IMG/VR virus record: IMGVR_UViG_3300028840_006729
Coordinates: 1-38,354 of that record
DNA length: 38,354 bases
Source: a virus
Strand: one strand, 5' to 3'
Under the pieces are notes generated by a model that had not been told where the DNA came from, searched no databases, and saw only the letters and a list, made by a program, of their open reading frames with translations. Positions within the stretch are counted from its first letter, which is position 1, and the number at the start of each line of letters is the position of its first letter. Position numbers and translations under genes: made by a program. Of this stretch, positions 1 through 38,354 are shown piece by piece.

Positions 1-228
1 GTAGGAGCTATACTTGATACAAGCGCAAATAGCAATGGATATGCCCCTATAGACGATGTTTTCGTAAAACATGAGGATAATGCCAAAGAATACATATCAT
101 CTAAAATCGTAGAGGACAGCCCTGAATATTTTCAGAGGGTATGGAAGGTTAACCTTGCAACCAGAGTGATATATGAGACTAAAGACAAGGCAAAAGAGCT
201 TATTGAGAAGCAATTTAAGATTAAATAA
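1..228 (+). CDS. hypothetical protein, 5'-truncated by window edge
   Basis: Frame 1 is open from the first base to a TAA at 226-228, giving 75 residues with no start codon in view, so the gene begins upstream of the window. The visible part is mixed charged (many Lys, Glu, Asp) with no Cys pairs and no membrane segment. It includes the stretch EYISSKIVEDSPEYFQRVWK and ends in a Lys-rich tail. I do not recognise a family. It is followed 20 bases later by another gene on the same strand, so it is the first visible member of the plus-strand block of small genes. Confidence 0.6.
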   Translation, partial: VGAILDTSANSNGYAPIDDVFVKHEDNAKEYISSKIVEDSPEYFQRVWKVNLATRVIYETKDKAKELIEKQFKIK

Positions 229-248
229 AATTTAAATTATTATATATC

Positions 249-752
249 ATGAGTAAAGTAATTTTTAAGGATGAGCCAAAAGTAATTTTTAAGGATAAGC
301 CATTCGTAATCAGAAATTTATTATTAAGCGGCTATATATATGAACAGTGGGAAAATTTTTATCTTTTGCCTGAAAAATCGGTCAAAAACCCCACTCTTCT
401 GTCAAGAAATCCCGTATTAACAATAGAAAAGCATTTCAGAGAACTATCACAGCCAATACAAATAGATTATTCAGATTGGGAGACAGGAGAATATATAAAT
501 TACAAAGATGTATTTTTCAGATATTATATTTCAAAAGAAGAAATCACATGGGAGGACGCAGAAAATCAGCGTATAAAACAAATATGCGGGACTCTTGAAA
601 CAGAACAAAAATTCGAAGGTTATAGTGAATACACAATTACGTATTACTGGACTAATTTATTTATAGGCGGGCGGGATATAAGAAAAATATTAAGACGGCA
701 TAAAGGAAAATATATTTTAATGAAGATAGACTATAAAGCCTACCAGGTATAA
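249..752 (+). CDS. hypothetical protein, 167 aa
   Basis: ATG is preceded by an AT-only leader (TTATATATC) without Shine-Dalgarno, like most genes here. The N-terminus carries a short internal duplication: VIFKDEPKVIFKDKPFVI, visible in DNA as two copies of agtaatttttaagga. The remainder is rich in aromatic residues (Tyr, Trp, Phe) and charged residues, with no membrane segment and no Cys pairs. No family recognised. It is the last plus-strand gene before a convergent minus-strand gene 14 bases downstream. Confidence 0.7.
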   Translation: MSKVIFKDEPKVIFKDKPFVIRNLLLSGYIYEQWENFYLLPEKSVKNPTLLSRNPVLTIEKHFRELSQPIQIDYSDWETGEYINYKDVFFRYYISKEEITWEDAENQRIKQICGTLETEQKFEGYSEYTITYYWTNLFIGGRDIRKILRRHKGKYILMKIDYKAYQV

Positions 753-766
753 TCAAAATTTTTATA

Positions 767-1027
767 TTATTCTTCTTTATCTTCCTCCCCCTCTTCCTTC
801 TCCTCCTCCTCCTTTTCTTCTTCTTCCTTATTGATTTCTTTTAATAGAGATTCCTCATAAAGCTGTTTGCCCATTTCTATAATTACATCTTCAATGCTTT
901 CCTGATAATAACCATAAGCCACAGCTAATGGAATCAGAATTTCTTCAAATAATTCATAAGCAGTAAGGTCATCATACTTTTTGCTGACAACCACCCGACA
1001 ATTTTCACTTTTAAGTATTGCTTTCAT
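767..1027 (-). CDS. small acidic protein with Glu/Lys-rich tail, 86 aa
   Basis: It starts at an ATG preceded on its strand by AT-rich sequence (AAAATATAAAC). Residues 1-65 look folded, with a helical pattern (YELFEEILIPLAVAYGYY). Residues 66-86 are almost only Glu, Lys, Asp and Gly, a disordered acidic tail. It is the only minus-strand gene in the first 6.9 kb, convergent with the 249 gene and divergent from the 1051 gene with only about 23 bases between starts. Function unknown; acidic tails of this kind occur in small phage regulators and DNA mimics, but nothing here proves that. Confidence 0.62.
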   Translation of the reverse strand: MKAILKSENCRVVVSKKYDDLTAYELFEEILIPLAVAYGYYQESIEDVIIEMGKQLYEESLLKEINKEEEEKEEEEKEEGEEDKEE

Positions 1028-1050
1028 GTTTATATTTTAACATTAATATT

Positions 1051-1359
1051 ATGCCAGACTCAATTGAAAATGCAGTCCGTGAATGGTGCGAAATAACAGA
1101 GCCAATTCCGGAAGAACTTCTTTTATTCCTTAGGAATAAATCAAAATATTTACTTGAATATGAAGAGGCTTTATCGGATTTTATGGAAGACGGAATAAGT
1201 CATGAAGAGCCATATGATGAATTTGAAATAGCCTTTAGCACAGATGTTAATCTTAAAAAATCCAACAAAACTCTTACTGTTAAATTACTAAAAAATTCAC
1301 GCCAAAAACTTGATAATCTTATGAGAATAGGCGAGGAGGCAGTTAATCTTAATAAATAA
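1051..1359 (+). CDS. hypothetical protein, 102 aa
   Basis: The open frame reaches back to an ATG at 1018, but that start overlaps the divergent gene. The ATG at 1051 has the usual AT leader (TTAACATTAATATT-ATG), so I chose it; the protein starts MPDSIENAVREWCEITEP. It is acidic in the first two-thirds and Lys-rich near the end (SNKTLTVKLLKNSRQKLDNL), mostly helical in character, with no membrane segment and no Cys pair. Family not recognised. The next gene starts 17 bases later. Confidence 0.65.
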   Translation: MPDSIENAVREWCEITEPIPEELLLFLRNKSKYLLEYEEALSDFMEDGISHEEPYDEFEIAFSTDVNLKKSNKTLTVKLLKNSRQKLDNLMRIGEEAVNLNK

Positions 1360-1376
1360 TTTAACCAAAAATTACT

Positions 1377-1841
1377 ATGGAAATCGAAGATCTACGAGTC
1401 GGACAATGGCTCACAAGGACAAATGATAATCTCCTCATTGATTATTATATTAAAGGAAAAAATTACAAAATAATCGGAAAGGTTGGAGATTGGATATATA
1501 TTAGAGATGAGAGTGGCGGAAAAGCATGTTTTGATACACTTAAAGATTGGGAACCAGCTCCAAAAACATGGGAAACTTTGGAAGTAGGGGATATTATAAA
1601 GGATAAAGATGGTTGCCGCAGTAAAATTCTTGAGGTAGGGCAAAATAGTTTTTTACGTAGCAGTTGGGATGTTTTCGATGAGGCTAGTGGAAACTATATA
1701 TTTGAAGAAGCAAAAAATAAAGGCTGGACAATCGAACAGGCGGAAACACCAGATAATTTTGTTCAAATTAAGATTGACGGAAACGAAATAGATATTACAG
1801 AGGAACAGGTTGCTCAGATTAAAAAAATTATCAATATTTAA
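1377..1841 (+). CDS. hypothetical protein with repeated small beta-domain motif, 154 aa
   Basis: Two similar halves are visible: residues 1-60 (EDLRVGQWLTRTNDNLL...W) and about 65-110 (WETLEVGDIIKDKDGCRSKILEVG). Both use a (V)G(Q/D)xxx-K/R-D/N pattern typical of small SH3-like beta barrels. The C-terminus (residues 128-154) reads as a short domain ending EEQVAQIKKIINI. This suggests a tandem beta-barrel protein; the function is unknown. The stop at 1839-1841 directly abuts the next ATG at 1843, implying translational coupling. Confidence 0.68.
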   Translation: MEIEDLRVGQWLTRTNDNLLIDYYIKGKNYKIIGKVGDWIYIRDESGGKACFDTLKDWEPAPKTWETLEVGDIIKDKDGCRSKILEVGQNSFLRSSWDVFDEASGNYIFEEAKNKGWTIEQAETPDNFVQIKIDGNEIDITEEQVAQIKKIINI

Positions 1842-1842
1842 A

Positions 1843-2040
1843 ATGCAGATACTTATAAACATCATCAAAGGGATTATCAGGCTTCCGATTTCACTATTGC
1901 TATTCTTAATATTTGCAATTCTGGCAGGTATCTTTATGCCGTTGAGCCTGCTTGAAGGTCTCGGAAGCAGAAAAGAATTTTATAAAACTGAAATTTTTAA
2001 ATTTGTTCAGAAGATTGATAAAAAAATTAATATATTCTAA
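1843..2040 (+). CDS. small membrane protein, 65 aa
   Basis: A longer frame begins at 1810, but that would overlap the previous gene by 32 bases. The ATG at 1843 immediately follows the previous stop (TTTAAA-ATG) and gives MQILINIIKGIIRLPISLLL. Residues 11-38 form one long hydrophobic segment (IIRLPISLLLFLIFAILAGI), followed by a basic, Phe/Lys-rich tail, so an inner-membrane protein with a cytoplasmic C-terminus is likely. No family recognised; size and topology alone do not identify a holin. Confidence 0.62.
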   Translation: MQILINIIKGIIRLPISLLLFLIFAILAGIFMPLSLLEGLGSRKEFYKTEIFKFVQKIDKKINIF

Positions 2041-2052
2041 TTTTTAAATATT

Positions 2053-2373
2053 ATGTCAATATTATTACCCTTAATAGCTCTGGCTGCACAAATAGTCTTT
2101 GTTACATTAACAATTTGTATAATCAGAAAATTTGAAAAAGAAAATTTACGTCTGCGCACACGGCATATTTATGAGAAATTTCTATTAAAAGAAATCAATA
2201 ATACGCTTAATCGTAAGCTTGACTTAAGCTGTCTTGATGATTCTGAATTGCCAAAGAAAAAAACAAAAGAAGTCATTGATTTAATTTTTATAAATTATAA
2301 AAATGATAAAAAGCCAGCAAAAGCTAAAAGCAATAAAACAAAAATTAAATCAAAGAATTTAATTAAAAATTAA
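2053..2373 (+). CDS. small membrane-anchored protein with Lys-rich tail, 106 aa
   Basis: The leader is TTTTTAAATATT-ATG with no Shine-Dalgarno. Residues 3-24 are a membrane segment (ILLPLIALAAQIVFVTLTIC) followed by Arg/Lys residues, so the rest is predicted cytoplasmic. The middle is helical and charged, and the last 25 residues are almost a Lys/Ala/Asn repeat. It follows another membrane protein gene by 12 bases. Function unknown. Confidence 0.62.
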   Translation: MSILLPLIALAAQIVFVTLTICIIRKFEKENLRLRTRHIYEKFLLKEINNTLNRKLDLSCLDDSELPKKKTKEVIDLIFINYKNDKKPAKAKSNKTKIKSKNLIKN

Positions 2374-2377
2374 TATT

Positions 2378-2728
2378 ATGGCAACCAGAGAAAAAGTAAA
2401 AAAACTGATTATACTGTTAGGAGGGACAAAAAATCAAATAATGCTTGGCGATGTGCTGGAAAAGATAACTGAACTAAGTCCTAATAACAACATCTGGGAC
2501 AAAATAGATAAAACAGTAAGGCTATGGAGCAATTATGATTTTAAAAAACCCCTTAATCAGATAGTTAAGGATAGCGGTTTCGCTTTTGCCCAATGTGTTG
2601 ACCCTGACTGCAAATGCGGAACTTTTCCGCTCAGAAACGATAAGTGCAAATACAAATCTTACCTTAAAGACTTCTACGCCAGAAATTTATGTGATTACCT
2701 CTGCGAAATATTTCTTGATAAATCTTAA
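2378..2728 (+). CDS. small protein with C-terminal Cys cluster, 116 aa
   Basis: The AT-only leader (AATTAATATT-ATG) starts 4 bases after the previous stop. The N-terminal half is helical (KKLIILLGGTKNQIMLGDVL). Around residues 76-92 there are five Cys (CVDPDCKCGTF ... DKCKYKS), a plausible metal-binding knot, followed by a helical C-terminus containing two more Cys. I cannot assign a family. It heads a run of genes (2740, 2983, 3121) that share nearly identical leaders. Confidence 0.65.
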   Translation: MATREKVKKLIILLGGTKNQIMLGDVLEKITELSPNNNIWDKIDKTVRLWSNYDFKKPLNQIVKDSGFAFAQCVDPDCKCGTFPLRNDKCKYKSYLKDFYARNLCDYLCEIFLDKS

Positions 2729-2739
2729 CTTTTAAAACC

Positions 2740-2961
2740 ATGAAATTTGGGACACTTCAGGTACAAGCTGAACCTCATTTTATTGCTAAATGCCCACGCT
2801 GTAGCTATAACATGAAAGAGTGTCCAGAAGGCTGGTTTTCAAGTGTGTTCTATTGCAAAAAGTGTGATGATATTTATGAAGTAAGATTGATAAAAAGAGC
2901 AAAAAAAACGATTAATAAAAAATATCTGGAAAAATGCAGAGAAATGGATAATTCAACCTGA
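2740..2961 (+). CDS. zinc-ribbon protein, 73 aa
   Basis: Two CxxC pairs (CPRC at residues 18-21 and CKKC at 39-42) separated by about 17 residues with aromatic positions between them form a classic four-Cys zinc ribbon. A basic helix follows (KRAKKTINKKYLEKCREM). Such proteins typically bind nucleic acid or a polymerase/ribosome partner; the partner here is unknown. It begins with leader TTAACTTTTAAAACC-ATG, repeated almost exactly before the 3121 gene. Confidence 0.7.
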   Translation: MKFGTLQVQAEPHFIAKCPRCSYNMKECPEGWFSSVFYCKKCDDIYEVRLIKRAKKTINKKYLEKCREMDNST

Positions 2962-2982
2962 TAAATCTTAATTTTTCTAACC

Positions 2983-3102
2983 ATGAATAAAATGATTTTA
3001 CTTGGCACAGGAAAATATGTGAAACGTGAACTCCCGATTATTAAAAGAACGCCAAATAAAAAAAAATTACAAAAACTTAAAAAGAAATTACCTGAATTAT
3101 AA
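2983..3102 (+). CDS. basic micropeptide, 39 aa
   Basis: ATG at 2983 is preceded by AAATCTTAATTTTTCTAACC, the same leader type as the genes before and after it, and ends at TAA 3100-3102. The peptide starts MNKMILLGTGKYVKRELP and ends in a run of Lys/Leu (KKKLQKLKKKLPEL), giving a strongly positive amphipathic C-terminus. The shared leader is the main reason to call it a gene. Function unknown; nucleic-acid or membrane binding would suit its charge. Confidence 0.5.
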   Translation: MNKMILLGTGKYVKRELPIIKRTPNKKKLQKLKKKLPEL

Positions 3103-3120
3103 ATCTTAACTTTTAAAACC

Positions 3121-3474
3121 ATGTCAAACCTCAAAAAAATAATGGAAGAATTTGATGAAATTTTTTCTTATATTATAAATGAGCCAATTAGAGATTGGAA
3201 AGATAGGGCACTCACACAGCCAGCTATTCATGAGTTATTAAGGCGTAGTGGCTATTATGCTTACAGAAATTTTATAGAAGAAAAAATCAAAGAAATTGAA
3301 AGTAAAACTTTTAAAACCATGAATAAAAAAACAACACCTTCAGTATACTTTTTCTGCGATAAATGCGATGAAATGTTCAGGAAGTATAATCCTGAATGGA
3401 TTTGCCCGAAATGTATGCAATTTAAGATGAATATCTTAAAAGCTACTCTTTATAATTCTTTTTTAAGAAATTAA
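3121..3474 (+). CDS. two-part protein with C-terminal zinc ribbon, 117 aa
   Basis: Residues 1-66 form a charged helical part. Residues 67-117 contain a zinc ribbon: CDKC at about 79-82 and CPKC at about 95-98, with aromatic spacers. The start has leader TTAACTTTTAAAACC-ATG. Within the gene, at 3305-3321, the same leader (AACTTTTAAAACC-ATG) recurs in frame directly before the codon for residue 67, so the zinc-ribbon half may also be made alone as a 51-aa protein (3319-3474). Family not recognised. Confidence 0.7.
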   Translation: MSNLKKIMEEFDEIFSYIINEPIRDWKDRALTQPAIHELLRRSGYYAYRNFIEEKIKEIESKTFKTMNKKTTPSVYFFCDKCDEMFRKYNPEWICPKCMQFKMNILKATLYNSFLRN

Positions 3475-3485
3475 CCTTTAAAACC

Positions 3486-3860
3486 ATGAAAAAACCCCTA
3501 ACAACTACAGATAAAATCTTTGCCGGCTGGCGTATGGGGTGGAGTGCGCAGATAAAACATATAGGACATGTTATAGCTGTGTGCGTAAATGAAGACTGCA
3601 AAGAAAGAATAATAGTCATAGCGGAAAATATCTGGTGTGGTCAAATCTCCGAAGAAACACTCAATAAAATGAAAATATCAGGCTGGTTATATGCAGGAGA
3701 ACTAGCAGAGCTAGCAGTGGGTGAGCGAATAGAAGGAAAAAAATTCAGAATGAAAGATAGTGGGGAAATATTTACTGCATGGAGAAATTACACTGATTAT
3801 ATAGAACAGGATGGTCCTGATATGATTTCTAAATCAGAAATTGAACCTTATTTCGATTAA
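3486..3860 (+). CDS. hypothetical protein, 124 aa
   Basis: The leader is TAACCTTTAAAACC-ATG, again the shared type. The protein starts MKKPLTTTDKIFAGWRMGWS; the N-terminal third holds two Cys close together (CVNEDCKERI) and the rest is acidic with Trp residues. No membrane segment and no recognised domain. It is the last gene before the tRNA-like element at 3906, and the 45 bases between them are AT-rich with no clear terminator. Confidence 0.66.
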   Translation: MKKPLTTTDKIFAGWRMGWSAQIKHIGHVIAVCVNEDCKERIIVIAENIWCGQISEETLNKMKISGWLYAGELAELAVGERIEGKKFRMKDSGEIFTAWRNYTDYIEQDGPDMISKSEIEPYFD

Positions 3861-3905
3861 CTTTTAAAATTATCCCCTACAACATATATTGTACGGGATT
3901 AACCC

Positions 3906-4073
3906 CATTCAGCAGGGGTGGCGGAATAGGTAGACGCTTCGTGAGAGCGCTTCAAGGATATGTTTTAAACGCATTGGCAAAAGATTAGGGTGTAAGCAAT
4001 AACGATTCGCCATACGGCTTACATCAACCACGTTATCCATGCTAGGGTGCAAATCCCTGCCCCCTGCTGAATG
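3906..4073 (+). tRNA. oversized tRNA-Leu-like RNA
   Basis: A tRNA-type acceptor strand (GCAGGGG, 3912-3918) pairs with CCCCTGC (4061-4067), and the pairing continues outward to a perfect 13-bp helix (3906-3918 with 4061-4073). After TG (8-9) comes a canonical leucine/serine-type D-arm (GCG-GAATAGGTAGA-CGC, 3921-3937). At the 3' side is a T-arm (TAGGG-TGCAAAT-CCCTG, 4043-4059) with one extra base before the acceptor. The middle, 3938-4042, is about 105 nt where a tRNA-Leu has about 35-45. It contains a 9-bp hairpin (3989-3997 with 4017-4025), a pairing GGATA/TATCC (3956-3960 with 4034-4038) and a possible loop with TTAA at 3965-3968. I cannot place a clean anticodon arm, so decoding is uncertain: an intron-containing tRNA, a decayed tRNA or a tRNA-like regulatory RNA are all open. 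Confidence 0.5.
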
Positions 4074-4092
4074 TGATTAATTAACCTAACTT

Positions 4093-4494
4093 ATGAAAGA
4101 AATATTTAAAAAAATTAAAGGCATAGAATGGGACTGGTTTGGATATGATATGAGTGTATACAGCTGGGAAATTGGCAATAATAAAATCAGTTTTTGGGAT
4201 GAAAATGCTCCTGATTATGGCAGCAGTCTTGGACAGCCTACTGTTGATTATTCACTTGCTGACCTGCTTGCTAACCAAAGCTGGTGTAAGGCTGTATGGA
4301 ATAAAAAAATAAAAAAATGTTCAAATTGCGGAGGAATATCAACATCATATGGATATAAAAAATTCTATAATTGTGATTGCATAGATAATAATATTATAAA
4401 TGATTGGGAATATAGTTCAGAGCAGGCTTTTCTGACCCTCCGTGATAAAGGAAAGGAAGAAGCTATACAGTACATTGAAGCGACAATGAATTGA
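4093..4494 (+). CDS. Cys-containing hypothetical protein, 133 aa
   Basis: It starts 19 bases after the tRNA-like element with leader TTAACCTAACTT-ATG. The first 75 residues are aromatic-rich (MKEIFKKIKGIEWDWFGYDM). Residues 75-96 hold a Cys set (CSNCGGISTSYGYKKFYNCDC), a compact zinc-ribbon-like unit. The C-terminal helix is acidic. It uses a TGA stop, one of several showing that TGA is not reassigned. Function unknown. Confidence 0.66.
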   Translation: MKEIFKKIKGIEWDWFGYDMSVYSWEIGNNKISFWDENAPDYGSSLGQPTVDYSLADLLANQSWCKAVWNKKIKKCSNCGGISTSYGYKKFYNCDCIDNNIINDWEYSSEQAFLTLRDKGKEEAIQYIEATMN

Positions 4495-4506
4495 TGATTT
4501 TAAAAT

Positions 4507-4773
4507 ATGGAGCAATTATTAAAACAATTAGGCTATATTTTTCGTTCTTTGTCCTTTCATTCAAATGGGAAGTGGACAGCAAAAGCAGGAAAAAAATCAG
4601 GAGGCTTTTTATGCCACGGAAATACTCCTAAAGAGGCATTGCAAAAACTTTTAAACAAATCTAATAAAAGAATTATTAAGGCACTCAGATATACCTTGGC
4701 AATTACAGAAAAAATCTATAACTATAGATTTCGTATCAATTCATCACTAAGGCAAGAATTTTGGCTTAAATAA
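4507..4773 (+). CDS. hypothetical protein, 88 aa
   Basis: The start is ATTTTAAAAT-ATG, 12 bases after the previous TGA. Residues 20-50 (KWTAKAGKKSGGFLCHGNTPKEALQKLL) resemble the small alpha-beta units with a glycine-rich turn followed by a helix that begins with NTPKEAL, as in many short phage accessory proteins. The rest is basic. The 3' end sits in a perfect 7-bp inverted repeat (4762-4768 with 4771-4777) containing the stop codon; there is no T-run, so it is not called a terminator. Family not recognised. Confidence 0.62.
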   Translation: MEQLLKQLGYIFRSLSFHSNGKWTAKAGKKSGGFLCHGNTPKEALQKLLNKSNKRIIKALRYTLAITEKIYNYRFRINSSLRQEFWLK

Positions 4774-4823
4774 GCCATAAAAATAGTTATAGGAATTTTT
4801 TAACCTTCTATATATATAACTTT

Positions 4824-5321
4824 ATGATTTATATAACCGGAGACACACATTTCAGCCACCAAATGCTTATAGATAAGGGTTATCGCCCTGCTGATTATGA
4901 AGACAAATTCAGGAATGCGTTTAGTTATTTAAAAATCAGCGACATATTGATACATCTTGGAGACTTCTGCATTGGCAATGATGAAAAAAATCACAATTTC
5001 TTTTCACATCATATCTGGGCAAAAAGAATTTTAGTGCGAGGAAATCATGATAAAAAGCCAGATACGTGGTATTATAAGCATGGCTGGGATTTTGTCTGTG
5101 ATTCCTTTTCCTTAAAAAAATACGGGAAAATACTTGTTTTTTCGCATGAGCCTTTAAGAAATTTTATAGGTGATATTAATATTCATGCCCACTGGCACAA
5201 TAATAATCACAGGTGGGACGATTCTTTTAAAGAGTGGTACAGCGACGATAAATACAAGCTGTATTCACCGGAAAATATGAATTATCAGCCTGTCAGCCTG
5301 CGTAAATTCTTAAAATTATAA
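4824..5321 (+). CDS. calcineurin-like metallophosphoesterase, 165 aa
   Basis: All motifs of the small metallophosphoesterase family are present in order: GDTHF (D7, H9), GDF (D47), RGNHD (N74, H75), SHEP (H108) and HAHWH (H121, H123). These residues ligate the two metal ions, so the enzyme should be active on a phosphomonoester, phosphodiester or nucleotide; the substrate cannot be told from sequence. At 165 aa it is the usual size for the phage and YfcE-like short forms. It stands in a small-gene operon, after a 50-base AT-rich gap and 4 bases before a zinc-ribbon gene. Confidence 0.88.
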   Translation: MIYITGDTHFSHQMLIDKGYRPADYEDKFRNAFSYLKISDILIHLGDFCIGNDEKNHNFFSHHIWAKRILVRGNHDKKPDTWYYKHGWDFVCDSFSLKKYGKILVFSHEPLRNFIGDINIHAHWHNNNHRWDDSFKEWYSDDKYKLYSPENMNYQPVSLRKFLKL

Positions 5322-5325
5322 CAAT

Positions 5326-5565
5326 ATGCCTGAACAAAAGGCAACAAAAACCGCATGGGTAAAAAAAAGTTTCCTTTGGTGGGAATGGTGGAAACCGCTA
5401 TTTACAGACAAAGGAAAAAGAAAACCTTATAATGTTGAGAGAAACGGAACATTATACGAAATAAAGCCGTTATGCTGGCAATGCGGCACAAGGATAAGAA
5501 TAGGAAGATTTGAAGAAGACAATTATACTTTCAGGTACTGTCCGAAGTGCAGAATGGCTTTATGA
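5326..5565 (+). CDS. zinc-ribbon protein, 79 aa (family also at 37424)
   Basis: CWQC (residues 49-52) and YCPKCR (near 72-76) form a four-Cys zinc ribbon at the C-terminus. The N-terminal half carries a Trp-rich motif (SFLWWEWWKPLFTDKG). The minus-strand gene at 37424-37657 has the same layout: a WW(S/K)P element, then a CNT-type site and FRYCPKCR. The two are therefore paralogues at opposite ends of the window. Probable nucleic-acid or protein binding; no specific function can be assigned. Confidence 0.72.
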   Translation: MPEQKATKTAWVKKSFLWWEWWKPLFTDKGKRKPYNVERNGTLYEIKPLCWQCGTRIRIGRFEEDNYTFRYCPKCRMAL

Positions 5566-5579
5566 TAATTTAAATTAAT

Positions 5580-5660
5580 ATGGATTCATTCTTTTTAGGA
5601 TACATAACGGGGTTCTTCACATCCTGCTTAACTATATTTATCTGTATAAAATATTTATGA
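5580..5660 (+). CDS. membrane micropeptide, 26 aa
   Basis: ATG at 5580 follows an AT-only leader (AATTTAAATTAAT) and runs to TGA 5658-5660, overlapping the next gene's ATG as ATGA. The peptide MDSFFLGYITGFFTSCLTIF continues for six residues and is one hydrophobic membrane span with a short basic end (IKYL). The leader type and the stop/start overlap support a real gene, although its length alone does not. Confidence 0.48.
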   Translation: MDSFFLGYITGFFTSCLTIFICIKYL

Positions 5661-6151
5661 TGAATAATTATATTACCGCATACAATTCAGCATGCAACAG
5701 CCTTAAAAACAAATTTCTTAAAAGCCTTGATTGTAAAAAACGAGGTCATTATGATTATAGCTACTGGGTAGGAGGAGAAATAGGAGGAGTGCTAAGCTTT
5801 GGAGACTGTTATGTATCAATGAATGATATTGTTAATTATTTTAAATACAAGCTTACTCCTGATGAATTTTTCGAGTGGTATGATGACAACGTTGCAAACG
5901 TAGAAACAAGTGGTTATTCCGCAATAACCATGAAAGAATGGAAAAAAGATAAAAGAAACCGTGCAATAAGCTGGGTATGCAGAAAATGCGGTATAAAAGC
6001 ACAGGGTGAAGTTAATTTTCTTAAAACTGCCACAGGCACATCAACATGGCATGAGGGCAAATGTGATGTATGCAAAAGAAAAAATGTACCTGTTACAGAG
6101 CCAAGGGATTTTGACTATCCTGATTTTACTCCTTTTTTAAAAAGAAAATGA
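5657..6151 (+). CDS. zinc-ribbon-containing hypothetical protein, 164 aa
   Basis: Two Met codons in a row (5657 and 5660) are possible starts; the first overlaps the previous stop (ATGA). The N-terminal 95 residues are aromatic and mixed, including a Gly-rich piece (SYWVGGEIGGVLSFGDCY). The C-terminal part has CRKCG (about residues 112-116) and CDVCKRKN (about 140-147), a zinc ribbon with a long insert. The stop again overlaps the next ATG (6148-6151). Function not recognised; fits the block of small zinc proteins. Confidence 0.7.
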   Translation: MMNNYITAYNSACNSLKNKFLKSLDCKKRGHYDYSYWVGGEIGGVLSFGDCYVSMNDIVNYFKYKLTPDEFFEWYDDNVANVETSGYSAITMKEWKKDKRNRAISWVCRKCGIKAQGEVNFLKTATGTSTWHEGKCDVCKRKNVPVTEPRDFDYPDFTPFLKRK

Positions 6152-6408
6152 TACTTTATACTGAAAAAGACAGGTCGGAAGTTGATCCACACAAATGGTT
6201 CGCATGGTATCCTGTGTGGGCAGGCGATAAACGAAATGATATAGGCGCTAAATACAGCTTAGTCTGGCTGGAATATGTTGAACGCTGGAGATATGAAAAT
6301 GGCTCCTGCTGGCATTATACTTTAATTAAAGAAAAACTCCGGCATTCCCGGGCATTCCTGAAAACCCCCGATTCCCGGTACTGTATAATTAAAAAAAATG
6401 AGAACTAA
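6148..6408 (+). CDS. duplicated cassette protein, copy A, 86 aa
   Basis: Paralogue of the 6685 gene: both share PHKWFAW(Y/F)PVWA near residue 13 and a (S)LVWLEYVERW motif followed by a W(H/Q)YxLIK strand. The last ~24 residues (from RHSRAF on) have no counterpart in copy B. They are encoded by the CCCGGG-rich repeat at 6341-6400, so the ORF appears extended into a duplicated intergenic element. It overlaps the previous gene by 4 bases and the next by 11. The conserved Trp-rich core suggests a small beta-domain; function unknown. Confidence 0.7.
   Translation: MILYTEKDRSEVDPHKWFAWYPVWAGDKRNDIGAKYSLVWLEYVERWRYENGSCWHYTLIKEKLRHSRAFLKTPDSRYCIIKKNEN
6341..6400 (+). repeat. CATTCCCGGG-rich cassette repeat, copy A
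   Basis: GC-rich island in AT-rich DNA: GGCATTCCCGGGCATTCC, then GAAAACCCCCGATTCCCGG, then TACTGTATAATTAAAAAA and the ATG of the 6398 gene. Copy B (6609-6687) has the same units in a different order before the 6685 gene. TATAAT at 6384-6389 lies 8 bases before the ATG, so a transcript from it would be nearly leaderless. No convincing -35 box lies 17 bases upstream. Confidence 0.8.
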
Positions 6409-6610
6409 TTTTTATGATTTTTTCAGGGTTAATAGTGATTTTTCCCTTACTGTTAAAAAAGACATTACAATTAGCTCTGTAACGTGGCATAAGAACGTAA
6501 CTATCCATAAAGATATAGCATTTAGCGGAATCTGCCTTTCAGAACATATAGGGCATGATTTAGAAATAAAAAAAACTAAAAAAGGAAATATTTTAACAGG
6601 AATTTACTGA
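6398..6610 (+). CDS. hypothetical protein between duplicated cassettes, 70 aa
   Basis: ATG at 6398 follows TATAATTAAAAAAA and ends at a TGA that overlaps the next repeat copy. The sequence alternates hydrophobic and polar residues (SFxLTVKKDITISSVTWHKNVTIHKDIAFSG), suggesting an all-beta fold, followed by a Lys-rich tail. The gene lies inside the duplication and has no paralogue of its own in the window. No family recognised. Confidence 0.58.
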   Translation: MRTNFYDFFRVNSDFSLTVKKDITISSVTWHKNVTIHKDIAFSGICLSEHIGHDLEIKKTKKGNILTGIY

Positions 6611-6687
6611 AAACCCCCGATTCCCGGGCATTCCCGGGCATTCCTAAAAAACCCCAATTCCCGGTACTGTATAATTAAAAAATTATG
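6609..6687 (+). repeat. CATTCCCGGG-rich cassette repeat, copy B
   Basis: Contains GAAAACCCCCGATTCCCGGG, then two CATTCCCGGG-type units, a second shorter AAACCCCAATTCCCGG unit and TACTGTATAATTAAAAAATT before the ATG at 6685. TATAAT at 6670-6675 lies 9 bases before that ATG, as in copy A. CCCGGG palindromes recur with a 10-base period. Confidence 0.8.
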
Positions 6688-6915
6688 AGAATTTACACTG
6701 ACCCTGAAAACAAAACAATCCCACCACACAAATGGTTTGCATGGTTCCCTGTGTGGGCTACATTCGAAAAAAAAGCAAATTCAAGAGGCAGTTTGGTCTG
6801 GCTGGAGTATGTTGAACGCTGGAAATGGGGAGAGAGCCGCTGGCAATATATTCTGATCAAAAAAAATGAACCAGGCATAAAGTCATCAGATAAGCTATCA
6901 GAATCAAAGAAATGA
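6685..6915 (+). CDS. duplicated cassette protein, copy B, 76 aa
   Basis: Paralogue of the 6148 gene, with PHKWFAWFPVWA and SLVWLEYVERW conserved and a different Ser/Lys-rich C-terminus (ending DKLSESKK). Its upstream region is repeat copy B. It is the last plus-strand gene before the convergent cysteine-peptidase gene. The 30 bases between them are AT-rich with only a weak AGAAAT/ATTTCT pairing, no clear terminator. Function unknown. Confidence 0.7.
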   Translation: MRIYTDPENKTIPPHKWFAWFPVWATFEKKANSRGSLVWLEYVERWKWGESRWQYILIKKNEPGIKSSDKLSESKK

Positions 6916-6945
6916 TTACGTAAAAAAAATTTCTCATATAAATGA

Positions 6946-7449
6946 TTATTTCTTTTTATCTTCTTTCCTCTTCATTATAGCATATCCCAGCGGGCGTTTG
7001 TATTTTCCATTTCTTCTCCATGGATTCCACAATATACCCCCGTCCCACGAATCATAACAGACAGGCTTTCTCATTGTCCCCCAGCCCCAACATGCCATCC
7101 AATGTACGCCTCCGCCCTGTGTTTGCACCTGAACAGCCACTCCGTAATCTTCATCCTTGCAATGCCTTTCGACCTCCTCCGGCTCATATTTTCTTACTCT
7201 CTTCACAAATTCCATGCCTTTAAAATCCGTGCTTATCCAATTAAGGTACTTGGGTTCAGGGTCATCTGGAACACTTACAAACTTCCATGCTTTAGCCGCT
7301 TCATCAGGCTTTGTATGGAAATACTGAGCCCATTTTGATTCTATTGCGCAAAGAGATGAGATAAGGCACCCTGCCTCACCTATTGTTGTTTTGCTGTCCC
7401 CGATTAGAACATTTTTCCATTTTGGTGAATTTTGGGATAGGCGAATCAT
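6946..7449 (-). CDS. C39/papain-like cysteine peptidase, probable endolysin, 167 aa
   Basis: The layout is that of short C39-like/papain-fold peptidases: TIGEAGCLISSLCAI with the candidate nucleophile C28, GGVHWMACWG with H116, and YDSWDGG with D133 or D136 as third member. There is no signal peptide and no membrane segment, and the C-terminus is Lys-rich (KRKEDKKK), which suits binding to a negatively charged cell wall. It stands alone on the minus strand behind its own promoter, outside the virion operon. I infer a peptidoglycan-cleaving endolysin; a virion or maturation peptidase is the alternative. Confidence 0.7.
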   Translation of the reverse strand: MIRLSQNSPKWKNVLIGDSKTTIGEAGCLISSLCAIESKWAQYFHTKPDEAAKAWKFVSVPDDPEPKYLNWISTDFKGMEFVKRVRKYEPEEVERHCKDEDYGVAVQVQTQGGGVHWMACWGWGTMRKPVCYDSWDGGILWNPWRRNGKYKRPLGYAIMKRKEDKKK

Positions 7450-7473
7450 AATTTATTGTTTAAACTGTTTTTA

Positions 7474-7502
7474 TTTATAGCATGCCTTGTGCTTTTTTAC
7501 AA
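7474..7502 (-). promoter_or_regulatory. sigma70-type promoter for the cysteine peptidase gene
   Basis: On the minus strand: -35 TTGTAA (complement of 7497-7502), 17-bp spacer, -10 TATAAA (complement of 7474-7479), about 25 bases upstream of the ATG at 7449. The leader contains GTTTAAAC, a perfect palindrome. Confidence 0.55.
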
Positions 7503-7519
7503 ATTAGGTAAAAAACTTC

Positions 7520-7546
7520 TTGATTTTTAAAATTCAATAATATAAT
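7520..7546 (+). promoter_or_regulatory. possible promoter for the Rha-family gene
   Basis: TTGATT (7520-7525) and a perfect TATAAT (7541-7546) separated by 15 bases, a short spacer. It lies 32 bases before the ATG at 7579, in an AT-only region divergent from the peptidase promoter. Confidence 0.4.
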
Positions 7547-7578
7547 TTAATAATGAATTTAATATTTAATTATAAATT

Positions 7579-8274
7579 ATGAAAAATGAATTAGTTTTTA
7601 CAAAAAATAATGAAGTATGGAGTGATTCTTTAATTTTCGCTGAGAATTTTGAAATTGCACATAATGAAGTTTTAAAAAAAATAAGAAAACTCACTGGGGA
7701 AATTTCACTAGTGAAAAATATATTTATTGAAGTAGACCATATAACAGAAAGAAATAGAAAATATAAAAAATATATTATGAATCGTGATGGTTATATGTTT
7801 CTGGTAATGAATATAGGAACCAAAAAAGCAAATGAAATAAAATTAAAATTTATTGAGGCTTTTAATTCTATGGAAAAAGCCTTATTAAATCATCAAAATG
7901 TGTCATGGCTTAATACAAGAGATATTGGAAAGCTGGTACGTAAAGAGGAAACAGATACAATCAAAGATTTTGTTGAATATGCTACACTACAAGGAAGTAA
8001 AAATGCAAAATTCTACTATTCAAATGTAACCAAAATGTCCTACAAAGCCCTTGCATTATTAGACCAAAATAAAACTACTCCAATAAGAGATATGCTATCT
8101 CTTTCTGAATTATGGAATTTGAATCTTGCAGAAAGAAAAGTTGTTGAATCTTTAAAAAAAGGAATAAGTCAAAATCTTCATTACAAAGAAATATACATAC
8201 TAGCAAAACAAGAATTAGAGCAGTTATTTAATTTTCTGCCTAAAAATCAATCTAAATTGCTTGAATCCAGATAA
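7579..8274 (+). CDS. Rha-family phage regulatory protein, 231 aa
   Basis: The first ~100 residues match the phage pRha domain: a helix AHNEVLKKIRKL, then charged strands, then YIMNRDGYMFLVMNIGTKKA and a helix ending EAFNSMEKAL. Family members are phage regulatory proteins described in lambdoid phages as affecting growth depending on host IHF; the molecular mechanism is poorly known. Residues 110-231 are a family-variable C-terminal region, helical, with no recognised domain. The gene is divergent from the peptidase gene, unlike the late block, so it is probably expressed separately. Confidence 0.8.
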   Translation: MKNELVFTKNNEVWSDSLIFAENFEIAHNEVLKKIRKLTGEISLVKNIFIEVDHITERNRKYKKYIMNRDGYMFLVMNIGTKKANEIKLKFIEAFNSMEKALLNHQNVSWLNTRDIGKLVRKEETDTIKDFVEYATLQGSKNAKFYYSNVTKMSYKALALLDQNKTTPIRDMLSLSELWNLNLAERKVVESLKKGISQNLHYKEIYILAKQELEQLFNFLPKNQSKLLESR

Positions 8275-8279
8275 ACCAC

Positions 8280-8308
8280 TTGACAATAATTAAATTATGT
8301 GATATGAT
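8280..8308 (+). promoter_or_regulatory. near-consensus sigma70 promoter
   Basis: TTGACA (8280-8285, 6/6), exactly 17 bases, TATGAT (8303-8308, 5/6). It points away from the Rha gene toward the 8331 micropeptide and the 3' end of the convergent virion gene. It is the best promoter match seen in the window together with that at 36443. Confidence 0.72.
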
Positions 8309-8330
8309 GAATATATCTTAATTAAATAAA

Positions 8331-8408
8331 ATGTCTACATCAATTGCTATTATTATATTAATTACCTGTATTTATCTGATATTTGGAGACTTTCCTTCTA
8401 AACATTAA
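8331..8408 (+). CDS. membrane micropeptide behind a strong promoter, 25 aa
   Basis: ATG at 8331 with AT leader (CTTAATTAAATAAA) lies about 16 bases after the predicted transcription start and ends at TAA 8406-8408. The peptide MSTSIAIIILITCIYLIFGD plus five residues is a single hydrophobic span with almost no charge. Its stop overlaps the stop codon of the convergent 488-aa virion gene. A toxin-like or lysis-modulating peptide is possible. Equally, the promoter could serve an antisense RNA and the ORF be incidental. Confidence 0.42.
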   Translation: MSTSIAIIILITCIYLIFGDFPSKH

Positions 8409-9871
8409 TCTTTTACCACCTCAGCGCCACCTTTTATTAAGGCTCCTTTGGCTATTCTTGGTAATAACTCCGTGCCCTTTCTTACTGCCGACGGTAATGC
8501 TTGCGCCTGAGTAAACTTTTTTATTAATGCAGAGGCAATCTGAGGATGTGAAACTGCCGCCTCTGTAGCACCAACAATACCTGCTATAGGAGCTAATGCC
8601 TGCAGCCCTGGTATTAAGCCGGCTGTTACTCCAGCCCCAGCCCCTCCGACAAGCCTGCTCATCACACTAAATGTCGGGTCTCTTTGTGCGGCTGTAGCAA
8701 AAGGGTTTGTTTTTGTGCCTACACCAAGCAGTTCAGATAGTACTCTTATTTTTAAATTATCTTTCTGTATTGTGCCTGTCCTGTCTAAATCAGCTAAGGT
8801 ATTCCTTATTGGCTTTAAGGTATTTCGTATGCCTGCTGCGGCTTCTGTATCAGATGTATTAAACATAAAATCATCAGCAAATCTTCTTACATCATCTATA
8901 TCGTTAGCTGTAACTCTCTTCTTTTTTGCTATCTGATTCAACCTTGTAAATGTTTCTTCTTGCCCAAGAATACCCTTATTCCTTTTTATTAGTTCTTTAG
9001 TAAGAGCTTTGAATCTAGGAATACGTTTTACATCTATGCGAGATTCAATAGCAGATAATATGTGCTTTTTTGTAGCTCTTGCCCTATCTAATACTAATCT
9101 GGCATGGTCTACCATGTCATCTCTTGTAGTTTGCAATCCTTTTTGGAAAAATCCCTCTTTGACAAAAAAATCACCAATATTATCATATGCTTTCTGTTTT
9201 TTTGTACCTACTTTAATTGGAATTTTTGCAATTTCATCTGCATTTCGTGTAACAGTAGGAGTTAATCCTGTAGCTTTATTGATAAGGCGCTTCATGCCTA
9301 AAAATTTCTTTAATGGTGCACCCAACAATGGTAATCCACCGCCTATTACTGCTGCTGTTGCAGCTTCTTTTCCTACTCTTTCTTCCTGAAATGCCGTTAT
9401 GCCTGCCGCCTCTGCCGCGCCTACTCCTGCCCGAGTCAAAAGTCCTGCCGCTTTAGGCGCCTTTAATCCTGCGGCACCTGGGACTAAAAATTCTCCTATC
9501 TGTAATGCAAGAGCTCCTATTTCCTGTCCTGTACCAGTAGGAGTTGTCAATTTTTCAGGAAGTCTACCGGGTATTGGTTTTTTCCCAAAAGAAGGTGTTA
9601 AAGCCTGCAACCCTCTTTGACCTATTTTACTCAATGTCTCAGTCTGCCTTAAAAATTCTTTACCTGCACCTATAACAGGTTGTGCTAATTCTGGCAGCCC
9701 CTTTAAAAATTGCCTCCCAAATCTTCTCATTAAAGAGGGTTTTTTCGGCATAAGTTTTTTCTCCTTTGTTTTAAAAAGATTTTCATCAGACTCAATCTGA
9801 TCTGGCAAGCCTTCTAAACCAAATTGTTTTTCTTTTTCTGATGGTAATTGTGAAAGGTCTATTAAGGGCAT
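8405..9871 (-). CDS. probable internal virion / DNA-ejection protein, 488 aa
   Basis: Last gene of the late block. Residues 30-200 are rich in Gly, Ala, Leu and Pro with several moderately hydrophobic helices (QIGEFLVPGAAGLKAPKAAG, TAAVIGGGLPLLGAPLK). The middle is a charged helical region, and the C-terminus again has Ala/Gly helices (GGAGAGVTAGLIPGLQALAP). This mix of membrane-compatible helices and coiled regions in a long non-enzymatic protein at the 3' end of a podovirus tail operon is typical of ejected pilot proteins that line or cross the host envelope. Role inferred from composition and position, 1 base after the CHAP-containing gene. Confidence 0.6.
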   Translation of the reverse strand: MPLIDLSQLPSEKEKQFGLEGLPDQIESDENLFKTKEKKLMPKKPSLMRRFGRQFLKGLPELAQPVIGAGKEFLRQTETLSKIGQRGLQALTPSFGKKPIPGRLPEKLTTPTGTGQEIGALALQIGEFLVPGAAGLKAPKAAGLLTRAGVGAAEAAGITAFQEERVGKEAATAAVIGGGLPLLGAPLKKFLGMKRLINKATGLTPTVTRNADEIAKIPIKVGTKKQKAYDNIGDFFVKEGFFQKGLQTTRDDMVDHARLVLDRARATKKHILSAIESRIDVKRIPRFKALTKELIKRNKGILGQEETFTRLNQIAKKKRVTANDIDDVRRFADDFMFNTSDTEAAAGIRNTLKPIRNTLADLDRTGTIQKDNLKIRVLSELLGVGTKTNPFATAAQRDPTFSVMSRLVGGAGAGVTAGLIPGLQALAPIAGIVGATEAAVSHPQIASALIKKFTQAQALPSAVRKGTELLPRIAKGALIKGGAEVVKD

Positions 9872-9872
9872 A

Positions 9873-12554
9873 TTAATATTGTTTTAAAATAAAATTAATA
9901 TTATTCTCTGTTACAGGCTTGCGCCTATCCTCAAGAAATTTTATGGCGTCCTGCCTTGTTTTACCTGTAAATTCTACAGGCTGCCGTATTGGTTCAGGTG
10001 TGCTCCTGCCTTCAAGCTCTGCCTGTATTTCAGCTATCCTATCAACTCCTAATTGCCTTTCAAGCCTGCTTACCTCTGATTTAGTTGCAAAAGTTACAGG
10101 AATTCCTGCTTCTTCAAATTCTTTTTGCCTTGCAAGCAATTCTTTATAAAAAGTTTCAGCTGCAGCATTACTTAAAATGCTAACTGTATCATTCATCTCA
10201 TCACGCTGCGACTTTGTAAGCTTTTGTCCTGTATTTAGTTTATTAAATGACTGCTCAAGCCTTCCAATAAGATTAACAGCATTTTCAACACTTGCAACCT
10301 CTGTTTCTCTGGCGACACTGCGTGGGTCAACCACTTTAAGAAAATTCACTACAACAGCCACATCAGCTATACCTGCCCCTTTGGAGAGAAGTTCAGGTAT
10401 TGAAGCTACTTTTGACTCTATTTCATTAAAATTGCTCCTTAAAGGCTTAATTTCTTCCTTAGCAGTATCCTGTAATTCCCTGTCAGATTTTGTAATAAGA
10501 CCGAATTGCTGTTTAGCCTCTGCAAAATTGCGAGCTTTTCCGCTTTCTACTTGCTGAATAATCCGTTTTGCCAATCTATTTCTTTCTGTTTCTGTGCCGC
10601 CTAAATCAAAAGCAAGAGCCTGAGCCTTCATTCTTACGTCCTCTGCTACCCCTTCCGCCTCCACCCCCTTATTCATACCTTCCTGCTCTATATTTCCGCC
10701 AACACTCATAGCCGGAGCAGATGACGGATGAATAAATCCAAGCACTTTTGCGTCATTCATGTTGATTCGCCTTCCCCTTGTTACTCTTCCTGTCCTATAA
10801 TTAGCCTCTTCAAGTATAAGGTTATCACCATCAATGCCCATAATTCTTGCCACATGACCGCTGTTTTCACCTGGGGCGCTTTCTGCCGTAAGCACAGCGT
10901 CTCCTGTTCTTACCTCATTCCTGTCAGTAAACCCTTCCTCCTGAACAGCACGAAGTTTGTCGGCTGTAGTAAATAATCCAAATGGAAGATTCGGTATTTT
11001 CTGCCTTAGCCATTTTACGCAATTATCACTATTTGGCTGTTTACCAATATCAACCATTTCACTGGTATTTGTAGTAGGAGAAGACGAAGGCATGCCAAAG
11101 ACATCAGTAAAGGTGTCAGTCTGTCTTAATTTTTCCTCCTGCAGCCTCAATCTTTTTAGGTCAAGAGTATTCTCAAAAACTCTCTGATTTTCTGCCTGCA
11201 TAAAGTTAAAAGCCTTATCCGTAACATCCCTGTATGTCTTTGCATAATCCCTTTTTGCCTTAGCTACAGAATTTGCAAGTTCAGTTTCATCTGTTATTCC
11301 TGCTTCCAGCAATTCATCTATCCTGTTTGTTATTTCAGCATATTTATTCTCAAGAGCTTCGCTCATCTGGTTCTCAATAATGCCAACATTATTATTGTAA
11401 GTTTCTATTATTGAGTCTGCCTGCCTTCCGACAAGCATAGTTTTGTCTGCAAAATTGCCTCTTAAATCCTCTAAAGCCCTTCTGCCTTCCTCCTGCGCCT
11501 GAAGGACAGCCGCATTTCCGGCAAGAGTCTCTGCTCTTCCGCCTGCAAATGCAGCCAGAAGGCGTTTTGTCTTTGCGTCCTGCTGTGTATTAAACCTTTC
11601 CCTTTCGGTTATTGCCCTGTCAAAACTTCTTTCAAGCTGGTTTTTTGTGTATTCTGTTTCTGCAAGCCTGTCTCTCCTCTCTATCTTTTCTCTTTCAATT
11701 GCTGATTTCCCCTCTCTTGTAAGCTTATTCCTTAAATCATCCGTAAGCTCCATGCCTTCGGCTGTTGCAAGTTTTTCAAGCTGAGGCAATGAGAGCCTCC
11801 CCATTCTGCCTTCAAGCGAGGCAAGAACATTGTCCCCCTCATCTCCAAGGCTAAGGCTGCTAAGCTGCTGCCTTAAACGGTTCTCTCTGAGTTCACTTCT
11901 TGCCTCCTGTGTCCTGAAGGCATTCTCTAAATTTGTTTCAAAAATATCCTCCTCAAGCCCAATTTGTGATTCAAACGGAGTTCCCTTAAACTGCTCACGT
12001 GCTGCTTTGCCTGCTTCTTTTACTGCACTTTCACGTGCCTTCATCTGTTCTGTCTTTTGTTTTTCCTGCTGTTCCCTGAAATCAGTTATTGCTTTGGTGA
12101 GGTCTGCAAAGTCTTTCTGTTCAGGCATAACAGGCTCTCTCATTGCTTCTTCTTCCGGCAATCCTTCCCCTGTTAATGCCCCTCCTCTTGCTGGCTGTGC
12201 CCTCTTTTTTGCCAAATCTATCCCTGTCTGCGGTACAAACTCTCCCCTTACTACGCCTGTCCTTCTTCCTATTCCTGATTCTGCCTGCCGTGCAAATTCC
12301 TGCCCAAACTGCCCTGTTCTTTTTGCTTTGGCAATATCTTCAGGCGTCTGCCCTGTACCTGTCTGCTCACGAGCCGCTCTCGCACTTAAAACGCCAGCTG
12401 CTATGCGCTTTTTTTCACGCTCTTCGGGTGTCAATACCCTTTCTTCACGCCTTTTCCTTACTGCACTTTGTTTTTCTTCAGTGCGAAATCCGGCAATTGT
12501 TAATTGCGGTCTTTTCTTTTTCGCCTCCTTATAACGTTGTGTGAAATTTGCCAT
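9873..12554 (-). CDS. internal virion protein with CHAP peptidoglycan hydrolase domain, 893 aa
   Basis: Residues 1-490 are highly charged and helical, rich in Arg, Glu, Gln and Ala. About 505-610 is a CHAP domain: DNCVKWLRQ with C512, a GDAVL turn at 551, SGHVARI with H567 and LEEANY with E583/N585 as third polar group. The rest is again helical. CHAP domains cut peptide or amide bonds in peptidoglycan. Buried inside a long coiled protein next to another ejection-type protein, this is best read as the virion-associated lysin that opens the cell wall during DNA entry, analogous in role to T7 gp16. It starts with an AT leader (AAATAATT-ATG). Confidence 0.78.
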   Translation of the reverse strand: MANFTQRYKEAKKKRPQLTIAGFRTEEKQSAVRKRREERVLTPEEREKKRIAAGVLSARAAREQTGTGQTPEDIAKAKRTGQFGQEFARQAESGIGRRTGVVRGEFVPQTGIDLAKKRAQPARGGALTGEGLPEEEAMREPVMPEQKDFADLTKAITDFREQQEKQKTEQMKARESAVKEAGKAAREQFKGTPFESQIGLEEDIFETNLENAFRTQEARSELRENRLRQQLSSLSLGDEGDNVLASLEGRMGRLSLPQLEKLATAEGMELTDDLRNKLTREGKSAIEREKIERRDRLAETEYTKNQLERSFDRAITERERFNTQQDAKTKRLLAAFAGGRAETLAGNAAVLQAQEEGRRALEDLRGNFADKTMLVGRQADSIIETYNNNVGIIENQMSEALENKYAEITNRIDELLEAGITDETELANSVAKAKRDYAKTYRDVTDKAFNFMQAENQRVFENTLDLKRLRLQEEKLRQTDTFTDVFGMPSSSPTTNTSEMVDIGKQPNSDNCVKWLRQKIPNLPFGLFTTADKLRAVQEEGFTDRNEVRTGDAVLTAESAPGENSGHVARIMGIDGDNLILEEANYRTGRVTRGRRINMNDAKVLGFIHPSSAPAMSVGGNIEQEGMNKGVEAEGVAEDVRMKAQALAFDLGGTETERNRLAKRIIQQVESGKARNFAEAKQQFGLITKSDRELQDTAKEEIKPLRSNFNEIESKVASIPELLSKGAGIADVAVVVNFLKVVDPRSVARETEVASVENAVNLIGRLEQSFNKLNTGQKLTKSQRDEMNDTVSILSNAAAETFYKELLARQKEFEEAGIPVTFATKSEVSRLERQLGVDRIAEIQAELEGRSTPEPIRQPVEFTGKTRQDAIKFLEDRRKPVTENNINFILKQY

Positions 12555-12565
12555 AATTATTTATA

Positions 12566-14170
12566 TTATTCATCGAAAGATATTGCATGCTGATGTACAA
12601 TAACTGTTTTAGCAGCGGCTGCAGAAGATACTACGCCTATATTAGCATTCTGGATTCCACTGTTTGGATTATTCGCTGTTGAAGTATGGACAAGATTACC
12701 GTCAATATAAAATTTGTAATTGCTTCCGCTTGGCTCAATATAGTATTCATGAATAGTATCTATTGCATAAGAGCCGCTTAAATCTGAACTTTTTTCCTGC
12801 GTTGCCCCGTCTGCCACACTGGCATATAAAGCTCCGTCTGCAATCAAAAAGCCAACATGGTCTGTTGTTTCTGTTGCATTATGGTTGGTCGTATTTGTAG
12901 TGCCGTCATCCAGCCCGATAAAGCCGTCCTGCGCAGTAGTGGCAACATATCTCACCCGTGCAAAAAATCTTACATTCTTGGCGGCTACAGTAAATTGCGC
13001 TGCATTTATCTGTGTCATTGCATATTCTCCGGCTCCTGTTGCGTCAGACTGGCACTGCAGCCCTGAACCAAGCTCTGTAAATGTACCGTTATTGCCAACC
13101 TGAAGATTCCAGCCGTTATGAAGCTCTATCCTTGATATATTAAACCAGCTCTGCACTGTATCATGCGCATGAAGCGCAGAAGCGTCTGAGCCGCCAGTTA
13201 AAGTATCGCTGTTAGCCGTACTCATTAAACCTCCCCACGGAGAAGACATTACAAATCTTGTTCCGTCATATACAACAGTAAAAGGATTATTGGCAATAAT
13301 ATCTGATGTTTCAGGGTCTGCTAACGCTCCGTTAACAACTTTCTTGATATCTTTTGCCCCAAGGGCATTTACATTTAATGTACATGCTCCGGTATTAGCA
13401 GTATCAGGATTAACAATAAATTCCTGTCCTGCTGCATAAGCTGTAACAGCCGGTGTAGCAGTTATTGCATATGTATCACTGCCTGCTGATGAGGCAAAAT
13501 AAATCCATTTATTATCTTGTGAGGCTACAGCAAGATTGCTTGGAACCCCTACTATACTTGCCCCTGTGCCTCCGGTGTCAGTGCCGGCATTAAGTTCTGC
13601 CTGTGTGGCTATTTCAAGCTTTCCTGCAACGCTTGTTGTGGCATTAGGAAAAGTCCCCCCCGATTCCCTGTCTATCCAGCTTCCGGCTGTATAATCCTGA
13701 AATTTACCGTCTGCTGTATTGTAAACAGCCATGCCATTTGCAGGAGAGGTTATAGCGGCGTCTCTGGCAGTTGCATCTGCGTATACAGGCACTCTCACAG
13801 AACCGCTGAAGACCCAGTCTCCGCTTATAGTTTCTGAGGCGTCCCCGTCAGGCTTTGCATTCTGCATAAGGCTATGCTGTACGAGCCTTACGGGATCCCC
13901 TACCCTATGCGACAGAATATTTGAAGATGTTGAATCTGATGTGCTCGTAGCGTCCTTATCCAGCCCCCTTGTACACGTCCTTATCTCTGTGCTTCCTGCG
14001 TCAACAGTGCCAAAATATACCCACTCCTTATTATTCCCGCTTCCTATAAGCATTACCCCTTTGGTAACTGTAATCGGCAGAGCAGCCAGAGCTATCTCTG
14101 TATCACTTCCGCCTGCGTCAAGTTTCTGCGCAAGCGTTGTATTAAATCCTGTTTCTGTTGTGAAAGCCAT
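12566..14170 (-). CDS. tail fibre/appendage with C-terminal lectin-like domain, 534 aa
   Basis: The N-terminus (residues 1-140) is a beta-rich head like virion-attachment domains, including SGDWVFSGSVRVPVYADATARDAAI and the phage-fibre phrase NGMAVYNTADGKFQDYTAGSW. The middle (150-320) holds the repeat-type linker ATTSVAGKLEIATQAELNAG seen in many tail fibres. The last ~190 residues form a jelly-roll of concanavalin/LamG type (ARVRYVATTAQDGFIGLDD ... YKFYIDGNLVHTST). It sits between the nozzle-like and ejection-protein genes. Likely a host-surface-binding fibre; glycan target unknown. Confidence 0.72.
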   Translation of the reverse strand: MAFTTETGFNTTLAQKLDAGGSDTEIALAALPITVTKGVMLIGSGNNKEWVYFGTVDAGSTEIRTCTRGLDKDATSTSDSTSSNILSHRVGDPVRLVQHSLMQNAKPDGDASETISGDWVFSGSVRVPVYADATARDAAITSPANGMAVYNTADGKFQDYTAGSWIDRESGGTFPNATTSVAGKLEIATQAELNAGTDTGGTGASIVGVPSNLAVASQDNKWIYFASSAGSDTYAITATPAVTAYAAGQEFIVNPDTANTGACTLNVNALGAKDIKKVVNGALADPETSDIIANNPFTVVYDGTRFVMSSPWGGLMSTANSDTLTGGSDASALHAHDTVQSWFNISRIELHNGWNLQVGNNGTFTELGSGLQCQSDATGAGEYAMTQINAAQFTVAAKNVRFFARVRYVATTAQDGFIGLDDGTTNTTNHNATETTDHVGFLIADGALYASVADGATQEKSSDLSGSYAIDTIHEYYIEPSGSNYKFYIDGNLVHTSTANNPNSGIQNANIGVVSSAAAAKTVIVHQHAISFDE

Positions 14171-14187
14171 GTCAGAAAGATTAATTA

Positions 14188-16233
14188 TTAAAGTTTTTCT
14201 CCTATCGGGACATTCTGTTTGCCTAGGATTATAGCGTCATAATCTATATCAGATATAATATAGTCTGTGTTAATCTGGTCTGTTTCGAATCTTAATTTCA
14301 GCTTTTTGCCTGTAACTCTTATAGGAATTCTTTTTACAAATTCAAGCAGTTCCTGCGCTTCGCCTATAACATCATCATCGCCTACAGAATATTCGCCTAC
14401 AGGCTCTGTTGCTATCCCTCCAAGTTCAGCTGAGCCAACATCATTACTGTCAACAGTTACTGAACTTTTCTCATCATCATCCACGAACACTTTAATTGTC
14501 AGGGCTGTTGTTGCTGCTATGAAACCGTAAACATTAATATTCCTGTATCTCTTCCTTATCGTGGGTGCATTGCCGTTAAAGTTTTTTGTATCCCATACTG
14601 TTGGTATGGGGGCATTGTCCTCGTCAGCCAATCCGGTCTCATCTTCATACAGCCTTCCTCTTACAGCTGATGATGTTATGCTTTTATTCTCCCAGAAAGT
14701 TCCGTCTCCGAAGGCTTTTCCGTCATCTATCAGCCATTTTGGATTTCCTTCTTCATCCGCTTCATTTAGATAGCCTGTTATGCAGATATTCGGGAATGAA
14801 CTGCCCACTTCTCTTACGTGGAATTTAACCAGCTGATTCTTCCTGTCATAATAGCCATTTGAATCGGCAGCAAAGCTGTCATCGATAAGAGCCTGAAGTG
14901 TGGGATTGATTTTTCGTGATATATTGGCAATTTCAGCTGTTACTGTTTCTGCAAAAGCCTTTCGTACAGACCTTATCTCCTTATTGGGAGTGAGATAAAA
15001 ACAGTCATTTCCCACTACTACTGCGCTTTTCTGGTTAACACATCCGTCTGCGCCTTTTATGGGCTCTACATTCGGCACAGCTGTAGAATTATAATCCTTA
15101 AACCCTTTCATTAATAATGCGCCTTTTATCGTAAACAGTACTGCGAATCCGCTTAGCTCCTTAACTGCTGTTGCCCTGTTCTTTGCCAGTATTTCATCTG
15201 CCCCTCCGCCTGATACTGCGCCTGAAAAGTCATATATATCAGAAGGCGAAGCAGATGTTGCAGGCTTGCTTATAAAGAATGTGTTGGGAGCTGTCGGCAC
15301 CCCTCCTGTTATCATTGAATTCAGATATAAATCTCCGAATAACGGGGTAAAATCAGAAGACTGGCTTATAGAATCCGGCTTTGTTGCCGGTTCATCGTAA
15401 CCTACAGTGGTAGCCGCCTGTGTTGCAGTTGTGGTGAGCCCTGTTGTCCATGTAGCCGTTGTTGCCCCGTTTGTCAGCGTAACCACTCTCTCATCTCCGT
15501 TGCTGAATACAACATCATAAGTTCCTGTAGAAAGAGTCCAGTTGGCAGCCAGCTTTGAAGAAGTATCACTCGCCTGAAGCTGTTTAACGATGGTTACCGT
15601 AGCCCCTGTACCCTCTGCGGTTAAACTGTCTCCTGCGTCCAGAGTAATCGTCCCTGCGACTACTGTTGCTATCGTATAAGTTCCGTCATTGCTTGCTGAG
15701 CCTGAAACAACTATCTTGTCTCCGTTTACGAATCCTGCTGTTACAAATCCATTTCCTGTATCTGTTATTGTATCAGGATTGCTGTCAACAAATGCAATTC
15801 CTGTCCCTGTTATGTTGGCAAATGTAACATTCTGTGTGGAAACCCTCCCTATCTCGTCAGTCCCGTTAAATACAAAAGCCCAGTCTTTATATTTTGTAAA
15901 ATTAGCAAGTGAGTCTACTGTTTGGGTTGTCTCTATATTGATTCCCCATGTGCTTGTGTTTACATCAAACTCATAAATATCCTGATTCCATGACACAAGC
16001 AGGGTGTCATCTGATGAGCTGTCCCTGTCAAAGCCGAATATTCCTCTTATAGGCGTTGAACCAAGGTCAGAACCCGTGGTTGAAAACCCTTTTCTTGGCT
16101 TTTTTGAATTTCCGTCAGTCCTTATATTTCTTAGGTTGTCAGGAGATTCAGACGGGTTAATCTCGTGGTCTCTCATGTCTGAATTTATGCCGCCTCCGAG
16201 ATTATCTATGCTTACTCTTTGTGTGCGAGCCAT
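14188..16233 (-). CDS. tail hub/nozzle-type structural protein, 681 aa
   Basis: The start reads like podovirus stabilisation/nozzle proteins: NLGGGINSDMRDHEINPSES, then NLRNIRTDGNSKKPRKGFS, a set of beta-propeller-like strands (DDTLLVSWNQDIYEFDV), then an Ig-like insertion near residues 140-210, and a C-terminal beta domain (PVGEYSVGDDDVIGEAQELL). P22 gp10 and T7 gp12 relatives share this opening and build the distal tail tube. The gene follows the adaptor-like gene and overlaps it by 1 base. Assignment by opening motif, size and order. Confidence 0.6.
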   Translation of the reverse strand: MARTQRVSIDNLGGGINSDMRDHEINPSESPDNLRNIRTDGNSKKPRKGFSTTGSDLGSTPIRGIFGFDRDSSSDDTLLVSWNQDIYEFDVNTSTWGINIETTQTVDSLANFTKYKDWAFVFNGTDEIGRVSTQNVTFANITGTGIAFVDSNPDTITDTGNGFVTAGFVNGDKIVVSGSASNDGTYTIATVVAGTITLDAGDSLTAEGTGATVTIVKQLQASDTSSKLAANWTLSTGTYDVVFSNGDERVVTLTNGATTATWTTGLTTTATQAATTVGYDEPATKPDSISQSSDFTPLFGDLYLNSMITGGVPTAPNTFFISKPATSASPSDIYDFSGAVSGGGADEILAKNRATAVKELSGFAVLFTIKGALLMKGFKDYNSTAVPNVEPIKGADGCVNQKSAVVVGNDCFYLTPNKEIRSVRKAFAETVTAEIANISRKINPTLQALIDDSFAADSNGYYDRKNQLVKFHVREVGSSFPNICITGYLNEADEEGNPKWLIDDGKAFGDGTFWENKSITSSAVRGRLYEDETGLADEDNAPIPTVWDTKNFNGNAPTIRKRYRNINVYGFIAATTALTIKVFVDDDEKSSVTVDSNDVGSAELGGIATEPVGEYSVGDDDVIGEAQELLEFVKRIPIRVTGKKLKLRFETDQINTDYIISDIDYDAIILGKQNVPIGEKL

Positions 16234-17147
16234 TAATTTATAATTATTTGCCTATAAATACGATTATTGCCTGAGCGGTACATATTAAACGTTTTAGGTC
16301 TTATTCCTTCCATTTTTCTCCTTGTGTTATAATTTCCCATTTTTTCCAGCTCATTATTCGCATTTTCTTCTATTTTTTCAGCCAGTCCGTCAGGGTTATC
16401 CCCTCTTTCCTGCATGGCAATGTGTGCCATTTGAAGAGGAAGAATTTTTCTTGCAAACGGGTCAGGAATTGTTGCCGTACTTCCGCTTGCTGTCATTTCC
16501 GTCTGCTCTTTGTAATAATGAAGCATTGCAGCTTTTTCCGTGCTTTTCAGGTTAATTCTCATATACTCATTTCCATCCTTATCTGTTACTATTGACCATC
16601 TGTCTGTTTCATCCCCGAATCCAAAACTTCTGTCATCTGCACTATCAACTCCATAATCCAAATCTTCAACCTGTATCATCCTGAGCGGTCTGTAATTGCC
16701 ACCCTGCGTCTGTACAGTAAGTACAGGCGAATGGCTGAAATCAGAAGGAAGCGCATACAGTATTTCAACATTTGCCCCGCTTGAATGTGCTATATCTATA
16801 TTCGTAACTCCGGTCAGAGTATTAGAAGAAACTCCTGTATAGCTTATAACATCCCCCTCACACCATATTGCGCCTGAAGAAGGAATATTATCGCTGGCTG
16901 AAATTAAATCTATAGTTATATCTGTTGTTTCAACGCCTCCGTCAAGCGTCGTTGGCAATGCTGTTACAAACAGGTACTTTGTTTTCAGAAACCACCAGTT
17001 TTTTTGCCTGCATATAGTATCCTCTGCCCTGTTGGCAAGAAGCAGAGTATAAGTCCCGCTGGTTGTAAGCCCTGGATAAACCGTAGAATTAGACGGCTCT
17101 CCTACAATATCGTAGAAATCCTGCTCAATTTGTGAAAAAGTTGCCAT
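16233..17147 (-). CDS. head-tail adaptor / tail tubular-type protein, 304 aa
   Basis: The opening ATFSQIEQDFYDIVGEPSNS and the helix LLLANRAEDTICRQKNWWFLKTK match the general pattern of phage adaptor proteins that sit beneath the portal: an N-terminal helix pair with a WW(F) motif. They are followed by a beta domain (TLDGGVETTDITIDLISASD) and a C-terminal helical region with RKILPLQMAHIAMQERGD. In short-tailed phages such a protein comes before the nozzle, as here. Could alternatively be a tail-accessory factor. Confidence 0.55.
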   Translation of the reverse strand: MATFSQIEQDFYDIVGEPSNSTVYPGLTTSGTYTLLLANRAEDTICRQKNWWFLKTKYLFVTALPTTLDGGVETTDITIDLISASDNIPSSGAIWCEGDVISYTGVSSNTLTGVTNIDIAHSSGANVEILYALPSDFSHSPVLTVQTQGGNYRPLRMIQVEDLDYGVDSADDRSFGFGDETDRWSIVTDKDGNEYMRINLKSTEKAAMLHYYKEQTEMTASGSTATIPDPFARKILPLQMAHIAMQERGDNPDGLAEKIEENANNELEKMGNYNTRRKMEGIRPKTFNMYRSGNNRIYRQIIIN

Positions 17148-17155
17148 AATTTTAA

Positions 17156-17293
17156 TTATTTTTTACGTTTTCTCTCCACACCTTTTATTCTTCCTTTCTG
17201 CCGTGAGGCATAAAAGACGCTTTCCCCCTTTTTACTGCCATACTGCTTTTTCATGGCAGACATTATTTTTTTACCCTTTTTAGTTAACGGCAT
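17156..17293 (-). CDS. small basic conserved phage protein, 45 aa
   Basis: ATG at 17293 (complement) runs to TAA 17156-17158; the peptide starts MPLTKKGKKIMSAMKKQYGS and ends RIKGVERKRKK. Basic 40-60-residue proteins with this opening (LTKKGKKI...YGxKKGExVFYAS) recur next to tail genes of many podophages; the role is unknown. It overlaps the upstream membrane-protein gene by 14 bases and lies 8 bases before the adaptor gene. Confidence 0.62.
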   Translation of the reverse strand: MPLTKKGKKIMSAMKKQYGSKKGESVFYASRQKGRIKGVERKRKK

Positions 17294-17480
17294 GATAAGT
17301 ATTTATGTATTTAGTAAACATCTGAGACAAACCTGTGGCTAAAGGAAGTACGGATACAGCCCATGCAGTATTCTCACTGGCTGCGAATGTGATAAAAGAT
17401 ATTACTAATCCCATTGCCATATTAATCTGGCACCAGAAAAACCTCTTAGCAGGCTTTGATTTTAAAAATTTTTTAAACAT
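17280..17480 (-). CDS. holin-like two-span membrane protein, 66 aa
   Basis: A basic N-terminus (MFKKFLKSKPAKRFFW) is followed by hydrophobic segments at about 20-36 (NMAMGLVISFITFAA) and 40-56 (AWAVSVLPLATGLSQMF) with a short polar turn. This is class II holin topology and size. Its place in a cluster with a coiled-coil membrane protein and small basic proteins suggests a lysis function, but no family motif proves it. No endolysin gene adjoins; the likely lysin is at 6946. Confidence 0.5.
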   Translation of the reverse strand: MFKKFLKSKPAKRFFWCQINMAMGLVISFITFAASENTAWAVSVLPLATGLSQMFTKYINTYHAVN

Positions 17481-17482
17481 AG

Positions 17483-17584
17483 TTAAGCAATTCTGTTAAT
17501 TCTTTTTCTAAATTCCCGCCCCTTTTTCCTCCTGATTTTTTTAGGATTTCTCTTAATTTTAAATTTTTTAAGTTTAATTTTCAT
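17483..17584 (-). CDS. arginine/lysine-rich micropeptide, 33 aa
   Basis: ATG at 17584 overlaps the stop of the 110-aa gene as ATGA, and the frame ends at TAA 17483-17485. About 18 of 33 residues are Lys or Arg (MKIKLKKFKIKRNPKKIRRK ...), with almost no acidic residue. The overlap suggests translational coupling. Could bind DNA/RNA or membrane, or be packaged with DNA; function unknown. Confidence 0.45.
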   Translation of the reverse strand: MKIKLKKFKIKRNPKKIRRKKGREFRKRINRIA

Positions 17585-17913
17585 TCTATTTCAGCGTTAG
17601 TTAATATTCCTTCAAGCCTTGAAACTATTCTGGAAATTTCAAATGTGTTTTGGGCGGTCTTTTCCAGCCTTATTTCGCTATTCCCCAGCCTGTCCCATAC
17701 CAGATAAAACATTCCTGCAACCACCGTCATAGTTATAGACAATATCAATGTAAAAGATTTCCACGTTACCATGCTTACAATAGCTTTCTCATTTTTTTCA
17801 GTTTTTTTAATCAGCATATCAATAGAAGTCTCTATCTGGGCGATCCTTGTCGCAGTCCTGTTTTTCCATTCGTGGTCTTCCTCCCACTTCTTTACTAGCT
17901 CTTCCAGCTCCAT
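17581..17913 (-). CDS. coiled-coil membrane protein, lysis-cluster type, 110 aa
   Basis: Residues 1-48 are a heptad-like charged helix (ELVKKWEEDHEW ... IETSIDMLIKKTEKNEKAI), 52-72 a membrane span (FTLILSITMTVVAGMFYLVW), and 73-110 another amphipathic helix. XhlA-type lysis accessory proteins have a similar coiled-coil plus single-span plan, though usually with the span at the C-terminus. The first 95 bases overlap the 3' part of the upstream 91-aa ORF in another frame. Confidence 0.62.
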   Translation of the reverse strand: MELEELVKKWEEDHEWKNRTATRIAQIETSIDMLIKKTEKNEKAIVSMVTWKSFTLILSITMTVVAGMFYLVWDRLGNSEIRLEKTAQNTFEISRIVSRLEGILTNAEIE

Positions 17914-18094
17914 AGTTAGTATATTTTTTAAGAATACTGAAAATTTCTTTTCTTGTTGCCCCTGCTATAAGACAAAACTCTATCTGGTCTACCATGGGCT
18001 TTTTGTCTGGGAAAATTTTCCCCAGATACTTAATTTCGTAACCGCACTGGCTCTCAAGTATCTCCAGTTCATCCTGTTTATTAAAATTTCTCAT
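17819..18094 (-). CDS. hypothetical protein, 91 aa, long overlap with next gene
   Basis: It starts at an ATG overlapping the stop of the 657-aa fibre gene (ATGA, 18091-18094). Residues 1-60 look folded (ELEILESQCGYEIKYLGKIF, IEFCLIAGATRKEIFSIL). The last ~30 residues (from NYGAGRASKEVG on) lie in DNA that also encodes the start of the 110-aa protein in another frame, a 95-base overlap. The tail may be a by-product of a late stop. Family not recognised. Confidence 0.5.
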   Translation of the reverse strand: MRNFNKQDELEILESQCGYEIKYLGKIFPDKKPMVDQIEFCLIAGATRKEIFSILKKYTNYGAGRASKEVGGRPRMEKQDCDKDRPDRDFY

Positions 18095-20064
18095 ATAACG
18101 CCTAAATGTTTTATGTAATTATGCGCTCCATGTTTATCTGAATAGGCAAATTTATCTCCTGCGTCCAGCTCCAGAATACTATACGATGAAGTTGTATGAG
18201 TTGTATCTGTTACAGGATTGCTTCCAGTTCCGCTTGAGTCTCCTGTGCTTCCGTCTATATACCATGTAAATGCCCCTGATGTGCTTCTGGTTATTTTAAA
18301 ATTAATCCATGTACTAAGAGAAATATAGCCTACTGAGCTAAAAGATAAATTAGTAGTAGCTCCATTATCAACCCGCCTTAGCCCTGCCTGTTCATTATTT
18401 AAAATTGCAAAATAATAACCGTCTTGTGCCGCTCCTGATATTGATTGTTTTTCAGTGGCAAATGGCATAAAAATAGTAGTATTTGCGTCTGCCCCTTTGT
18501 ACAGCCAGAAATCGCTTGTTCCATAAGCAGCCCCTGATGTATCTGCACGAAGATAATCAGTGGAAAGGTAAAGCCAGCCTGCCGTAGTGCATTCAATTAC
18601 TTTGCATACTTCTCCGTCTATTGTGTCAGTAGAAATTTTATATCTTCCTGCCGATTCTCCAAACTGCCACGGGGTATTGCTTAAAAACTGCCCCACCGTG
18701 CCTCCTTCAGTTGCAGGGCTTGCCGTTGCTACGAAATCAGTCTTAAACTGGGCTGCTCTTGCGCCTTTTTCATATTCTGCTGTTACCCATGCCTGGTCTT
18801 TTGCTTCACTGTATACTGCAGGATTAACAAGTTTTCCGTTAAGGTATAGGGTTGTAGCTCTCCAGCCTAATTTTAATGTGCCGGCAAAAGAAGACCAGTT
18901 GTCAGAAGAAGATGTTCCTGAGCCAACCAGAGTTCCGTCTATATATAATTTATTTTCCAAACTATCCATCACTCCTACTACATGATACCAGACTCCTGTA
19001 GTAACAGCTGTAGCATAAAGAGAGGCTCCTGCATTATCTATATCGTCAATTATTCTGATATTGGTAGTTGAATTTCCTATTCCCCACGAATCAGTACCGC
19101 TTGCATAATAAGTAAGAATATCACCAGTTCCGCTTAAATCATCAAATTTTACCCAAAATGAAACAGTAACATCGGTTAAAGACTGGAATCCTGTACCGCA
19201 ATCTATATAATCACTGCTTCCGTTAAATTTCAGTGAATCGCCAAGAAGTGAGTTTTCGTGCGATGTTCCCGTCAAAGTCCCGTCATTTCCGTTTCCGGAC
19301 AAGTCAGCAACCGTATTATTCACCGGTCTCATATTCCATGACCCCGTAAGAGTTGTGTCAGTTAAATCAGATAAGACACTTATTTTTGATATCCCTGTCG
19401 GTTTTTTCGACCACTGCAAAGTATTAAGTTCTGCTGTCAATTGCTGGTTTTCTGTTGTAGTGAGGATTTCTGTGAAACAGAGAACGTTGTGGATTGTGCC
19501 GTCGAAATTCAAAGCTCCGTCATACCTTGCTCCAATATAAATATTGGCAGGATTAGCTGCGCTCCATGCAGTATTATCATTAGTAAGTATCTGATTTCCG
19601 TTAAGCCATGCGTCAGTATTGCCTGTTGTACCGGAGGCTATTAAAGTATTCTTTTCTCCCACATTCCAATATGGAGAGTAGGTAGCTTCAGCTATAGCAG
19701 CTATTTGAGTATTGCCTAAGAATATTCTTAATGTATTGCCATTTGCATTATTCTGCTTATTTATAGCGTATCTGCTTCCACTAGTTGAATCAATAAATGT
19801 TAAATAAGTATTTTTATCAGTATCAAAATCAGGCGTAAACTGAATACAAATTGTTACATTGGCATTGTTGTAGATCCCCGTCCCTGTGCCTGAAATATAA
19901 TCATTGGCTCCGTCAAGTTTCAAACCGTCTCTCTGGAAAACAGGAGAACCGTTAAAAGTCCCGTTTGCCCCCGTTGCAGAAAGGTCAGCAATATGTCCGG
20001 CTTCATACGAATGCCAGAATGTGAGAGTTCCCGATGTTATTTTTTTCTGAGTAATAGAAATCAT
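18091..20064 (-). CDS. multi-domain LamG/concanavalin-like adhesin, 657 aa
   Basis: Three lectin-type jelly-roll regions are visible. Residues ~10-210: LKLDGANDYISGTGTGIYNN, then ATYSPYWNVGEKNTL, WLNGNQILT, FDGTIHNVLCF. Residues ~230-440 are classic LamG: VADLSGNGNDGTLTG, LKFNGSSDYIDCG, TVSFWVKFDD, LYIDGTLVGSG. Residues ~445-657 are a third, diverged copy with FTWYIDGSTGDSSG. The first region is closely related to both halves of the neighbouring 436-aa protein. Likely surface-binding virion protein; such folds bind glycans or other surface ligands, target unknown. Confidence 0.78.
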   Translation of the reverse strand: MISITQKKITSGTLTFWHSYEAGHIADLSATGANGTFNGSPVFQRDGLKLDGANDYISGTGTGIYNNANVTICIQFTPDFDTDKNTYLTFIDSTSGSRYAINKQNNANGNTLRIFLGNTQIAAIAEATYSPYWNVGEKNTLIASGTTGNTDAWLNGNQILTNDNTAWSAANPANIYIGARYDGALNFDGTIHNVLCFTEILTTTENQQLTAELNTLQWSKKPTGISKISVLSDLTDTTLTGSWNMRPVNNTVADLSGNGNDGTLTGTSHENSLLGDSLKFNGSSDYIDCGTGFQSLTDVTVSFWVKFDDLSGTGDILTYYASGTDSWGIGNSTTNIRIIDDIDNAGASLYATAVTTGVWYHVVGVMDSLENKLYIDGTLVGSGTSSSDNWSSFAGTLKLGWRATTLYLNGKLVNPAVYSEAKDQAWVTAEYEKGARAAQFKTDFVATASPATEGGTVGQFLSNTPWQFGESAGRYKISTDTIDGEVCKVIECTTAGWLYLSTDYLRADTSGAAYGTSDFWLYKGADANTTIFMPFATEKQSISGAAQDGYYFAILNNEQAGLRRVDNGATTNLSFSSVGYISLSTWINFKITRSTSGAFTWYIDGSTGDSSGTGSNPVTDTTHTTSSYSILELDAGDKFAYSDKHGAHNYIKHLGVI

Positions 20065-20069
20065 ATTAT

Positions 20070-21380
20070 TTAATTATCATTCCATTTTTTATCAGACTGG
20101 ATTTGAATATCATACATTTGGGTAGGGGTAATAAGGCGGGGCACTGTCCAGAATTGGTTGATGTCGCCGTCGAAATTACCAGCAGCATCATTCGCCGCTC
20201 CTATATATAAATTTGCAGGATTTTTGGCTGTCCATTCTGTAGAAGCAGATGTCAATATTTGATTTCCGTTCAGCCACGCATTTGTATTTCCTGTTGTTCC
20301 GGAAATCACTATCACATTTTTCTGATTTTGATACCAATATGGAGAATAAGTTGCTTCACTAATGTAAGCAATAACAGTATTGCCAAGATGTAAATTTAAT
20401 ACATTATTAAAAGTATTATTTGCTTTACCAAAAAGATATCTATTGCCACTCGAAGAATCAAGAATATAAATATTTTTATCCTCATCAACAGCAAAATGGG
20501 GCGTAAATTCAATCACTATCCCCACTTCTGCAGTATTGAAAACCCCTGTGCCTGTCGCTGTCATATAATCATTACTGCCGTCAAGAGTATACCCGTGCCT
20601 GTCTGATATTTTAGGAGGCGCATGCACAAGCGTAGCGTCTGCTCCTGTGCGGCTTACGTCAAGAGTTCTTGTGTTTGTTGTATCATCCTGTGCCAAGCCC
20701 ATAAGAAGATGAAAAGTTGCCTGATTTGCTAAATTAAAAGTCGTGCCGTTTGTATAATCCGCCACCTCCTGCGCTGTTAAAATCTGGTTCCAGACCTTGA
20801 ATGTGTGGATTGTGCCGTCGAAAAGAAAACTCCCAGGTGTTATTCCATAACTTCCTATCCATATATTTGCAGGATTTTTTGCTGTCCATGCTGTATTATC
20901 AGCAGTAACTATTTGATTATTGTTCAGCCATACATTAGTATTTCCTGTAGTACCTGAAACAATTAATGTATTCTTCTCTCCGACGTTCCAATATGGAGAA
21001 TAGGTAGCTTCAGCAATATCAGTAATTTCCGTATCTCCCAAAAATAATTTAAGCGTATTATTAGAGGCGTTATTTTCTTTGTTTAGCCTGTATCTTGAAC
21101 CATTTGTTGAAGTAAAAAGAAAATTAACGGTATTTGAGTCCGTATCAAAATCAGGCGTAAACTCTATCAAAATACTAACATTCGCATTATTATAAACCCC
21201 ATACCCGTCATAAGTAATATAATCATTACTGCCGTCAAGATTTGCCCCAAAGTTAATATCAGGCGCGCCTACGAGTGTTGCCCCGTTCAAAACTGTTTTT
21301 TCCGCATTCTCAAAAGTCTCGGCAAATGTACAGCCTCTCATTCTCTCTGCCGGATGTGAATTTGCAGTTAACCTGCTCAT
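20070..21380 (-). CDS. tandem LamG-like adhesin, 436 aa
   Basis: Two copies of one domain, about residues 30-215 and 225-430. Each has a (L)DGSNDY(I/M)T opening, G(T)GV(Y/F)N(N/T)A, SILIEFTPDF-type strand, SGNRYxx(K)ENN-type segment, ATYSPYW, SGTTGNT(N)xWLN(G)NQI, EWTAKNPANLYIG and a closing DG strand. The same domain is the N-terminal part of the 657-aa protein downstream, showing gene-internal and between-gene duplication. Six bases separate the two genes. Likely fibre or receptor-binding protein. Confidence 0.78.
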   Translation of the reverse strand: MSRLTANSHPAERMRGCTFAETFENAEKTVLNGATLVGAPDINFGANLDGSNDYITYDGYGVYNNANVSILIEFTPDFDTDSNTVNFLFTSTNGSRYRLNKENNASNNTLKLFLGDTEITDIAEATYSPYWNVGEKNTLIVSGTTGNTNVWLNNNQIVTADNTAWTAKNPANIWIGSYGITPGSFLFDGTIHTFKVWNQILTAQEVADYTNGTTFNLANQATFHLLMGLAQDDTTNTRTLDVSRTGADATLVHAPPKISDRHGYTLDGSNDYMTATGTGVFNTAEVGIVIEFTPHFAVDEDKNIYILDSSSGNRYLFGKANNTFNNVLNLHLGNTVIAYISEATYSPYWYQNQKNVIVISGTTGNTNAWLNGNQILTSASTEWTAKNPANLYIGAANDAAGNFDGDINQFWTVPRLITPTQMYDIQIQSDKKWNDN

Positions 21381-21402
21381 AATAAGTATAATTTAAATAA
21401 TG

Positions 21403-21672
21403 CTATTCTGCCGGTTCCCCTGCTGGCTCCGGAAGTGTGTAATCTTCCTCTGTTTTTACCTCATCAATAATCTCTGCAATCTGGTCATTGGTAAAATATT
21501 CATTGCTTACTGCATACTGATTTTGGATTTCTGCTATAATCTCCCCATACAGCTTTTTTGCGTCCGCAGGGCAAAAAGTCCTTATTGCTGATTTTATTTC
21601 ATTCTTTTTTTCGTCTGAAATAGTGTTAAGTGTTACTTCTGGGGCTGTGTAGTTTTTGCCTTGTAAATACAT
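21403..21672 (-). CDS. small helical protein, 89 aa
   Basis: The open frame extends to 21840, but that part lies inside the upstream 539-aa gene. The ATG at 21672 lies 16 bases after that gene's stop and gives MYLQGKNYTAPEVTLNTISD. The rest is helical and acidic (EIKSAIRTFCPADAKKLYGE, DQIAEIIDEVKTEEDYTL), ending in a Pro/Glu tail. No family recognised. Position among fibre genes suggests a virion or fibre-assembly factor. Confidence 0.6.
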   Translation of the reverse strand: MYLQGKNYTAPEVTLNTISDEKKNEIKSAIRTFCPADAKKLYGEIIAEIQNQYAVSNEYFTNDQIAEIIDEVKTEEDYTLPEPAGEPAE

Positions 21673-21688
21673 GATGATTGGGGGGTTA

Positions 21689-23308
21689 TTAATTAATTTT
21701 AGTAACAATAAAATTTCCTTCTGAGAATGCTGAATTTGTTGCGTCTGTATTGTTCTTAATTCCAAAATATACATGGTCATCCCTTTCAAAGAAGTCAATA
21801 GACATCCCCGTAACAGAGCCAACAGCATTTGCTGTGCCAAAACTCCTTGTTATATTGGCTCCGTCTACCAGTGAATCTCCGTTAAAAACTGCAAAATCAA
21901 ATTCTTTATTTGCCCCCGCCGCACTTACTGAGAATGCAAACGCAACTAAGTAGGCACCTCTGTGCTTAATTATTATTCCCGACCCATGCCTCCATGTTCC
22001 CGTACCGTCATCTGCCACCCATGTATCTGTTATCTCAAAGGTATCAGTCGTAACATTTGTAATCTGGAAAACTCCGTTATAATTTGTAGTTCCTGTTATT
22101 GTCAGATAATCATCCTCTGCCTGTCCATGCCCTGCGCTTGTTACTGTTACCTGTCCGCTTCCTGCGTCTGCGAATGCTGTGATTGCTCCGCTTGCGCCTG
22201 TTTCTAATTCAACATCTTTGTAAGTTGCTCCTCCTGTCAGCGTATGGACGAAATGCCATTCATTAGCTGTATCTATCGTGAATGCCCCTCCTCCTGTTAT
22301 CCCCTGCTTTCCATAAGACGTAGCTCCGGAAGCAGCGATAAAATTCACAATTCCAGTGCCTGTAATATCATCCGCAGCTGTTATACTTTCCGCTGTTGAC
22401 CTGATAGTATCCCCTGTCCCTGTCTCCGCATAATAATTATTGGTAAATCCATTAATCGTCCAGTTAACATTATTAGAGTCTATAAATCCGTTATTTGTAT
22501 CGGTATCTACATATATGCCACGCCCTGTGCCTGAACCAACGCCTATAAGATATACATACGGAGGAACAAAAGATTTTATAGAATTTGCGCCGTATTTCGA
22601 ATAATGAATTACTGTAGCTGTACCGGAATACGCAGGGTTAGCCGCAACTCCGGTAAGTGCGCTATTAGCTATCAGGCATAAAGCGTCCGCATTATCGCTG
22701 TACATCTCAAAATCATCATCCACATCTGCAACTGTAACTCTGTAATCTACAGCCTCCTTTAGTATCTCCGTTGTTCCTTCGAGTATTAAAGGCTTATGCG
22801 TATTAGCTCCGACAGCACTGCCGAGCATTGCATAATTAAGGTCAGACCTGAAAATGAAAAGCTGGTCGCAGTCTGCGTCTATAAGCGTTCCTGTTATACC
22901 GTTTGTTGAGGAAGACATCCTTACTACCGACTCTGTAATCGACATTATTCCTCCGGCTGTTGCGTCAATCACCTTAGCTCCCCCTGCTGTAACAATACTT
23001 TCAAGTGTAAGATTCGCTATTTGTGTAAGATTTGCCGCTGCTGTCAGAGCTGTTCCGCCGGATGAGCGTATCGTTATATCATGCCTTATTCCTCCTACTC
23101 CTACAAGGCTCACATAGTCTTTTGCAACAAGATTTTCCTCGTAAATTCCTGGAAATATCTGTATAGTATATTGCTTATTAGCAGAGGCGTCTGTTACCGA
23201 ATCAATAGCATCCTGAATCGGTGTGCTTCTCGTATTAGCTGAGAACATTGCATTAGACTGTCCTACTGTTATAGTCTGTCCAATCGGTAAAGGTAAAACA
23301 GGGCGCAT
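21689..23308 (-). CDS. pectin-lyase-like beta-helix tail spike/fibre, 539 aa
   Basis: Residues 25-170 show the parallel beta-helix opening of phage spikes: STPIQDAIDSVTDASANKQY, YTIQIFPGIYEENLVAKDYV, SLVGVGG, then short beta rungs (TLESIVTAGGAKVIDAT). About residues 375-440 is a fibre domain (QVTVTSAGHGQAEDDYLTIT, FQITNVTTDTFEITDTW) common in tail proteins. The C-terminus is a beta-rich tip. The fold is used by both polysaccharide depolymerases and passive spikes; no catalytic signature is obvious. Starts MRPVLPLPIGQTITVGQSNA. Confidence 0.75.
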   Translation of the reverse strand: MRPVLPLPIGQTITVGQSNAMFSANTRSTPIQDAIDSVTDASANKQYTIQIFPGIYEENLVAKDYVSLVGVGGIRHDITIRSSGGTALTAAANLTQIANLTLESIVTAGGAKVIDATAGGIMSITESVVRMSSSTNGITGTLIDADCDQLFIFRSDLNYAMLGSAVGANTHKPLILEGTTEILKEAVDYRVTVADVDDDFEMYSDNADALCLIANSALTGVAANPAYSGTATVIHYSKYGANSIKSFVPPYVYLIGVGSGTGRGIYVDTDTNNGFIDSNNVNWTINGFTNNYYAETGTGDTIRSTAESITAADDITGTGIVNFIAASGATSYGKQGITGGGAFTIDTANEWHFVHTLTGGATYKDVELETGASGAITAFADAGSGQVTVTSAGHGQAEDDYLTITGTTNYNGVFQITNVTTDTFEITDTWVADDGTGTWRHGSGIIIKHRGAYLVAFAFSVSAAGANKEFDFAVFNGDSLVDGANITRSFGTANAVGSVTGMSIDFFERDDHVYFGIKNNTDATNSAFSEGNFIVTKIN

Positions 23309-23314
23309 ATCTTA

Positions 23315-23797
23315 TTAAGTAGAGGTTACGGTTGCTCCGTCATCAAGCGGAATGAATAATTCACAATATCCGGTTCCGCCTCCCGTCCCTATATCACCAG
23401 CGGATAGTAAATCGATTGTGCCTTCCGGCGCAATCCATCCATTCGCTGGCTGATAAGCACCGCCTCCATTTGTCCCCTGAAGCGCAACACTTACATCAAA
23501 CGGGCATGAAAAAATTGTCCCTACCTCATTGCCGCCTGCGCCGTATACAGCACACATAGCAATATCTGTTCCTACTGTGGGATTCATAACAATACTGTGA
23601 TTTTGGGGTCCCGCGTCGAGAGCGGCGCCGCCTGTCTCAATAGTCAGGTGCGTTACCAGAACCTTACCCCCTGCAACCGTAAATAATGCAGTCTGAGTGC
23701 CGTCGAACACATCAGCGGCGGCACGGGTAACTTTAATGCCAAGAAATACGTTGTCATCGTAATCTCTAAGGTCAGTTTTTGATACTGATGGTCTCAT
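23315..23797 (-). CDS. virion-associated beta-rich protein, 160 aa
   Basis: All-beta composition (FLGIKVTRAAADVFDGTQTA, LFTVAGGKVLVTHLTIETGG, IVMNPTVGTDIAMCAVYG), rich in Gly, Thr and Ala and free of Lys-rich regions. It is 6 bases upstream of the beta-helix fibre gene, so probably part of the fibre or its attachment. The opening MRPSVSKTDL resembles that of the next gene's product (MRPVLP). Family not recognised. Confidence 0.62.
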   Translation of the reverse strand: MRPSVSKTDLRDYDDNVFLGIKVTRAAADVFDGTQTALFTVAGGKVLVTHLTIETGGAALDAGPQNHSIVMNPTVGTDIAMCAVYGAGGNEVGTIFSCPFDVSVALQGTNGGGAYQPANGWIAPEGTIDLLSAGDIGTGGGTGYCELFIPLDDGATVTST

Positions 23798-23822
23798 AAT
23801 GAAAATTGATTAAAAATTAAAT

Positions 23823-24338
23823 CTAGGAAACTGATGTTAATTTCCAGTGATACTGCACTCCGTTAGTTGCGTCTGAGGTAACAGACTTAATCCTGATATG
23901 GCGTGCATGAAGATTGTCAAAATCAAGCATAAAAGTCTGGTCAACAAAAGAGGCATTGCCAGTTGTATTGTCATCCAGCCTGTAGCCTGCCGGAGTTATA
24001 TCCACCCAGTCAGTAGAATCATCTATTTTAACCTCCACCGTTGCTGTTACGCCGCCTGAGGTAACGCCATGGATAGAAACATAATTATAATTTCCTAGCG
24101 CTTTGCCTGAGGACGAAGGATAATAATTCGTAGCGGCAGCCACATTGGTTGTATCAATCAGTTCCTCCTCAATATAATGCTCATCCAACGGGTCAACCTC
24201 TTCAGTCCTGCCGCTTGAAGTTGACCATGTGTAATTAGCCATTACCTGCTCCCCGTTAAGATTTGTAACAGGTCTTGTGCCGTCTCCGGATGTTACAGCT
24301 GTCTTCTGTGCAGACAAGGAAGGCGTAAGGCACACCAT
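23823..24338 (-). CDS. fibre-type protein, 3' part of a frame-disrupted gene, up to 171 aa
   Basis: The frame is open from ATG 24338, which is directly preceded by an in-frame TAA and lies inside the upstream gene. The residues before the Met of MANYTW (SGDGTRPVTNLNGEQV) are a typical phage-fibre phrase that repeats the RPxxxLNG motif ending the upstream frame, so the two ORFs probably form one ~480-aa protein joined by a frameshift. An independent start at ATG 24242 (139 aa, MANYTWSTSSGRTEEVDPLD) 13 bases after the upstream stop is the other reading. The body is a beta sandwich (VSIHGVTSGGVTATVEVKID). Confidence 0.6.
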   Translation of the reverse strand: MVCLTPSLSAQKTAVTSGDGTRPVTNLNGEQVMANYTWSTSSGRTEEVDPLDEHYIEEELIDTTNVAAATNYYPSSSGKALGNYNYVSIHGVTSGGVTATVEVKIDDSTDWVDITPAGYRLDDNTTGNASFVDQTFMLDFDNLHARHIRIKSVTSDATNGVQYHWKLTSVS

Positions 24339-25302
24339 TTAAAGTTGAAGCAGGGCGTGCCGCCTGCCCCTCGGTAACAGCATTAGGCAATGCAGAACCA
24401 TCCATATTCTTTGCTTCCCATAACGGCTGTATGCCATGGTCTATAACATTGGCGCCATGGTCTCCCAGCGTTTCACCGCCTAATTCAGATATATTCACAT
24501 TAGCAGCCGTTCCCCCTGAGGCTGTAGACTTAAGGACATCGTAAGTAATTGTCTCACTGGCTGTTGTGTCAGCGCGTTTTCCTATTAATTCACCCCTGAA
24601 ATAATCAACAAAATACTGTCCGTTAGAAAGGGAATTGATTGCCCCTGTCATTGATATTTTCCCGCTTGTCGGGTCTCCGGTTGAATATTCTTTTGGATGT
24701 GCGACTTCTTCTGTAAAAGTCGTCCCTGTGCCAAAAGCAATAGAAGAGTCATATCTGTATATTTCTATGCGTGCCACATTTGTATTATCAAAACTTGCCA
24801 GAGTTCCCACCCAATTCTGCGCAGACTCATCAAGCCTTGCATTAAAGATGTCAAATGTATAAGCATTTGAGCTGGCTGCTACACCCATTATCCACCCATA
24901 AAGGACTGCACCAGTATTATCTGTTGCCTTAAGCACATACCGCTTAACTGTTGTGGTAAGGCTTTCAAATAAAAGCTCCAGATTAAACTCATCATCACGG
25001 ATAACAGCGGCTGCTGAACCATTTGTTTCAGTTAAAGCGCCTATTTGCGCCTTTCCTCTTCGGTAATCTGTAGAATAAACAAGATTTTCAGGATTCCCCC
25101 AATAAGACCCGATACGTCCGGACTCAATCCCTGCTATCCCCTTGAACTGTGTCTGTACAGTAGCAACAGCTCCTGCTGCCGCTTTGCCTGTATAAGTAAG
25201 AGTCTGGCTTACTGAAGCTGTTTCCTGTGCTTCAACAGTATCAACAGGTAGTGGCTGCTGCCCTTTTATCGGTTCATTATACTGATTAGATAATTGGTTC
25301 AT
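24256..25302 (-). CDS. tail/fibre structural protein, 5' part of a frame-disrupted gene, 348 aa
   Basis: Beta-rich throughout, with phage structural phrases: IAGIESGRIGSYWGNPENLV, TFDIFNARLDESAQNWVG, LSNGQYFVDYFRGELIGKRA, and near the end EGQAARPASTLNGVPYAFLV. After that the frame turns implausible (Cys/Arg-rich CTEDSCNIRRRHKTCYKS) and stops, while the +1 frame continues sensibly, so the natural C-terminus is probably the 23823 ORF. Starts 1 base after the 136-aa gene's coding end. Probably attached to the capsid or fibres. Confidence 0.68.
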   Translation of the reverse strand: MNQLSNQYNEPIKGQQPLPVDTVEAQETASVSQTLTYTGKAAAGAVATVQTQFKGIAGIESGRIGSYWGNPENLVYSTDYRRGKAQIGALTETNGSAAAVIRDDEFNLELLFESLTTTVKRYVLKATDNTGAVLYGWIMGVAASSNAYTFDIFNARLDESAQNWVGTLASFDNTNVARIEIYRYDSSIAFGTGTTFTEEVAHPKEYSTGDPTSGKISMTGAINSLSNGQYFVDYFRGELIGKRADTTASETITYDVLKSTASGGTAANVNISELGGETLGDHGANVIDHGIQPLWEAKNMDGSALPNAVTEGQAARPASTLNGVPYAFLVCTEDSCNIRRRHKTCYKS

Positions 25303-25303
25303 A

Positions 25304-25714
25304 TCACTTAGGATTAAAAGTTAATTCCCGCTGTTTTTGTTTAATTTCTTCTTCGAGTGCCTTCTTTTTATTGTTCAGAACAATAAGTTCTGCCTTTTCC
25401 CATGGCACATATTCATTGTCCATAATTGCATACGGCTTTCCTTTCAGAAATATAGGCTCTATCTGAAAAACTGTGCGTATCATCCTGTTGTTTATGATAT
25501 AAGCCTCTTTCATGCGCTTATATTCCTCATAGTCTTCGCAGTCTGAAAGCTTAACTGCGTCAAATTTTTCTTCTTCATCATCTGTTTCTTCTGTTTCGCC
25601 TTCAAATTCTTTTATTTTTGCTTTTATTTCCTCATCATTCCACCTTGGAGAAGGTCTTTTGCCTTCCGGATGGGCTTCCATATATTTTTTGTATAATTCA
25701 CCTCTTGTTGACAT
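25304..25714 (-). CDS. acidic helical protein, 136 aa
   Basis: Begins MSTRGELYKKYMEAHPEGKR, followed by an acidic stretch (EFEGETEETDDEEEKFDAV), a middle domain with FLKGKPYAIMDNEYVPWEKA and a C-terminal coiled-coil (LNNKKKALEEEIKQKQREL). No membrane segment. Lies in the capsid-to-fibre interval. Could be an assembly chaperone; not recognised. Confidence 0.62.
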   Translation of the reverse strand: MSTRGELYKKYMEAHPEGKRPSPRWNDEEIKAKIKEFEGETEETDDEEEKFDAVKLSDCEDYEEYKRMKEAYIINNRMIRTVFQIEPIFLKGKPYAIMDNEYVPWEKAELIVLNNKKKALEEEIKQKQRELTFNPK

Positions 25715-25745
25715 AGAATATTTTTAATAAATAAATTTATTCGGA

Positions 25746-25763
25746 GGAATGCCTCTGCATTCC
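25746..25763 (-). other. small perfect hairpin between genes
   Basis: GGAATGC-CTCT-GCATTCC, 7-bp stem and 4-nt loop, in the 59-base gap between the 77-aa and 136-aa genes. On the transcribed strand it is followed by TCCGAATAAATTT, not a T-run, so an RNA-processing or stability hairpin is more likely than a terminator. Confidence 0.5.
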
Positions 25764-25773
25764 CCCTGAAAAC

Positions 25774-26007
25774 CTATTTTTTTGGTTTTTCTTCCGCCTT
25801 TTCATCTTTGTCGGCGGGTTTTTCAGCTTCACTCTGAAGCTCTTTCAGGGCTTTATATTCACCCTGAACCTTGAGAGACTCCTCTGCTCTTACTCTAAGA
25901 TTTGCATTCAGCTGTTCCTTCTGCTTTCTCAGGACATTCATTTCCTGATTTAGGCGGTCAAAACGCTTTTGCGCTTCTTCGAGCTTTTTTGAGATTTGCT
26001 CATTCAT
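25774..26007 (-). CDS. coiled-coil protein, 77 aa
   Basis: Almost entirely a charged heptad helix (ISKKLEEAQKRFDRLNQEMN, VLRKQKEQLNANLRVRAEES) with a Lys/Glu/Ala/Pro tail (EAEKPADKDEKAEEKPKK). Probably an elongated dimer or trimer; virion or assembly role inferred only from position between the solenoid fibre and the fibre-related genes. Confidence 0.62.
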   Translation of the reverse strand: MNEQISKKLEEAQKRFDRLNQEMNVLRKQKEQLNANLRVRAEESLKVQGEYKALKELQSEAEKPADKDEKAEEKPKK

Positions 26008-26043
26008 AATGAAATAAAATTAAAAAGTAAAATGTAAAACTAA

Positions 26044-28866
26044 TCAGGAGAAAACGGTTATCAGCGGATACCACAGGCTTGTAGAATCATGCCATACAAG
26101 CTCAACGCCTTCGTTTTGCCCTACAACAAGATTTGTTCCAGGGGCAACATTGGAAGTGCCGGAAGCGGCAAATGTAATTGTTTCAGCTGCGTCAGAAATA
26201 TTTACAAATTTCAAATGCTGTCCGTCTCTTAGCCCTGCTGCAAGTATGTGCCCTGTTCTTGAGCCGCCTCCTGCGTCAACAAATGCAATGTTCGCAGTAG
26301 CAGTTGTTGTTTCGCCATTTCCGGTCAAAGTTTCGGTCTGGGTTGCCCAGTGGACTTTACCAGCCTGCACTTCAATAGCCTCAACATTTGTGCCGGTGGC
26401 ATTAATATGCAGAACATTTGCTCCGGCTGTGCCTGCTCCTGTTGCCTGTTCAAGTGAAAGCAGGTTGGAAGTTGAGCTAATATTTCCTGAAGAACTTATG
26501 CGTACACAATCAGCCCCTGCTATAAGGTCTCCTGTATGGGAGACGTCAAAGCAACAGCCTTCATTGGCTGCACCTGTTCCGGCTGAAGCTACAGAGATAG
26601 CCATACCTGCAACGTTAGTGCCCATATTAAGGTCAATAGCGTTACCTGTTGAAGCCCCTGTTGCATAAGTTATATCTATGATATTGCTATCAAGAATTCC
26701 TGTCTGGTTGATATCAAATATGTGGTCATCTGTTCCTCCGTCAGACCCTGCTCCTGTTATCAGGAATACGGGTGCTGTTCTGGCTCCTGCTGTGGTAAGG
26801 GCAATAGCATTGCCGGCAAGATTAGTGCCCATATCAATAGATATAGCATTGCCTGTTGAAGCTGATGTGCCGTAAGTAATATCAATCACATCTCCTGCGT
26901 GCACTCCTGTAACATCAATGTCAAACAAATCTCCTGAACCTGTATTTGTGCAGTTAAGGTCAATGAAGGAAACATTTCCGTCTCCGTCAAACGTAACGTC
27001 TATCAGGTCTTTTGTCCTTGTTGCAGCGCCTGCGTCAAGAGTGATGAAAGCAGCTCCTACTGCTGCATTCATATCGCAGTCAAAAACAGAACCGGTTGCA
27101 GTTCCGTCCATATTTATATCAAATACTGCTCCTGAACCTGTATTTGAGCAGTTAAGATAGAAAAGGTCTGCGTTGCCGTCTCCGTCAAATGTAACATCTA
27201 TCAGGTCAGCTGTCCTTGTGCCTCCTCCTGCGTCTATAAAGAGGGCTTTTCCGCCAACAGAGGCGTCCATATCAATATTAATCATATTTCCCGTAGCTGT
27301 TGAGGAAGAAGCCATGTCAATAACATTCCCTGTATAAGCTCCGGAAAGATTAATATCAAAAATATGGGAGTTTCCTGTAGAAGAATCAGCAATCTTGATA
27401 AGATCGTCTGTTCTTGCGCCTGCTGCTGTTATAGAGAAGGCTGAACCTGCAACATTTGTCCCCATTGCAATAGAAACAGCGTCTCCGGTTGAAGCAGCTG
27501 TGCCATAGGTAATATCAAAAATATTTCCGGTATGTATGCCGTCAATATCTATATCAAACAGATTTCCTGAGCCTGTATTTGTACAGTTTATATCAAGGAA
27601 TCCGACATTACCGTCTCCGTCGAATGTAACATCTATAATGTCAGCGGTTCTGGTTGCATTTCCTGCGTCAATCAGGAATAGCGGGGCTCCGACTGCTGCA
27701 TTCATATCAACATTAAACACCTGTCCGGTATCAATTCCGTCCATATTAATGTCAAAAATTGCTCCGGTGCCTGTGTTTGTTGAAACAATAGAGAAAACAT
27801 CAGTATTGCCGTCTCCGTCGTTAACAATCTCTATAAGATTTACTGTGCGTGTACCGCCTCCGGCGTCAAGATAGATAGCCTCTGCGCCAACTGCGGCGTT
27901 CATGTCGATATTAATCACCTCACCGCCATGGGTTCCATCCATATTAATATCAATTACAGAGCCTGAGCCTGTATTCGTATCAACAATAGAAATTGCGTCA
28001 ACATTTCCGTCTCCGTCATGCTTAATTTCTATCAGGTTTACAGTTCTTGTGCCTGCTCCTGCGTCTATATAAAACGCCTCTGCCCCTACTGCGGCATTCA
28101 TATCGATATTGAATACTTCCCCGCCATGTGTTCCGTCCATATCAATATCAAACACAGAACCTGAACCTGTATTTGTATCAACTATAGAGAATGCGTCGAC
28201 GTTTCCGTCTCCGTCATGCTTAATCTCTATAAGGTTAGCTGTCCTCGTTCCTGCCCCTGCGTCGATATACATTGCCTCTGCGCCGACAGCCGCATTCATA
28301 TCTATGTTGAACACTCCTGCACCTGAACCGTTGCCATCCATATTGATATCAAATATTGCTCCTGTGCCTGTATTTGTAGCAACTATAGAAAAAACATCGG
28401 CATTGCCTGTGCCGTCATGCTTAACATCAATAAGGTCAGCTGTCCGTGCTCCGTTTCCTCCGTCTATATAGACAGCCTTAGCGCCCACACCAAGGTTCAT
28501 ATCGATATCTAAAACATTGCCGGTCATAGCAGCTCCTACACCGACATCTATAAGATTACCGCTTCCTGCCCCTGTCTTTGAAATGGCAAATGTGTTTGCA
28601 GTACTTGTTGTGGCGTCATTAAGGGTCATAGCCCCTTGGTCAACATTAATTGCCTGCCCGTTTGAGTAGGCATCATCAAGGTCCCCTGCGCCTGAACCTC
28701 CGGACTGGTCTATCCTCGCCTCATCACTTCCATTCCACCGATAAGCATAATTGTCTGATTTAAAATAAATCTTACGCTCATCTGGATCCGTTGGAGTAGT
28801 GGTAGCATTACCCATAAGGTAACCGTCTTCACTATTCACCGGACCCGAAAAATTAGTTTCAGCCAT
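26044..28866 (-). CDS. long beta-solenoid fibre with 13-residue rungs, 940 aa
   Basis: Residues ~1-100 are an attachment head with the fibre phrase DERKIYFKSDNYAYRWNGSD. From ~105 to 780 the chain is a run of short rungs of about 13 residues with alternating hydrophobics and Asp/Asn-Gly turns, e.g. FSIVDTNTGSGSV / FDIDMDGTHGGEV / FNIDMNAAVGAEA / FYIDAGAGTRTVN. Groups of five rungs form a 66-residue unit that recurs at residues 145, 212, 278, 344 and 410, and again at 555 and 621. The last ~110 residues (DGQHLKFVNISDAAETITFA, VELVWHDSTSLWYPL) are a non-repetitive tip. A rigid fibre or capsid-attached spike is inferred; no enzymatic motif. Confidence 0.75.
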   Translation of the reverse strand: MAETNFSGPVNSEDGYLMGNATTTPTDPDERKIYFKSDNYAYRWNGSDEARIDQSGGSGAGDLDDAYSNGQAINVDQGAMTLNDATTSTANTFAISKTGAGSGNLIDVGVGAAMTGNVLDIDMNLGVGAKAVYIDGGNGARTADLIDVKHDGTGNADVFSIVATNTGTGAIFDINMDGNGSGAGVFNIDMNAAVGAEAMYIDAGAGTRTANLIEIKHDGDGNVDAFSIVDTNTGSGSVFDIDMDGTHGGEVFNIDMNAAVGAEAFYIDAGAGTRTVNLIEIKHDGDGNVDAISIVDTNTGSGSVIDINMDGTHGGEVINIDMNAAVGAEAIYLDAGGGTRTVNLIEIVNDGDGNTDVFSIVSTNTGTGAIFDINMDGIDTGQVFNVDMNAAVGAPLFLIDAGNATRTADIIDVTFDGDGNVGFLDINCTNTGSGNLFDIDIDGIHTGNIFDITYGTAASTGDAVSIAMGTNVAGSAFSITAAGARTDDLIKIADSSTGNSHIFDINLSGAYTGNVIDMASSSTATGNMINIDMDASVGGKALFIDAGGGTRTADLIDVTFDGDGNADLFYLNCSNTGSGAVFDINMDGTATGSVFDCDMNAAVGAAFITLDAGAATRTKDLIDVTFDGDGNVSFIDLNCTNTGSGDLFDIDVTGVHAGDVIDITYGTSASTGNAISIDMGTNLAGNAIALTTAGARTAPVFLITGAGSDGGTDDHIFDINQTGILDSNIIDITYATGASTGNAIDLNMGTNVAGMAISVASAGTGAANEGCCFDVSHTGDLIAGADCVRISSSGNISSTSNLLSLEQATGAGTAGANVLHINATGTNVEAIEVQAGKVHWATQTETLTGNGETTTATANIAFVDAGGGSRTGHILAAGLRDGQHLKFVNISDAAETITFAASGTSNVAPGTNLVVGQNEGVELVWHDSTSLWYPLITVFS
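27440..28435 (-). repeat. tandem ~198-bp coding repeats (five units)
   Basis: Five consecutive 66-codon units within the 940-aa gene, marked by recurring (G/A)xRT(A/V)(N/D)LI(E/D)(I/V) at spacing 67, 66, 66, 66 residues. Two more units lie nearer the C-terminus. Central units are nearly identical in protein, suggesting recent expansion or recombination. Confidence 0.75.
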
Positions 28867-28964
28867 GATAATTTGTTTTTAGTCTGTAAAATAAGCAGTC
28901 TGTATCAGCTTTTACGCCCTTCCTCCCGTCCGACTAAAACGGGGTCAACCTGCTTTTTAATGGA

Positions 28965-28985
28965 GGGGTGTTTAAGGCACACCCC
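28965..28985 (-). other. hairpin in the capsid-to-fibre gap
   Basis: GGGGTGT (28965-28971) pairs with ACACCCC (28979-28985), a GC-rich 7-bp stem with a 7-nt loop. It lies just after the capsid gene stop, in a 132-base gap that is the longest leader in the late block after that at 31407. On the minus strand it is not followed by a T-run. It may slow or protect the capsid mRNA; the gap holds no ORF I can support. Confidence 0.45.
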
Positions 28986-28998
28986 AAAAGCCTTGCGC

Positions 28999-30018
28999 TT
29001 AGCTTGAGTAGCTTGAGCCATCCCCCTTTGAACCCCATACTCCTCTAAAATTAGTATTACCTACCTGATAACGTGCAGATATAGGTGTGGTAACATTCTG
29101 GTTTGAGTCGGTAACATAAGGTTTTCGTACAGAAAGCCCTCTGCGTGTTCCGAAAATAGCAGGTGATTTCATGGAATCTATAAGGAACCATGCTGTATCA
29201 CTTCCTCCATTCTGGCTGTTTATCCATTTGCTGCTTATAACTGTTACTATGCCGTCATAGATATTTATATCGTTATTAGCAGTATTTGAGCGCAGCTTAC
29301 CGTTATTGATTATTACTGCCTGCTTCTCCAGTGAATCAGGTACCAATGCAATCACTTTGCCGGAACCATAACTGCTTGGAAGGTCTTTGTCGTCAGTCTG
29401 CCTTCGTAAATCCTGCCTTGCTGTTTCCTGGTTAACTTCTGTTAAAGCAATGCTTGTTGAAGAAGCATTAGACTGCGTAGTATTGGAAGTCGTTGTAGCT
29501 TTAATCGGGTGCACTGTTGAACAGAAAGGAACACCATCTCCATAATAAGTAAGGTAAGACGGAAGTGAAGCCTGTGCAGTGAAGGCATAATTGAATAAAT
29601 CAAAAGCATGCTTATTCATTGTCATTTTGCCTCCTATAAGAAGGTCTCTTGCCTCACTAAGCTTACGGTCTACAATCCTGTCTTCAATGTCTTCTTCTGT
29701 TATGGTGATAGAAGAAGTATATTTTACCCAGTTAAACTGAGTTTCGTAAGTTGAAGCTCTGGAATCAGACTTGTAGTCTTCCCCTTCACCGGTAAGCTGA
29801 AGATAGCCTATACCGGTTTTGCCGGAGAATGTTTCGCGTGCCTGCGAAGAAGTAATATTCTTCCAAAGGGCTGTTGCCTGATTGGCTTCAACGCCCAAAG
29901 CGGAATCCATTGCTAAAGCGTATGCGTCATCTGCCTGATTAATAACATCAAACAAATCTGCGCTTAACCCTTTAACAAACTTATCGCCAAGGGTTGCTCT
30001 TGTTTCTATAACACTCAT
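28999..30018 (-). CDS. major capsid protein, probable HK97 fold, 339 aa
   Basis: Shape and order of segments fit HK97-fold capsid proteins of the Mu gpT-like group. An N-terminal helical arm (VKGLSADLFDVINQADDAYA) is followed by an aromatic strand (FNWVKYTSSITITEEDIEDR), a spine helix (LLIGGKMTMNKHAFDLFNYA), YGDGVPFCSTVHP, a beta domain (GKVIALVPDSLEKQAVIINN) and DTAWFLIDSMKSPAIFGTRR near the end. It follows decoration- and scaffold-like genes in standard order. No protease-cleavage delta domain is seen, so a separate scaffold is expected. Confidence 0.78.
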   Translation of the reverse strand: MSVIETRATLGDKFVKGLSADLFDVINQADDAYALAMDSALGVEANQATALWKNITSSQARETFSGKTGIGYLQLTGEGEDYKSDSRASTYETQFNWVKYTSSITITEEDIEDRIVDRKLSEARDLLIGGKMTMNKHAFDLFNYAFTAQASLPSYLTYYGDGVPFCSTVHPIKATTTSNTTQSNASSTSIALTEVNQETARQDLRRQTDDKDLPSSYGSGKVIALVPDSLEKQAVIINNGKLRSNTANNDINIYDGIVTVISSKWINSQNGGSDTAWFLIDSMKSPAIFGTRRGLSVRKPYVTDSNQNVTTPISARYQVGNTNFRGVWGSKGDGSSYSS

Positions 30019-30044
30019 GATAGTTTATAAATTAAGGGTTAATA

Positions 30045-30608
30045 TTATTCGTAAACAGAATCCTCTTCGGACAATGCAATAGACACGATAAGGCGTGTGC
30101 TATCTTCAGGGTCAAGTCCGTGGGAATAAAAATTAGCCGGAGTTCCGACTGTCCTTGTAGCTGTTGTTTCAAGCACGCGTCCATAGTCAGAATTTGCGCT
30201 GTCAACGTCGATTTTTGTACCTGGCAAATTGGAATTATTAGTTGTTCCAAGTGTGCCGTTGACCTCTGCTGAATAAAGGGAATTCCTTGAAGTATCAACA
30301 AAAGCCCAATACTTTTCTGTTGTTGTATTGTCTGCCGCTGTGGTAACAGAACTAACATCAGATGTGTTAGTGGAACCTGCTGTGTGAGTGCCTTTAACCT
30401 CCGGAAGGGACGGCTTTGCGCTGTATCCGCCTTCAATAAAAGAGTGTATAACACCCTTAATAGGCACTGCTGCTGCACCATTTGTCAGATAGCCGTTAGT
30501 ATACAGCTCGGTAACATCACCAACAGTGAAGGTTGTTGAATTATTTAAAAGCACTATATCAAGATTCCTCTGTGCGCCATGACGGCTTCCTATATAATTG
30601 AGAGCCAT
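30045..30608 (-). CDS. probable head decoration/stabilisation protein, 187 aa
   Basis: All-beta, Thr/Ser/Asn-rich protein: MALNYIGSRHGAQRNLDIVL, FTVGDVTELYTNGYLTNGAA, AVPIKGVIHSFIEGG, and a closing strand STRLIVSIALSEEDSVYE. Immediately upstream of the capsid gene (26 bases) and downstream of the scaffold-like gene, the usual place of capsid decoration proteins. Similar in general layout to lambda gpD-type trimeric barrels, but I do not see a diagnostic motif. Confidence 0.58.
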   Translation of the reverse strand: MALNYIGSRHGAQRNLDIVLLNNSTTFTVGDVTELYTNGYLTNGAAAVPIKGVIHSFIEGGYSAKPSLPEVKGTHTAGSTNTSDVSSVTTAADNTTTEKYWAFVDTSRNSLYSAEVNGTLGTTNNSNLPGTKIDVDSANSDYGRVLETTATRTVGTPANFYSHGLDPEDSTRLIVSIALSEEDSVYE

Positions 30609-30632
30609 GATATTAGAAGTAAGTAAATAAAA

Positions 30633-31406
30633 TTAATATAGACCGGATGATTTGAACGCCTGCATTTTCTTGGCGTCCCATCCTTTTTTCTGCATTAATT
30701 TTCTATCTTCTTCCGTAAATTCCGATGGCTGCATAGCACCCTTAGAGCCAAAACTTGCAGGCGCAGAAGGAAGTTCCACATCCTGCTTCCTGTAAAGAAA
30801 GTTGTGTGTCATTTCCATTAGCTTTTTAGCCTGAGAAATAGTTTTTGGCTGGTAAGAATGGTATTCCGACATGATTTTTTTAAATTTTTCACTGCCGACC
30901 TCTATGCCATTATCTATAAAGTACTGAATTTCAAAATCTTCTATTTGCTTCTGCTCTTCCCTCTCTTTTTCCTCACGGAAAACCTTTCTTGCAGCAGTTT
31001 CATAATCCGTTTCGGCGGCTCTTTCCTCTCCGCCAGCTTCCTTTACAGCTTCAGAATAGTTTTTCCCCCAGTACTCCTGACATATCCTGTCAGCAGTTTT
31101 CTGGTCTTCTTTTGCTATTTCATGAATCTGGGAAACATCTTTTGCTACAGCAATAAGATTTTTTTGATAAGCCTTTTCGCTTTTGGATTTTTCAAGCTCA
31201 CGCGTCAAACGCATTGCTTCTTTAAAAGATTCTGCATATTTAGTTTTATAGTCTGCCTGCCCATCGGACTTTTCCGGATGATTTTGCTCGTTGACTTCTT
31301 TAGGGGGTTGGATATCACTGCCAAGCTCATCATCTTCTTCCGGCGGTAAGTTTTCTGCCGGTGAGACAGTAATATTGCCTTTCCCTGTTACATCAGTTTG
31401 AGTCAT
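30633..31406 (-). CDS. probable capsid scaffolding protein, 257 aa
   Basis: Acidic disordered start (AENLPPEEDDELGSD), then a long charged coiled-coil (YKTKYAESFKEAMRLTRELE and onward), then a C-terminal unit (EEDRKLMQKKGWDAKKMQAF) with basic helix-turn-helix character. Scaffold proteins of P22-type and other phages have exactly this composition, with a basic C-terminal coat-binding element. Lies between portal side and capsid, downstream of two intrinsic terminators. Confidence 0.7.
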   Translation of the reverse strand: MTQTDVTGKGNITVSPAENLPPEEDDELGSDIQPPKEVNEQNHPEKSDGQADYKTKYAESFKEAMRLTRELEKSKSEKAYQKNLIAVAKDVSQIHEIAKEDQKTADRICQEYWGKNYSEAVKEAGGEERAAETDYETAARKVFREEKEREEQKQIEDFEIQYFIDNGIEVGSEKFKKIMSEYHSYQPKTISQAKKLMEMTHNFLYRKQDVELPSAPASFGSKGAMQPSEFTEEDRKLMQKKGWDAKKMQAFKSSGLY

Positions 31407-31434
31407 TAGAAAATTAATTAAGAAATACTAAAAA

Positions 31435-31454
31435 AAGGGACTTTTCTGTCCCTT
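31435..31454 (-). terminator. intrinsic terminator inside the late block
   Basis: Minus strand reads AAGGGAC-AGAAAA-GTCCC followed by a run of nine T (TT of the stem plus seven), a textbook rho-independent terminator. It ends only about 25 bases before the scaffold ATG at 31406, leaving no room for a new promoter. Confidence 0.8.
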
Positions 31455-31468
31455 ATAAAAGAGCAAAA

Positions 31469-31525
31469 AGAACAGCGAGTAACTTTTTGCCCTGTTATAA
31501 GGAACAGGCAAATTCTCGCTGTTCT
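31469..31525 (-). terminator. long hairpin, second intrinsic terminator
   Basis: AGAACAGCGAG (31469-31479) pairs with CTCGCTGTTCT (31515-31525), an 11-bp outer stem. Inside it CCTGTT pairs with AACAGG (31491-31496 with 31503-31508) and TTTG with CAAA. The minus strand continues TTTTTG, a short U-run. It precedes the 31435 terminator in the direction of transcription, so the two act in series. Confidence 0.7.
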
Positions 31526-31540
31526 GATTGTTAAAGAACT

Positions 31541-31831
31541 TTATTTTTCCGGCTTCATGGTCAGCCAGTTTCTTTTTTTCTTCTTTTTTTCTGTCTCATC
31601 GCCCAGCTTCTGCAAAGCCTCAAGGCAATCACACCAGTCTTTTCTTCTCTGGTGCTCACGAAGAGTGATGCAGTTAAACGTCTGTGTGGCAATATACCAC
31701 TTCATACATTCACATATCCTGTTTAATCTGTTTTTGTGGGATTTAAGCCACTCAAGATTTTCTTTGCTTAATTTAAAAGTAGTACGTTTTAAAGTTTTTG
31801 TAAACAGAATTTTTTCTAAAAAAGAAAACAT
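31541..31831 (-). CDS. basic helical protein, 96 aa
   Basis: MFSFLEKILFTKTLKRTTFK, then NLEWLKSHKNRLNRICECMKWYI and a Lys-rich C-terminus (EKKKKKRNWLTMKPEK). Three Cys and several Trp, no membrane span beyond a weak N-terminal hydrophobic patch. It is the last gene before the terminator pair. Function unknown. Confidence 0.6.
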   Translation of the reverse strand: MFSFLEKILFTKTLKRTTFKLSKENLEWLKSHKNRLNRICECMKWYIATQTFNCITLREHQRRKDWCDCLEALQKLGDETEKKKKKRNWLTMKPEK

Positions 31832-31832
31832 G

Positions 31833-32081
31833 TTAATTTTTTATTAATTTTTGCCTGCTTCCAACATAATTTTGCCACTGCCTATCCATTTCTTTCTCCT
31901 TTAACTCCAGCACATCCCCTTTGATATCCCTGACGCTGTGAATACTGTAGCACCCTCTCACATCAGTATTGATTTCAAGTGTTTTTTCAAAATTGTCATT
32001 TAACAGTATCATCAGCTTTTTCCCTGCGTCTTCTGAGAGCTCATCAAACCAAACTTCACGTACTATATATAATTTTTTCAT
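31833..32081 (-). CDS. hypothetical protein, 82 aa
   Basis: Alpha-beta composition: MKKLYIVREVWFDELSEDAG, KKLMILLNDNFEKTLEIN, GCYSIHSVRDIKGDVLELKE and a helical end. Starts 12 bases after the portal stop with leader AAAAATAATTTATC-ATG, and its stop nearly abuts the next start. Not recognised. Confidence 0.6.
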   Translation of the reverse strand: MKKLYIVREVWFDELSEDAGKKLMILLNDNFEKTLEINTDVRGCYSIHSVRDIKGDVLELKEKEMDRQWQNYVGSRQKLIKN

Positions 32082-32093
32082 GATAAATTATTT

Positions 32094-34010
32094 TTAAATC
32101 TCCTCAAGTGCTGCCTCCTGTTCAACATTTGCCCCTGCAGCCTGTGCAAGCGTATCAGCCTGCCTTGGCTCAGGCTGCCTTTGGGCTTTAGGGGGAAGAG
32201 GAAGGTCTCCAAGAAGTTTCTGGCGTAAATCTGATTTCTCGCTTTCCGCATCTGCCTCGGCAAAGAAGTCTTTAACGTCTCCTCCTGCCAGCTCAACCAG
32301 ATTCTCAAGGGAGCTTTCAATAAACTTGCCGTATTTCTCTATTACTGTAGGGTCAATCTGGGCAAATTTAATCACACTGTCAAAAATCTCCTGCAATCTT
32401 AACTTCCTGATAGTCTTCAGGGTGGATGATGTTATAGGCGTTTCAACTGTTACATCAAGATTAGACATTATCACGTCAGGCGTTGCCTCCAAAAAATCAG
32501 TATACCCTTCTTTATCTTCAAATTTCAGCCCTTTTTCCTCCAGCTCACCATTCTTATTAAGCTTTTTTATGGCTTTTATTTTTTTGTTTTCTATTGGGAT
32601 TTTTCTCCATTTCTGGTTACCTGTTATCTTCTTTCCAGTGGTAATCGGAAGATAAAATTTAATAAAAGCAAGCCTCAATCTTGCCATGCGAACCAGAAAA
32701 TAATTGTAAGCCCTTATTGATTCTGCAAATGCCTTCAGCCTGTTAACCTCACGTATCTCTTCCTGCCCAAGTGTTTTTGCGGTGTCCCCCATTACCGAAT
32801 AAGCGTCGATTCCTGTCGTCATTGTGGCGTCTGTCTGCAATAACTGGCGCAGATTAAAAAGCCCTTTATCAGACTGCGGCGGAGTGCTCCACTGGAAGTT
32901 GTCAGAACCGCTGATATTCAGTATCCTTCCTACCCCGTTAACTATCTGTGCGTCTTCAACTCCTGCATTTTCACCAAGAAGAAGGGTATTAGTCGAGCTT
33001 TCCCTGATAAGGTCAATAATCTGGTTTGTGGTAACATTCATCTCATATTTGGCTGTCTCAAGCTGTTCGTGCAGCCCCCTTCCATAAAGGCTCATATACT
33101 TCGGCTCATCTGTTAAAATAACGTAGGGAAGCCCTCCTGTGGGGCATGGATTTACTCCCTCTCTGATTATTACTTTCAAGTTCACGCTAACTATATATAC
33201 CCCCTTATTCTTATTATAATAATGATAAAGCGTATATTTCGGATTATTAAGAGGCACTGCAGTCCGCTTTTCTTCATTCGTAAAAAACTCCCTCTTCCTC
33301 CATTCGTTATCAAGTGGCTGTATATCAAGGGCTTTATCTATGTTTTTGTAGTTGGGGTCTTTTTTAAGGCTCTCAAGTTCCTCCTTGGAAATGTCGACCT
33401 CAGCCTCAAAACAATCCACTGCGTCATCCTGATTATGAACAGGATCTATCCAAAAGTTTCGTATATCTATCATCTCACCCTGTAGCCAGCTTCTTTCTAC
33501 AAGCTTGTGGGTGCCCTTAAGTTTGCCGGTATTTTTTTCTTTTTCTAACTGCCAATGCATTATCCTGTCTGTTGCAAGGTATTCCTTCCATACAGCTGTT
33601 CCAAAGATTCTCTTACACTTTCTTGCTTTGCTTAATTCCTCTTCAGTATTTGCTTCTGTCCAGGCAAAATCCCAAATTTCTTCGGTTACTTCCACCTTAT
33701 CAACGTCATCTGGCTCTGTAGGCTTGAAGGTTATTATGGATTTTTGCGCTGTCTCATCAGCTTCTTTAAGCCTTGCCTGGCTTCTTTCCAGTGGAAGGTT
33801 AACGTTAGCTGTCCCGTCCTCATTCCAGTATATTTTTGCGTCTTCCTGCTCATGCCTTAACTCCCAGTTCTTGTCATCCCTTCCGCTGTCCATCTCTGAT
33901 AACCTGTCATACAGCCAGCCCAGAGTTTCATCATCTGTTTTGTCCGGAAATAAAGACACTTCTGTCCCCTTCTTCGCTGTTTTCGATATTTGTTTGTATA
34001 ATTCCGGCAT
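32094..34010 (-). CDS. portal protein, 638 aa
   Basis: Size and order of motifs fit large podovirus portals: TLGWLYDRLSEMDSGRDDKN near the start, CKRIFGTAVWKEYLA at about 128-142, VERSWLQGEMIDIRNFWIDP near 165-190, PYVILTDEPKYMSLYGRGLH at about 300-320, then a long helical part ending with the acidic/Gln-rich C-terminus (PLPPKAQRQPEPRQADTLAQ). The portal forms the dodecameric DNA gate at one capsid vertex. It lies two genes downstream of TerL. Start chosen at the ATG after TTTAGAGAAAAACTAATATACAAAGAAA, AT-rich, no strong SD. Confidence 0.8.
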   Translation of the reverse strand: MPELYKQISKTAKKGTEVSLFPDKTDDETLGWLYDRLSEMDSGRDDKNWELRHEQEDAKIYWNEDGTANVNLPLERSQARLKEADETAQKSIITFKPTEPDDVDKVEVTEEIWDFAWTEANTEEELSKARKCKRIFGTAVWKEYLATDRIMHWQLEKEKNTGKLKGTHKLVERSWLQGEMIDIRNFWIDPVHNQDDAVDCFEAEVDISKEELESLKKDPNYKNIDKALDIQPLDNEWRKREFFTNEEKRTAVPLNNPKYTLYHYYNKNKGVYIVSVNLKVIIREGVNPCPTGGLPYVILTDEPKYMSLYGRGLHEQLETAKYEMNVTTNQIIDLIRESSTNTLLLGENAGVEDAQIVNGVGRILNISGSDNFQWSTPPQSDKGLFNLRQLLQTDATMTTGIDAYSVMGDTAKTLGQEEIREVNRLKAFAESIRAYNYFLVRMARLRLAFIKFYLPITTGKKITGNQKWRKIPIENKKIKAIKKLNKNGELEEKGLKFEDKEGYTDFLEATPDVIMSNLDVTVETPITSSTLKTIRKLRLQEIFDSVIKFAQIDPTVIEKYGKFIESSLENLVELAGGDVKDFFAEADAESEKSDLRQKLLGDLPLPPKAQRQPEPRQADTLAQAAGANVEQEAALEEI

Positions 34011-34049
34011 ACATTTTCTTTGTATATTAGTTTTTCTCTAAAGTCAATG

Positions 34050-34376
34050 TCAGTTTGATTTTATCTCTTCTTCACGAAAATATAGCCATTCCTTTCTCTC
34101 TAGGTTTTCAGAATAAAAGCTATCACCCTTGCTTCCGTAGCATTCATGCCTTCCTTCTCCCCATATTGCAAACCACATGTCTTCATCTATTTCTTCACAT
34201 CCAATCATCTCAATATCCCACATTCTTTTGGCTATTTCAGGGAAAGGAAAAAGACGCTTAATTATTTCTTTCTCAGTTTTAATTTCTTCAAATAATTCAT
34301 AATACATCAGTATCTGCTGTCCGCTATGGCAATACAGCTTTACAGGCTTATTCGTGAGGCGCCTGATTCTTTGCAC
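34050..34376 (-). CDS. hypothetical protein, 108+ aa; true start unclear
   Basis: The only conventional start is GTG at 34376, but the frame stays open upstream to 34523 with protein-like sequence (IDLTKYIKGFENGWFNCECK, GEKGKDSYSNCSATGEPLTI) containing three Cys. No ATG, GTG or TTG lies in that stretch; an ATA at 34502-34500 overlaps the terminase stop as ATAG, the position where other genes here have ATGA. Probable full form about 150 aa. The body is acidic with many aromatics (EEIDEDMWFAIWGEGRHECY). Family not recognised. Confidence 0.58.
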   Translation of the reverse strand: MQRIRRLTNKPVKLYCHSGQQILMYYELFEEIKTEKEIIKRLFPFPEIAKRMWDIEMIGCEEIDEDMWFAIWGEGRHECYGSKGDSFYSENLERKEWLYFREEEIKSN

Positions 34377-34498
34377 TGCTATAATAGTTAATGGTTCTCC
34401 CGTTGCTGAACAATTGCTATAGCTATCTTTTCCTTTTTCGCCTTTGCATTCACAATTAAACCAGCCATTTTCGAAGCCTTTGATGTATTTTGTTAAAT

Positions 34499-35749
34499 CT
34501 ATAACGGTCTTCCGGTTAAAGGATTAAATTTCTGCCTTATCATGCTTATTTTCCTGCGTTCTTCCTTCTCAAATTTACGGCTATACACAAAGTATCTGAA
34601 CGCATCTAAAGCATGGTCATTTTTTTTGAACACAACCTGATTTTTCTGCTTATCAGGTTTCGTTTCATCATTCTCAATATAGCGGTAATTTTCAAATTCG
34701 TAAATAGTATTTGAGCAGTTAGTGCCCACCTTAATGCGGTTATTAACAAGGTACGACCTCAGCTTGGTAATGCCTGCTTCCACGTCATTATTAGCCTCTG
34801 TAGTGCTGATTCTAAGCCTTGCAAGCTCTATGCCCATCTGTGCAGCCGAGGGGTCCCTGAAGGTCGTTACATAGCGCATGTTACCGCTTTTTGCCCTTAT
34901 TAATTCAGCCAAATCCTCAAACGAAATATTCCTTTCGTATATTTCGTCAAAAACATACAGATTTTCATCCTGTTCAGCGATAAAAAGGACTGCTGTCGGG
35001 TTATGCGTGCCAAAATCAATCGACCTGTAAAAATTATAATGATGCTTATTATCCCTTATATAAGACAAATCTTCGGTCATGGTCTCCCTATCGAATTCCG
35101 GATAAACAAGCCCTGTAAACTTTTTAAATTCCCCCTCATATTCCTGCGCAAAAACATCAGGCGGAAGTTCTCTTTTAGCCTGTGCTATCTCTTCAGCTGG
35201 AAGGTGGGGGTTGTCAGAAGATTTAAGCTTCCATGACTGCTTATTCTCATCTATAAGAGCAAATAAATCATAAAAATGGTTATACCCCTTGGGCGTGCCT
35301 ATAAACCAGCAATCCCCCTTCTTATCTGTAAGCATAGGGCGGACAATCTCATGCCAGACATTCGGCTTGATATCGCTGTACTCATCCATTACGCAGAAGG
35401 TAAGGAATACTCCCCTCAGCGAATCCTCATTTTCGGCTCCCTTAAGCGAAATAACCGAGCCATTTTTTAATTCAGCTGTAAGCTCGCTTTCATTTTTTTT
35501 TAAGACTGCCTGCTCGGGCAGATACTTAAGAAGCATTCTCCATGCTATCATCTTTGCCTGCCTGTACGACGGCGCTATATACCAAATCTGCTGGTTCACA
35601 GCGGAAACAGCACGCTTAATTATCTCATTCACCGCCATTGTTGTTTTGCCTGCCCTTCTTCCTGCTACTATCACCTGCCACCTTTTCCGGCAAATATGAA
35701 TCTCCTGCTGTTTCGGGTATGGCTTATAAGGAATAATTATTTCTGCCAC
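34499..35749 (-). CDS. terL: terminase large subunit, 416 aa
   Basis: The ATPase and nuclease halves are both intact. Walker A AGRRAGKT (residues 29-36), Walker B VMDE (120-123), coupling motif FIGTPKG (149-155), then RNase H-like nuclease acidic residues in SIDFG (D245), FRDPSA (D299) and NDHALDAF (D378, D382). TerL pumps DNA into the procapsid through the portal and cuts it. It overlaps the small-terminase-like gene by 13 bases, a coupled pair. Packaging type (cos or pac) cannot be told from this sequence alone. Confidence 0.93.
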   Translation of the reverse strand: MAEIIIPYKPYPKQQEIHICRKRWQVIVAGRRAGKTTMAVNEIIKRAVSAVNQQIWYIAPSYRQAKMIAWRMLLKYLPEQAVLKKNESELTAELKNGSVISLKGAENEDSLRGVFLTFCVMDEYSDIKPNVWHEIVRPMLTDKKGDCWFIGTPKGYNHFYDLFALIDENKQSWKLKSSDNPHLPAEEIAQAKRELPPDVFAQEYEGEFKKFTGLVYPEFDRETMTEDLSYIRDNKHHYNFYRSIDFGTHNPTAVLFIAEQDENLYVFDEIYERNISFEDLAELIRAKSGNMRYVTTFRDPSAAQMGIELARLRISTTEANNDVEAGITKLRSYLVNNRIKVGTNCSNTIYEFENYRYIENDETKPDKQKNQVVFKKNDHALDAFRYFVYSRKFEKEERRKISMIRQKFNPLTGRPL

Positions 35750-35997
35750 GCAAAAGTAAATGTTAGTTCTCCTTCTACAGACTCCTCAACTCGTGCCTGT
35801 TTCGGCTTAAAATACTCAATCAATCTCAAAAAAATCTCTGTATATTCCCTGTCTTCGCAAGACTGCATATAATCTAACAACCTTTCGCTGCCCTGCTGCA
35901 GCAAAAACTCACCCATAGAATCCCATTGCTGGCTGCGAACATTGGGTGTCCCTTTCTTTCTCCCGCCTGTTTTTTTACGTCCCTTGACAAATGGCAT
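35737..35997 (-). CDS. probable terminase small subunit, 86 aa
   Basis: Begins MPFVKGRKKTGGRKKGTPNV, a basic Gly/Lys/Arg start common in small terminase-type proteins and related DUF families, followed by a helical acidic body (QQGSERLLDYMQSCEDREYT, IFLRLIEYFKPKQARVEESV). Directly upstream of and overlapping TerL, the standard position. Short for a TerS, and no explicit helix-turn-helix is seen, so the call rests on context. Confidence 0.62.
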   Translation of the reverse strand: MPFVKGRKKTGGRKKGTPNVRSQQWDSMGEFLLQQGSERLLDYMQSCEDREYTEIFLRLIEYFKPKQARVEESVEGELTFTFAWQK

Positions 35998-36022
35998 TCA
36001 AGTGTAGAATTGACATTATTTT

Positions 36023-36187
36023 TTAACTTTCATCTTCGTATCCCAGCCTTACTGCTGTGTCATAAACCTCCTGCGCTGCCCTCATCTGGTGCTCTTTCAC
36101 ATATCCTGTACGGCGGGCAAATCCTTTTCCCTTTAAAATGAAAATCGGAGGATTACGGCGCATATTTTGAATAAAATCTGGAACCAT
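36023..36187 (-). CDS. small basic protein, 54 aa
   Basis: ATG at 36187-36185 overlaps the stop of the 66-aa gene (TAATG), and the frame ends at TAA 36023-36025. Sequence MVPDFIQNMRRNPPIFILKG, then FARRTGYVKEHQMRAAQEVY and an acidic end. The overlap with the upstream gene supports expression. Not recognised; part of a three-gene run leading into the terminase genes. Confidence 0.52.
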   Translation of the reverse strand: MVPDFIQNMRRNPPIFILKGKGFARRTGYVKEHQMRAAQEVYDTAVRLGYEDES

Positions 36188-36387
36188 TAACTCAATATTA
36201 TATAAACCTCAGCTTCTGTTTTTTCACCCAATTGCCTGTTTGTATTTTTTCTTAAACATTCTTTCAGCGTCTCTGAAACCACTCTTATAATATCCCTCCT
36301 TGTCAGCCCTTTTTTTTGTTTTCTTCTTGTGCTAAGGCTTTTAAACTGCCGTGGCAATGTGGATAATTTTGTGTCCATCAGCCACAT
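36187..36387 (-). CDS. basic helical protein, possible DNA-binding, 66 aa
   Basis: Basic start (DTKLSTLPRQFKSLSTRRKQ) followed by LTRRDIIRVVSETLKECLRK, which has the size of a helix-turn-helix or HU-type first helix pair, then a short beta end (AEVYIILS). First gene of the late block; upstream lie 55 bases of A/T DNA and then the palindromic operator. A packaging or transcription factor would suit, but no family is proven. Confidence 0.52.
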   Translation of the reverse strand: MWLMDTKLSTLPRQFKSLSTRRKQKKGLTRRDIIRVVSETLKECLRKNTNRQLGEKTEAEVYIILS

Positions 36388-36442
36388 TTTTACACATTTT
36401 TTTTAAAAAATCAAATTTTTTATAAAAAAAATAAAAAAACTC

Positions 36443-36471
36443 TTGACTTTGTATATCAATATTGATATACT
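36443..36471 (+). promoter_or_regulatory. near-consensus promoter for the 36576 gene
   Basis: TTGACT (36443-36448, 5/6), 17-bp spacer, TATACT (36466-36471). Predicted start near 36478, giving a leader of about 100 bases before the ATG at 36576. Confidence 0.75.
36452..36469. promoter_or_regulatory. perfect 18-bp palindromic operator
   Basis: TATATCAAT-ATTGATATA, covering most of the spacer and the first four bases of the -10 box. A dimeric repressor bound here would block the promoter. It lies 64 bases from the start of the divergent late gene at 36387, so it might influence both sides. A 14/15 match to its left part (TATATCAATACTGAT) occurs at 37039-37053. Confidence 0.68.
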
Positions 36472-36575
36472 AGAGTCAGACCGTGAAGGAAACAGGGAAT
36501 AAAAACTAAACAAAAAACCCCTTAAGTATTCCTGAACCGGACACCAATAATATTAATTCATTAACCCATACTAAC

Positions 36576-36803
36576 ATGAAACTTATAAGTAAAAATGACC
36601 AATTCCGCAGAGACTGTTATATCGATATAGAATGTCAAAATTGTAAACACAAAAAGTGTAATTTTCGAGCTTATGATGACAGACATTATTGGGACAATGT
36701 ATTGCCAAATATTAAATGCGAAAAATGCAAAGAATCAACAAATAGCTTAAATGCAGAAAAGCAATATATTCCGACTAAATACGGAGAATTTGAAATAGTT
36801 TAG
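36576..36803 (+). CDS. zinc-finger-like protein under operator control, 75 aa
   Basis: Six Cys (residues 14, 20, 23, 28, 48, 51) including CQNC and CEKC pairs, with His and aromatic residues between, suggest a treble-clef or zinc-ribbon fold. The only plus-strand gene in the right part of the window; it has its own strong promoter with operator and its own terminator, so it is an isolated regulated unit. Such a gene next to the late-block start could be a late activator or anti-repressor, but this is inference. Confidence 0.65.
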   Translation: MKLISKNDQFRRDCYIDIECQNCKHKKCNFRAYDDRHYWDNVLPNIKCEKCKESTNSLNAEKQYIPTKYGEFEIV

Positions 36804-36822
36804 CTTTTATTGCCACTGAAAC

Positions 36823-36853
36823 AAAAGACGCTTAAATCCTTTAGGCGTCTTTT
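36823..36853. terminator. bidirectional intrinsic terminator
   Basis: AAAAGACGCTTAAA-TCC-TTTAGGCGTCTTTT: 14-bp stem (one G-T pair) with a 3-nt loop and A/T tails on both sides, located between the convergent 36576 (+) and 36855 (-) genes. Confidence 0.85.
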
Positions 36854-36854
36854 G

Positions 36855-37022
36855 CTATATCAAAAAATAAGAGCAGACAAAAACCATCACAATTGCCCCT
36901 ATTGCTGCAATCATCCCACCTGCCACTATGTGCTCGCACTCTATCCTTAATTCTTCCGGAAGAAACGGGTAGAAAACTGACAAAACCAATGATTTAAGCC
37001 ATTTTCTGTAATTTATTTTCAT
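36855..37022 (-). CDS. small membrane protein, 55 aa
   Basis: A longer frame starts at 37112 inside the upstream gene. The ATG at 37022-37020 has the usual leader (AATTTTTAAAAAAT-ATG) and gives MKINYRKWLKSLVLSVFYPF. Residues 35-53 form a membrane span (AGGMIAAIGAIVMVFVCSYF). A basic amphipathic start precedes an acidic patch (LPEELRIECEHI). Single-span, C-tail type. Function unknown. Confidence 0.55.
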   Translation of the reverse strand: MKINYRKWLKSLVLSVFYPFLPEELRIECEHIVAGGMIAAIGAIVMVFVCSYFLI

Positions 37023-37074
37023 ATTTTTTAAAAATTTATATATCAATACTGATTTGTCATTCATTTCATTCTTA

Positions 37075-37236
37075 CCTATACCTGAAAATTTTCTTTTCTT
37101 TTTTTTTAACATCTCTCATTAGCTTTTCAAAACAAGCCTCGATAAACCACGCTGTAAAGGTCTGTTCGCCTTTGTATTCGTTGATTTTAGCCTTCAGTGA
37201 GGCAGGCAATCTTACAATTGTGTTATGGACTGACAT
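37075..37236 (-). CDS. ribbon-helix-helix-like DNA-binding protein, 53 aa
   Basis: ATG at 37236-37234 with leader GATTTTAAAAAATT and stop TAG at 37075-37077. Starts MSVHNTIVRLPASLKAKINE and continues YKGEQTFTAWFIEACFEKLM with a Lys/Arg tail. A short strand (TIVRLP), helix, turn and second helix (TAWFIEACFEKL) match the Arc/CopG/MetJ ribbon-helix-helix plan, whose dimers bind palindromic operators. It lies 765 bases from the 18-bp palindrome at 36452 and is a candidate for its repressor; this pairing is inference. Confidence 0.6.
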
Positions 37237-37253
37237 AATTTTTTAAAATCTAA

Positions 37254-37412
37254 TTAATAAAATAAAATACTGCATAATGCTATAACTACAGACATAAAGA
37301 CCACATAAACCCAGAATATCCGCCACTCATCGTGAGCTATTGCATTGTATAAAAAAAAGTAAAAAACTATCATAAGCATTAACAAGCCGGCTGCGCCAAG
37401 ATAAGTGTTCAT
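37254..37412 (-). CDS. two-span membrane micropeptide, 52 aa
   Basis: ATG at 37412-37410, stop TAA 37254-37256. Two hydrophobic segments, about 5-22 (LGAAGLLMLMIVFYFFLY) and 34-51 (WVYVVFMSVVIALCSILF), with a charged loop (HDEWR) between. Leader is AT-rich (AATAACTTTAACTAAA). Not recognised; the hairpin membrane topology is all that can be said. Confidence 0.52.
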   Translation of the reverse strand: MNTYLGAAGLLMLMIVFYFFLYNAIAHDEWRIFWVYVVFMSVVIALCSILFY

Positions 37413-37423
37413 TTTAGTTAAAG

Positions 37424-37657
37424 TTATTTATCATAAACCATTGTAACTGTCCGGCATTTAGGGCAATACCTGAACGGTATCCCCTGATATATTCCTATAT
37501 GCAGGACTGTGTTGCAAAATTTATGTATCAGTATCCTTGCTTCGCCATCTTCGCCCTCAAAAATTCCGAGGCTCCCCCTGTCTTCAAATTGCGGAGACCA
37601 CCACCTTAAACCTAAAAACTTTTTTTCCTTCCACAAATCTTTTTCGTTAATTGGCAT
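37424..37657 (-). CDS. zinc-ribbon protein, 77 aa (paralogue of 5326 gene)
   Basis: WWSPQFEDRGSLGI in the first half and FRYCPKCRTVTMVYDK at the end match the corresponding WWKPLFTDKG and FRYCPKCRMAL of the 5326-5565 protein. The upstream Cys site is reduced to a single CNT here where the left copy has CWQC, so the metal site may use another ligand (HKFC). Leader TTTTTAAAAAATC-ATG. Confidence 0.68.
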   Translation of the reverse strand: MPINEKDLWKEKKFLGLRWWSPQFEDRGSLGIFEGEDGEARILIHKFCNTVLHIGIYQGIPFRYCPKCRTVTMVYDK

Positions 37658-37675
37658 GATTTTTTAAAAATTAAA

Positions 37676-38011
37676 TTATTTATTATTTTCCCACAAATAC
37701 TCCCATGCCTTGCCAAATTTATTGTACCACTTTCTACAATCTTCTTCTGTATTGAAAACAACTTCTTTAGTGTATATTTTGCGGTTATTAGTGTAATTTG
37801 TGCATTATCTTGGTCTCATAAACACCCAATTCCATACCCAAGAATATTCACCTGTAATCTTTTCCCTGTAAGATTTGCTTTTTTGTCTTAAGCCAGCTAT
37901 TTCTGCGTCTTTTTCTGTGTGGTAGCAATTACTCTGCTTCCATTTATCAGATAAAACTTTTTTTATCTTTTTTAGCTTCTCATCCGTTAAATCTAAATTT
38001 ATTTTTGGCAT
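37676..38011 (-). pseudogene. tandem duplicate with in-frame TAA at 37805-37807
   Basis: The first 68 codons (MPKINLDLTDEKLKKIKKVL ... WVWNWVFMRPR) end at TAA 37805-37807. The same frame continues after it without another stop to 37676: CTNYTNNRKIYTKEVVFNTE, then EDCRKWYNKFGKAWEYLWEN. This continuation aligns with TNYIDYRKMCMKEVAFNTKE and ACQKWYDKFGK of the intact upstream copy (37980-38354), so one nonsense codon splits an otherwise conserved 112-codon gene. Either a recent pseudogene, two separately used halves, or a read-through gene. Confidence 0.7.
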
Positions 38012-38354
38012 GATTTTTTACTTTGCCAAATTTATCGTACCACTTTTGACAAGCTTCTTTTGTGTTAAAAGCAACCTCTTTCATACACATTTTACGATAG
38101 TCAATATAGTTCGTATATCGTCCTGGTTTGTTTGAAGCCCAATCCCATATCCAAAACTTATCACCTGTAATCTTTTCCCTGTAAGACTCACTTTTTTGCC
38201 TTAAGTTAGCCATTTCAGCGTCTTTTTCTGTGGGGTAACAATTGCCTTGTTCCCAATACATATGATCTTTTTTACAATTAGCCCACATATAGTTAAAAAG
38301 TTTTCCTCCGCTCAGAATAATCCAATATAATTTATTGCATTTCGGCTTCCACCT
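37980..38354 (-). CDS. intact tandem copy, probably partial at window edge
   Basis: An ATG at 38288 gives 102 aa, but the frame is open to the window end and the upstream residues look native (WKPKCNKLYWIILSGGKLFN), so the gene may start outside. Core motifs CYPTEKDAEMANLRQKSESY, REKITGDKFWIWDWA and MKEVAFNTKEACQKWYDKFG are repeated in the downstream copy (37676-38011). Its own C-terminus diverges after KFGK into VKNHAKNKFRFNG, at the duplication junction, and overlaps the next copy by 32 bases. Function unknown. Confidence 0.62.
   Translation of the reverse strand, partial: RWKPKCNKLYWIILSGGKLFNYMWANCKKDHMYWEQGNCYPTEKDAEMANLRQKSESYREKITGDKFWIWDWASNKPGRYTNYIDYRKMCMKEVAFNTKEACQKWYDKFGKVKNHAKNKFRFNG

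Follow-up and report, generated by a model that had tools for sequence, protein, structure and literature searches.

A tRNA-like RNA lies among the small genes of a phage genome

The window, i.e., the whole stretch of DNA analyzed here, is a 38,354-bp phage record from IMG/VR, and a tRNA-like RNA spans positions 3912 to 4067 within it (Table 1). The RNA sits among small open reading frames (ORFs) on the plus strand, and the terminase, portal, and capsid genes are on the minus strand. A preliminary description of the locus had reported the acceptor stem, D-arm, and T-arm of a tRNA, a distance of about 105 nt between D-arm and T-arm, a missing canonical anticodon arm, and an acceptor stem that is lengthened by 6 bp to a perfect 13-bp helix (3906-3918 with 4061-4073), and all of these features are present in the sequence. 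The extended pairing, perfect in this copy, is not shared across the family described below: an acceptor extended by 6 bp or more occurs in only 7 of 227 copies, which rules out the extra closing helix as a family trait. The fully paired 13-bp end of the window copy could hinder RNase P or RNase Z.

Compared with dinucleotide shuffles, the fold of the window RNA has a z value of -2.5, and 5 of 200 shuffles folded as well; this value is modest, so that single-sequence evidence alone would not have sufficed. Shuffled windows are expected to contain the D-arm motif 0 times. ARAGORN, which the preliminary description had proposed as a check, called neither a tRNA nor a tmRNA in the window, and Rfam 15 gave no family match for the window RNA, with permissive thresholds yielding chance-level matches only. 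A pattern search of IMG/VR for relatives of the window phage via a neighboring gene or TerL found none, and hence the window copy cannot be traced in its own lineage.

A separate feature of the window is the motif TTTTAAAACCATG, which stands at the start codons of several small plus-strand ORFs and replaces the Shine-Dalgarno site there. Copies lie at 2730-2742, 3111-3123, 3309-3321, and 3476-3488 on the plus strand, one of them with a mismatch, and matches with up to two mismatches number 10, versus 3.7 expected.

Table 1. Features of the tRNA-like RNA and their coordinates in the window
Feature	Position	Strand	Remarks
Whole tRNA-like RNA, acceptor to acceptor, 156 nt	3912-4067	+	Covariance model R1 match of 74.9 bits, E 1.7e-20, this copy being one of the 80 rows used to build the model
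Extra 6-bp closing helix, 5' strand CATTCA	3906-3911	+	Pairs with 4068-4073; peculiar to the window copy
Acceptor stem, 5' strand GCAGGGG	3912-3918	+	7/7 pairs; all seven with both-side changes in the family
D-arm GCGGAATAGGTAGACGC	3921-3937	+	Preceded by U8 G9 at 3919-3920; identical to host tRNA-Leu(UAA)
Variable payload replacing anticodon arm and variable arm	3938-4038	+	One homologue, in locus L029
P2 helix, 5' strand GGATATGT, variable-arm-like	3956-3963	+	Pairs with 4030-4038, T4033 bulged
Inner hairpin GGTGTAAGC/GCTTACATC, 9 bp	3989-4025	+	Predicted in constrained and free folds
P2 helix, 3' strand ACGTTATCC	4030-4038	+	Pairs with 3956-3963
T-arm, 5-bp stem TAGGG/CCCTG plus sixth pair G4041-C4060	4041-4060	+	5-bp stem and loop at 4043-4059; C4042 bulged
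T-loop TGCAAAT	4048-4054	+	
Acceptor stem, 3' strand CCCCTGC	4061-4067	+	Pairs with 3912-3918; both-side changes in the family
Extra 6-bp closing helix, 3' strand TGAATG	4068-4073	+	Pairs with 3906-3911

The window RNA belongs to a large family

A loose pattern (GGTAGACGC, 90 to 120 nt, GTKCAARTC) matched at least 120 loci in IMG/VR, some of which are chance matches or ordinary tRNA pairs. Among the matches listed, 58 have an acceptor stem with 7/7 pairs and 22 more have one with 6/7 pairs, mostly at the exact tRNA register, and the loci also have in common letters that lie outside the pattern, namely, TGGCGGAATA before the D-loop and (C/T)AT-GNRRGG before the T-loop. It is this comparison, with dozens of other loci carrying a 7-bp acceptor at the tRNA position, that establishes that the window RNA is more than a chance occurrence. 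Stricter patterns set to other insert lengths added more loci from phages, together with 26 from genomes of bacterial species, assigned by their record titles to Bacillota. Once filtered, the collection comprised 228 distinct copies, of which 213 have the T-loop TGCAAAT and 217 have a 6-bp T-stem; the total length of the family RNAs is 108 to 243 nt. The conserved letters of the D-arm are partly imposed by the stricter patterns and not by the loose pattern, and natural D-arm variants were found by BLAST in named phages: GGCGGAACAGG, and GGTGGAAAAGG...GACAC, in which a C-G pair of the D-stem has become U-A.

Rfam 15 left the family RNA unmatched in the window and in 14 family loci, and its other matches there belong to other elements. 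The class is not described in openly licensed PMC papers, and an earlier account in a subscription paper or preprint is possible. To our knowledge, no known RNA class joins a non-decoding tRNA-Leu frame with exchange of the core as a cassette between mobile elements. We regard the family as a large unannotated class and a candidate new mobile-element RNA of Gram-positive phages and conjugative plasmids.

Two further forms were seen in the searches. Six loci (L014, L073, L075, L099, L053, and L076) form a second group with the D-loop AATTGG, a 5-bp T-stem, the loop TTCAAAT, and a long insert; this group possibly had an independent origin from another host group. In two Enterococcus phages, phiFL2A (L124 near 4995-5045) and IME197 (L343 near 2995-3045), the RNA is collapsed, with only about 18 nt between the acceptor GTCACTG/CAGTGAC and the T-arm.

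The constant frame derives from tRNA-Leu(UAA)

The constant part of the family, which we call the frame, consists of a 7-bp acceptor stem, the D-arm TGGCGGAATAGGTAGACGC, and a 6-bp T-stem with the loop UGCAAAU. In 80 aligned copies, whose rows were prefiltered for pairing, 98.7% of the cells in the acceptor, D, and T helices are paired. The same alignment has both-side changes in 345 cells, versus 78 when shuffled, and a covariation score of 0.71, versus 0.17 when shuffled; sliding the structure by one to three columns lowers pairing to 37 to 48%. An unfiltered strict-pattern set gave a similar picture, with at least 6/7 acceptor pairs in 165 of 171 copies and 6/6 T-stem pairs in 160 of 171. 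Covariation and retention of the acceptor pairing in homologues had been set beforehand as the check on a decayed tRNA, and the frame passed it strongly. Conservation of the D-arm and T-loop letters goes far beyond the needs of folding, and G18G19 of the D-loop is kept along with the T-loop.

Several features clearly point to a bacterial tRNA-Leu(UAA) as the source of the frame. Ordinary tRNA-Leu(UAA) genes found with the covariance model carry the identical D-arm, the acceptor register and the place of the T-arm are alike, and the last helix of the insert ends 2 nt before the T-stem, as the variable arm of tRNA-Leu does. One phage locus (L172) has an ordinary tRNA-Leu beside two family RNAs. 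Unlike tRNA-Leu(UAA), the family has a variable structured insert and a 6-bp T-stem with UGCAAAU, where the tRNA has UUCRANU. An anticodon arm with a 7-nt loop is found in 8 of 217 copies, versus 11 expected by shuffling, and an encoded CCA end is found in only 2 of 217. The discriminator is unfixed (A in 104, T in 74, C in 20, and G in 19 of the 217 copies), where leucine tRNAs would have A73. Thus, the acceptor, D, and T arms stand in the tRNA register, whereas the anticodon arm, the leucine discriminator, the encoded CCA, and recognition by a tRNA finder or Rfam are all lacking. Judged by these features, the family RNA is not a decoding tRNA. The earlier suggestion of a new expanded tRNA class therefore holds for the anatomy, a tRNA-Leu-derived frame with an expanded insert, and does not hold for decoding.

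The payloads are diverse and structured

The inserts, or payloads, measure 56 to 191 nt (median, 85 nt) in 217 copies and fall into 167 unrelated clusters, of which 136 are singletons. They fold mildly better than neighboring DNA (mean z, -0.63 versus -0.20). A helix that we call P2 is the last in the insert and ends two nucleotides (AT) before the T-stem. It matches the first stretch after the D-arm perfectly over 7 bp in 51 of 167 cluster representatives, a count that does not include the window copy, versus 5.9 (maximum, 13) in a permutation control in which 3' strands were swapped among copies. Compensatory changes (columns 39/85, 40/84, 43/61, 44/60, 64/79, 65/78, and 66/77) support P2 and two hairpins in a single ten-member payload family, whose loop letters are invariant; covariation inside payloads covers this one family, the other payload families being too small. 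Other copies may use pseudoknots, as read from the sequences of L100 and of the phi3T/SBSphiJ groups.

For the payload of the window copy, the payload-homologue scan found a single homologue within the frame, at L029. The helix at 3956-4038 is kept there as GGTCA/TGACT, versus GGATA/TATCC in the window, with two compensatory pairs, judged by eye; compensatory changes in the central helices were among the checks proposed in the preliminary description. For the hairpin at 3989-4025, the same scan found no homologue. Complementarity of payloads to the flanks of the element that carries them extends over 9.35 nt at its longest, versus 9.42 nt when shuffled, and we therefore rejected the idea that payloads are antisense to the element's own genes.

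Some payloads have unusual contents. Those of L024, L030, L065, L088, L303, and L306 include an additional hairpin that resembles a T-arm (GGTTCAAATCC or GGTTCGAATCC), as though the RNA had a further tRNA elbow built in. At L110 (2463-2603), a single frame holds a payload in which a unit of about 40 nt is repeated in tandem, the two copies being near-identical.

Payloads are exchanged as whole cassettes

Among 62 pairs of copies in which both flanks are related, payload identity is bimodal, being either at least 0.89 or at most 0.62, the latter being the level of unrelated sequences. In loci L040 and L220, the upstream flanks show 96% identity over 792 bp, as far as the final base of the D-arm, and the downstream flanks show 99.7% identity over 377 bp, beginning with the T-arm, with unrelated payloads in between. 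The same swap is seen in L147 and L246, with flanks that are 95.9% identical over 880 bp and 97.0% identical over 331 bp, and likewise in L114 and L060. Since flank identity stops at the end of the D-arm and resumes at the start of the T-arm, the borders of exchange are the conserved arm ends, and recombination within the conserved arms would be the simplest mechanism.

The plasmids pTEF1 and pKUB3006-2 have flanks in common and different payloads. The payload of another plasmid locus, L374, is letter-identical to those of three temperate-phage records (L147, L155, and L176), and apart from the 130-bp RNA, this 8-kb plasmid locus shows no similarity to the 10-kb locus of the lytic herellevirus Enterococcus phage 113.

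Carriers and genomic context

Named carriers of the RNA include Bacillus phages phi3T and SBSphiJ, Listeria phages B025, B054, LP-101, and LP-037, Enterococcus phage 113, Geobacillus phage D6E, and Brochothrix and Weissella phages; in nearly all named isolates it is unannotated. A plasmid search with the frame as query at a permissive E value returned 181 records, 165 of them from Enterococcus, and among the matches listed most have no more than about 25 nt of the T-arm in common with the query. The covariance model confirmed four plasmid loci: pTEF1, pKUB3006-2, an Enterococcus faecalis ES-11 plasmid with two tandem copies, and one phage-like plasmid in which ArpU, the RNA, and TerS follow each other. 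The Enterococcus faecium plasmid record p264a-b (L376) is a phage-plasmid with the order ArpU regulator, family RNA, TerS, TerL, and portal.

Copies are found at the junction of late regulator and terminase genes, in tRNA arrays, where some are in direct tandem 2 to 11 nt apart, and, on enterococcal plasmids such as pTEF1, in the interval that separates the surface-exclusion genes from the aggregation genes. The recurring neighbors are late regulators, HNH, TerS, and TerL. Of the loci with TerL within 3.5 kb of the RNA, 63 have it downstream on the same strand and 3 have it in another arrangement. For a late-regulator-type protein (DUF722, DUF1492, or a third group that has no Pfam match), the corresponding counts are 44 loci with the protein upstream and 2 with another arrangement. 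Sigma-70-like promoter sites are not enriched upstream, and an independent promoter was rejected on this ground. T-runs within 60 nt downstream occur in 40 of 216 copies, versus 20 of 216 when shuffled.

Other structured elements lie near some copies. In pTEF1 (L373, about 4215-4300), and also in L375, a second tRNA-like element (TTGGCGTG...GTAGGTTCGACTCCTACCACGCCAG) is located downstream of the family RNA and just upstream of prgU (DUF5406). In phi3T (L122, 6363-6428), the family RNA is followed after about 1.3 kb by a DUF3800-VIII RNA (Rfam RF03075).

Discussion

The combination of a constant tRNA-Leu-derived frame and a payload that is swapped as a unit sets this family beside several known systems. 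Like tmRNA, it has tRNA-like ends closed around a long inserted domain and a helix, P2, beside the T-arm; unlike tmRNA, it has a true D-stem, a total length that stays within 108 to 243 nt, and no recognized tag-coding region, and the ARAGORN tmRNA search of the window and the Rfam scan were negative. Another parallel is artificial. In the laboratory tRNA scaffold, an RNA of interest is inserted into a tRNA, so that a foreign structured RNA replaces the anticodon arm of a tRNA body. The family differs in being natural, derived from tRNA-Leu, and traded by phages and plasmids, and is a natural counterpart of that scaffold. Plant-virus tRNA-like structures stand at the 3' end of an RNA genome and are aminoacylated. 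The Tymo_tRNA-like family (RF00233) resembles ours in its viral tRNA-like fold and in the T-arm letters GGGUGCAA, a weak match below the gathering score, and plant-virus structures have no other homology to the family. Type III antitoxin RNAs (ToxI and similar) are structured and fast evolving and bind a protein partner. The family is likewise structured and fast evolving; it differs in having a tRNA frame, no Rfam match, and no toxin gene among its recurring neighbors. A packaging RNA of the phi29 type is disfavored, as there is no Rfam pRNA match in the window or in the 14 family loci and, although many copies are near terminase, others are in tRNA arrays or plasmids.

In the explanation that we favor, and hold to be slightly better than an even bet, the family RNA is a trans-acting, non-decoding, tRNA-scaffolded RNA whose exchangeable payload is a variable effector. 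The tRNA body (acceptor, D-arm, and T-arm) would be the constant scaffold used by Bacillota phages and conjugative plasmids. The RNA would be cotranscribed within a late, transfer, or tRNA operon, and host tRNA-processing enzymes would cut at the acceptor ends, RNase P at the 5' end and RNase Z or exonucleases at the 3' end; the closely spaced tandem copies and the tRNA arrays fit such a release and are no more than suggestive of it. The tRNA-like fold would stabilize the RNA, and the lack of an anticodon arm, the unfixed discriminator, and a G instead of U at T-loop position 55 would exclude it from translation. The RNA would then act in trans through its payload, with a partner that presumably varies by host or competitor, as the whole-cassette payload swaps and the sharing between phages and plasmids suggest. 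The payload would most likely be a structured decoy or inhibitor of a host defense or takeover target, and action against such a target appears the likeliest purpose. Counting against this explanation are the mild folding advantage of payloads over neighboring DNA and the fully paired 13-bp end of the window copy. A tRNA-like regulatory RNA or decoy, one of the options offered in the preliminary description, is still the best broad category.

The main rival is a cis-acting leader at the start of late operons or plasmid aggregation regions, which would act on the transcript downstream of it through cleavage to define the 5' end of that transcript, through antitermination, or at the level of translation. 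Orientation and site before the late operon in many phages suit such a leader, as do TerL downstream (63 versus 3) and the late regulator upstream (44 versus 2) and the excess of downstream T-runs (40 versus 20; n = 216). The site in pTEF1 offers a lead of the same kind, because, according to PMC8265641, earlier work linked the surface-exclusion and aggregation region to ribosome-linked control of prgB. However, many copies stand in tRNA arrays without such an operon, several tandem copies have unrelated payloads, and payloads are exchanged while the neighbors remain unchanged, and we consider a leader unlikely. Somewhat less probable still is that the frame itself is the active part, a decoy for a tRNA enzyme or a tRNA-sensing factor (RNase P, RNase Z, the CCA enzyme, LeuRS, or a defense protein that reads the tRNA elbow), with the payload as a bulky block to translation. 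Such a decoy would account for conservation of the D-arm and T-loop letters, including G18G19, far past what folding needs, and the UGCAA T-loop of the tymovirus tRNA-like structure matches in a weak cmscan alignment; it leaves the structured, cassette-exchanged payloads unexplained, and the discriminator is unfixed.

We think it improbable that the payload loops base-pair with RNAs of the host or of competing elements, which would make the family RNA an antisense or sponge RNA with a frame that serves for stability only. Variable sequences inside a constant scaffold would suit this role, and there is precedent in P4 CI and P1/P7 c4, RNase P-matured phage antisense immunity RNAs with known targets. 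These are phage RNAs, as are many of ours, for which RNase P maturation is likewise proposed, but the family has a full tRNA body and no self-complementarity, and complementarity to flanks was at the shuffled level (within the element's own DNA). A decayed tRNA-Leu or a tRNA with a miniature intron, the latter among the readings first offered, has very little left in its favor beyond the clear descent of the frame from tRNA-Leu(UAA). Decay would not retain 98.7% paired cells with massive compensatory change. The insert takes up everything between the D-stem and the T-stem and replaces the whole anticodon arm, so that excision would leave no such arm; insert sequences are unrelated between copies, and no Rfam group I or II intron family was matched in the window or in the 14 family loci. 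We therefore rejected both on the family-wide covariation and the borders of the insert.

A wider form of the trans-acting scaffold reading is more tentative, though far from negligible. The family may be a general RNA cassette system of mobile elements, in which the frame would serve as scaffold, processing signal, and recombination border, and each payload would neutralize a different host or competitor factor. Phages and conjugative plasmids would then trade an open-ended pool of structured payloads. An unannotated RNA gene that is present in the well-studied elements phi3T, SBSphiJ, B054, LP-101, 113, and pTEF1 would add a new part to the biology of phages and plasmids. The near-identical phages with different inserts amount to a swap experiment already made by nature, and if the payloads do counter host defenses, the payload pool would be a catalogue of RNA-based inhibitors.
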